Shown here one piece after another: positions 1-64,000 of a DNA stretch of 64,000 nucleotides. Each line of letters begins with the position of its first letter. Position 1 is the stretch's first letter. The notes below the pieces were generated by a model. The model saw nothing but the letters and a program-made list of their open reading frames with translations, was not told where the DNA came from and ran no database searches. The DNA comes from an uncultured Porphyromonadaceae bacterium (lineage in GTDB: Bacteria; Bacteroidota; Bacteroidia; Bacteroidales; Muribaculaceae): positions 1-64,000 of the forward strand of contig CAMHQD010000001.1 of NCBI GenBank assembly GCA_946187345.1, read 5' to 3'. Both the position numbers and the translations under genes were made by a program.

Positions 1-55
1 GGTGACTACGCCCCGAGTGGACTTTCACCACAGATGTACAACATGCCCGTCATAC

Positions 56-93
56 GAAAAAAACAGCCGGAGGCACTGATTGCCACCGGCTGT
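56..93 (-). terminator. Rho-independent terminator of the pRiA4b-like gene
   Basis: Arms ACAGCCGG (63-70) and CCGGCTGT (86-93) form a hairpin that also pairs GGC with GCC inside. Read on the minus strand the stem is followed by a run of seven T. It lies 52 nt after the stop codon of the gene starting at 694. Confidence 0.8.
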
Positions 94-145
94 CATTTCG
101 TCATATGCCACATGCAACGAGTTGCATGCTATAAGTTGCAAGTCA

Positions 146-694
146 CTACTGAAGGTTCTCGCTATCAATCTCGGCGAAATCGTCAATCTCGTCCTCATTG
201 AACTCGTTCGAGCCGTAGAAGTCCTCGTCCAAATCATCGATGCCGGGCGCGGGAACTTTGGGCTTGCTTGTCTCAAACACGTCCATATCGATCATCTCCT
301 TGGGCGCACGTCCCTCCTTGACCTGGCACAACGGGTCGCGGAGCGACTTGCCGGGCTCAATCTCCTTCAAGCGGATGTAGAACGAACGCTCATTGAGGAT
401 ATCATAGACGAACTTGAGTTTCTGGCCCTCATCGTCAAGCAACTCATAGAGGTGGGTGTCTTCCATAATCCAAATATCCTCGTCAGTGTCTGTGTCCATG
501 TCGATGAGCGTCACCTCTTCCTGCTTGCGCCACTCGTCATCGCAGATGTAGAACGAGTGGATCTGATCTTTGCCATAGCCCGCAGCCTCAACGATGGCAT
601 TGCGGAGTCTCAAGAACGTGTCCTCGCTGTCGATGACTATCTCAAGTTTGAAGTTGGGTGCCTCTTCAGACTTTACAATAAATTTGTAAACCAT
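146..694 (-). CDS. pRiA4b ORF-3-like (IS1096 passenger TnpR-like) family protein
   Basis: The predicted 182-residue protein is very acidic, especially the last 50 residues, and has the FKLEIVIDSEDTFLRLR start typical of the plasmid pRiA4b ORF-3-like fold, a family common as a single core gene in Bacteroidales. Its function is not established. The family name comes from a mobile-element passenger gene, but nothing mobile is visible here. The start MVYKF at 694 was preferred over a longer frame because the upstream promoter (-7 at 775-782) would leave only a short leader before the longer start and the extra residues do not resemble the family. It is a monocistronic unit with its own terminator. 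Confidence 0.75.
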   Translation of the reverse strand: MVYKFIVKSEEAPNFKLEIVIDSEDTFLRLRNAIVEAAGYGKDQIHSFYICDDEWRKQEEVTLIDMDTDTDEDIWIMEDTHLYELLDDEGQKLKFVYDILNERSFYIRLKEIEPGKSLRDPLCQVKEGRAPKEMIDMDVFETSKPKVPAPGIDDLDEDFYGSNEFNEDEIDDFAEIDSENLQ

Positions 695-774
695 GATGAT
701 TGTGTATCTATTTCTTGATTGTATTCTATATTTCGGAAACGAATGTCGCAACGTCGCGAACACCGTTCACGCTG

Positions 775-803
775 CAAAATTAATAATAAGTTTGTTGCCG
801 CAA
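775..803 (-). promoter_or_regulatory. Bacteroidetes-type promoter of the pRiA4b-like gene
   Basis: On the minus strand there is a TAATTTTG -7 element (775-782) with TTG (801-803) 18 nt upstream, matching the TTG-N19-21-TAnnTTTG pattern closely. Confidence 0.6.
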
Positions 804-866
804 CAATTTTTGGAAACTTTTTTTCGCAATAGTGAAAAAAAATGCGTTTTTCGCCCGTTTCGGGAC

Positions 867-907
867 AAAAATTAGGCGCGAGTGCCATCTGTCTCTGACC
901 TCGCGCC
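867..907 (-). terminator. Terminator of serine palmitoyltransferase gene
   Basis: Arms GGCGCGAG (875-882) and CTCGCGCC (900-907) form a GC-rich hairpin; on the minus strand it is followed by TAATTTTT. It starts about 30 nt after the stop codon at 939. Confidence 0.75.
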
Positions 908-938
908 CCGTTTTTAGCCGTGTTATATATAGTGCCTG

Positions 939-2126
939 TTATGGAATGAGTCCGTAGTTGCGGAACACCTTTTGTATCTTCTCTAACGCGGTGGTCACCT
1001 GCTCACGCGTGTGGGTCGCCATGAGGCTGAAGCGAATCAGCGTGTCGTTGGCGGCCACGGCGGGCGACACGACCGGGTTGACAAAGATGCCTTCCTCAAG
1101 CAGGTCGCGCGTGATGGCAAATGTCTTATTGTTGTCGCGGATATAGAGCGGAATGATTGGCGTGCTCGTGTTGCCAATCTCACAACCCATCTCGCGCAGG
1201 CCATCAAGCGCATAGTGGGTTATGTCCCAAAGGTGCTTCTGGCGCTCGGGCTCGGAGAGCATAATATCAAGTGCGGCATTAACGGCGGCTGTCGAGGCCG
1301 GAGTAATGCTCGCCGTGAAGATATAAGAGCGTGAATGGTGACGCAGGAAGTTGGTGATAACCTCATCTGTGGCGATAAAACCGCCAAGTGAGGCAAACGA
1401 CTTGGAGAAAGTGCCCATAATCAGGTCGACCTCGTCGGCCAAGCCAAAATGATGGCACACGCCGCGGCCGCCCTCACCAAACACACCAATCGAGTGAGCC
1501 TCGTCGACCATAATGCACGCGTCATACTTATGCGCCAGGTCCACGATGTCAGGCAGGTTGCACACGTCGCCTTCCATCGAGAACACACCGTCAGTGACGA
1601 TAAGTTTGACACGATCGGGCTCGCAACGCTTAAGTTGCGCCTCAAGCGACGCCATGTCGTTGTGTTTGTACTTGAGTGGGGTACTGAAAGCCAAACGGCG
1701 TCCCTCAACGATCGAAGCATGATCTTGCTCATCGCAAAGGATATAGTCGCCACGACCCGTCAGCGTCGACACCACACCGAGGTTCACACCAAAACCAGTC
1801 GAATATACCATGGCGTCCTCCTTGCCGACATAGTCGGCCAAACGACGCTCAAGTTTCTTGTGAATGTCTAACGTGCCGTTAAGGAATGGCGAACCGGCAC
1901 AACCGGTGCCATACTTCTGTATGGCCTCTATCGCTGCTTGCTTGATTTTGGGATGATTCACCAGACCGGTGTAGCAATTCGAGCCGAACATGAGCACCTT
2001 GCGGCCATTAATGATGACCTCCGTGTCCTGCTCGCTCGATATGGCGCGAAAGTACGGATAAATGCCCGCGGCCTTTGCCTTCTGCGGCTCGGTATACTGC
2101 GCCAATTTTGACTGTAATAACTTCAT
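939..2126 (-). CDS. spt: Serine palmitoyltransferase (alpha-oxoamine synthase family)
   Basis: This PLP-dependent enzyme condenses L-serine with an acyl-CoA to 3-ketosphinganine, the first step of bacterial sphingolipid synthesis. The 395-residue protein has the family layout: N-terminal SSEQDTEVIINGRKVLMFGSN region, VDEAHSIGVFGEGGRG and the PLP-lysine motif GTFSKSFASLGGF (Lys242). The alternatives in the fold are KBL (glycine acetyltransferase) and BioF; the KAKAAGIYPYFRAISS opening strongly favours the Bacteroides Spt type. The start MKLLQSK (2126) was chosen over an in-frame ATG two codons earlier because Spt proteins begin with this LLQxKLA pattern. It is transcribed alone from a TAATTTTG promoter at 2167-2174 and ends in a strong terminator. 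Confidence 0.9.
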   Translation of the reverse strand: MKLLQSKLAQYTEPQKAKAAGIYPYFRAISSEQDTEVIINGRKVLMFGSNCYTGLVNHPKIKQAAIEAIQKYGTGCAGSPFLNGTLDIHKKLERRLADYVGKEDAMVYSTGFGVNLGVVSTLTGRGDYILCDEQDHASIVEGRRLAFSTPLKYKHNDMASLEAQLKRCEPDRVKLIVTDGVFSMEGDVCNLPDIVDLAHKYDACIMVDEAHSIGVFGEGGRGVCHHFGLADEVDLIMGTFSKSFASLGGFIATDEVITNFLRHHSRSYIFTASITPASTAAVNAALDIMLSEPERQKHLWDITHYALDGLREMGCEIGNTSTPIIPLYIRDNNKTFAITRDLLEEGIFVNPVVSPAVAANDTLIRFSLMATHTREQVTTALEKIQKVFRNYGLIP

Positions 2127-2166
2127 AGTCAACTTGAAATTGTTTGCTTTGCTAAATTGCAGGCTG

Positions 2167-2174
2167 CAAAATTA
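2167..2174 (-). promoter_or_regulatory. -7 promoter element of spt
   Basis: TAATTTTG on the minus strand, 40 nt before the spt start. No good -33 element was seen. The gene-free stretch 2127-2436 holds this promoter and the divergent one at 2325-2355; I see nothing else in it. Confidence 0.5.
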
Positions 2175-2324
2175 ATAAAATAATTCCAATTCACCGCTAT
2201 TATAGTCCAAAAAAAACTAAACAGAGCATTATTTACACACACTCATTTTTACACGCACGCTTGTTTAGGTTTTCCCTACCGCGATTGGGACACAGATGAA
2301 TTGAATTAAAACTTGGGCGAAAAC

Positions 2325-2355
2325 TTGCAATTTTCGTTCCGAATTGCTACCTTTG
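2325..2355 (+). promoter_or_regulatory. Promoter of the dCMP deaminase operon
   Basis: TTG (2325-2327), a 20-nt spacer and TACCTTTG (2348-2355) match the Bacteroidetes housekeeping promoter. The leader to the start at 2437 would be about 75 nt. Confidence 0.65.
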
Positions 2356-2436
2356 TGATGAATTTGGGCGGCAGGCCACGGCTTGCCTCACTAACGATAT
2401 AAGTCACAACAAGTTACTATTCATCAACACTGCATT

Positions 2437-2874
2437 ATGGTCACCGACAATGCTGCCGCCAAGCAACAGTTGCTCGACAGCCGCTACCTGCGCATGGCAG
2501 CCATCTGGGCCGAGAATTCCTATTGCCGCCGCCGGCAGGTTGGCGCGCTTCTTGTCAAAGACAAGATGATTATCAGCGATGGCTACAACGGCACGCCGGT
2601 CGGCTTTGAGAACGTGTGCGAGGACGACAACGACCACACGTTCCCCTATGTGTTGCACGCCGAAGCCAACGCCATCACTAAGGTCGCACAAAGCAACAAC
2701 AGTAGTAGCGGCGCAACACTCTACGTCACCACATCGCCATGCATCGAGTGTGCCAAACTGATTATACAAGCCGGCATACGCCGCGTTGTGTTCGCGCAGA
2801 GTTACCGCCTCGACGACGGCGTCGCCTTGCTGCGCCGCGCGGGTATTGAAGTGGTCCACCTTTGTGACGAGTAA
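2437..2874 (+). CDS. dCMP deaminase family protein
   Basis: This zinc-dependent deaminase would convert dCMP to dUMP, feeding thymidylate synthesis. The 145-residue protein carries the deaminase zinc motif HAEANAI (His74, Glu76) and TSPCIECAKL (Cys102, Cys105), plus the GYNGTPVGFENVCEDD segment typical of ComEB/dCMP deaminases. Cytidine or tRNA deaminases are less likely because of that segment. It is first in a same-strand row with the CtpA-type protease, 52 nt downstream; that pairing also exists in other Bacteroidales (from memory) and suggests co-transcription, not a shared function. Confidence 0.88.
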   Translation: MVTDNAAAKQQLLDSRYLRMAAIWAENSYCRRRQVGALLVKDKMIISDGYNGTPVGFENVCEDDNDHTFPYVLHAEANAITKVAQSNNSSSGATLYVTTSPCIECAKLIIQAGIRRVVFAQSYRLDDGVALLRRAGIEVVHLCDE

Positions 2875-2926
2875 TTAGAAATCTTATTTTGTAATGCGAG
2901 ACGAAGCCTCGTAAACCCCAATAGAT

Positions 2927-4579
2927 ATGCAACCACAAACCAACTCCTCTCCATCAGGAGGCGCAGGGGTAGGAATTTTCATTTGGCTCCCCATTGTTAT
3001 AGCGATTGCTGTCGTTGCCGGCATCTTTATCGGCAAGCACTTTGCCTCCCCAGAGGCCGTAGCCAATAAAGACCGCAAAATCAACAGTGTGCTCAACCTC
3101 ATCGCCACAGACTACGTTGACACCACTAACATTGATGAGCTGGTCGAAAAAGCCATCCCAAACCTGCTCGAGAACCTCGACCCACACACGGCCTACTTCA
3201 CCGCCGCCGACCTGCGCGCCGCCAACGAGGACTTGCAAGGCTCTTTCAGCGGTATCGGACTCACATTCACCACAATGAGCGACACCATTACGGTCATTGA
3301 GGTGCTCAGCGGCGGACCATCTGAGAAAGTCGGTATCATGGCCGGTGACCGCATTATCACCATTGACGACAGCACATTCGTGGGCGAGGGACTCAGCAAC
3401 AACGAAGTGATGCGGCACCTGCGCGGACCACGTGGCACAACTGTCAAGTTGGGCATCAAACGCTCCACTTCGGCCAAAATACTGCCATTCACCATCACGC
3501 GCGACAACATCACAGTTGAGTCAGTCGACTGCCATTATATGCTCGACAAGACCACAGGATATATCAAGGTAAACCAATTTGGCGCCAACACATATAATGA
3601 GTTTCTCACCGCCTTGATAGCACTTAGAGCCCAAGGAGCCGAACGCTATGTTGTTGACTTGCGTGGAAATGGAGGAGGATACATGGAAATTGCCATCATG
3701 ATGGCAAACGAGTTCCTGCCAGCCGACAATCTCATCGTCAAGACCCGCGGACGGTACAAGCGCGACGCCAATGAGTTCTGGAGCGACGGTAACGGCGCGT
3801 TCACCAATGACGAGCTCGTTGTGCTCATCGACGAGTACAGCGCGAGCGCCAGTGAGATTTTTGCCGGCGCCATTCAGGATAACGACCGCGGCTTGGTGGT
3901 GGGATGCCGCTCATTCGGCAAGGGCCTCGTCCAGAACCAGTTTGTCCTTGCTGACAGCAGTGCTGTACGCCTCACCATCGCCCGCTACTACACTCCCAGC
4001 GGACGCTGCATCCAGAAGCCATTTAAGGGCGGCAAGCAGGCCGACTACGAGCGCGAACTGTATGACCGCTACATCAGCGGCGAACTCGATAGCCGCGACA
4101 GCGTCAAGGTGGACAGCACGCAACTCTTCACCACAGGCACCGGACGTGTCGTGTATGGTGGCGGAGGCATCATGCCGGACATCTTCGTACCGCGCGACAC
4201 CACCGGAGTGAGCGGCTACTTCATCGATGTCGCTAACCATGGTTTGCTACACAAGTATGCATTCCACTACGTTGACAGCCACCGCCAGTGGCTCAACGCA
4301 CTTGATGGATATAAAGACTTCCTCAAGCACGGACCGACAGACCAGGCTTTGATAGAGGACTTCGCCACATACGCCGCGGACGAGGGAGTGCCGCCACGCT
4401 GGTACTACATCAACCGCTCGCGGTCGCTCATTTTATCGAACCTCCGGGCACTTATCGCCCGCGATGTCTGGGGCAATAGCGCTTTCTATCCTGTGTACAA
4501 TCGCAACGATAAAACCGTGCAGGCTGCCCTCAAGGCACTCAACAAGCACAAAGCGGCTTTCCCTATTCTTCCCGAATAG
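2927..4579 (+). CDS. ctpA: C-terminal processing peptidase, S41 family
   Basis: This is a membrane-anchored serine protease of the tail-specific (CtpA/Prc) family that trims or degrades proteins in the periplasm. Residues 15-42 form a signal anchor (GIFIWLPIVIAIAVVAGIFIG). A PDZ domain follows at about 95-180 (FSGIGLTF to RGPRGTTVKLGI), then the S41 core. The catalytic dyad is visible: Ser307 in YSASASE and Lys332 in FGKGLVQ, 25 residues apart as in characterised family members. The C-terminal about 110 residues are an extension found in Bacteroidetes versions. Downstream gene starts after only 17 nt. Confidence 0.92.
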   Translation: MQPQTNSSPSGGAGVGIFIWLPIVIAIAVVAGIFIGKHFASPEAVANKDRKINSVLNLIATDYVDTTNIDELVEKAIPNLLENLDPHTAYFTAADLRAANEDLQGSFSGIGLTFTTMSDTITVIEVLSGGPSEKVGIMAGDRIITIDDSTFVGEGLSNNEVMRHLRGPRGTTVKLGIKRSTSAKILPFTITRDNITVESVDCHYMLDKTTGYIKVNQFGANTYNEFLTALIALRAQGAERYVVDLRGNGGGYMEIAIMMANEFLPADNLIVKTRGRYKRDANEFWSDGNGAFTNDELVVLIDEYSASASEIFAGAIQDNDRGLVVGCRSFGKGLVQNQFVLADSSAVRLTIARYYTPSGRCIQKPFKGGKQADYERELYDRYISGELDSRDSVKVDSTQLFTTGTGRVVYGGGGIMPDIFVPRDTTGVSGYFIDVANHGLLHKYAFHYVDSHRQWLNALDGYKDFLKHGPTDQALIEDFATYAADEGVPPRWYYINRSRSLILSNLRALIARDVWGNSAFYPVYNRNDKTVQAALKALNKHKAAFPILPE

Positions 4580-4596
4580 CACATCCGTTATCTGCC

Positions 4597-5154
4597 ATGA
4601 ATCTTACAGCCAAACAGATGATGCGCCGAATGATGGCCCGGCTAAAGCGACAAGTGACACCTGAGATGCGCCTCGCTCAAGCTCAAGCCGTCGCAAAACG
4701 CATTGAGGCATGGCCGCCATTCGCCACGGCAAGCACTATCCTCGCCTATCATGCCTTGTCCGATGAGTTGCCAACGGCCGGCATGCTTGACCGGTGGCTC
4801 GACATGGGCCGCAGAGTGCTTCTGCCACGCGTCATGCCTGACGGGACACTCGAACTCGCCGATATGGCAGACGGCCTGAGCGACGACAACCGTTACCACA
4901 TCAATGAGCCAATCGGCCCGGCCATTGACACGGCCGAGGTTGACCTCGCTGTGATACCGGCTGTCGCCGTCGACCACAACGGATACCGCCTCGGACGCGG
5001 CGGCGGCTTCTATGACCGCCTGCTCCCACACCTCCACTGCCCCATTATCGCGGCGGTACTCGACTGCCAACTCGTCGAGGCTGTTCCACATGAGCCTCAC
5101 GACTTCCCGGTCAACGCCATCGCCACACAACACACCTTATTATATATAGAATGA
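4597..5154 (+). CDS. 5-formyltetrahydrofolate cyclo-ligase
   Basis: The enzyme converts 5-formyl-THF to 5,10-methenyl-THF with ATP hydrolysis, recycling a storage folate. The 185-residue protein has the basic N-terminal region, the substrate-binding LAYHALSDELPT segment and the diagnostic GRGGGFYDRLL motif near residue 133. Several in-frame ATGs lie in the first ten codons; the first was kept because it follows ctpA at only 17 nt. It is probably co-transcribed with the dCMP deaminase and ctpA. Confidence 0.9.
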   Translation: MNLTAKQMMRRMMARLKRQVTPEMRLAQAQAVAKRIEAWPPFATASTILAYHALSDELPTAGMLDRWLDMGRRVLLPRVMPDGTLELADMADGLSDDNRYHINEPIGPAIDTAEVDLAVIPAVAVDHNGYRLGRGGGFYDRLLPHLHCPIIAAVLDCQLVEAVPHEPHDFPVNAIATQHTLLYIE

Positions 5155-5206
5155 CAACGCTATATTGCGCGCTGGCTCCTTGTGGCCGCTCAAATAAACA
5201 ACGGCT

Positions 5207-5758
5207 ATGATCGCTATTCTGCTCCACGACACATTGCAGGCCATCGCTATCAAGCAACTCGCGCGACACATGGATGGCAACGTGGTCATTGCTCGCGATG
5301 CCGACCACTTGATAACACGTCTATCCAACGACGCCAACCTCATCATCACCGATGCGCTACACTTCATAGCGCGCCTGCGATGGTTCATGCCACGGAGAGA
5401 CCATGTGGTAATCGCCGACGTCCTGCCACGAGAAAACATTGACATCAATAGCGATGGACCGGCTTGGCTGTGTTTACCTTGCAGTCAGAGCGAACTGCTT
5501 CAACAACTGAATGACCTGATCAATATGCGCCACATGGATCAGCATAGCGACGCCGCGCCACCGCCCGAAGTGCTAAGCAAGCGTGAACTCGATGTGCTGC
5601 GGCTTGTAGCCTCCGGCATGATTAACAAAGAAATTGCCGCGAGCCTTAACGTCAGCATCAACACCGTGCTCACCCACCGCAAGCACATCACAGCGAAGTT
5701 ACGGCTCAAGTCGATTGCCGACTTGAGCCGCTACGCTCTCATGAACGGACTCATCTAA
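5207..5758 (+). CDS. LuxR-family regulator with a degenerate receiver-like domain
   Basis: Residues 120-183 form a clear LuxR-type helix-turn-helix (LSKRELDVLRLVASGMINKE to NTVLTHRKHITAKL). The N-terminal 110 residues follow a response-regulator receiver pattern: Asp8 after strand 1, Asp49 in LIITDAL at the phosphorylation position, and LCLPCSQSEL where KPF-x-x-EL is expected. The conserved lysine is missing, so phospho-switching may be lost or altered. No histidine kinase is adjacent. Its targets are unknown. It may be the last gene of the upstream row (52-nt gap) and ends 4 nt from the convergent truA. Confidence 0.75.
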   Translation: MIAILLHDTLQAIAIKQLARHMDGNVVIARDADHLITRLSNDANLIITDALHFIARLRWFMPRRDHVVIADVLPRENIDINSDGPAWLCLPCSQSELLQQLNDLINMRHMDQHSDAAPPPEVLSKRELDVLRLVASGMINKEIAASLNVSINTVLTHRKHITAKLRLKSIADLSRYALMNGLI

Positions 5759-5762
5759 ACCG

Positions 5763-6503
5763 TCAATAGGGATAAGCGATGTGCCAAAGATATAGAGCGT
5801 GGCCGGGCATACTCGATCCGGCGCTGCAGCGATCCCGGCGGTCGATTATCCGCTCAAAGTGCTCTACTGTGATTTTGTGACGACCCACATCAAGCAACGT
5901 CCCCACAACGGCACGCACCATATTGCGCAGGAAACGGTCGGCCGTGATGGTGAACACCCACCGGTTATCATCTATCTGTTCCCACGCGGCGTGACGAACA
6001 TCACAGTTATTGGTTTTCACATCGGTGTGCAACTTTGAGAAAGAAGTGAAATCGCGGTGGCGGAGCAACACGCTGGCCGCTCGATTCATTAGTTCAAAGT
6101 CAAGCGAGTGGGGACAAAAAAAACTTAATGAGTGTAAGAATGGGGATTTGGCTGTGTGCAGGAAATACTTATAGGTGCGGCTCATCGCGTCAAATCGCGC
6201 ATGGGCGGTATCATGCACTGCCCGAATGTGTTGCACCGCGATGTCACGCGGCAATATACCGTTGAGGCGATGGCAAAAGTCATCAAAGCCATTAATAATG
6301 TCCACATCGGTATCAAAATGCGCCACCATCATCATGGCATTGACACCGGTATCGGTGCGCCCGGCGCCGGTCACCGGCACCGGATGGCGCAGCAACACAG
6401 CGAGAGCGCGCTCGAGAGTCTCTTGCACGCTCACATCGTGAGGCTGAACCTGCCATCCGTGGTAGTTTGCCCCATTGTAAGACAATGTCAAGAAATAACG
6501 CAT
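5763..6503 (-). CDS. truA: tRNA pseudouridine(38-40) synthase TruA
   Basis: The enzyme isomerises uridines 38-40 in the anticodon stem-loop of tRNAs. The 246-residue protein has the catalytic motif GRTDTGVNA with Asp51, the MSRTYKYFL strand and the C-terminal FLRNMVRAVVGTLLDVG segment of the TruA family; the length is normal. It starts directly after the speA stop codon (no spacer), so the two are almost certainly co-transcribed. Confidence 0.95.
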   Translation of the reverse strand: MRYFLTLSYNGANYHGWQVQPHDVSVQETLERALAVLLRHPVPVTGAGRTDTGVNAMMMVAHFDTDVDIINGFDDFCHRLNGILPRDIAVQHIRAVHDTAHARFDAMSRTYKYFLHTAKSPFLHSLSFFCPHSLDFELMNRAASVLLRHRDFTSFSKLHTDVKTNNCDVRHAAWEQIDDNRWVFTITADRFLRNMVRAVVGTLLDVGRHKITVEHFERIIDRRDRCSAGSSMPGHALYLWHIAYPY

Positions 6504-8420
6504 TTACTTCTCAAGGTAGGTATATGAGTATAGGCCACTCTGATAGTTGCGAATAAATTCGTTACCCTCATCGGCGGTGATATTGCCGGCCTTGACACTC
6601 TCGTTGACCCACGTCTTGATGTTGTGAACAAGTTCCTTGGGACGGAACTCCACATAGTCAAGCACCTCGAGCACAGTCTCTCCTTCTATGACCTGGTCAA
6701 TGTCATAGCCTTCCTTGTGAACGTTGATGTGGACCGCGTTGGTGTCACCGAAAAGATTGTGCAAATCTCCGAGAATTTCTTGATAGGCGCCCACAAGGAA
6801 GACACCGATGTAGTAGTGCTCACCTGCACGCAACGAGTGCACCGGCAGGGAGTGGCTCACACCATGTTGAGAGATGAAGTTGGCGAGTTTGCCATCGCTG
6901 TCGCAAGTGATGTCTTGGATTGTCGCCATGTGATCGGGACGCTCATTGAGGCGGCCAAGCGGCATGACCGGGAACACTTGATCAACAGCCCACGCGTCGG
7001 GCAACGACTGGAAGAGCGAGAAGTTGCAGAAATACTTGTCGGGCAACATCCGCGCCACAGAACGCAACTCTTCCGGAGCGTGCTTGAGCTCGTTAGCAAT
7101 TATATTCACTTCACGGGCAATAGACCAGAACAACTTTTCCACCAAGGCACGTGAGCGCAAATCGAGCATACCGAGGCTGAAACGGTTGAGCGCCTCGTCG
7201 CGTATCTGCAACGCATCGTGCCAATCCTCAATCAAGCGAGCCTTGTTGATTTTGTCGTAAATCTCAAACATATCCTTAACCAAGTCGCTGTCGTCAGCGG
7301 CGACTGTGTCGTTGTCATCATTCCACTGCGGCAACGATGTGGCTTCCATCACGTCAAGCACAAGCACAGAGTGGTGCGCCGTGAGTGAGCGGCCACTCTC
7401 AGTGATGATATTCGGATGCTTCAGACCGTTCTTGTTGGCGGCATCAACGATATTGTACACAGCATCGTTGACATACTCTTGAATACTGTAGTTCATCGAA
7501 TACTCGCTCGCGCTGGAACGCGTGCCATCGTAGTCAACGCCCAAGCCGCCGCCAATATCGATAAAGTCAAGATTGTAGCCCAACTGTGACAGTTGCACAT
7601 AAAACTGTGCCGCCTCACGCAACGCGTTCTTGATGCGACGGATATTTGTAATCTGGCTTCCGATATGAAAATGAATGAGCTTGAGACAGTCAGTCATCTC
7701 GTGCTCTTTCAAGTAGTCAAGAGCATTAAAAAGTTCACTTGTGTTAAGGCCGAACTTGCTACGGTCACCACCGCTCTCTTCCCATTTGCCGCTACCGCTG
7801 CTCGAGAGTTTGATGCGAATTCCAAGGTTGGGACGGATGCCCATGCGCTCGGCAATGGAAGTAATGAGGCGCAACTCGTTTGGCTTCTCAACAACAAGGA
7901 AGATGCGGCGACCCATTTTCTGGGCCAACAACGCGAGTTCAATGTAGCCCTTGTCCTTGTAGCCGTTGCAAATCACGAGTGACTGGTCGCTAACCTCCGG
8001 TGTCTTTACTCCTAATACGGCGTGAAGTTCCGGCTTGCTGCCGGCCTCCAAACCGATGTTGCGTTTGCGACCGTGGCTCACGATTTCCTCAACCACCTGC
8101 CGCATCTGGTTGACCTTGATGGGATAGATGATGAAATTCTCGGCCTGATACTCGTATTCCTTGGCCGCTTTCTTGAAGCAAGCCGAAATTTTCTCAATGC
8201 GATTGTCGAGAATATCCGGAAAACGCAACAGCACCGGCGCTGACACATTGCGCTCCTGCAACTGCGACATCACCTCCATCAGGTCAACATCCACACAACT
8301 CTGCTTCGGCGTCACACAAACGTGCCCAAGTTCGTTGACAGTAAAATATTTCAATCCCCATCCGGCGATGTTGTAGAGTTCGGCGCTGTCCTCGACGCGC
8401 CATTTATTCATTCCAGCCAC
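6504..8420 (-). CDS. speA: Biosynthetic arginine decarboxylase
   Basis: This PLP-dependent, fold-III decarboxylase converts arginine to agmatine, the first step of polyamine synthesis by the agmatine/carbamoylputrescine route. The 638-residue length fits the SpeA family. Lys102 in IYPIKVNQM is the PLP lysine; the barrel motif FIDIGGGLGVDYDGTRS and the C-terminal VLEVLDYVEF stretch are present. A second ATG (MNKWRVE) three codons in is an equally plausible start. The -7 element TATCTTTG at 8495-8502 serves it; truA follows with no gap. Confidence 0.95.
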   Translation of the reverse strand: MAGMNKWRVEDSAELYNIAGWGLKYFTVNELGHVCVTPKQSCVDVDLMEVMSQLQERNVSAPVLLRFPDILDNRIEKISACFKKAAKEYEYQAENFIIYPIKVNQMRQVVEEIVSHGRKRNIGLEAGSKPELHAVLGVKTPEVSDQSLVICNGYKDKGYIELALLAQKMGRRIFLVVEKPNELRLITSIAERMGIRPNLGIRIKLSSSGSGKWEESGGDRSKFGLNTSELFNALDYLKEHEMTDCLKLIHFHIGSQITNIRRIKNALREAAQFYVQLSQLGYNLDFIDIGGGLGVDYDGTRSSASEYSMNYSIQEYVNDAVYNIVDAANKNGLKHPNIITESGRSLTAHHSVLVLDVMEATSLPQWNDDNDTVAADDSDLVKDMFEIYDKINKARLIEDWHDALQIRDEALNRFSLGMLDLRSRALVEKLFWSIAREVNIIANELKHAPEELRSVARMLPDKYFCNFSLFQSLPDAWAVDQVFPVMPLGRLNERPDHMATIQDITCDSDGKLANFISQHGVSHSLPVHSLRAGEHYYIGVFLVGAYQEILGDLHNLFGDTNAVHINVHKEGYDIDQVIEGETVLEVLDYVEFRPKELVHNIKTWVNESVKAGNITADEGNEFIRNYQSGLYSYTYLEK

Positions 8421-8494
8421 TATTATAGATAATTTTCGTTATAAATTCAAGTGATTGCTTTTATTGAGCCGGCAATCAGTTCCGGTTCAAAATA

Positions 8495-8502
8495 CAAAGA
8501 TA
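8495..8502 (-). promoter_or_regulatory. -7 promoter element of speA-truA
   Basis: TATCTTTG on the minus strand, 75 nt before the speA start; no convincing -33. It lies in the AT-rich 8421-8875 gap, which also holds the divergent small RNA below. Confidence 0.5.
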
Positions 8503-8656
8503 GTTATTTTTATTATCTTTGAAAAATATTTTTTCAATCGAAGCGTTTTTGTTCGAAAATTTAGTTAATTTCTGTGAAAATAGAGATTTAACCGTTAACG
8601 CATATTAAAATTGAAAATTTTAGTATCAAATATTATTTTTTTGTTCAAAAAATATA

Positions 8657-8664
8657 TAACTTTG
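8657..8664 (+). promoter_or_regulatory. Promoter of small RNA copy 1
   Basis: TAACTTTG, a perfect TAnnTTTG, sits 8 nt before the conserved TTTCATGGTATTAG block; the -33 region is T-rich only. Confidence 0.6.
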
Positions 8665-8671
8665 CAACCAG

Positions 8672-8814
8672 TTTCATGGTATTAGTTTTTAAGGTTAAGA
8701 AACTGCGGTCGTCGAGATGACGACATCGTTTCATTCAATTCATCGTTTTTAGGTTTATGTTAATGGTATAATTAACAAGTTAAGCAATCCCCGACGTGAG
8801 TCGAGGATTTTTTT
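8672..8814 (+). ncRNA. Putative small RNA, copy 1 of a two-copy family
   Basis: About 143 nt between a -7 element and a terminator. The 5' block TTTCATGGTATTAG...AAGGTTA and the 3' block TGTTAATGGTA...GTTAAGCAATCC are almost identical to those of the copy at 31311-31460, whereas the middle differs. Here the middle holds a GTCGTC-GAGAT-GACGAC hairpin. No open frame of sensible length is shared. There is no same-strand gene downstream before a terminator, which argues against a simple mRNA leader. The dense conservation at both ends suggests an RNA with fixed ends and a variable specificity loop. I recall similar CATGGTATTAG sequences in other Bacteroidales but cannot name a family. Confidence 0.6.
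8787..8814 (+). terminator. Terminator of small RNA copy 1
   Basis: ATCCCCGAC and GTCGAGGAT pair with one mismatch around a GTGA loop, followed by seven T. Confidence 0.75.
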
Positions 8815-8815
8815 G

Positions 8816-8852
8816 TAAAAATGGAGCCCCACTCTCATGAGGCTCCATTTTT
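8816..8852. terminator. Bidirectional terminator between the small RNA and udp
   Basis: Arms AAAATGGAGCC and GGCTCCATTTTT make a hairpin with A and T runs on both sides. It mainly serves udp on the minus strand, ending 24 nt before its stop. Confidence 0.7.
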
Positions 8853-8875
8853 CGTTAATGCGTTTGTCGGATACG

Positions 8876-9763
8876 TCAATCTTCGGTAAGGCGGGCGATG
8901 ACCGTTGTGATCAGGTCACGAACCGCGGTCTTGTAGTTGGGATTGGCGTTAGTGGCAACGCGGTTGGCGATGATGGAGCAGACTGTCATCGCGCGATGGC
9001 CCAGCAGCGCCGCCAGACCTTGCAGTGCGGCACTCTCCATCTCATAATTGGTAATGTGGCCTCCCTTGAACTCAAACGCCTCAATACGGCGGTTCAATTC
9101 AGGCTCGGCCAACGGAAGACGCACTTCGCGACCTTGCGGGCCGTAGAAACCGACGGCCGAGATTGTATAGCCGCGCACCATGTCGTCACGTCCCACTTTC
9201 TCAACGAGTGTGGGGTCGGCATCCACCACATATGGCTTGGCGAAAAGCGGATTCCACTTGACGAAGTCACAGAAACTGCGCTCAAACTCAAGGTCGGCCA
9301 CCGAGTTGCGGCCGGCATAGAAGTTGAGAACGCCGTCAAAGCCTATGGCCTTGCCCGCGATGACCGGTGTGCCCACGGGCACATAAGGCTGCAAGCCACC
9401 GCTGGTGCCGATGCGCACGATGTTGAGCGTGCGGTGCTCCTCTTTGGGAAGGCGTGTCTTGAAGTCAACATTTGCCAAAGCGTCCAACTCGGTCATCACA
9501 ATGTCAATATTGTCGGGACCGATGCCGTGCGAGAGAGCCATAATTGGCTTGCCGTTGCACGTGCCGCCAATAGTGTGGAACTCACGACTGGATACCTCAA
9601 AGTCACGCGTGTCGAAAAACGACGCAATCATATCAACGCGCCCAGGGTCGCCACAGACAATGATATTGTCAGTGAGTTGCTCGGGCAACAGATGGATGTG
9701 AAACACCGAACCATCGCTATTGATGATGAGTTCGCTGTCGGGGATTGGTTTTCTGTCAGTCAT
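8876..9763 (-). CDS. udp: Uridine phosphorylase (nucleoside phosphorylase family)
   Basis: The enzyme splits uridine with phosphate to uracil and ribose-1-phosphate. The 295-residue protein has the PNP/UDP family 1 signature: phosphate-binding CGDPGRVDMIASFFD, HGIGPDNIDIV and the GTSGGLQPYVPVGTPV strand-loop, with NYEMESAALQGLAALLGH near the C-terminus (the MESA motif contacts ribose). Substrate choice between uridine and purine nucleosides is inferred from overall similarity to Bacteroides Udp. It has its own TACCTTTG promoter (9802-9832) and terminator. Confidence 0.85.
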   Translation of the reverse strand: MTDRKPIPDSELIINSDGSVFHIHLLPEQLTDNIIVCGDPGRVDMIASFFDTRDFEVSSREFHTIGGTCNGKPIMALSHGIGPDNIDIVMTELDALANVDFKTRLPKEEHRTLNIVRIGTSGGLQPYVPVGTPVIAGKAIGFDGVLNFYAGRNSVADLEFERSFCDFVKWNPLFAKPYVVDADPTLVEKVGRDDMVRGYTISAVGFYGPQGREVRLPLAEPELNRRIEAFEFKGGHITNYEMESAALQGLAALLGHRAMTVCSIIANRVATNANPNYKTAVRDLITTVIARLTED

Positions 9764-9801
9764 TTTATTTCAGTTTTAGAAGGTTGTTTGGAATTAAAAA
9801 G

Positions 9802-9832
9802 CAAAGGTAATACTTTTTCCAGATATTTGCAA
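9802..9832 (-). promoter_or_regulatory. Promoter of udp
   Basis: On the minus strand, TTG (9830-9832), 20-nt spacer, TACCTTTG (9802-9809), followed by a leader of about 32 nt. Confidence 0.65.
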
Positions 9833-9922
9833 GAGATTTGAAATAAATTAATTCAATGTATTTAATAATAATGTTTTTTTATAACAAGGAATAAAGTATA
9901 GACGACAGGTGGCACGGTCGCG

Positions 9923-11029
9923 CTATATCTCGGCTTGCTTGAGGCGCTCGGCGTTTTCAGCCACAATGAGGTGGTCGATGCAATCCTGGATGTCACCGTC
10001 CATAAAAGCCGGCAGGTTATAGATTGTATAGCCGATGCGATGGTCAGTGATACGTCCCTGTGGGAAGTTATATGTGCGGATTTTTGCCGAACGGTCACCG
10101 GTACTCACAAGAGTCTTGCGGCGCGCGGCGATGTCATCAACATATTTCTGATGCTCGTGGTCATAGATGAATGTGCGTAGCCGCGCCAAGGCCCGCTCCT
10201 TGTTCTTGGGCTGGTCACGCGTCTCTGTACACTCGATGAGTATTTCCTGCTGCTCGCCCGTGTTGGGGTTAGTCCACATGTATCGCAGCCGCACGCCGCT
10301 GTTCACTTTGTTCACATTCTGTCCGCCGGCGCCGCTACTGCGGAAGGTATCCCACTTTATTTCGCCCTCATTAATCTGCACGTCAAACGGTTCTGCCTCG
10401 GGAAGCACAGCGACGCTTGCCGCGCTGGTATGCACACGCCCCTGGGTCTCGGTGGCCGGCACACGCTGCACGCGATGCACGCCGCTTTCATACTTCAGCG
10501 TGCCGTAGGCTCCCTGCCCGGTGATGCTGAAGATAACTTCCTTAAAACCGCCGGCAGCACCTTCGGTACAACTTGACATCTGCACCGTCCATCCGCGATT
10601 TTGGCAATAGCGGGTGTACATACGCGCGAGGTCGCCGGCAAAGAGGGCTGCCTCGTCGCCGCCGGTGCCGCCACGAATTTCCAGCACCACATTCTTTGCG
10701 TCCTCAGGATCCTCGGGAATGAGCAGCAATTTTATTTCTTGCTCCATAGCCGGCAGGGCCGTAGATGCGTTGTCTAACGTCTCACGGGCGAGAGCACGCA
10801 TGTCGGCATCATCATCAGCCAGCATGACGTGGGCGGTGTCAATATCGTTGAGCAGGCCACGATAACGTCGTGTGGCATCGACAAGCGTTTGCAGGTGTTT
10901 GTACTCACGCGTGAGTTTTATGTACCGTTGCTGGTCGGCAAGCACGACAGGGTCGGCGATGAGAGTCGACACCTCCTCAAAACGTCCCTCTATGCCATCG
11001 AGCCTTTGCAGTAGTGGATTATCTTTCAT
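9923..11029 (-). CDS. prfA: Peptide chain release factor 1
   Basis: RF1 recognises UAA and UAG stop codons and triggers peptide release. The 368-residue protein has the tripeptide anticodon PAT (191-193), a variant of PxT, and the catalytic GGQ at 235-237 in SSGAGGQNVNKVNSGVR, the site normally methylated by PrmC. It lies 16 nt after the M18 aminopeptidase gene, as the last gene of the yicC-gmk-nadD row on the minus strand. Confidence 0.95.
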   Translation of the reverse strand: MKDNPLLQRLDGIEGRFEEVSTLIADPVVLADQQRYIKLTREYKHLQTLVDATRRYRGLLNDIDTAHVMLADDDADMRALARETLDNASTALPAMEQEIKLLLIPEDPEDAKNVVLEIRGGTGGDEAALFAGDLARMYTRYCQNRGWTVQMSSCTEGAAGGFKEVIFSITGQGAYGTLKYESGVHRVQRVPATETQGRVHTSAASVAVLPEAEPFDVQINEGEIKWDTFRSSGAGGQNVNKVNSGVRLRYMWTNPNTGEQQEILIECTETRDQPKNKERALARLRTFIYDHEHQKYVDDIAARRKTLVSTGDRSAKIRTYNFPQGRITDHRIGYTIYNLPAFMDGDIQDCIDHLIVAENAERLKQAEI

Positions 11030-11045
11030 GAGATGGCAGTCGATA

Positions 11046-12335
11046 TTATACGTTGGTGAAGAAGTGGGTCATCACACGTGTCATCGCCTCATGGTCGGCA
11101 ACGCTCGCGGTCTCGCGCGCACTGTGCATGGCGAGGATTGGGTTACCCACGTCAACGCCTTCAATGTCGACTTGGGCGGTGAGAATATTGCCCAAAGTGG
11201 AACCGCCGGCCACATCGCTATGATTCACGAAATACTGGCAGTTGACACCGGCCCCGTCGCAAAGGGCACGGAAGATGGCCGCGGAGTGCGCGTCGGTCAT
11301 ATACTTGCAGTTGGCGTTTATTTTGACGCACGGACCTCCGCCGAGCGACGGGTGGTTTGTCGGGTCATACTTGCCGGGATAGTTGGGGTGGTAGGCGTGG
11401 GCGTTGTCGGCACTAATCATGAACGACCGTTGTACGGCCATGGCAAACCGCTCGCTGTCGCCACCAATGGCTCCGTTGATACGCTCGAGCAATGAGGCGA
11501 GCACCGGTGATGCCGCGCCTTGCTTTGTGCCGCTGCCGGTTTCCTCGTTATCGAAAATGGCGGCCACACATGTGGCTTGGGTGTCGGTAGCGGAGGTAAT
11601 GGCCATGAGCGCGGCATGGGCCATACTCAAGTCATCAAGACGGCCGCTGCTGATAAACTCGTTGTTAACGCCAAAGCGGCATGCGCCCTGCGTGTCATAG
11701 AGCATTAGGTCGAAGTCCAAAATATCGCCTTTAGCGACACCCAACTCGTCGGCGACGAGACGCAGCAGGAAGCCGTTGGCCTCGAGATTATTGTTAAGGA
11801 TGGCGATGATGGGCAGCATATCGCGCTGCTTGCTCAGGGGGTTGCCGTCGTTAACGGCGCGGTTGAAGTGTATTGCCAGGTGGGGAATGGTGAGCAGCGG
11901 ACGCTTGATGTGCAGCAGGCGTGTGACGGGATGCAGCGCATCGGAGCCGCGTAATATCACACGTCCCGCGAGAGACAGCGGCCGGTCAAACCAAGTGTAG
12001 AGAATCGGGCCGCCGTACACCTCAGTGTTGAGGCGCAGCACACCGCCCTCACCGGGAATTTCCGCGGCAGGCTTGACACGGAAGCAGGGCGAGTCGCTGT
12101 GCGCCGCGATAATCTTAAAGCCCGTCTCACAGGGAGCCTTCTCCCCCACCGTCACCGCGAAGATGGCGCTATCGTTCTTGGTAACAAAAAAGCGGTCACC
12201 GGCCTTGACATCGGCCAGAGAATCAGCGAGGCGACGCTCGGCAAATCCGGCATTGAGCAGAAGGCGGCGAGCGGTATCAACAGCAAGGAAGTTGCAGGGA
12301 CTGCTGTCAAGAAATTTAATAAGAGAGTCAATCAT
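11046..12335 (-). CDS. M18 family aminopeptidase
   Basis: This is a cytosolic, dinuclear-zinc aminopeptidase of the aspartyl aminopeptidase family, removing N-terminal (typically acidic) residues from peptides. The 429-residue protein has the metal-site motifs IIAAHSDSPCFRVKP (His79), SSGRLDDLSMAHA, IFDNEETGSG and the C-terminal ILAMHSARETASVADHEAM. Substrate preference cannot be read from sequence. Its start is preceded by repeat family B (12352-12428), and prfA follows at 16 nt. Confidence 0.9.
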   Translation of the reverse strand: MIDSLIKFLDSSPCNFLAVDTARRLLLNAGFAERRLADSLADVKAGDRFFVTKNDSAIFAVTVGEKAPCETGFKIIAAHSDSPCFRVKPAAEIPGEGGVLRLNTEVYGGPILYTWFDRPLSLAGRVILRGSDALHPVTRLLHIKRPLLTIPHLAIHFNRAVNDGNPLSKQRDMLPIIAILNNNLEANGFLLRLVADELGVAKGDILDFDLMLYDTQGACRFGVNNEFISSGRLDDLSMAHAALMAITSATDTQATCVAAIFDNEETGSGTKQGAASPVLASLLERINGAIGGDSERFAMAVQRSFMISADNAHAYHPNYPGKYDPTNHPSLGGGPCVKINANCKYMTDAHSAAIFRALCDGAGVNCQYFVNHSDVAGGSTLGNILTAQVDIEGVDVGNPILAMHSARETASVADHEAMTRVMTHFFTNV

Positions 12336-12351
12336 TTTATTAAAGGTTTAC

Positions 12352-12428
12352 CGTTGACCGTCAACCATTAGCCATGCCGCGCGCCCTCGCGCCGGCCAAA
12401 TAGACGGTTAACGGTAGACGGTCAACAT
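12352..12428. repeat. Intergenic palindromic repeat, family B copy 1
   Basis: The core ATGCCGCGCGCC-TCGCGCCGGC is followed by CAAATAGACGG and flanked by runs of the phrase GTTGACC/GGTCAAC in opposite orientation. The same layout occurs at 14273-14358, in both cases directly upstream of one operon gene and downstream of another. Confidence 0.7.
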
Positions 12429-12429
12429 T

Positions 12430-12924
12430 TCACAATAATTGATGGAGGGCACGCAACACGTTGACCAGTGTTGAGCCCCAATAGTTCACGAAGTTGTCGC
12501 GGCATTGAGCAAGCAGTTCTTGCTGAACGTCGGTGGTCGCGTCACGCACGCTCACCACAAAATTGTAAAGTTCCTGGTATATATCTGCGAGGTTCTCGCT
12601 GATGCTCGTCGCGATGGGCGTGTCGCTATACTTCATGTCGCTGAGAAAAACCTCGAGATAAACGTCGTCCTCGGCCATGAGAGCGGATACGCCTGCTCGC
12701 ACGGCATCGTAAGTCGCCTCGTCCAACGAGTCGTCGATGTAGTATTCACTGAAGCCGGTCGGCTCGTCAACGTCTGTGGCACTGATGTATAGGCGCGGCA
12801 ACAGTTTGAGCATCGCGGTGACAAACTCATCACGGTCACTGTCGGGTGCGGCCTCCATAAGGCGACAGTATTCAACCGACAGCGCAATCAGCGCCAAACT
12901 ATTTGGTGACAATTTCTGTTCCAT
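12430..12924 (-). CDS. DUF5063-like conserved protein
   Basis: A 164-residue acidic, mostly helical protein starting MEQKLSPNSLALIALSVEYC. I recognise it as the conserved DUF5063-type protein that accompanies nadD in Bacteroidales; no catalytic motif, signal peptide or membrane segment is visible and the function is unknown. It starts 8 nt after the nadD stop codon, so it must be translated from the same mRNA. Confidence 0.65.
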   Translation of the reverse strand: MEQKLSPNSLALIALSVEYCRLMEAAPDSDRDEFVTAMLKLLPRLYISATDVDEPTGFSEYYIDDSLDEATYDAVRAGVSALMAEDDVYLEVFLSDMKYSDTPIATSISENLADIYQELYNFVVSVRDATTDVQQELLAQCRDNFVNYWGSTLVNVLRALHQLL

Positions 12925-12932
12925 TAAAAATA

Positions 12933-13541
12933 CTAATTAGACGGATTTCGATAGAGGTTGTTGCGGATGATATAGGCGGCGACCTCGTCTGGAACGAGGA
13001 AGTCGATGGGGACACCGGCTGCTGCCCGCTCACGCACCATAGTTGACGACACTTCAATTATCGGGGCATCAAGCAGCGTCACTCGTGACGGCAGTGTCGC
13101 CTGATTAATATCATAGCCACGTCGAGGGTAAATCAGTATGTCATATTCCGATTGTATCCGCTCATGGTCGCGCCAACGGTCAAACACTGCCCAGTTGTCG
13201 GCTCCGATGAGCAGCACAAACTCATGCTCCGGAAATTTCTCCCGCAACGCGTCAAGCGTAGCGATGGTGTACGACGGACGCGGCAGTCCGAACTCGAAGG
13301 CACTCGTCTCAACCCCGTTAATGCGGCGGCTCACCATCTCGGCCATGCGTAACCGCTCCACATCCCCCGGTAGAAATCCTCCTTTGGGAGTGGCGGAGAG
13401 AGGTGTCCCTTTCAGCGGGTTCTGAGGCGACACCATCAGCCACAGCGCGTCCACCGCCCCACTCTCGACGGCACATCTCGCGATAATCGCGTGCCCTATA
13501 TGTATCGGGTTAAACGACCCGCCATAAATACCAATCCGCAT
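12933..13541 (-). CDS. nadD: Nicotinate-nucleotide adenylyltransferase
   Basis: NadD adenylates nicotinate mononucleotide to deamido-NAD in NAD synthesis. The 202-residue protein has GGSFNPIHIGHAI (HxGH nucleotidyltransferase motif), MVSPQNPLK, LRPSYT-like GLPRPSYTIATL, LIGADNWAVFDRW and IIEVSSTMVRERAA (SSTxxR). The start MRIGIYGG at 13541 fits the family; a longer frame adds a hydrophobic stretch unlike it. Between MVSPQNPLK and ERLRMAEM it carries about 8-10 residues (SATPKGGFLP) more than I expect; their DNA (13378-13390) looks like the CCTCC/GGAGG palindrome found elsewhere in the window. Confidence 0.92.
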   Translation of the reverse strand: MRIGIYGGSFNPIHIGHAIIARCAVESGAVDALWLMVSPQNPLKGTPLSATPKGGFLPGDVERLRMAEMVSRRINGVETSAFEFGLPRPSYTIATLDALREKFPEHEFVLLIGADNWAVFDRWRDHERIQSEYDILIYPRRGYDINQATLPSRVTLLDAPIIEVSSTMVRERAAAGVPIDFLVPDEVAAYIIRNNLYRNPSN

Positions 13542-13680
13542 TAAAAGAAGACAATTAATGACAATGAATAACAAAATGATGTAAAGACAATAAGGTCAAT
13601 AACGACTATATGTTAAAGAATATTAGGGACAATAAAAAACCAAAATTTTGTCTTTATAGACTTTATTGTCTTCAAAAAAT

Positions 13681-14262
13681 TCAATGTTGGCCGTTGACCG
13701 TGACGAAGCGGGCGATTAGGCTGCGGGTTTGCTCGACGGCGGTGTCGAGATCGTCGTTCACCACTTGCGCGTCATACTCGCCTGCGCGGCCAACCTCAAA
13801 GGCGGCTCGCGCGACACGACGGTCAATCTCCTCGGGGCCATCGGTACCTCGCTTCTCCAATCGTTCGCGCAACACCTCGAGACTCGGTGGCATAATGAAG
13901 ATGGAAAGAGCATCGTCACCGTAGATACCTTTGACCGCCACGCCTCCGTTGACGTCCAAATCAAGCACTACGTTGCGCCCCATAGCCTGAATGCGGGCAA
14001 TCTCACTCTTGAGCGTGCCGTAATAGTTGCCGGCATAAACTTGCTCATATTCGGCAAACTCACCTCGCTCAATCTTGGCCTTGAACTCGTCTTGCGACAT
14101 GAAATAATAGTTCACGCCGTCCACCTCACCCTCTCGCGGCGCGCGTGTGGCAGCCGATACCGAGAACGACAACCGCAACGCCTCGTCGTTAATAATGTGG
14201 GAGATGATCGTACTCTTGCCGCACCCCGATGGCGCCGAAATAATTATCAGTTTTCCTTCCAT
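13681..14262 (-). CDS. gmk: Guanylate kinase
   Basis: The enzyme phosphorylates GMP to GDP with ATP. The 193-residue protein starts MEGKLIIISAPSGCGKST (P-loop residues 9-18), followed by TRAPREGEVDGVNYYFMS (GMP-binding) and LDLDVNGGVAVKG. The start at 14262 places the P-loop at the usual distance; a longer upstream frame runs through repeat B sequence and is not real. It lies between nadD and yicC, a typical Bacteroidales gene order. Confidence 0.95.
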   Translation of the reverse strand: MEGKLIIISAPSGCGKSTIISHIINDEALRLSFSVSAATRAPREGEVDGVNYYFMSQDEFKAKIERGEFAEYEQVYAGNYYGTLKSEIARIQAMGRNVVLDLDVNGGVAVKGIYGDDALSIFIMPPSLEVLRERLEKRGTDGPEEIDRRVARAAFEVGRAGEYDAQVVNDDLDTAVEQTRSLIARFVTVNGQH

Positions 14263-14272
14263 AAGCAGTAAT

Positions 14273-14358
14273 AAAAAGTTGACCGTTGACCGTTGACCGT
14301 CTATTGTTACAATGCCGCGCGCCATCGCGCCGGCCAAATAGACGATAAACTGTCAACC
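14273..14358. repeat. Intergenic palindromic repeat, family B copy 2
   Basis: Tandem GTTGACC phrases, then the core ATGCCGCGCGCC-TCGCGCCGGC and CAAATAGACG, then a degenerate inverse phrase ending TGTCAACCTTTCAC. It fills the whole yicC-gmk gap and matches copy 1 at 12352-12428. Confidence 0.7.
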
Positions 14359-14360
14359 TT

Positions 14361-15245
14361 TCACAAAACGTTAAGGACTTGCTCCTTGATTTGCTCGAGG
14401 TGGTCCTTCATGCGGACGACCACTTTCTGGAGTTCGGCATCGTTTGCCTTGCTGCCGGTAGTGTTTATCTCGCGCCCCATCTCCTGACTGATAAAGCCCA
14501 GTTTCTTGCCCTGCCCGGGCTCGCTGCCGTGCAGCGTGTCGAGGAAGTAGTTCAAGTGGTTCTGCAGGCGCACTTTCTCTTCAGTGATGTCTAAACGCTC
14601 GATGTGGAAGATGATTTCCTGCTCGAGCCGGTTGTTATCGTAGGAAATATCACCGAGTTTAGTCAAAGCGTCCATCATGCGCTGCTTGATGCGCTCCACA
14701 CGCGGCAGCTCATATCGCGGCACCTCGTCGTCAAGCAAACTGCGGATGGCCTCGATTTTCTCCTCAAAGAAGGTCTCAAGGCGCCGTCCCTCTTGCGCGC
14801 GGAACTCGTTCAGCGCGTCCAGAGCCCGCCTCGCCGTGTTGACCACGGCGGCCAACTCATCACTCGTCGCGTCGTCGCCCTCGCCGGCCACCGTCAGCGT
14901 GTCTGGCAGGCGCAGCAACGTAGCGTACCAGTCGTCGGGCTCAGGAATACCGAGTTCGGCAGCCACATGCTGGATTTGACGCTTGTAGGCCCGCAGCACT
15001 GGCACATTCAGCCGTTGCAGCGACGCGTCATCGCCGTTCTCACACGTAATCAGCATCTCCACCTTGCCCCGGCGCAGCGCCTCCACAATCACATTGCGCA
15101 ACTCCAGTTCCGCCGCACGGTACGCCGGCGGCATACGCAGCACCAGGTCCAGTTGCTTACTGTTCAACGATTTGACCTCGACGACAATCTTCTTGCTGCC
15201 ATAGCAGCCCGTCGCCTTGCCAAATCCGGTCATCGAATAAATCAT
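14361..15245 (-). CDS. YicC-family endoribonuclease
   Basis: YicC proteins are conserved bacterial endoribonucleases implicated in small-RNA turnover and stress responses. The 294-residue protein starts MIYSMTGFGKATG, the hallmark of the YicC_N domain, and has the C-terminal DUF1732 region with NRLEQEIIFHIERLDITEEKVRL and GKKLGFISQEMGREINTTGSKAND. It is the first gene of the minus-strand row yicC-gmk-nadD-DUF5063-M18-prfA and has a good promoter at 15270-15301. Confidence 0.9.
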   Translation of the reverse strand: MIYSMTGFGKATGCYGSKKIVVEVKSLNSKQLDLVLRMPPAYRAAELELRNVIVEALRRGKVEMLITCENGDDASLQRLNVPVLRAYKRQIQHVAAELGIPEPDDWYATLLRLPDTLTVAGEGDDATSDELAAVVNTARRALDALNEFRAQEGRRLETFFEEKIEAIRSLLDDEVPRYELPRVERIKQRMMDALTKLGDISYDNNRLEQEIIFHIERLDITEEKVRLQNHLNYFLDTLHGSEPGQGKKLGFISQEMGREINTTGSKANDAELQKVVVRMKDHLEQIKEQVLNVL

Positions 15246-15269
15246 AGTCTGATAGTAGGTTTTACACCA

Positions 15270-15301
15270 CAAAATTAGTCAAAACTCACCACACAGCCAA
15301 A
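15270..15301 (-). promoter_or_regulatory. Promoter of the yicC-gmk-nadD operon
   Basis: On the minus strand TTTG (15298-15301), 20-nt spacer and TAATTTTG (15270-15277), leaving a leader of about 18 nt before the yicC start. Confidence 0.65.
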
Positions 15302-15378
15302 TTTAAACACGAATTACCATGAATTATCCATGAATTTAGACAGAAGAACAGGTGTTCAGAAAATAATAGTGAGAATTA

Positions 15379-15410
15379 TTGTCATTAGTTTGAGATTTTT
15401 TGTAATTTTG
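15379..15410 (+). promoter_or_regulatory. Promoter of the methylmalonyl-CoA decarboxylase operon
   Basis: TTG (15379-15381), 21-nt spacer, TAATTTTG (15403-15410), 57 nt before the epimerase start. Confidence 0.65.
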
Positions 15411-15467
15411 TGACAGAATTCGGAAAATTCACAATTAATCAACAATAACTATTTAATTTTCAACATT

Positions 15468-15887
15468 ATGCAGATTTCGCACATTGAGCATGTCGGCATT
15501 GCCGTCACGAGTCTTGACGAGGCCATCCCCTTCTACGAGAAGATGCTTGGCTTCAAGTGTTTCGCCATCGAGGAGGTTGAGGACCAGCACGTCCGCACCG
15601 CTTTCTTCCAGGTGGGCCAGACCAAGATTGAGTTGCTCGAGGCCACCAGCCCCGAGAGCGCCATCGCCAAGTTTATCGAGAAGAACGGCGGCCGCGGCGG
15701 CATCCAGCATGTGGCGTTTGCCGTTGAGGACGGCGTGGCTAACGCCCTGGCTGAGGTCCAGGAGAAGGGCGGCCGCGTGATTGACCAGGCTCCGCGTCGC
15801 GGCGCCGAAGGCCTGAACATCGCTTTCCTCCACCCCAAGACCACCTGCGGCGCTCTGCTTGAACTTTGTGAGAACCCTAATAAGTAA
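15468..15887 (+). CDS. mce: Methylmalonyl-CoA epimerase
   Basis: This VOC-fold enzyme interconverts the (R) and (S) epimers of methylmalonyl-CoA, linking methylmalonyl-CoA mutase to the decarboxylase encoded next to it. The 139-residue protein starts MQISHIEHVGIAVTSLDEAI and carries the VOC metal ligands in the usual places (His8, GIQHVAF and the C-terminal ALLELCE). It is first in a five-gene operon for the last steps of the succinate-to-propionate pathway. Confidence 0.95.
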   Translation: MQISHIEHVGIAVTSLDEAIPFYEKMLGFKCFAIEEVEDQHVRTAFFQVGQTKIELLEATSPESAIAKFIEKNGGRGGIQHVAFAVEDGVANALAEVQEKGGRVIDQAPRRGAEGLNIAFLHPKTTCGALLELCENPNK

Positions 15888-15910
15888 TTCAGAATTCATA
15901 ATTCACAATT

Positions 15911-17524
15911 ATGGGTAAGCAATCAGAACGCATCCAGCAACTGATCGACCAGCGCGCCGAGGCGCGCCTGGGCGGTGGCCAGAAAGCCATAGACAAACAG
16001 CACGAGAAGGGTAAGTACACCGCCCGCGAGCGCATCGACATGCTGCTTGACGAGGGCAGTTTTGAGGAGTTAGACATGTTTGTGCGCCATCGTTGCACAA
16101 ACTTCGGTCAGGAGAAGAAGTCCTATGCCGGCGACGGTGTTGTCACGGGCTATGGCACAGTTGACGGCCGCCTGGTTTACGTGTTCGCGCAGGACTTCAC
16201 CGTCATCGGCGGCTCGCTCGGCGAGGCGATGGCGATGAAGATTTGCAAGGTGATGGACTTGGCCATGAAGCAGGGCGCTCCCGTGATTGGCCTTAATGAT
16301 AGTGGCGGTGCCCGCATTCCCGAGGGCATCAACGCCCTGGCCGGCTACGCCGAGATATTCCAGCGCAATATCAACGCCAGCGGTGTCATTCCGCAGATTT
16401 CGGCAATCCTCGGCCCATGCGCCGGCGGTGCTGTCTACTCCCCCGCCCTGACCGACTTCACCATCATGGCCAAGGGCACGTCGTTCATGTTCCTCACCGG
16501 TCCGGCCGTCGTCAAGACAGTGCTTGGCGAGGATGTCACTCAGGAGCAACTCGGCGGCGCTACGGTTCACGCCGGCAAGAGTGGTGTGACCCACTTTGCC
16601 TGCGACACCGAGGAGGATGTCATCAAGGTGATTAAGTTATTGCTCAGTTATATGCCGAGCAACAATATGGAGGAGACGCCGCGCGTGGAGTGCAACGACC
16701 CCATCGACCGCGTGGAGGATGCCCTGAACAACATCATTCCCGAGAGCGCCAACGACCCCTACGACATGTATGAGGTCATTCAGGCCATCGTCGATAACGG
16801 CGAGTTCCTCGAGGTGCAGCGTGACTATGCCAAGAATATCATCGTGGGCTTTGCCCGCTTCAATGGCCAGAGCGTCGGCATCGTGGCCAACCAGCCCAAG
16901 GTCATGGCCGGTGTGCTCGACTGCAACTCGTCGCGTAAGGGTGGTCGCTTTGTGCGCTTCTGCGACGCGTTCAACATTCCCATTGTGACGCTCGTTGACG
17001 TGCCGGGCTTCCTGCCGGGCACCGGACAAGAGTACAACGCCGTGATCCTCAACGGCGCCAAGTTGCTCTACGCCTACGGTGAGGCGACAGTACCCAAGGT
17101 GACCGTCACCCTGCGCAAGAGTTACGGCGGCAGCCACATCGTGATGAGTTGCAAGCAGTTGCGTGGCGACATGAACTACGCGTGGCCCAGCGCCGAGATT
17201 GCCGTCATGGGTGCAGCCGGTGCCGCCGGCATCCTCTATGCCAAGGAGGCCAAGGCCGCCAAGGTGGCCGCCGCCGAGGCCCGCGAGGCCGGCAAGGAGG
17301 ACGAGGCAAAGCGTATCTTGGCCGAAAACAAGGAGTTTATCGCAGCCAAGGAGCAGGAGTACAACGACCTGTTCTGCACGCCGTTCAACGCCGCCAAGTA
17401 TGGCTACATCGACGACGTGATTGAGCCGCGCAACACTCGCTTCCGCGTTATCCGCGCCCTGGAGATGCTCCGCACCAAGAAACTCACCAACCCGGCCAAG
17501 AAGCACGGCAACATCCCCCTCTAA
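15911..17524 (+). CDS. mmdA: Methylmalonyl-CoA decarboxylase alpha subunit (carboxyltransferase)
   Basis: The biotin-dependent carboxyltransferase moves the carboxyl group of (S)-methylmalonyl-CoA to the biotin carrier. The 537-residue protein has the two crotonase-like halves of the family, with [24 protein letters not shown], the [15 protein letters not shown] oxyanion segment, [14 protein letters not shown] and the typical end KHGNIPL. A 45-residue Ala/Glu/Lys-rich helical stretch near residues 438-482 is as in Bacteroidales homologues. On sequence alone it could serve a propionyl- or acetyl-CoA carboxylase, but the beta (Na+ pump) gene downstream makes the decarboxylase the best assignment. 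Confidence 0.93.
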
Positions 17525-17531
17525 AAAAGTC

Positions 17532-17552
17532 GCCCCTTCCAAAAGGAGGGGT
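17532..17552. repeat. CCTCC/GGAGG-type palindrome
   Basis: CCCCTTCC-AAAA-GGAGGGG hairpin between mmdA and the OadG-like gene; related to palindromes at 27723, 36227 and 39996. Confidence 0.5.
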
Positions 17553-17585
17553 GGTAGGAGACGTATTAACGACTTACAACGAAAT

Positions 17586-18575
17586 ATGAAAAGAATACTT
17601 TGGATCCTGACAGCCGCCATCGCCTTGACCGCGATGTCGCTGCCCACCCTCGCCCAGAGCCGCACCAACGTGCGCCTCAATGAGGTGATGGTGGCGGCCG
17701 ACACCACAGGCGCGGCGACCGGCTGGGTGGAACTGTTCAACTCGTCCTATGGTAGCGTGGCCATTGAGAAGATGTTTCTCACCACGATCAAGGCCGACAC
17801 GATTGAGGCCATCAAGAAACGTGGCATGGCAATGGACACGCTCGCGATGACCGATGCCCGCTGCTTTGTGGTGCCACGCGGCGACGAGCGCAACACCAAG
17901 ATTGCGCCGCGAAGCCATGTCGTGTTCTGCGCCGACGCTAATCCGGCCCTCGGCACGTTCCACCTGCCATTTGCATTCGAGGCAGGCAAGGAGAATTATA
18001 TTGCCCTATATGACGTCAACGGCACCCTGCTCGATGAGGTTACCGTGCCGGCCACGCTGCCCATCGGCAACAGTTACGCCGTGCGCGACGCTGTGGTTGG
18101 CAGCGGCAAGTTGCCCACCACCGGCACCCTGCCGGCCGACTGCTGGGAGCCTCGCGACGGCAAGACGGTCGCCACGGCTATCACGCCGGGCAACTTCAAC
18201 ACCCGCAGGGCTAACGAGAACATCGAGAAGTTCCACATCAATGACCCCCACGGCTACACCATCGCGCTCTTTGCCATGGCAATCGTCTTCGGCGCATTGT
18301 TGTTGCTCTTCTTGTGCTTCAAACTCTTCGGCATGATTGCGCAGCGTACCACCGGCAGTGGCATGAGCGAGCCTGCAGTTGCGGCTCCCGTCGCGGCTCC
18401 CGAGGTGACACGCCCCGCGGCCGGTGGCGACGACGAGGCTCTGGCTGCCGCCTTTATGGCACTCTACCAGCACCTCAACGCCCACGACAATGAGAGTGGT
18501 GTGCTCACCTTTGGCAAGCGCCAACCCTCGGCTTGGAGCGACAAGGCCGCACTAATGCGCCGCCTTCCCTTCTAA
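17586..18575 (+). CDS. OadG-type decarboxylase gamma subunit fused to a lamin-tail domain
   Basis: The 329-residue protein has a signal peptide (MKRILWILTAAIALTAMSLP), a domain starting RLNEVMVAADTTGAATGWVELFN, which fits a lamin-tail (LTD) fold, and then a single membrane helix (HGYTIALFAMAIVFGALLLL to FKLFG, about residues 221-248) with the cytosolic Ala/Pro-rich tail of OadG gamma subunits. In oxaloacetate and methylmalonyl-CoA decarboxylases the small gamma subunit anchors alpha to the beta pump. The extracytoplasmic LTD is an addition not needed for that. The start at 17586 follows directly from the signal peptide. The gene is inside the mmd operon, between mmdA and the biotin carrier. 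Confidence 0.8.
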   Translation: MKRILWILTAAIALTAMSLPTLAQSRTNVRLNEVMVAADTTGAATGWVELFNSSYGSVAIEKMFLTTIKADTIEAIKKRGMAMDTLAMTDARCFVVPRGDERNTKIAPRSHVVFCADANPALGTFHLPFAFEAGKENYIALYDVNGTLLDEVTVPATLPIGNSYAVRDAVVGSGKLPTTGTLPADCWEPRDGKTVATAITPGNFNTRRANENIEKFHINDPHGYTIALFAMAIVFGALLLLFLCFKLFGMIAQRTTGSGMSEPAVAAPVAAPEVTRPAAGGDDEALAAAFMALYQHLNAHDNESGVLTFGKRQPSAWSDKAALMRRLPF

Positions 18576-18650
18576 CGACTAACGACTAACGTTAATGGTG
18601 GGCGGGCACCGCCCCGCCCACTAACGACAAACGACAAACGACTAACGACA
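18576..18650. repeat. Intergenic palindrome with TAACGAC phrases (family C)
   Basis: The hairpin GTGGGCGGG-CACCG-CCCCGCCCAC is flanked on both sides by tandem TAACGAC/AAACGAC phrases; the phrase returns without the hairpin at 19085-19112. Both sit in gaps of the mmd operon. Confidence 0.65.
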
Positions 18651-19082
18651 ATGAAAGAGTATAAATACAAAATCAATGGCATCGACTACAACGTGACCAT
18701 TGGTGACATCAACGACAATATGGCGCGCGTCAACGTCAACGGTGTGGACTATGACATTGAGTTGCCCGAGCAACCCAAGGCCAAGCCCGTTGTCAAGCAT
18801 GCCCCCGTCGACAGCGCTCCCGCAGCGGCGCCTAAGGCCGCACCCAAGAAGGCCGCCGCGGCTGCCGGCGACACAGTCATCACGTCGCCGCTGCCCGGCG
18901 TGATTAAGGAACTTCACGTCAAGGTGGGTGACAGCGTCAAGGCCAGCGATGTGGTCTGCATTCTCGAGGCCATGAAGATGGGCAACGAGATTCTCGCCGG
19001 CAAGGACGGCGTGGTCAAGAGCATCGACGTGACCAAGGACGAGAGCGTCCAAGAGGGAACCACAATCATGGTTATCGGTTAA
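18651..19082 (+). CDS. Biotin carboxyl carrier protein of methylmalonyl-CoA decarboxylase
   Basis: This small subunit carries biotin between the carboxyltransferase and the membrane pump. The 143-residue protein has an N-terminal domain, a Pro/Ala/Lys-rich swinging linker at about 42-73 and a C-terminal biotinyl domain with EAMKMGNEI, Lys109 being the biotinylation site. It could also be an acetyl-CoA carboxylase carrier, but the position between gamma- and beta-subunit genes argues for the decarboxylase (mmdC role). Confidence 0.92.
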   Translation: MKEYKYKINGIDYNVTIGDINDNMARVNVNGVDYDIELPEQPKAKPVVKHAPVDSAPAAAPKAAPKKAAAAAGDTVITSPLPGVIKELHVKVGDSVKASDVVCILEAMKMGNEILAGKDGVVKSIDVTKDESVQEGTTIMVIG

Positions 19083-19116
19083 TCTGGCGACTAACGACTA
19101 ACAACTAACGACGACC

Positions 19117-20271
19117 ATGGTGCTTCTTGAAAGTTTCCTCACAAGCAACCTGCTGGAGTTTTGGCACTTCACTGGTTTCTATAATGTTGACTACACCAAC
19201 ATCATCATGCTGTGCGTGGGCCTCTTCTTCATCTATCTGGCCATCAAGCACAACTTCGAACCGATGTTGCTCGTTCCCATTGGCTTCGGCATCCTCATCG
19301 GCAACATCCCGTTCCAACCCGGCAACGAGATTGGCATCTATGAGGACGGCTCGGTGCTGAACATCCTCTATCAAGGCGTGCGCCAGGGCTGGTATCCGCC
19401 ACTCATCTTCCTCGGCATCGGCGCGATGACCGACTTCTCGTCGCTCATCGCCAATCCGAAGTTGCTCCTCGTGGGCGCGGCCGCCCAGTTCGGCATCTTC
19501 GGTGCCTACATGATTGCTCTGGCACTTGGCTTTCTGCCTGACCAGGCAGGCGCCATCGCCATCATCGGCGGCGCCGATGGTCCCACGGCCATCTTCCTCT
19601 CGAGCAAACTCGCTCCCAATCTGATGGGAGCCATTGCCGTGAGCGCATATAGTTATATGGCTCTTGTGCCTGTGATTCAGCCGCCAATCATGCGACTGCT
19701 CACAACCAAAAAGGAGCGCTTAATCCGCATGAAGCCCGCCCGCAAGGTGTCGCAGAACGAGAAGATTCTCTTCCCCATCTTCGGCCTTATCCTCACGTGC
19801 TTCGTCGTGCCGTCGGGTCTGCCCCTGTTGGGTATGCTCTTCTTCGGCAACCTGCTGCGTGAGAGTGGCGTCACCAAGCGACTGGCCAACACAGCCAGCA
19901 ACGCAATGACAGACATGGTCACCATCGTGCTCGGCATGACCGTGGGTGCCAGCACCCAGGCCAGCCAGTTCCTCACCAAGGAGACGGTGTTTATCTTTCT
20001 GCTCGGCTTCTTGGCGTTTGTCATCGCCACCATGTCAGGTGTGCTCTTCGTCAAGTTGTTCAACTTGATTTTGGGCAAGGACAACAAGATCAACCCGCTC
20101 ATCGGCAATGCCGGAGTGAGCGCGGTGCCGATGGCTGCCCGCATCAGCAACGACCAGGGTCTCAAAGCAGACCCGAGCAACTACCTGCTCATGCACGCTA
20201 TGGGTCCCAACGTGGCCGGCGTGATTGGCAGCGCGGTCGCCGCGGGCGTCCTGCTCGGCTTCCTCGGATAA
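19117..20271 (+). CDS. mmdB: Methylmalonyl-CoA decarboxylase beta subunit, Na+ pump
   Basis: The integral membrane subunit decarboxylates carboxybiotin and exports Na+, conserving the energy of propionyl-CoA formation. The 384-residue protein has about nine to eleven hydrophobic segments and the family motif IIGGADGPTAIFLSSKLAP, plus NAGVSAVPMAARISNDQGLKAD near the end. OadB of oxaloacetate decarboxylase is the same family; the epimerase in the operon points to methylmalonyl-CoA. It is the last gene, followed by a terminator at 20293-20335. Confidence 0.93.
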   Translation: MVLLESFLTSNLLEFWHFTGFYNVDYTNIIMLCVGLFFIYLAIKHNFEPMLLVPIGFGILIGNIPFQPGNEIGIYEDGSVLNILYQGVRQGWYPPLIFLGIGAMTDFSSLIANPKLLLVGAAAQFGIFGAYMIALALGFLPDQAGAIAIIGGADGPTAIFLSSKLAPNLMGAIAVSAYSYMALVPVIQPPIMRLLTTKKERLIRMKPARKVSQNEKILFPIFGLILTCFVVPSGLPLLGMLFFGNLLRESGVTKRLANTASNAMTDMVTIVLGMTVGASTQASQFLTKETVFIFLLGFLAFVIATMSGVLFVKLFNLILGKDNKINPLIGNAGVSAVPMAARISNDQGLKADPSNYLLMHAMGPNVAGVIGSAVAAGVLLGFLG

Positions 20272-20292
20272 GCCACAGCACATCCTCCACAT

Positions 20293-20335
20293 CAAGGCTC
20301 CTCACGACCTATTGGCCATGGGGAGCCTTGTTTTT
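20293..20335 (+). terminator. Terminator of the mmd operon
   Basis: CAAGGCTCC and GGAGCCTTG pair across 20 nt and are followed by five T, 22 nt after the mmdB stop. Confidence 0.75.
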
Positions 20336-20366
20336 CACAAACAACGACAATAATTTCGGAAAAAAT

Positions 20367-20397
20367 TTTGTCATTTGAAATCTTGTGAGTAATTTTG
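20367..20397 (+). promoter_or_regulatory. Promoter of tRNA-Ser
   Basis: TTTG (20367-20370), 19-nt spacer, TAATTTTG (20390-20397), 37 nt before the mature tRNA. Confidence 0.65.
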
Positions 20398-20434
20398 CAG
20401 CCGGAATTGTCGCCATAGCGCTTCAGTTTCATTC

Positions 20435-20523
<89 letters not shown>

Positions 20524-20529
20524 TTTCGC

Positions 20530-20577
20530 AACAACTCCCGGCTATACCCTCAACGGTTGCCGGGAGTTGTTCATTTA
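20530..20577 (+). terminator. Terminator of tRNA-Ser
   Basis: Perfect arms AACAACTCCCGGC (20530-20542) and GCCGGGAGTTGTT (20559-20571), with a short T-containing tail. Confidence 0.7.
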
Positions 20578-20669
20578 GGCGGCACTCAGTCGCCCCAATC
20601 ACACAATATAGCGGCACGCCATACGTTTCTATATTATAAGACACAGATAAGAACTGAAACTACGATAGA

Positions 20670-22109
20670 ATGAAGATAACTTTTATCGTGCCTCCGGTGC
20701 TCGACGGCAGCAAGCAGCCGGCCGAGCGCACCGCGGGGTGTACACGTGTGGTCTATTTGGCACCCAACATATATGAACTCACCGTGGCCGCCGTGCTCGA
20801 GCGAGACACTGACCACGAGGTGAGATACCGCGACTTTGTCTACAACAAGACGAGTCGTGAGCAGTTCGACAACTTTCTGCGCGACGACGACAGCGACATC
20901 TACTGCATTTGGACAGTAAACCTTTCTATCGAGAACGACCTTATGGCTACCGCGATGATTCATCAGCGGCAGCCTCAGGCCTTTGTTCTGCTCATCGGCC
21001 CAGGACCGACCCACTTCATCGACAAGTGCCTCGCCGCCGAGCGAGATATCGTTGTGCGAGGCGAGCCGGAACTAACCGTGCTTGAACTTGTCAACACCAT
21101 CGCCACGGGCGGCGACTGGAGAAACGTCCTCGGCACCTCAACACGCAACAGCGACGGCACAACCCACAATAACGGCTTCCGCCCGCTCATGAAAGACCTT
21201 GACAGCCTTCCCGTGCCGGCACGCCACCTGCTGGGCGACCACCGATACTACAACCCCAAACTCAAAACGGGGCCATACACCACCATGGTCACCAGCCGCA
21301 ACTGCCCGTTCCACTGCATCTACTGCGTACCCAGTTCGCTCACGTTTGCACGCGAAATCGAGAACCGCAAGTTCCACGGTCGCAAACCGCCCATCTCCTA
21401 CCGCAGCATTGAGAGCATCTCCGCCGAGGTGGACACCCTCGCCGCCGAGGGATACAAGGCCATCGGCTTTATGGACGACAACTTCATCTGGAACGAGGAG
21501 CGCACACGCGGCATTTGCGACATCATGCGCCGCCACGGCATCGTCTGGGGCTGCCAGGCGCGCGTCGACGCCATCACCGAGCCTATCGCGCGCATGCTGG
21601 GCGAGAGCGGTTGCCGATACGTCGACCTGGGTGTCGAGTCGTTTGACGACCGCATCCTCGAGTATGTCAAGAAAGGCATCACCGTGGCCGACATCCACCG
21701 CGCCATCTCACTGCTCCAGCAATACAATGTGCCCGTCAAACTCAACATCCTCATCGGCTGCAGCCCTCTTGAGACACGCGAGACCGTGAAGCACACCCTC
21801 AACGAGGCAAAGAAACTCAAAGTGGACCAGGTGATGTTCAACATCGTCTCGCCGTTCCCGGCCACCGAGTATTACGACCAGGCCATCGCCAACGGGTGGA
21901 TTGACCGCTATGTGCCCACCGATGTCCAGCGCGAGTCCATCCTCAACCTGCCGCACTTGAGCAGCAAGGAGATGGAGCGCCTTCTCTTCTGGAACAACAT
22001 CAGTTACTTCCTTTCATGGCATTTCATCTCCACCCAGATGCGCCGCTTCACCAGTTGGAAAGAATTCACACAAGCCCTCAAGGCCCTCAAAGTGAAACTC
22101 TTCGGATAG
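20670..22109 (+). CDS. B12-binding-type radical SAM protein
   Basis: The 479-residue protein has an N-terminal cobalamin-binding-like Rossmann region (about 1-150; GEPELTVLELV near its end) and a radical SAM core with CPFHCIYC (Cys212, Cys216, Cys219) binding the 4Fe-4S cluster. The FMDDNFIWN and VDLGVESFDDRILEYVKKG segments are typical of the large SPASM-less B12/radical SAM group. The substrate cannot be inferred; possible roles include methylation of lipids or cell-wall compounds. Its only neighbour in the same direction is a glycosyltransferase 58 nt downstream, which hints at glycan or envelope modification. Confidence 0.8.
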   Translation: MKITFIVPPVLDGSKQPAERTAGCTRVVYLAPNIYELTVAAVLERDTDHEVRYRDFVYNKTSREQFDNFLRDDDSDIYCIWTVNLSIENDLMATAMIHQRQPQAFVLLIGPGPTHFIDKCLAAERDIVVRGEPELTVLELVNTIATGGDWRNVLGTSTRNSDGTTHNNGFRPLMKDLDSLPVPARHLLGDHRYYNPKLKTGPYTTMVTSRNCPFHCIYCVPSSLTFAREIENRKFHGRKPPISYRSIESISAEVDTLAAEGYKAIGFMDDNFIWNEERTRGICDIMRRHGIVWGCQARVDAITEPIARMLGESGCRYVDLGVESFDDRILEYVKKGITVADIHRAISLLQQYNVPVKLNILIGCSPLETRETVKHTLNEAKKLKVDQVMFNIVSPFPATEYYDQAIANGWIDRYVPTDVQRESILNLPHLSSKEMERLLFWNNISYFLSWHFISTQMRRFTSWKEFTQALKALKVKLFG

Positions 22110-22167
22110 CGACTTCCTCCTCATTCTGTGTGCAGTCACCTCGTGACTGCCCCCCAGACAACTGATT

Positions 22168-22917
22168 ATGAAACTGTCGATAGTTATCCTCACGTGCAAC
22201 CAGCGCGACTTCACTCGGCAGTGTCTCGCCTCGCTTGGCGAGTTGCCGGAGCGTGCCGATGTCGAGACCATCATTATCGACAACGGCAGTAACGACGGTA
22301 CGCTCGATATGTTGCGCGACGACTTCCCCACAATCAGGGTCATCGCCAACGACCGCAACCGCGGCGTTGCCGCGGCGCGCAACCAGGGCATTGCCGCCGC
22401 CACGGGGCGCTACGTGCTGCTGCTCGACAATGACACCATCGTCACCCCCGAGGCCATCGACGCCCTCGTGGACTATGCCGACAGCCACCCCGACGTGGGA
22501 CTGTGCGGCAGCCGGCTGGTCGATGCCGACGGCAACACCCAGGACAGTTGCAAGCCCTACCCGGGCATTCTTAACAAAGTGCGCAACGTGCTCGGCATCA
22601 AAGACACCCACCACTTCCCTACCGACCCTGACGGTGCCGTGGAGCCATGCTACATCATCGGCGCGTGCCAACTCATCCGCCGCGAGGCCATCGAGCAAAT
22701 TGGGCCACTCGACGAGGCTATCTTCTACGGCCCCGAGGACGCCGACTACTGCCTGCGCATGACCGAGGCCGGTTGGCGAGTGCGCTACCTGCCCCACATC
22801 ACCATCACCCACCTCTGGCAACGCGCCACCACCCGCCGCTGGCTCTCCCCCCTTGGCCGCAAGCACCTCGCCGCCCTCCTCTACTTCTGGCGCAAACACC
22901 GCCGCTACCTCCGGTAG
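22168..22917 (+). CDS. Glycosyltransferase family 2
   Basis: A GT-A fold transferase of 249 residues: nucleotide-binding start LSIVILTCNQRDFTRQCLASL, IIIDNGSNDGTLDML, and the metal-binding DND (87-89) in LLLDNDTIVTPEAI. The EAIFYGPEDADYCLRMTEAGWRV segment resembles rhamnosyltransferase-like (WbbL) enzymes. There is no membrane segment. Sugar donor and acceptor are unknown. It follows the radical SAM gene at 58 nt and is probably co-transcribed. Confidence 0.85.
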   Translation: MKLSIVILTCNQRDFTRQCLASLGELPERADVETIIIDNGSNDGTLDMLRDDFPTIRVIANDRNRGVAAARNQGIAAATGRYVLLLDNDTIVTPEAIDALVDYADSHPDVGLCGSRLVDADGNTQDSCKPYPGILNKVRNVLGIKDTHHFPTDPDGAVEPCYIIGACQLIRREAIEQIGPLDEAIFYGPEDADYCLRMTEAGWRVRYLPHITITHLWQRATTRRWLSPLGRKHLAALLYFWRKHRRYLR

Positions 22918-22932
22918 TCCCCGCCGCCCCAA

Positions 22933-22978
22933 GCGACCCCCATGCGCAGGCCGTTTGCGGCTTGCGCATGGGGGTCGC
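22933..22978. repeat. Long perfect hairpin after the glycosyltransferase gene
   Basis: Sixteen perfect base pairs (22933-22948 with 22963-22978, starting GCGACCCCCATG) continue with an inner GGCCG/CGGC stem around a TTTG loop. No T run follows, so it looks more like a REP-type element than a terminator. A small CCAAG/CTTGG hairpin follows at 22985-23001. Confidence 0.6.
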
Positions 22979-23054
22979 ACTTTACCAAGCCTCCAACTTG
23001 GTGAACTATTAATTCTTTTATCTAATTACGCTAACGGATGCAAACTAAAGTGGT

Positions 23055-23462
23055 TTATGGAGTAACTTGTCGTATCCTATCTTCTATAAGCGCAATAAGT
23101 TTTTTTGCCGGTTCAATTCTTTCTCTCAATTCATCAGACGAAATTTCATAGACACAATTATAATCGCTCTGTTCTCGCATAGTTTGCAGTTGACTATAAA
23201 GCCTGCCATATTCAATATCAAAAATACCTGATTTTACGTAATGGAGATGGAACATGGCATGAGAACCTTTGTGAGTGCTGATAGCGAAACCATCGTGAAT
23301 AAGCAACGCACTGACGGCATGAAATACAGCATAATAGAGACGATTAGCCGCGCCACTCCAACGATTGGCGTTTGCGAGTATCTCTATCTCTTCAAAAGTC
23401 TCATGTGCCTTTTTTATCTCAAGAGAAACGAGAGTTTCACGTTCTTCAACAGACAATTTCAT
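23055..23462 (-). CDS. HEPN domain protein, partner of MNT nucleotidyltransferase
   Basis: The 135-residue helical protein has the HEPN signature as RLYYAVFH (Arg41-x6-His48) in GAANRLYYAVFHAVSALL. In HEPN/MNT toxin-antitoxin pairs the HEPN protein is an RNase toxin, neutralised by AMPylation by the MNT partner; whether this C-terminal-domain-like HEPN variant is active is uncertain. The start overlaps the MNT stop codon by 4 nt (ATGA type). The pair is clearly richer in A and T than the surrounding genes, suggesting acquisition by transfer. Confidence 0.8.
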   Translation of the reverse strand: MKLSVEERETLVSLEIKKAHETFEEIEILANANRWSGAANRLYYAVFHAVSALLIHDGFAISTHKGSHAMFHLHYVKSGIFDIEYGRLYSQLQTMREQSDYNCVYEISSDELRERIEPAKKLIALIEDRIRQVTP

Positions 23463-23773
23463 AATAGTATGATTTTATCTTGTTCCACATTTTTGCGGAA
23501 TGGAAGGAAATCCCATTCATTCCATTGTTTTTTAGTGTATATGTGAGGGCTGATTTCTTCTCCAAGTTGCCATCCAAGTTCCCTAAAGGGGTATGTTATA
23601 TCATAGTCACCAGCAATCAAATTGGGTTTATCGAGCAATATCAAGAGATCCCAATCAGATTCTTCATTAGCGTCGCCTCGCGCTCTTGATCCATAGAGAT
23701 ATAACGAACTGTTGGGAGGCAGCGTAGTGTGTCCCAACTCTTTAATGCGATCTATGACGTTTGAGCGACTCAT
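23459..23773 (-). CDS. MNT-type nucleotidyltransferase (HEPN antitoxin)
   Basis: The 104-residue protein has the minimal nucleotidyltransferase motif LYGSRARGDANEESDWDLLI: Gly28-Ser29 and the metal ligands Asp40 and Asp42. In known pairs the MNT protein adenylylates the HEPN toxin. The start MSRSNVIDR (23773) was chosen over an ATG twelve codons upstream because a TACCTTTG promoter (23799-23806) would start transcription at about 23792, leaving a 19-nt leader. The HEPN gene follows with a 4-nt overlap. Confidence 0.82.
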   Translation of the reverse strand: MSRSNVIDRIKELGHTTLPPNSSLYLYGSRARGDANEESDWDLLILLDKPNLIAGDYDITYPFRELGWQLGEEISPHIYTKKQWNEWDFLPFRKNVEQDKIILL

Positions 23774-23798
23774 AAATAAATACATTTGAACTTGATTA

Positions 23799-23806
23799 CA
23801 AAGGTA
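23799..23806 (-). promoter_or_regulatory. -7 promoter element of the MNT-HEPN pair
   Basis: TACCTTTG on the minus strand, 26 nt before the MNT start; no clear -33. Confidence 0.55.
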
Positions 23807-23932
23807 CAAAAAAAAATTACTCTAATAAAATTTCCACACAAAATTATACACATATTCAAAAAGAGTGGAAAATCCCGTCCCTTATTAGATATCGCAATGT
23901 CTTTGAATTTCCCTCAAAGTGCGAACAAATTT

Positions 23933-24112
23933 CAGCCCGGAGGGCGTAATTTATATAGCCCCCCACGCCAGTGGGGGGGTGCTATCATCGGTAATCTGCC
24001 TCTGAAAGAGGCCACAATCACAGCGCCGGTTGCCTCCTCCAGAGGCAACCCATCATCTACGTCACCCCCGAGCATTCGCTCGGGGGCTATATTAGTCACG
24101 CCCTCCGGGCTG
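23933..24112. repeat. Composite inverted repeat with four nested hairpins
   Basis: The outer arms CAGCCCGGAGGGCG (23933-23946) and CGCCCTCCGGGCTG (24099-24112) are perfect complements and continue with TATAGCCCCC/GGGGGCTATA. Inside are the hairpins CCCCCCAC-GCCA-GTGGGGGG (about 23959-23978), GCCTCT-GAA-AGAGGC (about 23998-24012), GTTGCCTC/GAGGCAAC (24029-24049) and CCCCCGAGC/GCTCGGGGG (24065-24086). It fills most of the gene-free stretch 23807-24209; no protein is encoded. Its role is unknown. Confidence 0.75.
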
Positions 24113-24131
24113 ATGTTACCTCCGTCGTGGG

Positions 24132-24196
24132 GGCGTTGTGGTGTCGATTGCGGGCGGCGCTTCGCGCTACGCCCCGCAATTCGCCACCACAACGCC
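24132..24196. repeat. 65-bp cruciform just after the SUMF1-fold gene
   Basis: GGCGTTGTGGTG (24132-24143) pairs with CACCACAACGCC (24185-24196), and the inner ATTGCGGG pairs with CCCGCAAT around a GCGC-rich tip. It begins 13 nt after the stop codon (24210) of the gene on the minus strand. Position and shape match the hairpin found after the variable repeat in diversity-generating retroelements. Confidence 0.7.
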
Positions 24197-24209
24197 ACAG
24201 ATAGGGGAA

Positions 24210-25055
24210 CTATCGGGCCAAGCGCAGCCCGAGGTCGCTGTAGCGGCTCGACGGCGTGCTGCCGTTCCGGTACGACACGCGGCAGCCCCCCGCGTCGAGG
24301 CCCCAACTGCCGCCGCGGTGCACGCGGAAAGAGCCCGTAGTGGGGCCCGTCGGATTATTCTGCGCGGCACTGCTGTAACTGCCATACCTGCCGTACCAGT
24401 CCTGACACCACTCCCACACGTTGCCGCTCATGTCGTAGAGGCCCAACTCATTCGCGGTCTTTGTCGCGACTGGATGCTTTGCATAGCCACTATTATCGTA
24501 GTACCACGCCACGTCGCTCAAAGTGTTGCTGCCCGAGTACTTGTAGCCGCGGCTCATAGTGCCGCCACGGGCGGCGAACTCCAACTCGGCCTCAGTCGGC
24601 AAGCGGAACGTCTCGCCCGTCAACGAGTTCAACTTCGTGATAAACGTCTGGCAGTCTTCCCACGACACTTGCTCCACCGGATAACTGTCGCCTCTCTTGT
24701 AGTAACTCGGGTTGCTGCCCATCACAGCAGTCCACAACGCCTCGGTCACCTCAGTCTCGCCAATCGAAAAGTCGCTCAAAGTCACTTGATGAGTTGGCTT
24801 CTCGTTATCGTAAGCGTCGCTGCCCTGCTCGGCCGTCGCACCCATAGTGAACGTGCCGCCCTCAACAGCAACCATCTTAAAGGTGACGCCATTGACAGTA
24901 AACACTTTATTTTCGGGAACATAATATCCTGGATCGTCGAGCAGCAGGTTGGCATCGACTGCATCAATGCGGCCGTCGCCGTTCAGGTCGGGGTCAGCCG
25001 CCGCGGCCGTTAGGCTTGCCGCCATCATAATTGTCAGTAAGGTAATCTTTCTCAT
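24210..25055 (-). CDS. Secreted SUMF1/FGE-fold protein, possible DGR variable protein
   Basis: The 281-residue protein has a signal peptide (about 1-20), a dockerin/EF-hand-like repeat DLNGDGRIDAVDANLLLD (23-40) and a formylglycine-generating-enzyme-fold domain (FKMVAVEGGTFTMGA, LPTEAELEFAARGG, DMSGNVWEWCQDWYG, RGGSWG, LGLRLAR). This C-type-lectin-like fold is also the usual scaffold of DGR variable proteins. The last about 30 codons fit that: every position where relatives have Asn is an NNC codon here (GGC CTC GAC, GGC, GGC AGC, AGC, TAC AGC GAC) while A-free codons are conserved. No sulfatase is nearby, so a role as sulfatase-activating enzyme is unlikely. It is followed by a cruciform at 24132-24196. 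Confidence 0.75.
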   Translation of the reverse strand: MRKITLLTIMMAASLTAAAADPDLNGDGRIDAVDANLLLDDPGYYVPENKVFTVNGVTFKMVAVEGGTFTMGATAEQGSDAYDNEKPTHQVTLSDFSIGETEVTEALWTAVMGSNPSYYKRGDSYPVEQVSWEDCQTFITKLNSLTGETFRLPTEAELEFAARGGTMSRGYKYSGSNTLSDVAWYYDNSGYAKHPVATKTANELGLYDMSGNVWEWCQDWYGRYGSYSSAAQNNPTGPTTGSFRVHRGGSWGLDAGGCRVSYRNGSTPSSRYSDLGLRLAR

Positions 25056-25135
25056 AAAAACAGATATTGTGTTGATAATGTGATGTTTCGGTTACCACCG
25101 CGGGACCGTGCCCACTTTCAATTCACAAAATTATA

Positions 25136-25143
25136 AAAAACTT
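25136..25143 (-). promoter_or_regulatory. -7 promoter element of the SUMF1-fold gene
   Basis: TAATTTTG on the minus strand, 80 nt upstream of the start. The gene-free stretch 25056-25435 also holds the mdh inverted repeat and promoter. Confidence 0.5.
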
Positions 25144-25267
25144 TACCCCCCCCTCCGTTAAAAAAGTTAAAATTGCATAAGCATTTGCTAATCTTATATC
25201 ATATCACGTAAAATCCGCAAAATTTATCGTAATAGTTCGGCAATTTTTTGGGTTAGCGTCAATTCAC

Positions 25268-25344
25268 GTCTATAACAACGTCAATTTCCGTCTATCTTAA
25301 TTATATTAGACAAAAAATTAACGATAATAGACGTTGTTATGGAC
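25268..25344. promoter_or_regulatory. Inverted repeat upstream of the mdh promoter
   Basis: GTCTATAACAACGTC (25268-25282) and GACGTTGTTATGGAC (25330-25344) are complementary at 14 of 15 positions; CCGTCTAT and ATAGACGG extend the symmetry. It ends 19 nt before the mdh -33 element, a location fitting an activator or repressor site. Confidence 0.5.
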
Positions 25345-25362
25345 GAAAATAGACGGGATATT

Positions 25363-25393
25363 TTTGCCGTTTGAGTTTATTTTAGTAATTTTG
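25363..25393 (+). promoter_or_regulatory. Promoter of mdh
   Basis: TTTG (25363-25366), 19-nt spacer, TAATTTTG (25386-25393), about 35 nt leader. Confidence 0.7.
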
Positions 25394-25435
25394 CGGTATC
25401 TAAACAAACCCTATAATTATCAACAAACAAAAACT

Positions 25436-26428
25436 ATGGCTTTTTTGACAAATGACAAGTTGACGATTGTCGGCGCCGCCGGCATGATCGGCTCGAACAT
25501 GGTGCAGACCGCCCTGATGATGGGGCTCACAAGTGAGATTTGCCTTTATGACGTGTTCTCGCCCGAAGGCGTGGCCGAGGAGATGCGTCAGAGCGGCTTC
25601 GGCGATGTGAAGATTGTCGCCACCACCGATCCCGAGGTGGCCTTCACCGGTGCCAAGTACATCATCAGCAGCGGCGGTGCTCCCCGCAAGGAGGGCATGA
25701 CGCGCGAGGACCTGCTCAAGGGCAACTGCGAGATCGCCGAGGGCCTGGGCAAGAACATCAAGCAATACTGCCCCGATGTGAAGCACGTCGTCATCATCTT
25801 CAACCCGGCCGACCTCACCGGTCTGGTGACCCTGCTTTATAGCGGCCTGAAGCCCGGCCAGGTAACTACGCTCGCCGGCCTTGACAGCACCCGCCTGCAG
25901 AGCGCGCTGGCCAAGAAGTTCAACGTGATGCAGAGCCAGGTGACCGGTTGCGCCACATACGGTGGCCACGGCGAGCAGATGGCCGTCTTTGGCTCGCGGG
26001 TGAAGATTGCCGGCAAGCCCCTCACCGACATCATCGGCACGCCGGAGTTCCCGGAGCAGGAGTGGGAAGACATGAAGGTTGCCGTCACCCAGGGCGGTGC
26101 CGCCATCATCAAGTTGCGCGGCCGCAGTTCGTTCCAGAGCCCGGCTTATCTCTCGGTGGAGATGATTCGCTCGGCCATGGGCGGTGAAAGTTTCCGCTAT
26201 CCCGTTGGAACCTACGTCCACAGCGGCAAATATGACCACATCATGATGGCCATGGACACCACCCTCGACAAGGACGGCGCCCACTACAACATCCCGCAGG
26301 GCACGCCCGAGGAGAACGCCAAACTCGACGCCAGTTACGAGCACCTGTGCAAGATGCGTGACGAACTCGTCACCCTGGGCATCGTGCCGCCCATCAGCGA
26401 GTGGAGCAAGGTCAACCCGAACCTCTAA
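25436..26428 (+). CDS. mdh: Malate dehydrogenase
   Basis: The NAD-dependent enzyme interconverts malate and oxaloacetate; in Bacteroidales it works mainly in the reductive branch from oxaloacetate to fumarate and succinate, feeding the methylmalonyl-CoA steps encoded at 15-20 kb. The 330-residue protein has the Rossmann motif VGAAGMIGSN, FNPADLTGLVTLL, and the LDSTRLQSALAKK substrate loop. The start MAFLTNDKLTIVG at 25436 fits Bacteroides Mdh and the promoter; the longer upstream frame crosses the promoter and is not used. Confidence 0.95.
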   Translation: MAFLTNDKLTIVGAAGMIGSNMVQTALMMGLTSEICLYDVFSPEGVAEEMRQSGFGDVKIVATTDPEVAFTGAKYIISSGGAPRKEGMTREDLLKGNCEIAEGLGKNIKQYCPDVKHVVIIFNPADLTGLVTLLYSGLKPGQVTTLAGLDSTRLQSALAKKFNVMQSQVTGCATYGGHGEQMAVFGSRVKIAGKPLTDIIGTPEFPEQEWEDMKVAVTQGGAAIIKLRGRSSFQSPAYLSVEMIRSAMGGESFRYPVGTYVHSGKYDHIMMAMDTTLDKDGAHYNIPQGTPEENAKLDASYEHLCKMRDELVTLGIVPPISEWSKVNPNL

Positions 26429-26439
26429 TTCATTAAGGT

Positions 26440-26605
26440 TTAGCGTTGAGCGTTTAGAGGTTTAGCCTCGCGCTATCACGCTCGGTGATAATGTAGAGCC
26501 TCGCAAAGGACGAGGCTCTACATTTCTTCCCATTTGCGATAGCAAATGGCTCAACCTCTAAAGGTTCAACCTCTCAACGCTCAACCTCTAAACATTCAAC
26601 TTTCC
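26440..26605. repeat. Intergenic palindromic repeat, family A copy 1
   Basis: Outer phrases GAGGTTTAGC and CTCAACCTCTAAAC, then CCTCGCGCTATCACGCTCGGTGATAAT, an extra GTAGAGCCTCG/CGAGGCTCTAC hairpin and CCATTTGC-GATA-GCAAATGG. The same design occurs at 61704-61828 and 62883-62996. Confidence 0.75.
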
Positions 26606-26606
26606 T

Positions 26607-27203
26607 ATGGAAATCAAGAGTGCAAAGTTTGTTATCAGCAATAGCGACCCGCGGCGGTGCCCCGACGGCGATTTGCCCGAGTATGCCTTCATCGGGCGCA
26701 GCAACGTGGGCAAGTCATCGCTCATCAATATGCTCACCGGCCGCAAAGGGTTGGCCAAGACCTCATCAACCCCCGGCAAGACGCTGCTCATCAACCACTT
26801 CGTCATCAACGACGAGTGGTATATCGTTGACCTGCCCGGTTATGGATACGCCCGCCGCGGCAAGGAGAGCCGCGAGGAGTTGTCACGCATGATTCGCGGC
26901 TACATCATGAGCCGCGAGCAGATGGTGTGCCTCTTTGTGCTCATCGACAGCCGTCACAAGCCGCAGCAAATCGACCTTGACTTCATGCAATGGCTTGGCG
27001 AGAACGAGGTGCCCTTCGCCATCGTGTTCACCAAACTCGACAAAATGGGCCCCAACGCCGGCAAAGCCGCCGTGGAGGCCTATAAGCAACAGTTAAGTGA
27101 GACGTGGGCCGAACTGCCGCCAATCTTCTTGACCAGCAGCGAGGACGGCCGCGGCCGCGACGAGTTGTTAGACTATATCGCTTCCATCAACGCGACGCTC
27201 TGA
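26607..27203 (+). CDS. engB: Ribosome biogenesis GTP-binding protein EngB/YsxC
   Basis: This essential small GTPase assists assembly of the large ribosomal subunit. The 198-residue protein has G1 [10 protein letters not shown], the switch segment TSSTPGKT, G3 [11 protein letters not shown] and G4 TKLDK. The start ATG directly follows repeat A. Its last 36 nt overlap the 3' end of the convergent SRPBCC gene. Confidence 0.95.
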
Positions 27204-27641
27204 GGGCGTATATGGCAAACCGGCGAGCACTTGGCCCATCTTGGCCGTGGCGTCACGCAAGGGGCCGTCCACCATGCCACGCAGGAAAAATGGCAACTCA
27301 ACATTCAATTGAGCCTCAGCGTCAGTGACATTCTCGTCAATCGGCTGCAAGTCCACCTGCAGCGAAAACTTCAACGGTGACTGAGCCGCCACGTATGTCA
27401 CGCGGCTATTCTCCACACAATTCCGCACATCGGGCACTAATTGCACAGCGCCCATCGGACTATTGATGGCGATACCCTCGTCGGTTATCGTCACCTGTTG
27501 TAATTGTGAGCGCACGTTCTCGGGCAGGTCGGCCATCTTGTCGCCCAAGCGCTCAATCAATGTCGAAAGATGCGTCAGGCTATGATAAATCGCGCCCACC
27601 GGCGCGTTAATTGTTTGTTTCTCACTCTTGTAACTTTCCAT
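27168..27641 (-). CDS. SRPBCC (polyketide cyclase-like) family protein
   Basis: The 157-residue protein fits the START/SRPBCC helix-grip fold ([42 protein letters not shown]) and is the conserved partner of pyrE in Bacteroidales. Ligand and function are unknown. It lies downstream of pyrE on the same strand, 213 nt away, and its C-terminal codons overlap engB by 36 nt in the convergent direction. Confidence 0.7.
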
Positions 27642-27722
27642 CTAAGAAGCGTATAAATTTATTTCCGAAAATTTCTGAATTTTATTAGACATAAGGACAT
27701 AAGAACCATAAGCCTCCCCCAA

Positions 27723-27744
27723 CCTCCTCCTAAAGGAGGGGGAG
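27723..27744. repeat. CCTCC/GGAGG-type palindrome
   Basis: CTCCTCCT-AA-AGGAGGGGGAG in the pyrE-SRPBCC gap; same class as 17532, 36227 and 39996. Confidence 0.5.
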
Positions 27745-27854
27745 TATAGAAATTACAATAGAAATGGGCGGAGGGCAAAATAATTTTGTTCTTTTGTTCT
27801 TTGGTCTAAATCTCTATATTTCACGGATTTTACGTGAGATAATTTTGGGGGGGC

Positions 27855-28520
27855 TCAGTCCAGTTCAATCTCGCCGGGAGTCCACCCCTCGGGGTCGTCA
27901 TGCCACTGCTTGAGCGACTCCACATCCTCCGGTTGAATCACACCGGCATCGAGTGCCATCTGAATCATTGCGCTATAGTTCGTCACACACGTCACCGGCA
28001 ACTTGGCCTTGCGCAACGCGCGCGCCGCCACCGGGAACTCATAATTGAACAACGCCACAACACCGGTCACGATGCCTCCGGCCTCCTCCACAGCCTGGGC
28101 CGCGCTCAAGCACGCTTTGCCCGTGATGAGCAAGTCCTCAATGATAACCACACGCTGCCCCGGCAAGATATTGCCCTCAATGCGGTTTTCGAGGCCGTGA
28201 TCCTTGGGCGTCTCACGGACGTACACATAAGGCAAACCAAGCACGTCGGCAACAATCGCGCCCATAGCGATTGCTCCGGTGGCGACACCGGCGACAACGT
28301 CCATCTCGCCGTATCCCGCAACCGCGCGCGCCAGTTCAAGTTTGATGGCGGCACGCACGTCAGGATGAGACAACGCCTGGCGATTGTCACTATAAATAGG
28401 ACTGTTCCAACCGCCGCCCCACACAAACGGGCTGTCCGGCTGCAACTTGAACGCGCCGATTTTCAACAACTTGCCGGCAATCAATAAATCTGTCTTAATC
28501 ATCTTCTCTGTGGTTTTCAT
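27855..28520 (-). CDS. pyrE: Orotate phosphoribosyltransferase
   Basis: The enzyme joins orotate and PRPP to orotidine monophosphate in pyrimidine synthesis. The 221-residue protein has GAFKLQPDSPFVWGGGWNSP, the catalytic loop ETPKDHGLENRIEG and the PRPP motif VVIIEDLLITGKACL (usual VDDVITTG, here with Leu-Leu in place of Val-Ile). The first ATG was kept; a second ATG lies six codons in. Promoter at 28533-28560, divergent from pnp. Confidence 0.93.
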   Translation of the reverse strand: MKTTEKMIKTDLLIAGKLLKIGAFKLQPDSPFVWGGGWNSPIYSDNRQALSHPDVRAAIKLELARAVAGYGEMDVVAGVATGAIAMGAIVADVLGLPYVYVRETPKDHGLENRIEGNILPGQRVVIIEDLLITGKACLSAAQAVEEAGGIVTGVVALFNYEFPVAARALRKAKLPVTCVTNYSAMIQMALDAGVIQPEDVESLKQWHDDPEGWTPGEIELD

Positions 28521-28532
28521 CTAATGAGAATA

Positions 28533-28560
28533 CAAAAGTAGCAAAAAAATCTATAACCAA
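28533..28560 (-). promoter_or_regulatory. Promoter of pyrE
   Basis: TACTTTTG (28533-28540) on the minus strand with a possible TTG at 28558-28560 (17-nt spacer, slightly short). Confidence 0.5.
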
Positions 28561-28643
28561 AAAACTAAAATGCCTCTCATTTCTTCTATTTCTCCTTTTC
28601 CACACATTTCTACTATACTATAAAGACTAAAAACGGGAAACTA

Positions 28644-28674
28644 TTGCGTAAACCGAAAATTTTCAGTACCTTTG
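28644..28674 (+). promoter_or_regulatory. Promoter of pnp
   Basis: TTG (28644-28646), 20-nt spacer, TACCTTTG (28667-28674), leader of about 35 nt. Confidence 0.65.
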
Positions 28675-28715
28675 CACGATTTTTTACATAAGGTTTATAT
28701 ATTTTTACAGTTTTT

Positions 28716-30989
28716 ATGTTGACACCTACAAAGAAAACCATCACCCTGCCCGACGGACGACAGATTACCCTCGAGACAGGCAAGCTTGCCAAGCAAGCCG
28801 ATGGAGCTGTTGAACTGCGCATGAACAACACGATGATTCTTGCGACAGTCACCTCGGCACAGGAAGCCGAGGAGGGGGCCGATTTCATGCCCCTCCAAGT
28901 CGAGTACAAGGAAAAGTACTCCGCATTCGGCCGCTATCCCGGCGGTTTCACCAAGCGCGAGGGACGCGCCAGCGACAACGAAGTGCTCACCGCACGCCTC
29001 GTTGACCGCGTGTTGCGCCCGCTGTTCCCAAGCAATTACCATGCCAACACCATCGTCCACATCATTCTCTTCTCGACCGACGGTGTTGACTGCCCCGACG
29101 CTCTGGCGGGCCTTGCCGCCAGCACGGCAATCGCCGTGAGCGATGTCCCGTTTGAGGAGCCTATCGCCGAGGTGCGCGTGGCGCGCATCGATGGCGAGTT
29201 TGTCATCAACCCCACCTTTGAGCAGATTGAGAAAGCCGATATTGAGCTGATGGTAGGTGCAACTTACGACAACATCATGATGGTGGAGGGCGAGATGAAC
29301 GAGGTGAGCGAGGACGAACTGATTGCTGCCCTCAAGGCCGCACACGAGGCCATCAAGCCCATGTGCCTGCTCCAAAAGGAACTCGCCAAGGAACTCGGCG
29401 TGGTCAAGCGCGAGTATTGCCACGAGACCAACGACGAGGAACTTCACGAGCGCATGAAGAAAGAGTGCTATCCCAAGTGCTATGAGATTGCCAAGGCCGG
29501 CTGCGCCGATAAGCACTGGCGCAACGACTCGTTCAAGAAAATCTTTGACGACTTCCTTGAGACCATCCCCGAGGACGACCGCGAGGCCCTCACCCCGATG
29601 CTCGCGCGCTACTACCACGACATCGAGCGTGACGCCGTGCGCCGTTGCATCCTCGACGAGCACATCCGTCTGGACGGCCGCCGCACCGACGAGATTCGCC
29701 CCATCTGGTGCGAGGTCGACTACCTGCCATACCCCCACGGCTCGGCTGTGTTCACCCGCGGCGAGACCCAGGCTCTGGCAACCGTCACCCTCGGCACCAA
29801 AGACGACGAGAAACTTGTAGATGACGTGATAAAGCGTTATGACGAGCGTTTCCTGCTCCACTATAACTTCCCCGGCTTTGCTACCGGCGAGGCAAAGGCT
29901 CCGCGCGGTGTGAGCCGTCGCGAGATTGGTCACGGCAACCTGGCCCACCGCGCCCTCAAGCGCATGTTCCCCGATGACTTCCCCTACACCTGCCGCATCG
30001 TCAGCGATATTCTCGAGAGCAACGGCTCGTCGAGCATGGCAACCGTCTGCGCCGGCACCCTCGCGCTGCTCGACGCCGGCGTCAAACTCAAGAAGCCCGT
30101 CGCTGGTATCGCCATGGGCCTTATCACCGACGAGGGCAACGTCAAGCACGCCGTGCTCAGCGACATCCTCGGCGATGAGGACCACCTGGGCGACATGGAC
30201 TTCAAGGTCACCGGCACCGTCGATGGCATCACCGCCACCCAGATGGACATCAAGTGCGACGGACTCCCCTACGAAATCCTCGAGCAGGCTCTCCAACAAG
30301 CCAAGCAGGCTCGCCTCCACATCCTTAATATCATCAACGAGACTATCCCCGCTCCGCGCGAGGACTACAAGCCTCACGTGCCGCGCATCGTCAAGATGAC
30401 CGTCGACAAGGAGTTTATCGGCGCCATCATCGGCAAGGGCGGCGAGGTCATCCAAAAGATGCAGGAAGAGACCGGAACCACCATCTCCATCGACGAGATC
30501 GACGGCCTCGGTTACATCGAGATCGCCAGCGCAAACAAGGACGGCATCGACGCCGCCGTGGAGCGCATCAAGGCTATTATCGCCGTGCCCGAGGAGGGCG
30601 CCATCTACACCGGCACCGTGCGCTCGATTCTCGAGTTTGGAGCCTTTGTCGAGTTTATGCCCGGCCGCGACGGTCTGCTTCACATCAGCGAAATCAGTTG
30701 GGACCGTCTGCCCGACATGGAGGCCAGCGGCCTGCATGAGGGTGACGAGGTCACCGTCAAACTCATCGAGATTGACAAGAAGACCGGCAAGTTCCGCCTC
30801 TCCATGCGCGCCCTGCAAGACAAACCCGAGGGCTACGAGAAGCCTCGCCGTCCGCAGGGAAACAATGGCGGCGGAAATCGCGGTCCACGTCGCGACGGCA
30901 ACGTCACAGCCCCACGCCGCGGCAATGACCACGGCCCACGCCGCGGCAACAACGACCGCCGTCGCCGCGACGACCGTGACGAAGATTGA
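28716..30989 (+). CDS. pnp: Polyribonucleotide nucleotidyltransferase (PNPase)
   Basis: PNPase degrades RNA 3' to 5' by phosphorolysis. The 757-residue protein has both RNase PH-like halves ([57 protein letters not shown]), a KH domain near 577-620 ([20 protein letters not shown]) and an S1 domain near 645-710 ([19 protein letters not shown]). The last about 45 residues form an Arg/Gly/Asn-rich tail with RGN and GPRRG repeats, probably an extra RNA-binding tail. It has its own promoter and a perfect terminator. Confidence 0.97.
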
Positions 30990-31014
30990 TTTCATATCAT
31001 CCAGTAACTAAAAC

Positions 31015-31050
31015 AAGGGTCGGCATCAACAAATGATGCCGACCCTTTTT
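31015..31050 (+). terminator. Terminator of pnp
   Basis: Perfect 14-bp stem, AAGGGTCGGCATCA with TGATGCCGACCCTT around ACAAA, followed by T residues. Confidence 0.85.
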
Positions 31051-31057
31051 AGCGCTA

Positions 31058-31150
31058 TGTGCAAAGCGGCCACGTCGCAACAGAGTTGTGTGCAAAGCGG
31101 CCACGCCGCAACAGAGTTATGTGCAAAGCGGCCACGCCGCTTTGATATTC
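31058..31150. repeat. 31-bp tandem repeat, about 2.7 copies
   Basis: Units starting TGTGCAAAGCGGCCACG at 31058, 31089 and 31120, 31 bp apart and nearly identical; the third is cut so that CAAAGCGGC-CAC-GCCGCTTTG becomes a palindrome. A related palindrome lies at 50646-50674. Confidence 0.8.
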
Positions 31151-31274
31151 GCCATCAAGCGCATTTTTTATTACAAACCGTAACAAAAATGCAACAATTC
31201 ACGCATGAATATTCGGTTTTTCCGCGTTCTTATTTAATTATTGTTAATAGAGCTCATTTTTTCTCTTTCTTCTA

Positions 31275-31304
31275 TTGACATATAAAAAAAACGCTGTAAT
31301 TTTG
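31275..31304 (+). promoter_or_regulatory. Promoter of small RNA copy 2
   Basis: TTG (31275-31277), 19-nt spacer, TAATTTTG (31297-31304), 7 nt before the conserved RNA block. Confidence 0.65.
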
Positions 31305-31310
31305 CATCGG

Positions 31311-31460
31311 TTTTCATGGTATTAGTTTTTTAAGGTTATGAGTACGACCCTTGACGCTGGGAAGCGGCAATGGTTGGACCTTTTAAGAAAAAGGTTTGTT
31401 AATGGTACTTAAAGGTTAATTAGTTAAGCAATCCGCGACGTGATGCCGCGGATTTTCTTT
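31311..31460 (+). ncRNA. Putative small RNA, copy 2 of a two-copy family
   Basis: About 150 nt, with the same start TTTCATGGTATTAG...AAGGTTA and the same end (TGTTAATGGTA, GTTAAGCAATCC, GACGTGA) as the copy at 8672-8814, but a different middle (CGACCCTTGACGCTGGG and GGTTGGACC). It has its own promoter and terminator and no same-strand gene follows for kilobases, which supports an independent transcript. The remaining stretch up to 31735 shows only a GGGGCGACGCG/CGCGCCACCCC palindrome (about 31651-31675), perhaps a weak terminator for the gene ending at 31736. Confidence 0.65.
31430..31460 (+). terminator. Terminator of small RNA copy 2
   Basis: AATCCGCG and CGCGGATT pair across 9 nt, followed by TTCTTTT. 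Confidence 0.7.
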
Positions 31461-31735
31461 TGCCTGATTTCCATCGAGAAAGACAAGCATCTGTCAATCA
31501 ACAGTTTATACCTTTTCAAAAACAACAATTAATTCATTTAGGACAATGTTGTGAATAGCGACAGAAACGGGTGGTGGGAAGTTGTTGCGTGAGGATCGTT
31601 AGAGAGCCGGTGACGTGTTTGTGCCCACGGAGGACGGCACGTGTGTTACAAAACAGTCGGGGCGACGCGTCACGCGCCACCCCGGCAATCAAATGTGTGT
31701 AATAAAAACGTTATGAAATGAGAAATCTATGATAG

Positions 31736-33556
31736 TTACCAGGGGCGCCCGCCACCGGGACCGAAGCCACCGCCACCCATACTGCCGCTGACGGCAATAG
31801 AGGCTGTGACATCTGCGCTTTGGCTTCCGCCACTGAGGGTGCAGCCGGTGGTGAGACTGTAGAACGATGTTCCGCCGGAAGCGGTGGAGCCGCTGCGAAG
31901 CGTATAACTCGAGCCACTCTTGAGCGATGGTGATGAAATCATCAATGCGCTTGCACTGCTGCTCGGGGTGACGTAGTGCAAGATGGCCTGCGTGCCGCTG
32001 ACAAGGCCTATTTTCAAGCCATTGGATGTGCTACAGGTCACGCTTGCCTGTTTTGATGATGAGTTCACCTCCTGCATATTGCCACCGCAAGCGATGACTG
32101 TACCACCGTTGATGTAACAGGTGTATCCCTCGGCGGCATCTATACCGCACTCCGCTCCGCCGGCACCTTCAGCAACGGTAACGCCTCCGCTGAAATAGAG
32201 GTTCTTGTTGGCGTCTATGCCGTCGTTGCCCGTCGCGTGGGCATAGACCGCGCCGCCGCTGATAGTAAGGTTGCCGGCGCTGTTGATAGCGTCATCGTAG
32301 CAGTAACTCTCGATTATACCGCCATCAATGGTGATAATGCCTTTGCTCTCAATACCCTCACTACCTTCGCCACCGCTACAACGCACAATCACTTTGCCTC
32401 CGTTGAAGGTGATGTCGCCATCGGCTTTTATACCCTTGGGCGATACGCTATATGTTCCACTCTCCTTTTTCTGGCCGGTAGTAATCACTCGCACGGTGCC
32501 GCCATTGATGGTGATTGTGCCGTCACAGTTGAGACCTTTGCCACCGATACCAGTGCTTGAAAGGAGCATTTCGCCGCCGTTGATGACAATCTCGCCGTCT
32601 GCTTTAACACCGGCGCAGGCGGTATAATCGTTGTCCTCCTCGTCAAGTTCATAGCCGCCTGTGGTGAGCACAGTGGTGCGGCCGCCGTCCACTTGCACAT
32701 ATCCATCGGAACTGATGCCCTTGTCGGCGGTGCCGCTCACGATAGCGTTAATCACTCCGCCAGTGATGATAACCGCATCGTTACCGCGAATAGCGTTGCC
32801 GCTTGAAGCGTCGACATAGACATTACTGCCGGGCATGAATCGCACATAATCATCGCTGCGCACCCCGGCCTTGCAGTTAGCGTCTATCGAGAGAGTGCCC
32901 TTGCCACTGAACACCAGTTGACCCTCACTGAAGAGGCATGCTTTCATATCCTCGCCATCTACAACGTCGGTATATGAAGTGCCATCCGTCAATGAGTTGT
33001 CACTACCATCAGTAACAACGATAAAGGTGCGTTTCTTGCTCTGATTGTTAATTGCGGCACCGGTGGGGTTTGTAATGTGCGCGCCATTGAGTTCAATAGA
33101 TTGCTTACGGGCACTATAAAGTTTGAAATTGCCATTGGTCGTTGTGCCACTGAGAACATAGCGCACGATCTCGTCAGTCGTATTGTTGACCGTAACATGA
33201 TTACCGCTGACAGCAGTTGTCGCATTGTCATCGCCGGTGACAACGGCATCTCCACCGGTGCTATAAGTGATATATATGGTGCGGTCAAAAGTCGCATTCT
33301 CGATATAATCCTCGTCTGCGGCATCAACGGTCACTGTTTCGCTCAAAGCGCTCTTGTCGACAGCAATCTTGAATGTCGCCACATCGCCGGCAGTGGTGAC
33401 TCCAGAAAGGACATCAGCGGCTGCGGTGGTTGTGGCGGAGGTATTGCCATCGTCATTTGACGTTGAGTCGCTTGTTGGTTCGTTGCTCTTGTTACACGCA
33501 CCCATTATGATGGTTGTCGCTGTAACCGACAGGATAAGAAATCGGGTAAATATCAT
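31736..33556 (-). CDS. Cthe_2159-like carbohydrate-binding lipoprotein
   Basis: The 606-residue protein has a lipoprotein signal (MIFTRFLILSVTATTIIMGAC; lipobox MGAC, Cys21) and a Ser/Thr/Asp-rich linker, then a long run of beta-helix-like repeats of the form GxITIDGGxI/xxAINSxGNxxISGGxVxA, ending in a Gly-rich tail (GGGGFGPGGG). This fits the Cthe_2159/DUF4353 right-handed beta-helix family, reported to bind cellulose or pectin-like polysaccharides. The ligand here is unknown. The start at 33556 gives a proper signal peptide. It is transcribed alone. Confidence 0.75.
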   Translation of the reverse strand: MIFTRFLILSVTATTIIMGACNKSNEPTSDSTSNDDGNTSATTTAAADVLSGVTTAGDVATFKIAVDKSALSETVTVDAADEDYIENATFDRTIYITYSTGGDAVVTGDDNATTAVSGNHVTVNNTTDEIVRYVLSGTTTNGNFKLYSARKQSIELNGAHITNPTGAAINNQSKKRTFIVVTDGSDNSLTDGTSYTDVVDGEDMKACLFSEGQLVFSGKGTLSIDANCKAGVRSDDYVRFMPGSNVYVDASSGNAIRGNDAVIITGGVINAIVSGTADKGISSDGYVQVDGGRTTVLTTGGYELDEEDNDYTACAGVKADGEIVINGGEMLLSSTGIGGKGLNCDGTITINGGTVRVITTGQKKESGTYSVSPKGIKADGDITFNGGKVIVRCSGGEGSEGIESKGIITIDGGIIESYCYDDAINSAGNLTISGGAVYAHATGNDGIDANKNLYFSGGVTVAEGAGGAECGIDAAEGYTCYINGGTVIACGGNMQEVNSSSKQASVTCSTSNGLKIGLVSGTQAILHYVTPSSSASALMISSPSLKSGSSYTLRSGSTASGGTSFYSLTTGCTLSGGSQSADVTASIAVSGSMGGGGFGPGGGRPW

Positions 33557-33703
33557 AGCGTCAAATTTTAGTGGGTGAAACAATAATAATACAGTGATCA
33601 CTAAAATAATAACGCAAGCGATTTTATGTTCTTATTCAGCATTAAACCAACGCCGAAGTCTTTTCAACCAATGGCTATATTTTGCAAGACCAATGGAATA
33701 ATT

Positions 33704-33754
33704 GCGGGGACGGTTCTTGTGTTTCACTTGCTGAAACACAAGAACCGTCCCCGC
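33704..33754. repeat. Perfect 23-bp inverted repeat (REP-like)
   Basis: Arms starting GCGGGGACGGTTCTTG (33704-33726) and ending CAAGAACCGTCCCCGC (33732-33754) are perfect complements around CTTGC; a partial third copy (TTCAAGAACCGGTC) follows. The GGGGACGGTTCT motif resembles REP sequences linked to REP-associated tyrosine transposases; no such transposase is in the window. Confidence 0.75.
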
Positions 33755-33788
33755 GTTCAAGAACCGGTCTGGCAAACAGGACAGGGCC

Positions 33789-36305
33789 CTACCGCCATAG
33801 GCAGGTAGCCACACTCTTTTGGCCGCAATACCAGGCCCGCGCCTTCACCAATTTCACTCCGGCGGGCACGGCCACAGGTGCGGTCCACTGCGGCGAGTTG
33901 ATATCAGGGTCGGAGCCATCGAGGGTGTAGGTAATCACAACGCCGGGATACGAAGCATTGGCCATTAACTTGCCGTCGACGATTTTCAGGCCCGGCTGCA
34001 GCAGGTGGAAGTCGTAGCCCATACGGCGCAGCAACGGCAGTTCACGGGTGCCAATCTTGAGGTTATACTGATGGCGCGCCTCAAGGTAGCGGTTGTCGTC
34101 ACCATAGTCCTCGCCCCACTCGGGCCGCGCGTTCCAGCCGCGTTCCACCAGCCCCAGTATCTTGGGCAGGCAGTAACGTTGCACCATACCAAAGTCACGC
34201 AGCGTCTCGCCCCAGAGTTGGCCCTGCACACCGATGATATTCTCCGGCCGCTCGAGCGCAGGCTGCCCGGCAGACGCTCCGGCCAAGTCGACGGGCGTGC
34301 CGTCGAAGTTGTGGCGAGCCGTGCGATAAATATTGAACGGCTGAGCCTCCCAAGCCTTGAACTCGTCGACGGCCCCGCCCCAGTGAAGACCGGGTTCGTC
34401 TTGATGCCACGTGTGGCCCATATCCATATAGAAGTTGGTGACATTCGACAGGATAACCGGATAGCCGTCATTGGCGATTTCGTAGGGCACGCGGCAACGC
34501 TTGCCCACAGTGCTCCACGTGTTCACGCCGGCAATACGGCCGCGCATCACGCTGCTCCACGCCTCGTCATGACCTTGCGCCACTTCCTGCCAACCGTTGA
34601 TTTTGATGCCGCGGGCCGTCATCAAATCGCTGATGCGACGCAGGTAGTACTCGTGCATCTGGTGGGCACTCTTGATGCCCTCGCGCGCCATGAGCGCCTG
34701 CACTGCCGGCGAGCGGTCCCACGCACCCTTAGCCACCTCGTCGCCACCAAGGTGAACCACGGTTAGTTTCAATCCGGCCTCTTTATACATTAACAACAGT
34801 TCATCTACCACCTTTGCCACAAAGTTATAGACGCCGTCCTGCGCCACGTTGAGCACATCATCGGTATAGGCCTGCGCGCTATAGTACTCGCTCGTGTCAT
34901 TGTCGTCCCACAAGCGGTAACGCTCAGCCTCGGCAGGGTCGCTATCCTTCAGACGCGCGTGGCGGGCCTTCATGGCCACGATGGCGGCGCGGGCATGGCC
35001 AGGCGTTTCAATCTCGGGAATGACGTTCACACCGCGCGTGTTGGCATACTTGAGCAACTCGATAAATTGGGCGCGAGTGAGATAGCCGTTGGCGCTCTGT
35101 GAGGGGTCGTCGGGATTGCCGTTACCATCGAAGATTTGCGCCAAGAAGCGACTTTCGTCGAGCGTGTGGCCGCGACGCGAGGCCACCTCAGTCAACTCCG
35201 GCAGGCCCGGGATTTCGAGGCGCCAAGCCTCGTCGTCGGTAAAGTGGAACTGGAAGGTATTAATCTTATAGTAAGCCAGAATATTGATGAAACGCTTGAT
35301 TTCGTCAAACGAGACAAAGTTGCGCGCGATGTCGAGCATAAAGCCCCGATAGCCCATGTCGGGCCAGTCGGTGACCGTGGCGTTCTGCAAGCGGCCGCCG
35401 TGACTGTGGTCGATGGCCGCCACAAGCGTCTTCACGCCGTTAATCAAACCGGCCTCGGCCGCGCCGGCAATCTCAATCTTGCTGTCATGCACCGTGAGCG
35501 TATATTTCTCGGGATTAGCACCCAGACTCTTGTCGATTTTGAGGCGGATAATTGTCTTCTGCCCACCGGCTGTGTAGATGTCACGTCGCTGCAACTCACT
35601 CTTGAGTAGAGCAGTGGCTTTCTTCATTCTGTGACGCGTAAAAATGTTGCCCGCCTTGACAGTCACCAAGCCACTGAGCGCGGTGTAGCCCGTGTCCATT
35701 GTCACCTGTTTGGGCGTGGGAAAGATGTCGTAGTCGTTGGCGGTGTAGCCATCGCCAACGCTATTGATTGTGGCGTTAAGGTCATAAGTGCGCTCCCCAT
35801 CAGGATAGTCATGCGGACGGTCAGCCCACTGTCCTTGCGTGTTGAGTGGCGCGAGTTCGATTTTGACGGGCAGCACACTGCCGCTCTTGTCCACCATGTG
35901 GCCTCCCATGGGCGAATAACTCACATTGATGAACGTGCCGCGCATGAGCAGGTCGACGCATAGCGTGTCGCCCGGCGCAAGGTCGCGGCAGTTCGCGTTT
36001 GGCCGCACGCGATAATAGGTGGTCGACACCTCGTCAATGTCCACCTTGCTGTTGGCCGGTAACTGCACGCGCCGCGAGAACTGGTTGAAGTAGAACGTCC
36101 AGTCGGCGGCACGCAACGTGTCGGCGCCAACGTTGGTGAGCGTCAGCCGCGAACTATACCAGCCCTTCACGGCATTGTTGCGCCCCATCTCCCACCGTGC
36201 CACGAGGGGCGATATTCTCCCCCCCGCCCCTCCTGAAGGAGGGGTGCCTGCTGTTGCTGTCAATGACATGGCCAGCATTGCCATCAGAATTTTGATTGTC
36301 TTCAT
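33789..36305 (-). CDS. Secreted beta-N-acetylhexosaminidase, GH20
   Basis: The enzyme releases terminal GlcNAc or GalNAc from glycans, such as host mucin. The 838-residue protein has a signal peptide, an N-terminal CHB_HEX-like domain (about 30-170), a GH20b domain (DIFPTPKQVTMDTGYTALSG), the catalytic barrel with LGGDEVAKGAW (Asp522-Glu523, substrate-assisted mechanism) and a C-terminal chitobiase-type domain (ITYTLDGSDPDINSPQW). The start at 36305 gives the signal MKTIKILMAMLAMSLTATAG. Residues TPPSGGAGGR right after it are encoded by a CCCCTCCT/AGGAGGGG palindrome (36227-36244), apparently an in-frame insertion. Confidence 0.92.
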   Translation of the reverse strand: MKTIKILMAMLAMSLTATAGTPPSGGAGGRISPLVARWEMGRNNAVKGWYSSRLTLTNVGADTLRAADWTFYFNQFSRRVQLPANSKVDIDEVSTTYYRVRPNANCRDLAPGDTLCVDLLMRGTFINVSYSPMGGHMVDKSGSVLPVKIELAPLNTQGQWADRPHDYPDGERTYDLNATINSVGDGYTANDYDIFPTPKQVTMDTGYTALSGLVTVKAGNIFTRHRMKKATALLKSELQRRDIYTAGGQKTIIRLKIDKSLGANPEKYTLTVHDSKIEIAGAAEAGLINGVKTLVAAIDHSHGGRLQNATVTDWPDMGYRGFMLDIARNFVSFDEIKRFINILAYYKINTFQFHFTDDEAWRLEIPGLPELTEVASRRGHTLDESRFLAQIFDGNGNPDDPSQSANGYLTRAQFIELLKYANTRGVNVIPEIETPGHARAAIVAMKARHARLKDSDPAEAERYRLWDDNDTSEYYSAQAYTDDVLNVAQDGVYNFVAKVVDELLLMYKEAGLKLTVVHLGGDEVAKGAWDRSPAVQALMAREGIKSAHQMHEYYLRRISDLMTARGIKINGWQEVAQGHDEAWSSVMRGRIAGVNTWSTVGKRCRVPYEIANDGYPVILSNVTNFYMDMGHTWHQDEPGLHWGGAVDEFKAWEAQPFNIYRTARHNFDGTPVDLAGASAGQPALERPENIIGVQGQLWGETLRDFGMVQRYCLPKILGLVERGWNARPEWGEDYGDDNRYLEARHQYNLKIGTRELPLLRRMGYDFHLLQPGLKIVDGKLMANASYPGVVITYTLDGSDPDINSPQWTAPVAVPAGVKLVKARAWYCGQKSVATCLWR
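36227..36244. repeat. CCTCC/GGAGG palindrome inside the GH20 gene
   Basis: CCCCTCCT-GA-AGGAGGGG, perfect 8-bp arms, in frame just downstream of the signal-peptide codons. Confidence 0.6.
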
Positions 36306-36329
36306 ATAATGTGTTCTATTATTACAACG

Positions 36330-36360
36330 CAAATATACTACTTTCCCGTGACGTGTCCAA
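36330..36360 (-). promoter_or_regulatory. Promoter of the GH20 gene
   Basis: On the minus strand TTG (36358-36360), 20-nt spacer, TATATTTG (36330-36337); leader about 20 nt. Confidence 0.65.
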
Positions 36361-36399
36361 AAAAATGTGAAAAAGCACACTTATTTGGTTTTTTTTGTG

Positions 36400-36407
36400 T
36401 AAATTTG
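36400..36407 (+). promoter_or_regulatory. -7 promoter element of the nitroreductase-like gene
   Basis: TAAATTTG, 34 nt before the start codon; the -33 region is only T-rich. Divergent from the GH20 promoter. Confidence 0.55.
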
Positions 36408-36441
36408 CGATACCAATTAAACATCACTACCAATAACGATA

Positions 36442-37041
36442 ATGAATAGCAAGAAATTCCTCGCCGCGGCACTTGTTGCCGCTTCGGCACTCTCTGCTGC
36501 CGCACAAGCGCTGCCGGCACCGCAAACCACAGGCGGACGCCCCTTGATGGATATGATGGCGCAACGCCAAAGTCAGCGCGATATCGACCCAAACAGCACC
36601 GTCAGCCGTCAAGACCTGAGCAACATCCTCTGGGCCGCATGGGGCATCACCCACGACGGCAAGCGCACCGTGGCCACCGCCATGAACCGCCAAGAACTCA
36701 TCCTATACGTCATCACGGCTACCGAAATCAGCCGCTTTAATCCAGAGACCAACACTCTCACCGTGGTGAACCGCGGCGACTTCCGCGACATCGCCGGCCG
36801 CCAGGATTTCGCCAAGACGGCTCCGCTCAACATCGCCCTCGTGGTCGACACCAACAAGCAGGCTCGCACCGAGTTCCAAGCCTATACCACCGGTGCCGCC
36901 TCGCAAAACATCTACCTATACTGCGCTCAGGCCGGTCTGAAGACCGTTGTGCGGGCCATGCTCAACGATGCAGAACTTTCCAAGGCGATGAAGTTACCCG
37001 ACAACGAACTGCTGCTCTATGTGCAGACCGTCGGCAAGTAA
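36442..37041 (+). CDS. Secreted nitroreductase-family (SagB-like) protein
   Basis: The 199-residue protein has a signal peptide (MNSKKFLAAALVAASALSAAAQ) and a nitroreductase/SagB-type fold: RPLMDMMAQRQSQRDID, LSNILWAAWGITHDGKRT, TTGAASQNIYLYCAQAGLKTVVRAML. Such proteins bind FMN; substrates of the exported versions in Bacteroidales are not known. The flavin-binding Arg-Ser of the usual RRSxR is here QRQSQRD. It is transcribed alone. Confidence 0.8.
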   Translation: MNSKKFLAAALVAASALSAAAQALPAPQTTGGRPLMDMMAQRQSQRDIDPNSTVSRQDLSNILWAAWGITHDGKRTVATAMNRQELILYVITATEISRFNPETNTLTVVNRGDFRDIAGRQDFAKTAPLNIALVVDTNKQARTEFQAYTTGAASQNIYLYCAQAGLKTVVRAMLNDAELSKAMKLPDNELLLYVQTVGK

Positions 37042-37155
37042 TAACCTAACCGCTCCCACAATTTTTTATATTTTAGAATGAATTTCCATAAATATCCATA
37101 TAATTTTCATACGACTATTATTATTGGATATTAATGGACATTATATGTAAACAGA

Positions 37156-37953
37156 ATGGCTCGTCGCCGACGCCTCAAGAAAGGCCCATTGGCATTAATT
37201 GTGATAACCGTTGTCGCTATCATCGCGATAGTGACACGTTGTGGCTGCAGTCAGTCGTCCCTTACCGCCAATGAGACGCAAGCAAGACCTGACGTGGTGC
37301 GTAACGCCGTGCCATCTGCTGTCCACTACACTCCCCCACCGGCCGGAGACGACGACCAGCACATCAACCCGGAGAGTGACAATGTGATTCGTTTCAAGAG
37401 TAGAATCATACCGGGGCGGTTGCGCGAGATCTTCAACGACACCAACGACTTGCAACTCACAGCCGCTCGCGCAGTGGGTTTCGAGCCCATCGGCGACTTG
37501 CACGGAGCCTACCACCTCAAGAGACCCATCGTGCCCATTTCCACGTGCCGCTACTATGCTCTCGACACTATGCAACGAATGTCAATGCCCTATCTTGTGC
37601 CGGAGGCCGCTCAACTGCTGGCTGAGATCGCCCGTGACTTCCAGGACACAGTGCGCGCCCGCGCCGGAGCGGACTACCGCCTGCGGGTCACCAGCATGAC
37701 GCGCACCGACAACAGCGTGGCGCGTTATCGCCGCCGCTACCGTGCCGCCACGGAGCAATCATGCCACCGCTATGGCACTACTTTCGACGTCAGTTGGGCA
37801 CGCTTCGACTGCCGCGACACGACGCGCGTGGTAAACCTTGAGGACCTCAAAAACACCCTTGCCGAAATCATTTACAACAAGCGGAATCAAGGCCGATGCT
37901 ACGCTATCTATGAGCACAAGAGCGGTTGCTTTCATGTAACCGTCAGACCATAA
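37156..37953 (+). CDS. DUF5715 family protein, M15-peptidase-like
   Basis: The 265-residue protein has an N-terminal basic segment and membrane anchor (LALIVITVVAIIAIVTRCGC) and a C-terminal domain with LRVTSMTRTDNSVARYRRRY and SCHRYGTTFDVSWARFD. The S-x-H-x-x-G-x-x-x-D spacing and a late His in GCFHV match the zinc site of M15 (VanY/D,D-carboxypeptidase-like) enzymes, so a peptidoglycan-directed role is plausible. I know the family only as DUF5715. It stands 62 nt upstream of the HAD gene. Confidence 0.7.
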   Translation: MARRRRLKKGPLALIVITVVAIIAIVTRCGCSQSSLTANETQARPDVVRNAVPSAVHYTPPPAGDDDQHINPESDNVIRFKSRIIPGRLREIFNDTNDLQLTAARAVGFEPIGDLHGAYHLKRPIVPISTCRYYALDTMQRMSMPYLVPEAAQLLAEIARDFQDTVRARAGADYRLRVTSMTRTDNSVARYRRRYRAATEQSCHRYGTTFDVSWARFDCRDTTRVVNLEDLKNTLAEIIYNKRNQGRCYAIYEHKSGCFHVTVRP

Positions 37954-38015
37954 AATTCTGAGAGGTCTAAGAATTCTAAGAAGTCTAAGAAAAACGAAAA
38001 ACTAAAAACGAAAAT

Positions 38016-38753
38016 ATGACTATTCAACAAGCGATTGAGGGTTACCTCAAGTACAGCGGCGCCAAAGGGCTCGACGTGAGCGTGGCGCTCATCGACATGG
38101 ATGGCGTGCTCTACGACACCATGAAGTATCATACCCAGGCATGGGTGAAACTGATGAAGAAGAACGGCATCCGGTGCACGCGCGAGGAGTTTTACGCCTA
38201 CGAGGGAATGACCGGAGCGGACATTATCAAAAAGAAATTCAAAGAGGGCGCGGGCAAGAACATCACCGATGATGAGGCCCATGCTCTCTACAAGGTGAAA
38301 GGCCGCTACTTCACCGAGTTGGGCGAGCCGGAGGTGATGGCCGGCGCCGTGCGTGTGCTGCAAGCGCTGCGCGAAGCGGCAGTGCGTAACGTCGTGGTGA
38401 CCGGCTCGGCGCAGCAGACGCTGCTCGACCGCCTCGACAACGACTTCGCCGGCCTGCTCGACACCGAGGCCCGCGTGACAGCCTTTGACGCTCCACGCGG
38501 CAAGCCCAGCCCGGAGCCTTACCTCAAAGCCATGACCAAGGCTGGAGCCAAACCCACGCAGTGCATTGTGATTGAGAACGCGCCTTTAGGCGTCCAGAGC
38601 GGTCACACCGCCGGCTGCTTCACCATTGGCGTCACCACCGGCCCGATTCCCGAGCGCGACCTCTACAAGGCCGGCGCCGACATCTGCTATCCCTCGATGG
38701 ACGCTCTGGCCGACGCGCTGCCCGACCTGCTGGCCGCAATGAAATGCAACTGA
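38016..38753 (+). CDS. HAD family hydrolase, beta-phosphoglucomutase-like
   Basis: A 245-residue HAD phosphatase: nucleophile motif ALIDMDGVLYDT, cap domain with the alpha-helical YEGMTGADIIKKKF segment, motif II VVVTGSAQQTLLDRL, and motifs III/IV GKPSPEPYLKAM and IVIENAPLGVQSG. The cap type fits beta-phosphoglucomutase or sugar-phosphate phosphatases; no substrate can be assigned. The upstream 60 nt carry TCTAAGAA phrase repeats. Confidence 0.8.
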   Translation: MTIQQAIEGYLKYSGAKGLDVSVALIDMDGVLYDTMKYHTQAWVKLMKKNGIRCTREEFYAYEGMTGADIIKKKFKEGAGKNITDDEAHALYKVKGRYFTELGEPEVMAGAVRVLQALREAAVRNVVVTGSAQQTLLDRLDNDFAGLLDTEARVTAFDAPRGKPSPEPYLKAMTKAGAKPTQCIVIENAPLGVQSGHTAGCFTIGVTTGPIPERDLYKAGADICYPSMDALADALPDLLAAMKCN

Positions 38754-38797
38754 TTTTCACATAGGCCTCACTGACATTCATTCAACTCTCTGCTCTA

Positions 38798-39388
38798 ATG
38801 AAAAAGATTCTTTCTATCATTGCGGTGACGCTTGCAGTCACGACATCGTGCACCGCCACTCCACCCATCGAGCCGCTGCGCGCCGACTTGGGCGAACTGA
38901 TGGACGCCGTCTCGTACCGCTACGTCACTATGGCCAATGAGGAGGCCGACGCCGATGCCGTCATGCGCCACTGTGACAGCATCTTCCTCGCCAAAGGCTT
39001 CACGCGCGGCCTCACCGGCGACGGCTACGGCGGTCCGTGCTCCATCATCGAAGGCTACTACCGCGGCGGTCACGTCGACACCACGGAGTACCGCTTTGTG
39101 CCCGACGTGCCGGCCCATGCCTGCGTCATCGAGATTGCGGCCTGCAACGACGGCGAGGACAGAGACTATGGCTACCCGGTCATGAGCGTACAGTATTTCG
39201 ACAGGGTTCACGTGGACGACTTGCTGCGGCAAATCAACGAGAAGGGGTTCAAACTCACGTCCGAAGACGTGGACGATGCCGGCTTTGTCGACACCTTCAG
39301 TCTCACCGACGCGGACACCGGTCTGCAATGGACAATCAGCCTGAGTTCCTACGACAGCAACTGGTTCAACATCAGCGTCGCGAGATAA
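38798..39388 (+). CDS. Putative lipoprotein of unknown function
   Basis: The 196-residue protein has a signal ending in a lipobox-like TTSC (MKKILSIIAVTLAVTTSC, Cys18) and an acidic mature part with FLAKGFTRGLTGDGYGGPCSI and ISLSSYDSNWFNISVAR. I do not recognise the family. It lies 44 nt after the HAD gene and 33 nt before aroB, so it may be in the same transcript, with no obvious link to either function. Confidence 0.6.
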   Translation: MKKILSIIAVTLAVTTSCTATPPIEPLRADLGELMDAVSYRYVTMANEEADADAVMRHCDSIFLAKGFTRGLTGDGYGGPCSIIEGYYRGGHVDTTEYRFVPDVPAHACVIEIAACNDGEDRDYGYPVMSVQYFDRVHVDDLLRQINEKGFKLTSEDVDDAGFVDTFSLTDADTGLQWTISLSSYDSNWFNISVAR

Positions 39389-39421
39389 TCAAAAGGTTGC
39401 GCTGACCTCTAAAACCGGACA

Positions 39422-40489
39422 ATGGTTTTTACCAACGAAGTCAACGCCGCCTTGAGCGGCTTCATCGGTGAAATGGCGCCGTCAGGCACGTTTGTCATCG
39501 CCGACACCAACACGGCGCGCCTCGTGCTGCCGCGGCTTGACGCACTCCGCGCCTTGCCGGCGGTGACCATCCCCGCCGGCGACGACCACAAGACGCTTGC
39601 CACGCTCGAGAGCGTGTGGCAGGCGATGCAGCGCGCCGGCGTGACGCGCCGATGGCTGGTGGTGAACGTGGGCGGCGGCATGGTCACCGACTTGGGCGGC
39701 ATGGCCGCGGCCACGTTCAAGCGCGGTGTGCCATGTGTCAATGTGCCCACCACGTTGCTCGGCGCGGTCGATGCCGCTGTGGGCGGCAAGACGGCTGTCA
39801 ACTTCGGCGGACTGAAAAACGAGATTGGTGTGTTTGCGATGCCGGCTGAGGTGATTATCAGCACCTGTTTCTTTGGCACACTGCCGGCTACCGAGTTGCG
39901 CAGCGGTTTCGCCGAGATGCTCAAGCACGCGTTGCTCGACTCGCCCGAGGCCACAGATGCCCTGCTGGACTATCCCATAGAGGAGGTTGACGCCACCCCC
40001 TCATTTAGAAGGGGGCAAGAGGAGGACTTGCTGCCGCTGCTCGAGCAGAGCGTGCGCCTCAAGCAGCGCATCGTCGATCAAGACCCCACAGAACATGGTC
40101 TGCGCCGTGTGCTCAACTTGGGTCATACGGTGGGCCACGCTCTTGAGAGCCATGCTCTGGCCTCCGGTCATCCCGTGCCTCACGGATATGCCGTCGCTTG
40201 GGGGCTTGTCGCCGAACTTGTAATTTCACATATCCGGCAGAATGGGCTTGACAGCGCGCTGCTACACCGCTTTGGAACCAGGGTGAGCCAACTCTACGGC
40301 GCGCCGCGTGTCACCTGCGACGATTACCCCACCCTGCTCAGCCTCATGCACCACGACAAGAAGAGCGAGGCCGGCGAAATAAATTGCACGCTGCTGGGCG
40401 CGCCCGGTTCTCCCCTGCCCGGCTGCCATGTGAGCGACGACGAAGTTTCCGCCGCCCTCGACATCACCCGCGACCTCCTCGGCGTGTAA
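39422..40489 (+). CDS. aroB: 3-Dehydroquinate synthase
   Basis: The NAD- and zinc-dependent enzyme makes 3-dehydroquinate from DAHP, the second step of the shikimate pathway. The 355-residue protein has VNVGGGMVTDLGGMAAATFKRG, PTTLLGAVDAAVGGKTAVN, KNEIGVF, GFAEMLKHALL and the zinc-site LNLGHTVGHALE with HGYAVAWG. The stretch DATPSFRRGQEED (about residues 192-204) replaces a shorter loop in relatives and is encoded by the palindrome at 39996-40015, an apparent in-frame insertion. Downstream, phrase repeats lead to the clpS promoter. Confidence 0.93.
   Translation: MVFTNEVNAALSGFIGEMAPSGTFVIADTNTARLVLPRLDALRALPAVTIPAGDDHKTLATLESVWQAMQRAGVTRRWLVVNVGGGMVTDLGGMAAATFKRGVPCVNVPTTLLGAVDAAVGGKTAVNFGGLKNEIGVFAMPAEVIISTCFFGTLPATELRSGFAEMLKHALLDSPEATDALLDYPIEEVDATPSFRRGQEEDLLPLLEQSVRLKQRIVDQDPTEHGLRRVLNLGHTVGHALESHALASGHPVPHGYAVAWGLVAELVISHIRQNGLDSALLHRFGTRVSQLYGAPRVTCDDYPTLLSLMHHDKKSEAGEINCTLLGAPGSPLPGCHVSDDEVSAALDITRDLLGV
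39996..40015. repeat. CCCCC/GGGGG palindrome inside aroB
   Basis: CCCCCTCATTTAGAAGGGGG, in frame in the coding sequence; the same class as the palindromes at 17532, 27723 and 36227. Confidence 0.6.
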
Positions 40490-40543
40490 ATAGGAGAAAT
40501 AGGAGAAATAGGAGAATTTGCGAAAATACTTCTTACTTCGTAC

Positions 40544-40573
40544 TTTGTACCTCGTACTTTTTTCGTAACTTTG
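40544..40573 (+). promoter_or_regulatory. Promoter of clpS
   Basis: TTTG (40544-40547), 18-nt spacer, TAACTTTG (40566-40573). The region upstream carries GGAGAAATA and TACTT phrase repeats. Confidence 0.6.
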
Positions 40574-40640
40574 TCGCCCATTTCGCAATTCACTAAAAAT
40601 GTGAATTATGAATTTTGCATTGTGAACTAAAAAAAGAAGA

Positions 40641-40961
40641 ATGGCGCAAGACAACCAACAGAGCCAGGGTACACCGGGCATCAAGCAACAAACGCGCACC
40701 ACCACCGACGTGCCGCGCCGTTACCGCGTGGTGATGCACAACGACGACGTGACAACGATGGACTTTGTGGTAGAAGTGCTTGAGACCGTCTTCCGCAAGA
40801 CCACGGCCGAGGCCACCACGCTAATGCTGCAAGTGCACACCAACGGTAGCGCCGTGGTGGGAACCTACTCCTACGACATCGCTCTCACCCGCGCGTCTAA
40901 AGCGACCATGATGGCGCGCGCCGAGGGTTTCCCGCTACGCATCACCGTCGAACCCGAGTGA
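40641..40961 (+). CDS. clpS: ATP-dependent Clp protease adaptor ClpS
   Basis: ClpS binds N-terminal Leu, Phe, Tyr or Trp of N-degron substrates and hands them to ClpA. The 106-residue protein has the fold's signature RYRVVMHNDDVTTMDFVVEVLETVF (split here for length: VVMHNDDVTTMDFV) and the C-terminal EGFPLRITVEPE. It is the first of a same-strand set clpS-clpA-aat that covers the whole N-degron branch. Confidence 0.95.
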   Translation: MAQDNQQSQGTPGIKQQTRTTTDVPRRYRVVMHNDDVTTMDFVVEVLETVFRKTTAEATTLMLQVHTNGSAVVGTYSYDIALTRASKATMMARAEGFPLRITVEPE

Positions 40962-41052
40962 CCCCTCCCGGCACCGCTTCCACCATCACACCAAAAACAC
41001 TTAGACCTCTTAGAATTCTTAGAACTCTCAGAACTCTTAGATTAACGACTAA

Positions 41053-43389
41053 ATGGAATTATCGATTTGCGTTCAAGTGGCTATCAGCCAAGCCGTATAT
41101 ATCGCCAACCAGGGTCATGACGAATACCTGACTCCGGAACATCTGCTACGCGCGCTGCTCAACCAGGAGCAGTTTTTTGATGCCGTGAACAAAATCTCAG
41201 GCAAGCGCATCAGCGACGCCATGGGCGACACTCTCGACAAGATACTCGACGCACTGCCTTGCCTCGAGGAGATTACCACCGACTACAAGCCCGAGACGAC
41301 ATTGCAGTTTGACGAAATGCTGCAACGCGCCACCAAATACGCCACAGACAACAACGAGAAAGTCATTGACGTGCATGATATCACTCACGGCATGATGCGC
41401 CTCAAGGAGAGTGCCGCGGCCCACATACTGCTTAGCGCGATTCATAACCAGCGTGGCGAACTTATCGCCCAATTAAAGGAGAATTATGCCGCCTTCTATG
41501 CCGGCGGCTATCATCCCGACGAGCAGGCCTTGGCGTGGGACGAGGAGAGCGGCGACACAATCCGCCGCGATGACGTGGACCCCATCGTTGAGATGGAAGC
41601 ATTTGACCAAGAGGCCGGTACACCCGGCCAGACCTCATCCGACGCATGGCGCCGCTACGTCACCGACATCAGTGGCACTGTTGACGACCACAACCCGCTT
41701 GTTGGGCGCGAGGCAGAGTTGGCCGCAACTGTGCGCGTGTTATGCCGCAAGGATAAGAACAACCCGCTGCACGTGGGCGATGCCGGAGTGGGCAAGACGG
41801 CACTCATCTATGGTCTGGCACGCCGCATCAACGATGGCGATGTGCCCGAGCGCCTCAGGGGCTGCCACATCTACGGCCTCGAAATGGCGACAATGGTGGC
41901 CGGCACACAGTTTCGCGGTGACTTTGAGCAGCGCTTCAAGAACATCATGGACGGCCTTGCAGCCGAGGGCAACGCCATCCTATATCTCGATGAAATACAC
42001 CAAATCATGGGTGCCGGTTCCACCAGCGACAGTTCGATGGACATGAGCAATATGCTCAAGCCCTATCTTGAGCAGGGCACAATCCGCTTCATCGGCTCGA
42101 CAACCCACGAGGAATATAACCGCCACATCATGCGCAACAAGGGCATCGTGCGCCGCTTCCAAACCATCGAGATTGACGAGCCCGGTCGCGACGATGCTGT
42201 CGAAATCCTGCGGCAACTCGCCCCACGATATGAGGATTACCACAACGTCACCTACGGCGAGGGCACGCTTGAACTGGCCGTGGACGGCAGCATACGCCAT
42301 CTGCCCGGGCGCCGCTTGCCCGACAAGGCGCTCGACGTGATTGACGAGGCCGGAGCGGCAGCCGAAGCCTCTCGCGATGGCAACGACCGCACGACAATCG
42401 ACGTGGAGAGCCTCGCCGGCACTCTGGCGCGCATCGCGGGAGTGGACGCGCACGTTGTCACCCAGGCAGATGCCGCCGCCGATAACCGCCTTGCCTCTCT
42501 GCAACAGCGCATTCTCGGCCGCCTCTACGGTCAGGACGAGGCCGTCAAGCAAGTCGTTGAAGCAGTACAGATGGCACGTGCCGGACTGCTCGATGAGGGG
42601 CGTCCGCTGGCCAACCTGCTCTTTGTCGGGCCCACGGGAGTGGGTAAGACCGAGTTGGCTCGCGTGCTTAGCGACGAACTTGGCGTGAAACTTGTGCGCT
42701 TCGACATGAGCGAGTATGTTGAGAAGCACACCGTGGCCAAACTCATCGGCGCGCCGGCAGGCTACGTCGGCTACGATGACGGCGGCTTGCTCACCGACGC
42801 CGTGCGCCGCAATCCCGACTGTGTGCTCCTGCTTGACGAGATTGAGAAGGCCCACGAGGACATATACAATATCCTGCTGCAGGTGATGGACTATGGCGTG
42901 CTCACCGACAACAAGGGCCAGAAAGCCTACTTCCGCAACGTCATCTTGATAATGACCAGCAACGCCGGCGCGCAGTTTGCCTCACAAGCCTCGGTGGGCT
43001 TTGCCAGCAACGTCACAAGCGGCAAGGCGATGCTCGCCGCTATCAAGCGCACCTTCAAGCCGGAGTTTATCAACCGCCTGTCGAGCGTGGTGGTCTTCAA
43101 CGACATGGACGACCATATGGCCAACCTTATCCTCGACAAAAAGTTGCGCGAACTCGACGCCAAACTCGCCGCGCGCGGTGTGAGCATCACACTCACTACC
43201 GCCGCCCGCGACTTGTTGCTGCGTCAGGGCTTCACGCCTCGCTACGGTGCCCGCGAGATGGACCGCGTGATTACACAACGTCTCAAGTCGCTGCTCACGC
43301 GCCACATCCTATTCGGCAATCTCGCCGGCGGTGGCCACGCCACAATCGATGTCGATGACGACACCCTTAAAATAACTCATTCGGAGTAA
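41053..43389 (+). CDS. clpA: ATP-dependent Clp protease ATP-binding subunit ClpA
   Basis: ClpA is the AAA+ unfoldase that feeds ClpP. The 778-residue protein has the double Clp N-domain (1-145), D1 with Walker A GDAGVGKTAL and Walker B ILYLDEIH, and D2 with GPTGVGKTEL and VLLLDEIEKAHEDIYN. ClpA rather than ClpB or ClpC is favoured by the missing long middle coiled coil, the length and the adjacent clpS. An acidic linker (about 165-200) follows the N-domain. It starts 91 nt after clpS; aat follows at 27 nt. Confidence 0.93.
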   Translation: MELSICVQVAISQAVYIANQGHDEYLTPEHLLRALLNQEQFFDAVNKISGKRISDAMGDTLDKILDALPCLEEITTDYKPETTLQFDEMLQRATKYATDNNEKVIDVHDITHGMMRLKESAAAHILLSAIHNQRGELIAQLKENYAAFYAGGYHPDEQALAWDEESGDTIRRDDVDPIVEMEAFDQEAGTPGQTSSDAWRRYVTDISGTVDDHNPLVGREAELAATVRVLCRKDKNNPLHVGDAGVGKTALIYGLARRINDGDVPERLRGCHIYGLEMATMVAGTQFRGDFEQRFKNIMDGLAAEGNAILYLDEIHQIMGAGSTSDSSMDMSNMLKPYLEQGTIRFIGSTTHEEYNRHIMRNKGIVRRFQTIEIDEPGRDDAVEILRQLAPRYEDYHNVTYGEGTLELAVDGSIRHLPGRRLPDKALDVIDEAGAAAEASRDGNDRTTIDVESLAGTLARIAGVDAHVVTQADAAADNRLASLQQRILGRLYGQDEAVKQVVEAVQMARAGLLDEGRPLANLLFVGPTGVGKTELARVLSDELGVKLVRFDMSEYVEKHTVAKLIGAPAGYVGYDDGGLLTDAVRRNPDCVLLLDEIEKAHEDIYNILLQVMDYGVLTDNKGQKAYFRNVILIMTSNAGAQFASQASVGFASNVTSGKAMLAAIKRTFKPEFINRLSSVVVFNDMDDHMANLILDKKLRELDAKLAARGVSITLTTAARDLLLRQGFTPRYGAREMDRVITQRLKSLLTRHILFGNLAGGGHATIDVDDDTLKITHSE

Positions 43390-43416
43390 TCGAGAAACGG
43401 GCAAGACACAAAAGGA

Positions 43417-44082
43417 ATGATTCAACGATTGACAATAGACAACGAACTCAACTTCACGTTTCCCGACCCGCGGTTTGGCGACCCGAGCGGTATGTTTGCC
43501 TATGGAGGCGACCTGCGTGTGCCACGAGTGATCGCGGCACTGAAGATTGGCGCCTTCCCGTGGTTCGCATTCCGATATGAGCAGCCGATGTGGTGTTGCC
43601 CGATGGAGCGCTTTGTGATTTTCCCCGATGAGATTCACGTGTCGCACTCGATGCGCAACGTGTTCAACCGCGGCATTTTCACCGTCACTTTCGATCAGGA
43701 TTTTGAATCTATGATTAGTCTTTGTGCTGTTGCCGACCACCGTATCGACCATCCCGACGCGTGGCTTGGCGAGCGCGTGATTAACACATACTGTCACCTG
43801 CACCGACGCGGCATCGCCCACAGCGTGGAGGTGTGGGATAACGCGACAGGACGTCTTGTGGGTGGCCTGTATGGTGAACGTATGGGCCGTTGCTTTGTGG
43901 GCGAGAGCATGTGTTCGCTTGTGCCCAACGCCAGCAAGGCGGCACTCATCACCCTCGCGAGACGGATGGCCGCCGAGCCCTCCCCCACCATCATCGACAC
44001 ACAAATCGAGACACCGCACCTCAAGTCGCTCGGTGCCCGGTATATACATTATCACGATTATCTGCCCTACCTCAACGGATGA
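43417..44082 (+). CDS. aat: Leucyl/phenylalanyl-tRNA-protein transferase
   Basis: Aat adds Leu or Phe from tRNA to proteins starting with Arg or Lys, creating the N-degron read by ClpS. The 221-residue protein has LNFTFPDPRFGDPSGMFAYGGDL, the substrate pocket GAFPWF, NPRGI-like WCCPMERFVI, and the VEVWDNATGRLVGGLYGERMG and FVGESMCS motifs. It is 27 nt after clpA, and its stop overlaps the convergent GH53 gene by 11 nt. Confidence 0.95.
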   Translation: MIQRLTIDNELNFTFPDPRFGDPSGMFAYGGDLRVPRVIAALKIGAFPWFAFRYEQPMWCCPMERFVIFPDEIHVSHSMRNVFNRGIFTVTFDQDFESMISLCAVADHRIDHPDAWLGERVINTYCHLHRRGIAHSVEVWDNATGRLVGGLYGERMGRCFVGESMCSLVPNASKAALITLARRMAAEPSPTIIDTQIETPHLKSLGARYIHYHDYLPYLNG

Positions 44083-45103
44083 GCGCAGCGGCCTCGGTAA
44101 AGGCTTCCATAATTGCGGTGGGACGGTGATTTTGGAATGCGCCCAACGGATAATGTCCCTCGGCCTCAGGAGCCCAATAGAAAACACCCTCACAGTGGCC
44201 ATTGCAACGATGCATAGCGGCGTCAATAATAGCGGCCATCACCTTCTTTCCCTCCACAGGCTTGGCGGCCTCAACGCCGGTTTCGACTATCATCAGCGGC
44301 TTGTGGTAAATGTCCCACAGGCGGTTGATATTTGCCACCACGCCGTCCACGGTGCCTTGCCATGTAGTCTGCAATTTCTCGTGCTGATCCCAATAGGGAT
44401 AGACACTCATGCCAATCATGTCAAATCGCGCGCCATAGCGAGATAGCCCGCCAAAAATTTTGTCATAACGCTTTGGGTCACTGCCGCAATCCACATGCAC
44501 GATTACTGTCGCATCGGGATAAACGTCCTTCACGGCTTGGTAACCGGCATCGGTCAAGCCGGCATACTGTTCCATGTGGGTGCCGGCGCGCCCCACCTCC
44601 CAAAGGAAGCCATCGGTGGTCTCGTTGCCGACCTGTACCCACTTCACATCGATGCCGTCATCGCGCAACAGCCGCAACACGAGGCGGGTGTGGTCGGCCA
44701 ACGCGTCGCACATTTGCGGATAGGTCAGGTCTTTCCACGCCTCGGGAATGTTTTGCTTGCCCGGGTCGGCCCACCAGTCGCTATAATGGAAGTCAATCAT
44801 CAGGGCCATGTCGAGGTCGCGGGCGCGGCGCGCCATGCGCAGCACATCGGCCGCATCGCTCCAGCCCCCTTTTGGATTAACCCACACGCGCAACCTCACC
44901 GCGTTCAGTCCCAGTTCCTTCATCAGCGCCGTGTTTTCGCGTGGCTGACCGGCGGCGTTGTATAGTTGGCCGCCGTGGTCCTCAATCATTGTCGTGCCGC
45001 TAATGTCGGCTCCAAGCCAAAAGGCAGGCTCACCCGCGATACTCCACATCATGCCGGCCATAGCAAATGCCGCCACCATCACCATTCGTTTCATCGTCTT
45101 CAT
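44072..45103 (-). CDS. Secreted endo-beta-1,4-galactanase, GH53
   Basis: This glycosidase cuts the galactan of type I arabinogalactan or pectin side chains in plant cell walls. The 343-residue protein has a signal peptide and the GH53 barrel with the acid/base Glu161 in WVQVGNETTDG and the nucleophile Glu274 in MIVETGVEA; IDFHYSDWWADPGKQ is also diagnostic. The start at 45103 was chosen; a start two codons earlier (45109) is possible. It is convergent to aat, with an 11-nt overlap. Confidence 0.92.
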   Translation of the reverse strand: MKTMKRMVMVAAFAMAGMMWSIAGEPAFWLGADISGTTMIEDHGGQLYNAAGQPRENTALMKELGLNAVRLRVWVNPKGGWSDAADVLRMARRARDLDMALMIDFHYSDWWADPGKQNIPEAWKDLTYPQMCDALADHTRLVLRLLRDDGIDVKWVQVGNETTDGFLWEVGRAGTHMEQYAGLTDAGYQAVKDVYPDATVIVHVDCGSDPKRYDKIFGGLSRYGARFDMIGMSVYPYWDQHEKLQTTWQGTVDGVVANINRLWDIYHKPLMIVETGVEAAKPVEGKKVMAAIIDAAMHRCNGHCEGVFYWAPEAEGHYPLGAFQNHRPTAIMEAFTEAAALIR

Positions 45104-45125
45104 TGACATTTCGAGATTTCGGTTA

Positions 45126-45161
45126 TAAAAAAGGGACATAGGGAATACACCTTATGTCCCG
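45126..45161 (-). terminator. Terminator of the ECF sigma operon
   Basis: On the minus strand GGGACATA and TATGTCCC pair across 12 nt and are followed by six T, 36 nt after the stop of the Spy-like gene. Confidence 0.75.
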
Positions 45162-45197
45162 AAAAATTATGAATATATAAGTTTTTAGACAGTGTTT

Positions 45198-45677
45198 TCA
45201 CTTTTTGGCCCGGCGTTCGGGACGCTGCCCGTCGCCACCACGCGCGCCACGCATCATCGTGCGGGCGAAATTGCTCTCGGCCCGCTTGAGCAGAAACATC
45301 TGGCGTTTGTTCAAAATCTTGGTGAACTGCTCGAAGTAGCGGCTCTCAATCTCGCCGTCGCGCACTTTTGCCTGCGAGACAGTGCTTGCCGCCTGGAAAC
45401 ACTCCTCATCGGTAGCGGCAGCGCCACGTTTGGCAACAGCCTCAAGGGCGGCACGGGCCTCAAAGTTGTTCTGGAAAATTTCTTTTTCCATTGCCTCATA
45501 CAGTGGCATAAACTGCTCTTGCTGCGACGGTGTGAGGCCCACCTGCTCAATAATCATTTGGTGCTTGGCCTCAAGCATCTCCTTACTCCAACGAGAGCGG
45601 CCACCTTGCGGCGGCAGAGCCGAGGCAACGAGCGCAAGCAACGCCACAACTATTGTTGTAAAAAACGATTTATTCAT
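45198..45677 (-). CDS. Spy/CpxP-like (LTxxQ) periplasmic protein
   Basis: The 159-residue protein has a signal peptide (MNKSFFTTIVVALLALVASA) and a helical domain with LTPSQQEQFMPLYEAM, the LTxxQ motif of Spy/CpxP/ZraP proteins, which are chaperone-like sensors in envelope stress systems. A basic, Arg-rich C-terminus follows. Its start overlaps the preceding gene by 4 nt, and the sigma factor lies further upstream, so it is likely part of an envelope-stress regulon controlled by that sigma factor. Confidence 0.72.
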   Translation of the reverse strand: MNKSFFTTIVVALLALVASALPPQGGRSRWSKEMLEAKHQMIIEQVGLTPSQQEQFMPLYEAMEKEIFQNNFEARAALEAVAKRGAAATDEECFQAASTVSQAKVRDGEIESRYFEQFTKILNKRQMFLLKRAESNFARTMMRGARGGDGQRPERRAKK

Positions 45678-46096
45678 GGAATTGTTGTGTTAGTCATTTC
45701 TCCGGCGGTATCAACGGTCGCCTCGCCATACAGGCTGTCATCATAGGCAATGATGTCATAGTCGTCAAAGCCCGTCATGAGCAGGAAATCGTCGGCATTG
45801 GCCTCCTCGGTCACTCCGGCGGCGACCGCCGTCATGCGCTGCAGGCTACCGTCAGCGGTGCCATTGTAACGGTTGAAGATGGTCATCATGCACCACACGC
45901 CGGCAAACATCGCGGCAAGGTACACATATGGTCTGACACGCATCCACAGCGTGGGCTTGACATCGACTTCAGTGATTTCGACATCAGGTAATTGCTCCAT
46001 CACGCGCGCAGTGAGATTGTCGAAGTACCCCTCCGGCACAGTAAAACCGGGCTGCTTGCCCGCTCGAGCCAATATTTGTGATTCTTCTGTTTTCAT
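45674..46096 (-). CDS. Membrane protein in the ECF sigma operon, putative anti-sigma factor
   Basis: The 140-residue protein has a cytoplasmic N-terminal part starting MKTEESQILARAGKQPGFTVPEGYFDNL, one membrane segment (YVYLAAMFAGVWCMMTIF, about residues 57-74) and an acidic periplasmic tail. The single-pass layout and the position between the sigma and Spy-like genes fit an anti-sigma factor; no zinc-anti-sigma motif is visible. The assignment is inference from context. Confidence 0.6.
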   Translation of the reverse strand: MKTEESQILARAGKQPGFTVPEGYFDNLTARVMEQLPDVEITEVDVKPTLWMRVRPYVYLAAMFAGVWCMMTIFNRYNGTADGSLQRMTAVAAGVTEEANADDFLLMTGFDDYDIIAYDDSLYGEATVDTAGEMTNTTIP

Positions 46097-46129
46097 TGCA
46101 CTGGTTTGACTACATCACTTTACAATGGT

Positions 46130-46684
46130 TTAATCATCGCCCTCAAAAAAAGCCTCAATTTTTCTCACCGCATGGTGATAGGAGGCCTTTAGTGCGCCCA
46201 CCGACGTGCCAAGAATCTCGGACATCTGCTCATATTTCATCTCCTCATAGTAGCGCATGGTGAACACAACCCGCTGCTTATCGGGCAATGTGGCGATGGC
46301 TTGCTGCAAACGCAACTGCAACTCATCGCCATCAAACCACTTGTCTCCCTCCAAGTCTGCCACCAGCGCCTCCGAACCCTCATCATCAAGGCTCGCCTGC
46401 AAGCGGGCTTTCTTCTTGTTGATAAAAGTTATTGACTCATTTGTCGCGATCTTGTAGAGCCACGTCATCAGTTGCGCGTCGCCACGGAAGTTGTCGATAT
46501 TGGTCCACGCCTTGATGAACGTGTTCTGCAACACGTCGTCGGCATCATCATGGTCGATAACGAGACGGCGAATGTGCCAGTAAAGTTGCGAGCCGTAATG
46601 CTCGATAACCTTACCGAATGCCTCGCGGGCTGTATCCTGATGATGCAACTGCTCGACAATCGTCGCCTCGTCGTAGACCTTCAT
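46130..46684 (-). CDS. ECF-type RNA polymerase sigma-70 factor
   Basis: The 184-residue protein has the sigma-2 region (YWHIRRLVIDHDDADDVLQN, FIKAWTNIDNFRGDAQLMTW) and sigma-4 region (ATLPDKQRVVFTMRYYEEM, YEQMSEILGTSVGALKASYH) of the extracytoplasmic-function group. The proteins encoded downstream (membrane protein, LTxxQ protein) suggest it responds to envelope stress. It starts 30 nt after the upstream lipoprotein gene on the same strand, so it may share that promoter or have its own, which I do not see. Confidence 0.92.
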   Translation of the reverse strand: MKVYDEATIVEQLHHQDTAREAFGKVIEHYGSQLYWHIRRLVIDHDDADDVLQNTFIKAWTNIDNFRGDAQLMTWLYKIATNESITFINKKKARLQASLDDEGSEALVADLEGDKWFDGDELQLRLQQAIATLPDKQRVVFTMRYYEEMKYEQMSEILGTSVGALKASYHHAVRKIEAFFEGDD

Positions 46685-46714
46685 CCTGATTAACGCTGTC
46701 TGAGGAAAAACCTG

Positions 46715-47560
46715 TTACTTGACGGCCCCCTTGGACGTGATTGTATATTCTCCGGTCTTCAAGGTCATCGTCAGCGTCTCGGTCGCCAAATCGATTTTCG
46801 CCTCGAGTTCATCGAACGGGAAATCGCTGAACGGCTTCGTCACATCATAGTTGCGGCGGTAAGCCTTTGTCTTGAGGTTCAAGCCGGTGATGGTGTATCC
46901 CTCCGCGGTGGCGGTCACTGTTGCCGGAGTGTCGTCATCGGTGACGATTTGAGTGAAGTTGGCGCTGGTGTCACCGAAGGTGACATTGAGCAACTTCACC
47001 TTGGCGGCCTTGCTGTCCGGATTGATTGAGAACTCAATCATGTCACCGGCGCAGGGATAGTCGACACCGCCTTTGGAAACGATGGTTGTATTGTTGTTGA
47101 AATAGACATCGGGTACAACAGCGATCACGTGCCACGTGCGGGACAGGACGTAGTCCAACTTGGCGCTCTGCTCGTCAAAGTCAATGTAGCCTTTCAGCGC
47201 GGTCACATTCTCACTGACGGGCGACGCCTCATCAAAGGTGTAGCGGTTGCGGTTTGACAACTTGGTCAGCGGCAGGCTCGACACGGTGGGAGTCGCAATG
47301 TTCGGACGGGATATGCCGTTATTGAGCGTCATCTCAATAATCTTGCTGGCGGAATAGTCTATAGACAGTTGTTGCCATCGGATGGCAACCGATTCCACCT
47401 CACCGGTCTCGATATTGACGGCATGGTTAAGCATGCGGATATCCCATGTGCCAATCTGATTGCGGTTGTTGTTGTCATTGTCGTTACCGCCACACGAAGT
47501 CATGGCCAGTGTCATTCCCGTTGCAATTATCGCGAGACAGATAAAATGCTTAATGTTCAT
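46715..47560 (-). CDS. Putative lipoprotein of unknown function
   Basis: The 281-residue protein has a signal ending in a lipobox LAMTSC (Cys21 or nearby) followed by an Asn/Asp-rich linker, and a beta-rich mature part (VTATAEGYTITGLNLKTKAY). No family was recognised. The start MNIKHFICLAI (47560) fits a lipoprotein signal and lies 45 nt from a TATCTTTG promoter. The sigma-factor gene follows at 30 nt. Confidence 0.6.
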   Translation of the reverse strand: MNIKHFICLAIIATGMTLAMTSCGGNDNDNNNRNQIGTWDIRMLNHAVNIETGEVESVAIRWQQLSIDYSASKIIEMTLNNGISRPNIATPTVSSLPLTKLSNRNRYTFDEASPVSENVTALKGYIDFDEQSAKLDYVLSRTWHVIAVVPDVYFNNNTTIVSKGGVDYPCAGDMIEFSINPDSKAAKVKLLNVTFGDTSANFTQIVTDDDTPATVTATAEGYTITGLNLKTKAYRRNYDVTKPFSDFPFDELEAKIDLATETLTMTLKTGEYTITSKGAVK

Positions 47561-47605
47561 TGTTCTGTAGTTGATATTACAATACAAAATATTAGTTTTA
47601 CAGGG

Positions 47606-47613
47606 CAAAGATA
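47606..47613 (-). promoter_or_regulatory. -7 promoter element of the lipoprotein/ECF gene row
   Basis: TATCTTTG on the minus strand, 45 nt before the start at 47560. Confidence 0.5.
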
Positions 47614-47675
47614 CAACTTTTCCGTGTTATAAGAGCCATTGTCGACACATTTTAATATTTTTTTATTAATTGGGG

Positions 47676-47717
47676 ACAAAAAGAACAAGAGCCGCGCTTT
47701 GCTGCACACGGCTCTTG
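47676..47717 (-). terminator. Terminator of tRNA-Val
   Basis: CAAGAGCCG and CGGCTCTTG pair across 14 nt; on the minus strand the stem is followed by TTCTTTTTG. Confidence 0.75.
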
Positions 47718-47726
47718 AGAAATGAG

Positions 47727-47801
47727 TAGGGACGATCAGGATCGAACTGATGACCTCCGCAATGTGACTGCGGCGCTCTAAACCAGCTGGGCTACGCCCC
47801 T
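47727..47801 (-). tRNA. tRNA-Val (anticodon CAC)
   Basis: On the minus strand the acceptor AGGGGCG pairs CGTCCCT with one G-U pair, the anticodon stem CCGCA/TGCGG encloses GTCACAT (anticodon CAC, codon GUG), and the T-arm is ATCAG-TTCGATC-CTGAT. The D-stem (GCCC/GAGC) has one C-A mismatch. No CCA is encoded, unlike tRNA-Ser at 20435. Confidence 0.9.
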
Positions 47802-47941
47802 ATCTCTGAATTGCGCTGCAAAATTACAACAAATTTTTGAACCGGCAAAATTTTCCGGCAAAAAAATTAAAATAATTCCCGAACCGGTACGATTAGTTGG
47901 AGTTTTTTCGGATTTTTTCGGGAAATTTGCTCATTATTGTG

Positions 47942-47949
47942 TAATTTTG
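47942..47949 (+). promoter_or_regulatory. -7 promoter element of the LolA-like gene
   Basis: TAATTTTG, 59 nt before the start at 48009. Confidence 0.5.
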
Positions 47950-48008
47950 TACCCGTTTTATAATTAATCATTTTCAGATTGGCTTATTCTTCGCGACATT
48001 TAATAAGT

Positions 48009-48626
48009 ATGACAAGACTGTTATCAATACTGTTTATACTCGCCGCCACCATCACGAACACGTCTGCGTTCGCGCAAAACACGATGATGGTGCTGGACCG
48101 CGCCATAGAGGCGCTCAACAAGGCCGGAGGCATTACCGCCCGATACACCCTCGCCGGACAGGAGAGCGCAATCTCCGGCAAAGTCGCCATACGCGGCAGC
48201 CGTTTCGCCATGCTGGCCAATGAGGCCAAATGCTGGTTTGACGGCAAAACGCAGTGGGCCTACTCTGCCATGACCGGCGAGGTGAATATCACCGAGCCGA
48301 CACAGGCCGAACTGCAAATGACCAATCCGCTCGCCACCCTGCGAGCCGCCAAGACCGAGTTCATCGCCACCCGTGCCAAGTCTGACGGCAACGACACTGT
48401 CACCCTGCGCCTCACCCCCAAGCACCGGACCAACCTGCGCCATGTGCTTCTCAGTTTCGATAACAAGACCGCGCTGCCGGTCAAGGCCGTCATCACTACC
48501 ACCGATGGACAACAGGCCACACTCACCATCACTGACCTCAAGACGAGACAACGTCTGCCGGACTCAACCTTCCGCTTCGACAAGAGCCTCGTCCCTGACG
48601 CCACACCGGTCGTCGACCTGCGTTAG
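48009..48626 (+). CDS. LolA-like outer-membrane lipoprotein carrier family protein
   Basis: The 205-residue protein has a signal peptide (MTRLLSILFILAATITNTSAFAQ) and a LolA-like concave beta fold (ITARYTLAGQESAISGKVAI, MLANEAKCWFDGKTQWAYSA). LolA carries lipoproteins across the periplasm; Bacteroidales have several LolA-like proteins, and which one is the true carrier is not decided by sequence. The start at 48009 gives the signal peptide; a longer frame begins before the promoter-derived leader ends. Confidence 0.75.
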   Translation: MTRLLSILFILAATITNTSAFAQNTMMVLDRAIEALNKAGGITARYTLAGQESAISGKVAIRGSRFAMLANEAKCWFDGKTQWAYSAMTGEVNITEPTQAELQMTNPLATLRAAKTEFIATRAKSDGNDTVTLRLTPKHRTNLRHVLLSFDNKTALPVKAVITTTDGQQATLTITDLKTRQRLPDSTFRFDKSLVPDATPVVDLR

Positions 48627-48722
48627 GACAAAAACGGAGCGATGCCAATGGTTTTATTTACAAATGTCATGTGTTTATTGAGTGAGATTTGTGAGATTAG
48701 CGGGTGGTAAACAATTTGCGGT

Positions 48723-50627
48723 ATGATTTCGATACAAGGGCTGAAAGTGGAATTTGGCAGCACCATGCTGCTTAGCGACGTGAGTTTTGTGGTGAACGCC
48801 CGCGAGCGCGTCGCGCTTGTGGGACGCAACGGAGCCGGCAAGAGCACTCTGCTCAAGATTATCGCCGGCGAACAGTCGCCATCGGGCGGCACTGTATCAC
48901 GCCAAAACGACATCACCATCGGCTACCTGCCGCAGCAGATGCGCCTCAGTGACGACACCACGCTGCGTGCCGAGGTCATGCGTGCCTTTGCCGCGCAAGG
49001 CGAGTTGGAGGCACGCCTGCAACGCGTGAACGACGAGTTGCAGCGACGCACAGACTACGACAGCGATGCTTACGCAGACCTCGTTGAGCAACTGGCCACG
49101 CTCACAGAGCGGCAAGCATTGCTGCGCGGCGAGAACCGCGACGAGCAGGTGGAGCGCACCCTGATGGGCTTGGGCTTTGAGCGCAGCGACTTCGAGCGGC
49201 CCACCGCCGAATTCAGCGGCGGATGGCGTATGCGCGTCGAACTGGCCAAACTGCTGCTGCGCCAACCCGACGTGTTGCTGCTCGACGAGCCCACCAATCA
49301 CCTCGACATCGAGTCGATACAGTGGCTCGAGACGTTCCTCAAGAACCGCCGCGGCGCGCTGCTGCTCGTTTCTCACGACCGCGCCGTGCTCGACAACGTT
49401 ACCACTCGCACTGTCGAACTGTCACTGGGCCACGCCACCGACTATAACGTGCCTTACAGCAAATATATGGAACTGCGTGCCGAGCGCCTTGAGCAGCAGC
49501 GGCGAGCCTACGACAACCAGCAGAAGATGATTCACGACACAGAGCAGTTTATCGAGCGCTTCCGCTATCAGGCCACCAAAGCCGTACAGGTGCAAAGCCG
49601 CATCAAGTGGTTAGAGAAACTGGAGCGCATCGAGGTGGACGAGGTGGACACATCGCGGCTGAGGCTACGATGGCCGCCGGCGCCACGTTCCGGAGACTTC
49701 CCGCTGATTTGCGATGAGGTGTCAAAACGCTACGGCGACCATGTGGTGTTCAGCGGCGTGTCGCTGCGCATCCGTCGCGGCGAGAAGGTGGCCTTTGTGG
49801 GACGCAACGGCGCCGGCAAGACGACGCTGGTGAAGTGCATCACGGGCGAGACAAACTATGGCGGCGAACTTGTCGTTGGGCACAATGTTAAGGTTGGATA
49901 CTTTGCCCAAGACGAGGCGCGACGCCTTGACGAGACGCTGACCGTGCGCGATACCATCGACCGCGTGGCCGTGGGAGAGATACGCACACGGCTGAACGAC
50001 CTGCTTGGCGCATTCATGTTTGGAGGCGCGGCGGCAGACAAACCGGTGCGCGTGCTCAGCGGCGGCGAACGCAGCCGCCTCGCTATTCTCAGGATGCTGC
50101 TGCAGCCTGTGAACCTGCTCATCCTCGATGAGCCCACCAATCACCTCGACATGGCCACCAAAGACGTGCTGAAGGCCGCCCTGCGCGAGTTTGACGGCAC
50201 GCTGATTGTCGTGTCGCACGACCGCGACTTCCTCGACGGATTGGTGACGAAAGTGTTTGAGTTCGGTGGTGGGCACGTGACCGAACACTTGGGAGGCATC
50301 TATGACTTCCTGCGTCGCCGCCAACTCGACAGCCTGCACCAGTTAGAGGCAAACACAAAGTGCGAGACACAAAGCGCAAAACCTGCCGAAAAGGCCGGAC
50401 GCCTTGACTATGAGGCGCAAAAGGAGCGCGAGCGCGCGGCGCGGAAAGCGGAGCGACGCGTCAAGCAACTCGAGGAACGCATCGCTGCCCTTGAGGCCGA
50501 GATTGCCGCCATTGAAGATGACCTGTCGAGCGGCAAGGTGCCACAATCACCCGAGATTTACGAGCGACACGGCGCCCTCAGCCGCGAACTCGAGCAGTGC
50601 CTCGACGAGTGGGCGTCAGGCAACTAA
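48723..50627 (+). CDS. ABC-F family ATP-binding protein
   Basis: ABC-F proteins act on the ribosome in translation control or antibiotic protection and have no membrane domain. The 634-residue protein has two ABC domains with Walker A GRNGAGKST and GRNGAGKTT, signatures FSGGWRMR and LSGGERSR, and LLLDEPTNHLDIESI/LLILDEPTNHLDMAT, joined by a charged linker (about 245-300), and a C-terminal coiled coil (about 560-630). The length and C-terminal coiled coil fit the Uup-like group, so resistance function is not implied. Confidence 0.9.
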   Translation: MISIQGLKVEFGSTMLLSDVSFVVNARERVALVGRNGAGKSTLLKIIAGEQSPSGGTVSRQNDITIGYLPQQMRLSDDTTLRAEVMRAFAAQGELEARLQRVNDELQRRTDYDSDAYADLVEQLATLTERQALLRGENRDEQVERTLMGLGFERSDFERPTAEFSGGWRMRVELAKLLLRQPDVLLLDEPTNHLDIESIQWLETFLKNRRGALLLVSHDRAVLDNVTTRTVELSLGHATDYNVPYSKYMELRAERLEQQRRAYDNQQKMIHDTEQFIERFRYQATKAVQVQSRIKWLEKLERIEVDEVDTSRLRLRWPPAPRSGDFPLICDEVSKRYGDHVVFSGVSLRIRRGEKVAFVGRNGAGKTTLVKCITGETNYGGELVVGHNVKVGYFAQDEARRLDETLTVRDTIDRVAVGEIRTRLNDLLGAFMFGGAAADKPVRVLSGGERSRLAILRMLLQPVNLLILDEPTNHLDMATKDVLKAALREFDGTLIVVSHDRDFLDGLVTKVFEFGGGHVTEHLGGIYDFLRRRQLDSLHQLEANTKCETQSAKPAEKAGRLDYEAQKERERAARKAERRVKQLEERIAALEAEIAAIEDDLSSGKVPQSPEIYERHGALSRELEQCLDEWASGN

Positions 50628-50645
50628 GTAATAGTTCTTGCGGGC

Positions 50646-50674
50646 GTGTAAAGCGGCGAGGCCGCTTTGCACAC
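50646..50674. repeat. Palindrome related to the 31-bp tandem repeat
   Basis: GTGTAAAGCGGCGAGGCCGCTTTGCACAC, cut here in two parts (GTGTAAAGCGGC and GCCGCTTTGCAC), lies between the ABC-F and M13 genes and shares the CAAAGCGGC/GCCGCTTTG core of 31120-31145. Confidence 0.6.
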
Positions 50675-50738
50675 CACTCCTTGATTACCACACCATTACT
50701 TGATTACAAATGGAATATTTATTATTAGTTTAACATAA

Positions 50739-52766
50739 ATGACGATGAGAACGACAATGATGATTATCGCGATGGCGATGGCGGCAGGTAGCGCCGCGCT
50801 GGCCGGCACGCCCAAGGGCGTGGACCGCGCCAACCTCGACCCGACGGTTGCGCCGGGCGAGAACTTTTATGAGTACGCCTGCGGCGGATGGAAAAAGGCC
50901 CACCCGCTCGAGCCGCAGTACGCGCGCTTCGGCACATTCGACATGCTGGCCGAGAATAGCCGCGAGCAAGTCAAGGACATCATCACCGGCCTGGGCACCG
51001 GTCACGCGCGAGGCTCAATAGAGCAGAAGATTGCAGACCTCTACGCGCAGGGCATGGACATGGAGCGACGCAACGCCGAGGGTGCCACTCCTCTCAAAGG
51101 AAAGTGGGTATCCATGGCCGATGTCAAATCGCCCGAGGCGTTGGCCTCAACACTGGCTTACCTACACTTGGGAGTTAGCGACGTGTTTTTTGCGCCACAG
51201 GTGATGGCCGACATGAAGAACAGCGATGTCAACCTGCTCTACCTCTCACAGGGCGGTCTGTCGCTGCCCGACCGCGACTACTACCTCGAGGACACTCCCG
51301 AGGCAAAGCGCCTGCGCACCGCACTCGAGGACTACATCGTCAAGGTGCTTACCCTTACAGGCCAATATAAACCAAAACAGGCCAAGAAAGCGGCCGCAGC
51401 AGTGCTCAAGATTGAGACCGCACTGGCAAAGGCGTCGATGACGCGCGAGCAAACGCGCGACCTCGCGGCACAATACAACATTATGGCCGTGGCCGACCTG
51501 CCGCAGGCCTTCCCCGGCATCGCCTGGGAGCAATACTTCAAGACGGTGGGCGCCGGCAAGGAGACGCGCGTGTGCGTTTGCCAGCCGGATTTCTTCCGGG
51601 AGGCCAGTCGCCTGTGGCGCTCGCTCAAGAGTGAGGAGGTGGCCGACTACCTGCGTCTGCACATCGTCAGTGCCGCCGCTCCCTACCTCAGCGACGAGTT
51701 TGTGACCGCCCACTTTGACCTCTTCTCACGTGCCATCAGCGGCACCAAGGAGATGCAACCGCTGTGGAAACGGTCGCTCAACGTGCCCAACACACTGCTT
51801 GGCGAGGCCGTGGGACAACTCTACGTGGCCAAATATTTCCCGGCCGAGAGCAAGGCGAAGATGCAGCAACTGGTCAACAACCTGCGTGTGGCTTTGGGTC
51901 AACACATCGCCACCCTGCCGTGGATGAGCCCCGCCACCAAGGTCAACGCCCTGGTCAAACTCAACTCGTTCACCGTCAAGATTGGCTATCCCGACCGCTG
52001 GCGTGACTACAGCGCGCTGGACATCGACCCCGCCAAGAGTTACTGGGACAACGTGTGGCAAGCCCGACTGTTCCAGGCGGCCTACGAGTTGTCGCAACTC
52101 GGCAAGCCGGTGGACAAGAGCCGCTGGTATATGACGCCGCAAACGGTGAACGCATACTATGAGCCGTCGAGCAATGAGATTTGCTTCCCCGCAGGCATTC
52201 TCCAGCCGCCATACTTCGACCCAGAAGCCGATGACGCGAGCAACTACGGCGCTATCGGCGTTGTGATTGGCCACGAGATGACCCACGGATTTGACGACCA
52301 AGGTCGCAACTTCGACGCCACGGGCAACATGACCGATTGGTGGACGGCCGACGATGCCACCAAGTTCCAGGCACTCGCCGATAAACTCGGAGCACAGTAT
52401 AGTGCCGAGATTGTCGCCGACGGAGTGCATGCCAATGGCACATTCACCATGGGCGAGAACATCGCCGACCACGGCGGCCTGCGTGTCGCATTCAGCGCGC
52501 TTGAGCGCACCGACCAGTGGAAGGCTCAGCAGCCCATCGATGGCTTCACTCCGGCACAACGCTTCTTCTTGAGTTATGCCAACGTTTGGGCCAACAATAT
52601 CACAACCGAGGAGATTCTGCGACGCACAAAGGTTGACCCGCACTCATTAGGCGTGAACCGTGTGAACGTTGCCATCCGCAACCTCGACCAGTTCTTTGAC
52701 GCTTTCGACATTCACGAGGGCGATAAAATGTGGCGCGCTCCTGAAGACCGAGTCGCCATCTGGTAA
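50739..52766 (+). CDS. M13 family metallopeptidase (PepO/neprilysin-like)
   Basis: A zinc endopeptidase cutting short peptides, exported here. The 675-residue protein has a signal peptide (MTMRTTMMIIAMAMAAGSAALA), the M13 N-terminal domain (NFYEYACGGWKKAHPLEP) and the catalytic HEMTHGFDDQGR (His512, Glu513, His516), with GENIADHGGLRVAF holding the third ligand Glu, and the VNP-like NAYYEPSSNEICFPAGILQPP substrate strand. Gut Bacteroidales usually have several paralogues. It ends at a strong bidirectional terminator. Confidence 0.93.
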   Translation: MTMRTTMMIIAMAMAAGSAALAGTPKGVDRANLDPTVAPGENFYEYACGGWKKAHPLEPQYARFGTFDMLAENSREQVKDIITGLGTGHARGSIEQKIADLYAQGMDMERRNAEGATPLKGKWVSMADVKSPEALASTLAYLHLGVSDVFFAPQVMADMKNSDVNLLYLSQGGLSLPDRDYYLEDTPEAKRLRTALEDYIVKVLTLTGQYKPKQAKKAAAAVLKIETALAKASMTREQTRDLAAQYNIMAVADLPQAFPGIAWEQYFKTVGAGKETRVCVCQPDFFREASRLWRSLKSEEVADYLRLHIVSAAAPYLSDEFVTAHFDLFSRAISGTKEMQPLWKRSLNVPNTLLGEAVGQLYVAKYFPAESKAKMQQLVNNLRVALGQHIATLPWMSPATKVNALVKLNSFTVKIGYPDRWRDYSALDIDPAKSYWDNVWQARLFQAAYELSQLGKPVDKSRWYMTPQTVNAYYEPSSNEICFPAGILQPPYFDPEADDASNYGAIGVVIGHEMTHGFDDQGRNFDATGNMTDWWTADDATKFQALADKLGAQYSAEIVADGVHANGTFTMGENIADHGGLRVAFSALERTDQWKAQQPIDGFTPAQRFFLSYANVWANNITTEEILRRTKVDPHSLGVNRVNVAIRNLDQFFDAFDIHEGDKMWRAPEDRVAIW

Positions 52767-52777
52767 ATTTGTTCACC

Positions 52778-52828
52778 AAAAACCGCGACCCGATATTTTC
52801 CTATCAAAAATATCGGGTCGCGGTTTTT
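52778..52828. terminator. Bidirectional terminator between the M13 gene and psuG
   Basis: AAAAACCGCGACCCGATATTTT (52778-52799) is mirrored perfectly at 52807-52828, with A and T runs at both ends, serving both convergent genes. Confidence 0.85.
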
Positions 52829-52847
52829 AGGAAAGAACGGGGAGGCA

Positions 52848-53753
52848 TCAGAGAGCGGCGGCTGTAAGGGCTGCTAAGCGCGCGTTGTTAAGCACAAGGC
52901 GGATGTTGGCCTCAAGGCTGTCGCCACCGGTAATATCCTTAATCTTGGCCAGCAGAAAAGGAGTGGTTTCCTTACCGTGGATGCCCTGTGCATTGGCCTG
53001 GGCCACAGCCTCATCAATGGCTTTATTGATAACATCGGCCGGCATAGAATACTCCTCTGGAATAGGATTAGTAACGAGCATACCACCGTGCAGGCCCAAC
53101 TCAAGTTTGGTGCGGAAGGCCGCTGCGAGTTCCTCGGGCGTGTCAATACGGTAGTCTACCTTGAAGCCGCTGTGACGCGTGTAGAAGGCCGGTAACTCCT
53201 CTGTGCCATAACCGATTACCGGCACACCCTTGGTCTCGAGGTACTCAAGAGTGAGACCGAGGTCGAGAATTGACTTGGCCCCGGCACAAATCACCATCAC
53301 CGGTGTCATGGCCAGTTCCTCAAGGTCGGCACTAATGTCCATGGTCGTCTCGGCGCCGCGGTGCACACCGCCGATGCCGCCGGTGGCAAACACTTTGATG
53401 CCGGCCATGGCGGCGATAATCATCGTGGTCGTGACCGTCGTGGCACCGTCCTCACCACGGGCAATGAGCACAGGAAGATCTCGACGCGAAGCCTTTGTCA
53501 CTGCTTGACCCTTCTTGCCTAAATACTCAATCTCATCAGGCGTACAGCCCGCTTTCAACTTGCCGCCAATGACTGCGATAGTGGCAGGCACGGCGCCATT
53601 GTCGCGTATGGTCTGCTCGACGCGCAACGCCGTCTCGACGTTTTGTGGATAGGGCATACCGTGGCTGATGATGGTCGACTCAAGGGCGACAACGGGCAGA
53701 CCGTTGTCAAGTGCGTGCCGCACTTCGGGTGAAATAGAAAGAAATTTGTTCAT
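52848..53753 (-). CDS. psuG: Pseudouridine-5'-phosphate glycosidase
   Basis: The enzyme breaks the C-C glycosidic bond of pseudouridine 5'-phosphate to uracil and ribose-5-phosphate. The 301-residue protein has the family motifs ALESTIISHGMPYPQN, GGKLKAGC, TVTTTMIIAAMAGIKVFATGGIGGVHRG (split: ATGGIGGVHRG) and ICAGAKSILDLGLTLEYLETKGV; the length is normal. psuK lies 52 nt upstream on the same strand, so the pair forms a pseudouridine salvage operon that releases uracil from degraded RNA. Confidence 0.93.
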   Translation of the reverse strand: MNKFLSISPEVRHALDNGLPVVALESTIISHGMPYPQNVETALRVEQTIRDNGAVPATIAVIGGKLKAGCTPDEIEYLGKKGQAVTKASRRDLPVLIARGEDGATTVTTTMIIAAMAGIKVFATGGIGGVHRGAETTMDISADLEELAMTPVMVICAGAKSILDLGLTLEYLETKGVPVIGYGTEELPAFYTRHSGFKVDYRIDTPEELAAAFRTKLELGLHGGMLVTNPIPEEYSMPADVINKAIDEAVAQANAQGIHGKETTPFLLAKIKDITGGDSLEANIRLVLNNARLAALTAAAL

Positions 53754-53805
53754 CTTATAATATTGTAATTAGAGTGTTTCTTTTTTAACCCCCATTGCCG
53801 TCACG

Positions 53806-54690
53806 TCAGTAGTTTACGTGTGGTGGTATGACGGCATGAGGTGAGAGCAGTGCCGCGCGCGCCGCGCGCAGGCCGGCGCGCGCCGTGTCGATAAATGCAT
53901 CGCCGGCCAAAGTGGCGTGTACTACGCCGGCCAGGAACGCATCGCCGGCTCCATTGGTATTGACAATGTCTGTAACCGGCAGAGCGGGCATCAAGTGCAT
54001 GGATTGCCCGTCGCTACACATTGCGCCGTGGCTACCCAGAGTGACGTAGACTCGCTCAACACCATTGGCATGAAGGGCACGCACGGCATCCTCGATATCA
54101 TCGGCGCCGGTGACGGCGAGCGCCTCGTGGCGATTGAGTTTGAGGACGCGCAAGACGCGGTTGCGGCTTGTCTTGAGGGCATCGATGACGCGCGGAGCCT
54201 TGGCGGTGCTTACGGTGTCAACCATCAGCGGCGCTGTGCAGTGGTCCATCAGGTATAGCAGAGCGGCAGTGGGAATATTGGTATCAGCCACAACTGCTTC
54301 ACTGTCATTAATCTCATTGATGCGCCCGGCAAGCCACTCAGATGTGATATGGCTCACGGCCTCGGTGTCGGCAACAGCCACAACAAGTTCGCCGCTATGG
54401 TCGTTGACACAGAGGTATAGGCCACCTCGCGCGCCGTCGCGCTGCTCACTAAGCGACAGGTCAAGGCCCGCGGCCTCACACTGCTCGCGGCATAGCGTAC
54501 CGAAAATGTCGCCGCCAAAGATGGTGGCAAAGCGCACGCGATGCCCCAGCACATGCAGGTCACGGGCGATATTGTGAGCAACTCCACCATAACTCATAGC
54601 CACATGGCCCGGGTTAGAGTCATTGGGCACCAGAGCGTGGCTCGCCGTCGCCATAATGTCGATATTTGCTCCTCCGATAACGGTAATCAT
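53806..54690 (-). CDS. psuK: PfkB-family kinase, pseudouridine kinase
   Basis: The kinase phosphorylates pseudouridine for PsuG. The 294-residue protein has the PfkB N-terminal ITVIGGANIDIMATA, the glycine-rich VAMSYGGVAHNIARDLHVLG and the C-terminal ATP/anion-hole motif VNTNGAGDAFLAGVVHA with the catalytic Asp. GGANIDI and the pairing with psuG favour pseudouridine over sugar or adenosine substrates. The promoter at 54846-54876 is overlapped by direct repeats that look like operators. Confidence 0.85.
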   Translation of the reverse strand: MITVIGGANIDIMATASHALVPNDSNPGHVAMSYGGVAHNIARDLHVLGHRVRFATIFGGDIFGTLCREQCEAAGLDLSLSEQRDGARGGLYLCVNDHSGELVVAVADTEAVSHITSEWLAGRINEINDSEAVVADTNIPTAALLYLMDHCTAPLMVDTVSTAKAPRVIDALKTSRNRVLRVLKLNRHEALAVTGADDIEDAVRALHANGVERVYVTLGSHGAMCSDGQSMHLMPALPVTDIVNTNGAGDAFLAGVVHATLAGDAFIDTARAGLRAARAALLSPHAVIPPHVNY

Positions 54691-54845
54691 ATCATTGTGG
54701 TTTATTTTTGAGGAAAGCGTTAATCCTAAAATCCGCGACTCGATAATCTGCTGACGAAAATTTCCGAAAAAATCACGAAAAATACTATTATTTTAGAAAA
54801 ATTCCGGAAATTTTCATGAGGTTTTCAGGATAGCGTTTTGCGCCA

Positions 54846-54876
54846 CAAAGTTACACTTTTCGTGGGGAATACGCAA
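54846..54876 (-). promoter_or_regulatory. Promoter of psuK-psuG
   Basis: On the minus strand TTG (54874-54876), 20-nt spacer, TAACTTTG (54846-54853); leader of about 150 nt. Confidence 0.6.
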
Positions 54877-54904
54877 CTAAAAGCCACACTTTTCGTGGGG
54901 AATA
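54853..54904. promoter_or_regulatory. Tandem 19-bp direct repeats over the psuK promoter
   Basis: ACACTTTTCGTGGGGAATA occurs at 54853-54871 (between -33 and -7) and at 54886-54904 (just upstream of -33), 33 bp apart, about three helical turns. Each contains a short CAC-TTTTC-GTG dyad. This looks like two operator sites for a repressor or activator of pseudouridine use; no candidate regulator is adjacent. Confidence 0.5.
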
Positions 54905-54937
54905 TCCTAAGACGTTCCCAAAAGCCTCGACAATAAT

Positions 54938-55639
54938 TCACGGTAATTCGTGATCTGACAAGCGGAGGGCACACCAGGCGTAGGCACGGGCGTTGCGGGC
55001 GGCGAAGTCATCAAAGTGACCGCCATCATTCCACTCGAGCGTGCAACGCTCGTGGCCGAGTTGTTGCCGCAGCAGTTCGTGGGTGAAGCGGATGTTGTCA
55101 CCCACACGGGCGATGTGCGTGTTGCGCACATGCTCCTCACGGTCGCCCAAACTCAGGTAGATGTATTTGGCGTGGAACGCATTGGCTACGGCAAAATCAC
55201 GCCAGCCCGTGATCCATACCGATGGCGACGCCGCGGCGATAGCGTCGAAGCGATCACTCCGCGTGGAGGCCCATAAGGCAAACAGCGCGCCGAGTGAGTA
55301 TCCGCCAAGCGCCACGGGCAGGTCACCGTAGCGTGTCGTGAGATGAGGCAGCAACTCATCAGTGATGTAGCGTAGCGTGTGGCCGGCATGCTCGCCATCG
55401 CCGGCCACACGTGAGATGGCAGGGTCCGGCCACGGCAAGAGTTCCCGCTTCCAGTCGCCTATGGCAAAGGCGGCGGTGACCGCCGGCACACCGCTCATTG
55501 CCGCGGCCGTGAGCGCCACCTGCCGCGCCAACAAGTCCCGCTCCTTTACATTCAAGGTATGCAGCAGCAACACCCGTGGCTCCTTATCAGCGACGATGAA
55601 ACACTCGCGCCCCCCGATGTATTCTCTATCCCCAATCAT
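54938..55639 (-). CDS. Alpha/beta hydrolase, esterase-like
   Basis: The 233-residue protein has the nucleophile elbow LGGYSLGALFALW (GxSxG), an AAASPSVWITGW strand and a C-terminal His in NDGGHFDDF, so the triad is likely intact. It resembles the esterase D/Fes-like hydrolase group. No signal peptide is visible; the substrate is unknown. It ends 34 nt upstream of the psuK operator region and is probably a separate unit. Confidence 0.75.
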   Translation of the reverse strand: MIGDREYIGGRECFIVADKEPRVLLLHTLNVKERDLLARQVALTAAAMSGVPAVTAAFAIGDWKRELLPWPDPAISRVAGDGEHAGHTLRYITDELLPHLTTRYGDLPVALGGYSLGALFALWASTRSDRFDAIAAASPSVWITGWRDFAVANAFHAKYIYLSLGDREEHVRNTHIARVGDNIRFTHELLRQQLGHERCTLEWNDGGHFDDFAARNARAYAWCALRLSDHELP

Positions 55640-55697
55640 GGTTGAGTAATCACTAATTTATCTCTCAAAATTCCCGAGAATTAGACAAGAGTAATAT

Positions 55698-57698
55698 TCA
55701 AGAGCCAAAGTCACGGCGAAGCAGAGCGTCAACGCGTGGCTCGTGGCCGGTGAATGCGATGTAGAGGCTCATCGGGTCGGCGGTGTCGCCGCGGCTGAGC
55801 ACACAGTCGCGCCAACGTCGCGCGGTGTCGCGGTTGAATATACCCTCGCGCTCGAAGCACTCAAAGGCATCAGCATCGAGCACCTCGGCCCACTTATAGC
55901 CGTAATAACCTGCCGCATATCCTCCGGCAAAGATATGGGAGAAATGCGGTGACATCATGCACTCCCCTATCGGTTCAAAGACTTGCACCTGCGCCATCGC
56001 GTCGCGCTCATAATCTTTCACATCATCGGCACTCACTGCCACACGAATAGAGTGCCACGCCATATCAAGGTAGCCAAAACCCAACTGCCTCACGCAGGCA
56101 TAGCCCGCGCCAAAACGCATCGACGCCAGTTTGCCGGTGAGCAACGCGTCCGGCACCGCCTCGCCGGTGTCGTAACGCGCGGCGAAGGAGTCAATAAACT
56201 CGCGGTGACGCAGGAAGTTCTCGTTGAGTTGCGAGGGCAACTCAACAAAATCACGCCGCACATTAGTGCCCGAGAGCGACTCATGACGCACCCGTGACAG
56301 CAGGCCGTGCAGGCAGTGGCCGAACTCGTGCAGAAACGTGTTCACCTCGCCAAAAGTGAGCAGCGACGGTTTGTCTCCCGTGGGACGGCTGAAGTTGGTG
56401 GCGAGCATCACATGCGGGCGTATGTCATGACCGGCGGCGTCAACGTGCTGCTCAATGATATTGGTCATCCACGCACCGCTTTGCTTGACCGGCCTCGGGA
56501 AAAAGTCGGCATAGAGCACACCCACCTCGCGGTCGTGGTCATCACCATCTGTGACACGCCACACCTTCACCTCCGGATGCCACACGGGAGCGTCGTCTAT
56601 AGGCGTGAAGCGCAGGCCATAAAGGCGCGTGGCAAGACCGAACACACCGCTAATGACTCGCTCTAACGGGAAGTAGGTCCGCAACTGCTCATCATTGACG
56701 TTAAAACGCTCGTCGCGCAGTTTGTTGTAATAGTAACTGTAATCCCAAGGTTTGAACTCTAAATCACTGCCATCAACGCGTGCCGCGAACTCACGCAACT
56801 CGTCCATCTCGCGGCGCATGGCGGGCATATAAGTCTCGCGCAGTTTGCCGAGCATATCGAGCACAACCTGAGGACTGCCGGCCATCATGCGCTCGAGACG
56901 GTAAGCGGCAAACGTGTCGTGCCCCATTAGCCGCGCCAGGTCCAGACGCAAATCAGCAATCTCTGTGAGAATAGCGAGGTTGGAGTGTTCACCGGTGGAG
57001 CAAAGCGTGTTGTAAGCCATATATAACCGTTGCCGCAAATCGCGCCGGGCGCTGTATTTCATGAACGGGCCGTAACTGGGTGCCTGCAATGTGATGAGCC
57101 ATTGGTCGGGCCTGCCGGCCTCGACAGCGGCCTCACGCGCCGCCTCAACGATACTCTCGGGCAGACCGGCCAAGTCGTCTTTGCCGAGCCAAAGTTGATA
57201 GGCGGCCATCTCTGCAAGAACGTTTTGCTCAAACTGCAATGAGAGTTGTGAGAGACGCTCGGTTATCTCGCGGTAACGCTCACGCGCGTCGCCCTCGAGT
57301 GTGGCACCGCTACGTTCAAAGGCAGCCACGGTATTCTCTGCCAAGCGACGATCCTCGTCGTTGAAGTCTTCAAGATTTTGAGCGGCGACCTTGACTCGCG
57401 ACCAGAGACGCTCATTGAGAGTTATAGCCGAACTATGGCGAGAGAGCAGTGGTGTGACACGCATCGAGACGGCCTGCATCGCGTCGGTGGCGTTAACGCC
57501 GAGTAAGGGAAAGAACACGCCGAGCACACGGTTCAAATCGGCACCGCTTCGCTCCAACGCCAGAATGGTGTTGTCGAAAGTGGGCTCCTCGCCGTTGGAG
57601 GCTATCGCTTCAATTTCGGCATCGTGTGCGGCTATTGCCTTAACGATGGCAGGTTCAAAATCGTCAACCGAGATTTTATCAAATGGGGTTAGTCGCAT
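55698..57698 (-). CDS. M3 family oligopeptidase (Dcp/OpdA-like)
   Basis: A cytosolic zinc oligopeptidase that degrades peptides. The 666-residue protein has the M3 motif LHEFGHCLHGLLS (His457, Glu458, His461), RLEELQ-like N-terminal helices, and NFVELPSQ-like RDFVELPSQLNENFL with the substrate-binding GYKWAEVLDADAF near the end. Length and order fit the peptidyl-dipeptidase/oligopeptidase A branch; no signal peptide is present. It is 57 nt downstream of the TPR gene. Confidence 0.92.
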   Translation of the reverse strand: MRLTPFDKISVDDFEPAIVKAIAAHDAEIEAIASNGEEPTFDNTILALERSGADLNRVLGVFFPLLGVNATDAMQAVSMRVTPLLSRHSSAITLNERLWSRVKVAAQNLEDFNDEDRRLAENTVAAFERSGATLEGDARERYREITERLSQLSLQFEQNVLAEMAAYQLWLGKDDLAGLPESIVEAAREAAVEAGRPDQWLITLQAPSYGPFMKYSARRDLRQRLYMAYNTLCSTGEHSNLAILTEIADLRLDLARLMGHDTFAAYRLERMMAGSPQVVLDMLGKLRETYMPAMRREMDELREFAARVDGSDLEFKPWDYSYYYNKLRDERFNVNDEQLRTYFPLERVISGVFGLATRLYGLRFTPIDDAPVWHPEVKVWRVTDGDDHDREVGVLYADFFPRPVKQSGAWMTNIIEQHVDAAGHDIRPHVMLATNFSRPTGDKPSLLTFGEVNTFLHEFGHCLHGLLSRVRHESLSGTNVRRDFVELPSQLNENFLRHREFIDSFAARYDTGEAVPDALLTGKLASMRFGAGYACVRQLGFGYLDMAWHSIRVAVSADDVKDYERDAMAQVQVFEPIGECMMSPHFSHIFAGGYAAGYYGYKWAEVLDADAFECFEREGIFNRDTARRWRDCVLSRGDTADPMSLYIAFTGHEPRVDALLRRDFGS

Positions 57699-57755
57699 AA
57701 TTCACAGTTCACAATTATCAACTCGTAATGATATTTCGTATAACTCTTTCAATTC

Positions 57756-59960
57756 TTAAGATATGTTTGCCGCATCGATGACGAGGCTCACATCAGTGGG
57801 CTCTACTCCAAGGCGCACAAGGTGGTGGCGGTCGGCCTCAAACTGTCGCCGGAATTCGTCAGGACCTCCCTTTGTGGCCCGGAGCGAAAGACGGTAACAG
57901 TCAATGGCCTCGGTGACGCGGCCAGCCACAAGCAGGGCATGGCCGTGGTTGAGGTGGTCGGCGGTATCAGGCGCGTCTTGGGCTACGATGCGGTCATAGT
58001 AGGCGACACTTCGCTCGGTGTCACCCATCATCAGCGCGCACCATGCGATGGCCCGCCAAGCGCGGTGACCGGCACCTTCAGTGAGGTCCACATGCAGGTA
58101 TTGGTTCATGGCCTTGTCATATCGCTCCGCCTCAAGCAGCGTATGACCGACGCTTAGCATCGTGGCAAGATGACCGGGCTTGAAGGCGAGAATGCGGTCA
58201 TAGAGTTCGAGCGCGCGGTCATACTCGCCGAGCATACGGTAGCATGAGGCCATGTTGCGCAGGGTCCACACGTTGCTATCGTCAGCGAGGTCATACAACT
58301 TGTAGTTGTCGATGGCTTCGTGGTAATGTCCCATGCGCTGATGGGCATAGCCTATTTTCTGATAGACCACCGGCGAGGTATCACCATCACAGGCGAGCAG
58401 ATCGCGGAAGTGCGAGATGGCATCATCATAGAAGCCGTTGGCCAGATAGAACTCGGCAAGCACGTTGAGCATTTCAGGGCGGCGTGTGTAGCGTTCTAAC
58501 AGAGGCAGGTCGCGCAGGTCGAGCGCGGTGTCGAAGGCCGGGGCAAACTCTCTGCGCCGCGAGAACACGTTGAAGAAACGGTATAGGTCCTGCACACAGG
58601 CCACCACGATGCGGTCGCGGCGGTGGTGGCGGTCCTCGGCCACGCGGTCGGCGCGTGCCTGCTCCATTGCCTCGGCTTGAGTGGCGAGCGTGGTGGCGAG
58701 TTGGTCGCGCGAGGCGGCCATCATGCCGCGCAACGACATGGCAAACGAGAACAGGTCACTGTTACATAGTCCCCCACCCAAGCGCGCATGCTGCATGAGT
58801 TCGGCAATCACCTTGTCACCGTCACCCATAAGAAGACTATGGTCGAGGTGGAACGGCCTGAACCAGTTGGCCAATGTCTTAAAGAAAGGAAACGACTTTA
58901 GGTGGGCAAACGAACCGGCATACACATCGTTGCCCTCCATCTGCAGTTCGTTGATTTCTTGTATTTTGTCGGCGATGCCGCTATCGCGCATCACCTGTTC
59001 CCACTCGGGGTTGACATCTCCATCCTCGCCGGGTGCCATGCCACGCAAGCGGTCCTGCACATCGGGCGAGACCTTGGCGATGTCGTTCATCAGATCATCG
59101 CGCACATGGCGAGAGATGTTTGCGGTGTTGCGCGCCTTGGCGAGGCGTTGCTGCACGATGGCGATGTCGTCGGTCAGGCTCGCCACTTCGGTCATGGCGC
59201 TGACGCGTTGCTCAAGGGCAGTGCCACCCAAGGCCACACGACGGCGGTGCAGGCTCATGGCAAGCACAAGATAGAGCAGCGCGCGCATGGCGAGTTCATC
59301 ATCGGCAACACTGATATAAGTCTGGGCTAATAGGGCAAGTTTTGCCTCATCATAAAATTTGAGCAATCCTAAGAGGCAAGCGGCCACAACAAGGCAACGC
59401 GAATGCAGAGGCAGATTGTTGTCGCTGATAATTGACGCTATCAGTTGAGTGTCATCGTCACTCATCGGCACAGTGCTCCATATCTTGTTGAACAGGTTTG
59501 TCTCCTGCTGCTCAAGTGAGGCATGAGCGGTGATGAGCGCCTGCCCGTCACGTTCGGCCTCGGGCAACTCGTTAATCATGGCGATGCGGCTCGCATCACG
59601 CTTTAGGCCCGCGGCGATGTCGGCCAGTGTGGTATTGCGCAAGTCAGCGCGACGCACGAAAAAGACTTCCCTCGAACCGGTCGCTTCGCCCAAACGAATT
59701 GCTGCCCGGTCAGCAATAGAATATACGCGCTTGACAAGTCGCCTCAACACGTTGTGACGCTCCGGGTCAATAACACCATCGGCCACATATCCCAACAGGT
59801 GCCGGTAACTCTCGGCCACATCGTCAATCTCTCCCTGCAACATATAGTCACCGGCGAGTTTGACATACTCGCTCGTGCGAGCGATGGCCGCACGGTAACT
59901 CTCACTCTCTATCAGGGCGTAAACTTCGTTGAGTTTGTCCTTAATCTCTTGCTGTGTCAT
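57756..59960 (-). CDS. Tetratricopeptide-repeat protein
   Basis: The 734-residue protein has no signal peptide. The N-terminal 450 residues are helical and without a recognised domain; residues about 510-700 hold TPR-like repeats (FYLANGFYDDAISHFRDLLA, GYAHQRMGHYHEAIDNYKLY, YRMLGEYDRALELYDRILAF, GHTLLEAERYDKAMNQYLHV). It is probably a scaffold for protein binding; I cannot name a function. It is transcribed upstream of the M3 peptidase gene, which begins 57 nt later. Confidence 0.75.
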   Translation of the reverse strand: MTQQEIKDKLNEVYALIESESYRAAIARTSEYVKLAGDYMLQGEIDDVAESYRHLLGYVADGVIDPERHNVLRRLVKRVYSIADRAAIRLGEATGSREVFFVRRADLRNTTLADIAAGLKRDASRIAMINELPEAERDGQALITAHASLEQQETNLFNKIWSTVPMSDDDTQLIASIISDNNLPLHSRCLVVAACLLGLLKFYDEAKLALLAQTYISVADDELAMRALLYLVLAMSLHRRRVALGGTALEQRVSAMTEVASLTDDIAIVQQRLAKARNTANISRHVRDDLMNDIAKVSPDVQDRLRGMAPGEDGDVNPEWEQVMRDSGIADKIQEINELQMEGNDVYAGSFAHLKSFPFFKTLANWFRPFHLDHSLLMGDGDKVIAELMQHARLGGGLCNSDLFSFAMSLRGMMAASRDQLATTLATQAEAMEQARADRVAEDRHHRRDRIVVACVQDLYRFFNVFSRRREFAPAFDTALDLRDLPLLERYTRRPEMLNVLAEFYLANGFYDDAISHFRDLLACDGDTSPVVYQKIGYAHQRMGHYHEAIDNYKLYDLADDSNVWTLRNMASCYRMLGEYDRALELYDRILAFKPGHLATMLSVGHTLLEAERYDKAMNQYLHVDLTEGAGHRAWRAIAWCALMMGDTERSVAYYDRIVAQDAPDTADHLNHGHALLVAGRVTEAIDCYRLSLRATKGGPDEFRRQFEADRHHLVRLGVEPTDVSLVIDAANIS

Positions 59961-59997
59961 TGTGGAAATATTCAGTCGTTAGCCGTCAGACTATCAA

Positions 59998-60633
59998 CTA
60001 ACGTCTAATCAACAACGATTGGATTATGTCGATTGTCACATTGGCGATGGACGGCAGGCAACAGTCACAAAGCGGAGTGACCTCGGCCGCCGTGCATGTG
60101 GTGGTAAGGCCAACGACGCGTGCCCCGCTGGCGCGACCGGCGCGCAGGCCGTTAAGCGAGTCCTCGATCACCACACACCGGCCGATGTCGATACCGAGAC
60201 GTTCGGCTCCCAGACGGAAACATTGCGGGTCCGGCTTGGGCCGCGTCACCATGTCGCCTGTAACGACATCGGCAAAGCGATGCCGGAAGTCGGGGTGCTG
60301 ACCATAAACGGCTTCCATCTTCAAATGGTCACTGCTGGTGACCAGACAGGTGGGGATTTCGGCGGCGGCAAGATTATCAAGCAATTCAAGAGCCCCCGGG
60401 AAAAAACTATACTTCATGCCGGCCTGAAAGCGGTCGAGCATTGCCGTCACCTCGCGTTGCAGAGAGGGTTCCGGAAAGTAAGTATTGAGGATGGTGGCAA
60501 GATTGCTGCCCTTGATGCGGTGGGCAAAATTGTCGATGCCGGTGGGGTGGCTACGCTCAACAGTGCCCCAAAACTCGGTGTAGATGCCCTCTGTGTCGAG
60601 CAACACGCCGTCCAAGTCAAAGAGCACACCCAT
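59998..60633 (-). CDS. HAD family hydrolase
   Basis: The 211-residue protein is a HAD phosphatase of the beta-phosphoglucomutase-like type: VLFDLDGVLLDTEG nucleophile motif, motif II LVTSSDHLKMEAV, RPKPDPQCFRLGAERLG and VIEDSLNGLRAGRASGA. The start MGVLFDLDG (60633) was chosen because the promoter at 60665-60672 places transcription start at about 60657, too close for the ATG at 60660, unless the mRNA is leaderless. Substrate unknown. Confidence 0.8.
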   Translation of the reverse strand: MGVLFDLDGVLLDTEGIYTEFWGTVERSHPTGIDNFAHRIKGSNLATILNTYFPEPSLQREVTAMLDRFQAGMKYSFFPGALELLDNLAAAEIPTCLVTSSDHLKMEAVYGQHPDFRHRFADVVTGDMVTRPKPDPQCFRLGAERLGIDIGRCVVIEDSLNGLRAGRASGARVVGLTTTCTAAEVTPLCDCCLPSIANVTIDIIQSLLIRR

Positions 60634-60664
60634 TTTACTATTGTCATTTTTCTGAATCATACTA

Positions 60665-60672
60665 CAAAGGTA
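60665..60672 (-). promoter_or_regulatory. -7 promoter element of the HAD gene
   Basis: TACCTTTG on the minus strand, 32 nt before the start at 60633. Confidence 0.5.
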
Positions 60673-60712
60673 CGAAAAAAGTGTGACGTGTGAAGTATAA
60701 AGTGCCGATAAA

Positions 60713-60747
60713 TGCCGCATCGCACATCCAAACAGCGCGATGCGGCA
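60713..60747 (-). terminator. Probable terminator of the nucleotidyltransferase gene
   Basis: Perfect arms TGCCGCATCGC (60713-60723) and GCGATGCGGCA (60737-60747), followed by a short TTTA tail on the minus strand, just after the gene's stop. Confidence 0.55.
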
Positions 60748-60772
60748 TTGCACGTTATTGAGCCGGAAGGCA

Positions 60773-61678
60773 TCAGAAGAGGCGGTCGGGATAGACTCCG
60801 GTGGCGTGGAGTTCGGCGAACTTGTCGACGACACCCTGACGGTCGGCGGCGTAGGTCACGCCAAACCACTTGCTCTCAGTGGCGAGCACACTCACGCTTG
60901 CCGTGCCCTCCTCCACCATCTTGTTGATGAGCGTGGGGATATAGAACTCGGCCTTGGGCTTGGTGAGGTTCTCTTTGAGGAACTCCACAAAGTAGTCCTC
61001 ACTGTGCTTGAAATAGTCGGGAGTGAAGCCCCAGAAGTTCATGCTCACCGGTGTGTCGAAGGCCAGGTGGTGCACCGAGCCGTCGTCGTCGGTAAAGGCG
61101 ATGTCATGCTTCTCGTCGTAGCCGATGGAGGTGCGCTCCACAACGCCGGTGAGGTAGCCGTCCTCGGTCTGGCACACGCCACGAGCCACGGTGCCGCTTT
61201 CGCTCATCGTGTTACCCACCTTGAAGCCCACCATGCTGTAGCGGCCGGTGCTGCCCTCGGGCAGGGCCTGCAGCCACGCGGCCATCACCTCAAAACTGTT
61301 GCGGCCATAGTAGTCGTCACTGTTGATCACGGCAAACGGCTCGTTGATGACGCTCTTGCCCATCAGCACGGCGTGGTTGGTACCCCACGGCTTGACGCGC
61401 TCCTCGGGGCAGGTAAAGCCCTCGGGCAGGTCGTGGATGTCTTGGAAGACGACCTCCACCGGGATGTGGCCCTCATACTTCGAGAGAATCTTCTCGCGGA
61501 AGTCGGCCTCAAACACTTTGCGGATAACAAACACCACCTTGCCGAAGCCGCTGTGAATGGCGTCGTAGATTGAATAGTCCATGATGGTTTCGCCGTGAGG
61601 GCCAAGGCCGTCGAGTTGCTTGAGCCCACCGTAACGGCTGCCCATGCCGGCAGCCAGCACAAATAATGTCGGTTTCAT
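60773..61678 (-). CDS. Sugar-phosphate nucleotidyltransferase
   Basis: The 301-residue protein has the nucleotidyltransferase start LFVLAAGMGSRYGGLKQLDG with the PGxxKPM-like loop LGPHGETIMDYSIYDA, PWGTNHAVLM and FAVINSDDYYGRNSFEVM (metal-binding DD). It is related to the enzymes that make UDP- or dTDP-sugars from sugar-1-phosphates. Its place directly after galM and galK suggests it uses galactose-1-phosphate or a related sugar phosphate, in the role of a UDP-sugar pyrophosphorylase; this is inference. It follows repeat A copy 2 on the minus strand. Confidence 0.8.
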   Translation of the reverse strand: MKPTLFVLAAGMGSRYGGLKQLDGLGPHGETIMDYSIYDAIHSGFGKVVFVIRKVFEADFREKILSKYEGHIPVEVVFQDIHDLPEGFTCPEERVKPWGTNHAVLMGKSVINEPFAVINSDDYYGRNSFEVMAAWLQALPEGSTGRYSMVGFKVGNTMSESGTVARGVCQTEDGYLTGVVERTSIGYDEKHDIAFTDDDGSVHHLAFDTPVSMNFWGFTPDYFKHSEDYFVEFLKENLTKPKAEFYIPTLINKMVEEGTASVSVLATESKWFGVTYAADRQGVVDKFAELHATGVYPDRLF

Positions 61679-61703
61679 TTATTGTTATTTTAATATTTAT
61701 TGA

Positions 61704-61828
61704 AAGGTTAAGAGGTTGAGGGTTGAGGGGTTGAGCCTCGCGCTATCGCGCTCGGTGATAATACATTTATTCCCATTTGCGCCAGCAAATGGCTAAACAT
61801 CTCAACGCTAAACCTCTAAACGTTAAAT
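61704..61828. repeat. Intergenic palindromic repeat, family A copy 2
   Basis: GAGGTTGAG phrases, CCTCGCGCTATCGCGCTCGGTGATAAT (in two parts: CCTCGCGCTATC, GCGCTCGGTGATAAT), TATTCCCATTTGC-GCCA-GCAAATGG and CTCAACGCTAAACCTC. It fills the gap between galM and the nucleotidyltransferase gene and overlaps the last few galM codons. Confidence 0.75.
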
Positions 61829-62869
61829 TGTGGCGAAGCGGAAGAGAATCAGGCGGCGATATTCCTCGTCCGGACGAAGTTCCTGCGAGGGGAACTGCGG
61901 CTTGTTGGGCGCGTCGGGGAAGCCCTGACACTCGATTGCCACCGCGTCGTAGTCATGATAGACGTGTCCGCCCTTGCCGGCCGGGCAGCCCTCGAGCCAG
62001 TTGCCGGTGTAGACTTGCACGCCAGGCTGGTCGGTGAGCACCTCGAGGGTGCGTCCGCTCGCAGGGTCGCTCAGCAGCGCCGCGCTGTGCAGGCCGCCGT
62101 CCTCATGGCCGTCAATCACCCAGCAGTTGTCGTAGCCCTTGCCGTAGCGCAGCGCGTCAAAGTCGGCCTTGATATCGCGGCCAATCGCCTTGGGCGTGGT
62201 GAAGTCCATCGGCGTGCCCGCCACCGGAGCCAGTTCGCCCGTGGGGATGAGGCTGTCGCTGGTTGGCAGCCAGCGCGACGCGTTGAGTTGCAGCACATGG
62301 TTGAGCGCGGTGCCGGCGTCGTGGCCGGCCAGGTTCCAATAACTGTGGTTGGTGAGGTTGACCACCGTCGGAGCGTCGGTGATGGCGCTGTACTCGATGC
62401 GCAGCACGTTGTCCTCGCTCCATGTGTAAGCCACGCGAGCCGTCAGTGTGCCGGGATAGTTCTCGTCGCCGTCGGGACTGACAAGCGAGAACACCACCGT
62501 CTCGCCCACCACCTCGGCGTCCCACACCTTGTGGCTGAAGCCTTCGGGGCCGCCGTGCAGCGCGTTCGGGCCGTTGTTGATGGCCAACTGATGGAGTTTA
62601 CCGTCCACAACAAGGTGCCCCTCGGCGATGCGGTTGGCATAGCGGCCGGGCGTCTTGCCGGCGCACGGGCCATCATAGAAATAGTCGGCCAAGTCCTCAT
62701 AGCCCAGCGCCACGTCAGCCAAGCGGCCATCGCGGTCGGGCACCGTAACGCGAGTGACACCGGCACCGATTGGCGACAACTGCACGCTCGCGCCACTCTC
62801 GTTGGTCAACGTATAGGCCTCAAGCACGCCTATCGGCGTGTCAAAGCACTCGGTTGTTATCTTTATCAT
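61823..62869 (-). CDS. galM: Aldose 1-epimerase (galactose mutarotase)
   Basis: The enzyme equilibrates the alpha and beta anomers of galactose (or glucose) ahead of galactokinase. The 348-residue protein has PGRYANRIAEG, HGGPEGFSHKVW, NLTNHSYWNLAG (catalytic His) and AIECQGFPDAPN (catalytic Glu), with the beta-sandwich length of the GalM family. The start MIKITTECFDTPIG at 62869 is preceded by repeat A. It follows galK on the minus strand, so galactose use is the likely role. Confidence 0.92.
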   Translation of the reverse strand: MIKITTECFDTPIGVLEAYTLTNESGASVQLSPIGAGVTRVTVPDRDGRLADVALGYEDLADYFYDGPCAGKTPGRYANRIAEGHLVVDGKLHQLAINNGPNALHGGPEGFSHKVWDAEVVGETVVFSLVSPDGDENYPGTLTARVAYTWSEDNVLRIEYSAITDAPTVVNLTNHSYWNLAGHDAGTALNHVLQLNASRWLPTSDSLIPTGELAPVAGTPMDFTTPKAIGRDIKADFDALRYGKGYDNCWVIDGHEDGGLHSAALLSDPASGRTLEVLTDQPGVQVYTGNWLEGCPAGKGGHVYHDYDAVAIECQGFPDAPNKPQFPSQELRPDEEYRRLILFRFATI

Positions 62870-62882
62870 ATAATTAATAGTT

Positions 62883-62996
62883 GAAATGTTGAGGGGTTGA
62901 GCCTCGCGCTCGGGGATAATGAATTTCATGCCCTACATTTATTCCCATTTGCGCCAGCAAATGGCTCAACCGCTCAACGCTAAACCTCTAAACGGA
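62883..62996. repeat. Intergenic palindromic repeat, family A copy 3
   Basis: GAGGGGTTGAGCC, TCGCGCTCGGGGATAAT (shortened), TATTCCCATTTGC-GCCA-GCAAATGG and GCTCAACGCTAAACCTC between galK and galM. Confidence 0.75.
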
Positions 62997-64000
62997 TTAG
63001 CAGCGGTGAGCGCCGTCGCTGATTACCACGTCGATCACCACGGGCTCGTGGCCGTACTTCTCGTTGAAGCACTTCTTGGCCTCGGCGATAAAGGCGTCAT
63101 AGAGTTCGTTCTTCACCAGGTTGATGGTGCAGCCGCCAAAGCCGCCGCCCATGATGCGGCTGCCGGTGACGCCCATGCGCTTGGCGATGTCGTTGAGGAA
63201 GTCCAGTTCCTCGCAACTCACCTCATAGTCGGCGCTCAAGCCATGATGGGTCTCATACATGCGGGCACCCACAGTCTCCATGTCGCCGCGGTTGAGGGCG
63301 TCGCACACATCGAGCACACGCTGCTTCTCGCCGATGACGTAGCGCGCGCGCTTGTAGTCCTCCTCGCTGATGCGGTCGCGGGCGGCGTCGAGCATCTCCA
63401 TCGTGGCGTCGCGCAGGGTCTCCACGCCCAGCGTGGCGGCCACGCGCTCGCAACTCTGGCGGCGCTTGTTGTAGGGCGAGTCAACCAACTCGTGCTTCAC
63501 CTTGCTGTCGAGCAGCACCAGGCGGTAGCCGTCGGCCTTGAACGGGAAGTACTCATACTCGAGCGAACGGCAGTCGAGGCGGATCAGGCAGTCCTTCTTG
63601 CCGAACACGCTGGCGAACTGGTCCATAATGCCGCAGTTCACGCCGCAATAGTTATGCTCGGTGCTCTGACCGATCTTGGCGAGTTCAAATTTCTCTATCT
63701 TGTTGTCGTTGAACAGGTCGTTCATCGCATAGGCGAAGCAGGACTCGAGGGCGGCACTTGACGACAGGCCGGCGCCCAGGGGCACGTTTCCGGCAAACAC
63801 GGCGTCGAAGCCCTTGACCTGGCCGCCGCGCTTGATCACCTCACGGCACACGCCGAACACGTAGCGCGCCCACTGCTCCTGCGGGGCGTCCTCCTCCTTG
63901 AGGCCGAACTCGACGTAGGCGTCCAGGTCGGCGCTGTAGAGGCGCACGCGGTCGGTGCCGTTCACGTTGATGGCCGCGGCGATGTAGCGGTCGATAGCGC
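62997..64000 (-). CDS. galK: Galactokinase (5' part beyond the window)
   Basis: The kinase makes galactose-1-phosphate with ATP. Only the C-terminal 334 codons or so lie in the window; the frame is open to the edge (AAAINVNGTDRVRLYSADL) and the real start lies beyond 64000. It has the GHMP ATP-binding motif PLGAGLSSSAALE and the C-terminal GSRIMGGGFGGCTINLV. galM follows on the same strand, then the sugar nucleotidyltransferase; galT and a galactose transporter are not seen here. Confidence 0.93.
   Translation of the reverse strand, partial: AIDRYIAAAINVNGTDRVRLYSADLDAYVEFGLKEEDAPQEQWARYVFGVCREVIKRGGQVKGFDAVFAGNVPLGAGLSSSAALESCFAYAMNDLFNDNKIEKFELAKIGQSTEHNYCGVNCGIMDQFASVFGKKDCLIRLDCRSLEYEYFPFKADGYRLVLLDSKVKHELVDSPYNKRRQSCERVAATLGVETLRDATMEMLDAARDRISEEDYKRARYVIGEKQRVLDVCDALNRGDMETVGARMYETHHGLSADYEVSCEELDFLNDIAKRMGVTGSRIMGGGFGGCTINLVKNELYDAFIAEAKKCFNEKYGHEPVVIDVVISDGAHRC

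Follow-up and report, generated by a model that had tools for sequence, protein, structure and literature searches.

Does the variable 3′ end of a lectin-fold gene derive from a DGR, and if so, is that DGR still at work? The gene in question lies in a 64,000-nucleotide stretch of DNA from an uncultured Porphyromonadaceae bacterium (the whole stretch analysed, hereafter the window), which is part of contig C1 of the draft genome G000 (2.79 Mb, 131 contigs, 94.6% complete). A first-pass annotation of the sequence had taken the NNC codons near the end of this gene as the pattern left by adenine-specific mutagenic retrohoming. To that annotation, the present analysis adds paralogous targets scattered over the genome, the type of the system (HRDC and not Avd), the nested structure of the downstream cruciform, and a short box after the stop codon. 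The features are listed in Table 1.

Table 1. Coordinates of the variable-end gene and its downstream flank in the window
Feature	Position	Strand	Remarks
SUMF1/C-type-lectin-fold gene, Pfam FGE-sulfatase	24210..25055	(-)	281 aa; Pfam E 3.9e-49
DGR variable repeat (VR)	24210..24336	(-)	homologous to the L070 and L170 template repeats; mismatches mainly at template adenines
Post-stop box GTTCCCCTATCT	24199..24210	(-)	starts at the G of the TAG stop codon; similar in C8a; role putative
Nested cruciform, 65 bp	24132..24196		outer arms 24132-24147 / 24181-24196; inner GC-rich hairpin with GAA loop

Adenine sites and the templates of related species

The window gene has an intact reading frame and begins with a stretch that resembles a signal peptide by eye. 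The codons named in the first-pass list are present in it. Its best solved relative is TvpA, the variable protein of the Treponema denticola DGR (2y3c, E 2.2e-40), and the sequence alignment extends across the variable C-terminus. Judged in this way, the variable end would be carried on a C-type-lectin/FGE-sulfatase fold.

It was found that intact DGRs are present in the genus of the window. In a Muribaculaceae MAG from red deer (L070), a target gene, an HRDC gene, a reverse transcriptase (RT) gene, and a template repeat (TR) are followed by a second target; judging from their 100% identical RTs and matching distances, L070 and G084 represent one genome. The core of L170 (genome G017, same genus) has the same order, and one target was seen there. 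The accessory genes of L070 and L170 have an HRDC domain (Pfam E 2e-6 and 2.2e-7), and the TR starts at the stop codon of the RT gene in both loci. The two L070 targets differ from their own template at 16 of 30 A sites and at none of the 81 other sites; likewise, the L170 target differs from its template at 17 of 31 A sites and at none of the 80 others.

These templates were used as A maps for 111 nt of the window VR, beginning at 24326. With the L070 template, 19 of the 30 A sites and 12 of the 81 other sites are changed (P 1.4e-6). Some of the 12 changes at non-A sites are expected because the template is that of another species, and nine of them fall on third codon positions. When only codon positions 1 and 2 were considered, 18 of 29 A sites and 3 of 45 non-A sites are changed (P 3.4e-7). 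The L170 template gave the same outcome (P 1.4e-5, or 1.2e-5 for codon positions 1 and 2). Thus, the mismatches of the window VR are concentrated at the adenines of the templates of sister species. A similar bias was found against the L070 template for the paralogues C8a, C8d, C53, and C79 of the same genome (P 1.2e-3 to 5.2e-6). The own-genome test comprised the window gene and these four paralogues; C17, C112, C64, and the remaining FGE-sulfatase matches fall outside it, and the three named genes appear more diverged when aligned beside the tested VRs.

All 13 AAC positions of the sister-species template are NNC in the window, and the third-position C at the AAC codons is kept in 11 of 13 cases in C8a and C8d, 12 in C53, and nine in C79. 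The first-pass annotation had cautioned that a GC-rich genome favours C-ending codons, and the caution was fair: the codon usage of nine window genes alone yields 13/13 NNC with P = 0.003. The NNC part of its argument is weak by itself, and the test against real templates is therefore the decisive one. In that test, the proposed adenine-specific pattern was borne out with two congeners' templates, and the comparisons firmly point to a DGR origin of the variable end.

Probable orphaned targets and the missing template

Where are the RT and the template? The draft G000 has 15 FGE-sulfatase matches, among which C8a, C8d, C53, and C79 are the closest paralogues of the window gene over the last 111 nt. 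C8a and the window gene have the downstream cruciform in common. The target C8d (L009, contig C8 near 21030) lacks the usual stop codon and reads on for 41 residues. An RVT_1 search of the whole draft revealed three RTs above the cut-off, on C9, C14, and C116; none lies on C1, in agreement with the earlier statement that the window has no RT. All three are DGR-type RTs and none is close to that of L070, the best identity in G000 being 31%. The C9 DGR (L061 / L003) has its own VR and TR with 17 of 17 mismatches at template A, and its target resembles a phage tail protein. The C116 DGR (L060) also has its own VR and TR, with eight of nine mismatches at template A. The C14 RT (L059 / L001) adjoins an Avd-like gene, and its reading frame opens with a run of Asn codons resembling a template repeat; no VR for this RT was found within 19 kb.

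A template for the SUMF1 genes was searched for in G000 using the VR, an inferred all-A template, and two patterns, which returned only the SUMF1 genes themselves, chance-level matches, or nothing. A weak DNA match on C26 was rejected as a template; it sits in unrelated reading frames. In summary, neither a matching template repeat nor a cognate RT with its accessory gene was found in the 94.6%-complete draft. The first-pass annotation had held that the lack of an RT or a matching template in the complete genome, along with evenly spread or synonymous variation among strains, would refute a DGR. The former holds only by half, because the assembly is incomplete and divided into 131 contigs, and related species supply a template. 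Its suggestion that the gene is a remote target or a relic stands.

Is this situation common in the genus? A VR- or TR-like match (E <= 1e-8) was found in 24 of 101 genus genomes, with the window's own counted, and an RT at least 53% identical to that of L070 in two of the 101. The template core was found in three of the 397 family genomes sampled. At the locus L172 (G096), which looks like a decay stage of a DGR, a target and a cruciform remain and the template is reduced to a truncated stub; no RT match was found within 8.5 kb. Short matches to the HRDC gene lie downstream of the targets at L127, L137, L083, L110, and L098 and of the second L070 target. No RT match was found in the stretches around the former five loci, which are perhaps further decayed DGRs. 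The template-core pattern and the L170 RT had no matches in viral contigs, and no RT above 60% identity was found among the 14 and 64 matched plasmid and phage records.

The recency of copying may be read from the third codon positions at which the template is constant. The two L070 targets are identical at 36 of 36 such positions, as against 0.61 upstream of the VR, so that retrohoming seems to keep rewriting them. Between the window gene and C8a, C8d, C53, and C79, the identity is 0.81-0.86 in the VR and 0.62-0.73 upstream, so that these VR ends were probably homogenised once by copying, although not lately. For the more diverged C17, the corresponding values are 53% and 60%.

It is very likely that the window gene is an orphaned target of an HRDC-type DGR composed of a target, an HRDC protein, an RT, and a template repeat. 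It is probably a relic target, since the template-constant positions have drifted among the paralogues, unlike in the intact system. In the past, reverse transcription of an AAC-rich template RNA would have introduced errors at A, and the resulting cDNA would have taken the place of the 3′ end of the window gene. A secreted protein of the lectin fold would in this way have gained new surfaces for ligand binding. The target site may have consisted of the VR end together with the post-stop box and the cruciform. The RT/template locus was most likely lost in the lineage of the window, leaving a set of frozen variants; a locus hidden in an assembly gap is less likely than loss. The window and its genus might hold the remains of a lost DGR, in the form of hypervariable lectin genes that are dispersed and frozen.

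It seems rather unlikely that the DGR is alive, in the sense that a cognate HRDC-RT-template locus, absent from the draft, still acts in trans to diversify the window gene. The DGR core is possibly unassembled, since the genome is an incomplete draft of many contigs; the C53 target is separated from a contig end by 373 nt, and the contigs of C79 and C112 are short (8.9 and 4.1 kb). The window VR could also be recent, because it shows few non-A deviations from the paralogue consensus (by eye) and has NNC at every AAC position, and the reading frame is intact. However, the drift at the template-constant sites of the G000 VRs contrasts with the full identity in the intact system, no HRDC match at E <= 0.1 was found in the own-genome loci examined, and L070-like RTs are rare in the genus. 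Could the pattern have arisen with no DGR at all, by rapid adaptive change of surface residues combined with exchange between SUMF1 paralogues, in a genome whose high GC content favours C-ending codons? The genome does offer 15 FGE-sulfatase matches, and the probability of 13/13 NNC by codon usage alone is not negligible. Nevertheless, this explanation is highly improbable, as two independent templates predict the changed sites even at codon positions 1 and 2, an RT and a template adjoin homologous genes in congeners, and the best solved relative is itself a DGR variable protein. An orphaned and probably relic target remains the preferred reading.

The cruciform, the post-stop box, and flank complementarity

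The 65-bp cruciform that had been noted 13 nt past the stop codon is real, and lies just downstream of the VR. Its 16-nt outer arms are 33 nt apart and 94% complementary. The inverted-repeat score of 12 was reached by 0 of 300 dinucleotide shuffles, and folding as single-strand DNA gave z = -8.6. Among the loci collected, 26 of 113 distinct SUMF1 3′ ends have a downstream inverted repeat with a score of at least 12 (not all 26 being independent), as compared with 0 of 339 shuffles. By eye, the strong cruciforms follow a common plan of 13-23 bp outer arms, often with A-rich spacers and often with an inner GC-rich hairpin.

It is unlikely, in my estimate, that the cruciform is a mere transcription terminator or a repeat element with no targeting role. 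Strong inverted repeats follow 16 of 56 VR-like genes and 10 of 57 other SUMF1 genes, a difference that is not significant (P 0.19) and leaves room for such an explanation, although the other SUMF1 genes are, I think, a weak control because many may be diverged VR genes. On the other hand, a T-rich tail past the 3′ arm was found in one of the 26 strong cases (six of the 26 tails being incomplete owing to a 110-nt limit), the sequence of the outer arms differs among most loci while their pairing is kept, and in L070 strong folding is seen for the target flank (z -8.8) and none for that of the template (z 0.06).

At the apex of the cruciforms, a GCGNAGC mini-hairpin motif was striking by eye, but it was found in 9 of 44 versus 5 of 69 cases only and was dropped. 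GNA triloops closed by C-G pairs occur at the apex in the window (24157-24167), L020, L070, and L172, with a modest enrichment of the motif. A second, larger inverted repeat lies beside the target cruciform (23932-24113), with 32-nt arms that are 91% complementary and 118 nt apart. A few hundred bases past the cruciform, there is a HEPN-MNT type gene pair: a HEPN protein gene (Pfam E 7e-14, 23055-23462 (-)) and a nucleotidyltransferase gene (E 2.6e-9, 23459-23809 (-)), overlapping by 4 nt.

Between the VR and the cruciform lies the post-stop box. With regard to the 3′ boundary, where VR and TR may differ (IMH and IMH*), the stop codon is followed by TT in the targets (TAG-TT) and by CT in the templates (TAG-CT) of L070, L170, and many, though not all, further loci; the window has TAG-TT. 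It was revealed that, in relatives with a template, the post-stop site is complementary to the 3′ flank of the template. In L070 and L170, the bases past the VR stop codon are the reverse complement of a stretch past the template. The window box GTTCCCCTATC has the position and the form of the L070 box. No template of the window's own genome was found with which it might pair, and the best match score of its box against the L070 or L170 template flank is 7.

Is the complementarity general? The order-level set had 20 RT loci (with matches in 16 of 393 genomes), of which 16 had TR/VR pairs and 15 were used. Added to these were L214, L070, and L170, together with 20 loci from the phylum level and ten from phages or plasmids. 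L261 was dropped because its repeats are on opposite strands, and L247, L250, L256, and L259 gave no TR/VR pair. After 12 of 66 pairs had been dropped (too few AAC codons in the template or a flank under 60 nt), 54 pairs in 30 flank clusters remained; in the test, each cluster was represented by a single locus, and each locus by a single pair. The summed complementarity of own pairs over the 30 clusters was 420.5, while random re-pairing gave a mean of 235.6 (sd 12.1) and reached this value in 0 of 100,000 trials. The own pair beats all cross pairs of its row in 15 of 18 clusters with HRDC and without Avd, and in one of 12 Avd clusters (Fisher P 8.9e-5); the Avd locus L355 beats its cross pairs. 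L246, L253, and L351 beat the row and not the column. L242 and L070, with 10 nt only, do not beat all cross pairs. The HRDC-type locus L243 has three targets; the tested pair is at the chance level (8.0), while a further target reaches 11.0 and exceeds its 19 cross pairs. The same-strand control on the 30 clusters was also above its permutations (289.5 versus a mean of 212.0; 0 of 20,000), and the direct similarity was highest in L242 and L243 (22.0 and 48.5).

In most loci with a long box, the duplex would run from the last 2-19 bases of the TR into 17-39 nt of the flank, with some mismatches and gaps. It spans about 46-50 columns in L214 and L258, and 25 nt with no mismatch in L251. The L248 duplex begins 11 nt past the TR, and in L252 and L253 it falls within the drawn boundary. 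In 11 loci, a 10-base block beside the TR end shows pairing at 104 of 110 positions (permutation mean 60.1, sd 6.2; 0 of 200,000); these loci were picked for having the block, the block sequences differ, and two of the loci (L338 and L345) belong to one flank cluster. L070, L170, and L242 have only the distal part, covering 10, 15, and 10 nt of the target, which starts at the G of the stop codon and ends at a conserved AACAG in the template flank. The box is also present at targets away from the core, namely four others in G240 (imperfect in C35 and C28) and one in G429. The remote targets of G240 may carry it by descent.

What may the complementarity do? That it is locus-specific is observed; pairing, guiding, and priming are roles it might serve. 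I tentatively suggest, at chances slightly short of even, that the template RNA of HRDC-type DGRs without Avd acts as a guide that pairs with the top strand of the target in the interval from the VR stop codon to the cruciform. Such pairing would choose targets in trans and place the RNA for cDNA priming from a nicked end. The template RNA would pair next to the extruded cruciform, and the window box would be a candidate guide site. Alternatively, the 3′ end of a nicked target might anneal to the template flank at the box, so that copying would enter the TR directly; the box may then be a footprint of target-primed copying. The box also occurs at targets that lie outside the operon, which makes a long-range fold within a single operon transcript less likely. 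If the guide reading is true, the missing template of the window is predicted to carry GATAGGGGAAC directly before AG, some 25-45 nt past the repeat. Since the complementarity holds locus by locus, target recognition becomes directly testable by compensatory mutation, and remote targets might be predictable from the template alone. No published description of complementarity between TR and VR flanks was found among titles and abstract openings, a search with most subscription journals outside its coverage.

Comparison with known systems

The BPP-1 DGR resembles the window-type system in adenine mutagenesis, in a target hairpin downstream of the VR, and perhaps in a 3′ difference between VR and TR, which sets the direction in BPP-1, as far as described in the available text of PMC3240598. 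BPP-1 has Avd, whereas the window-type system has an HRDC protein. In the phage targets shown there, stems of 7-10 bp carry GRNA loops of 4 nt (PMC3240598), in contrast to the nested cruciforms and longer outer arms of the strong cases here. In the consulted text of that 2011 paper, target recognition beyond VR/TR homology was left open, including initiation at the 3′ end and what precisely the hairpin does; a part of the recognition question may have been settled since. Target priming was proposed first (PMC3240598), while the later view, according to the portion available of PMC12875486, places the primer of the BPP-1 cDNA at a spacer adenine. Pairing between the target and template flanks was considered for BPP-1 (P 0.02 with plain shuffles) and is not proposed here; the published rescue by stem swapping speaks against pairing of the stem (PMC3240598, in the text available). 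By eye, the template spacer of BPP-1 (L262) contains AGGTGGTCA, to which the VR end TGACCACCT corresponds exactly as reverse complement, over 9 nt only; this match is a possible short counterpart of the box.

FGE-sulfatase is a common target class in the DGRs of human microbiomes, with 42 of 206 annotated variable proteins (PMC4159848). These targets share the Pfam domain of the window gene; orphan multi-copy targets and flanks are not treated in the accessible text of that paper. A global survey reports cellular DGRs in Bacteroidetes, and its method, by its own account in the sections available, would miss DGRs with remote targets (PMC8144416), the class to which the window's system belongs. 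Surveys that start from the RT would miss such frozen target families.

The T. denticola DGR with TvpA resembles the window's system in its FGE-sulfatase-like C-type-lectin target, an HRDC accessory gene overlapping the RT gene, and remote targets, as given in the available text of PMC4891356. There, the accessory gene lies between the TR and the RT gene, whereas the order in L070 and L170 is target, HRDC, RT, and TR. According to the same text, T. denticola isolates keep target genes without an RT and a template. In the window's system, a single genome holds several orphan targets, and a post-stop box was found.
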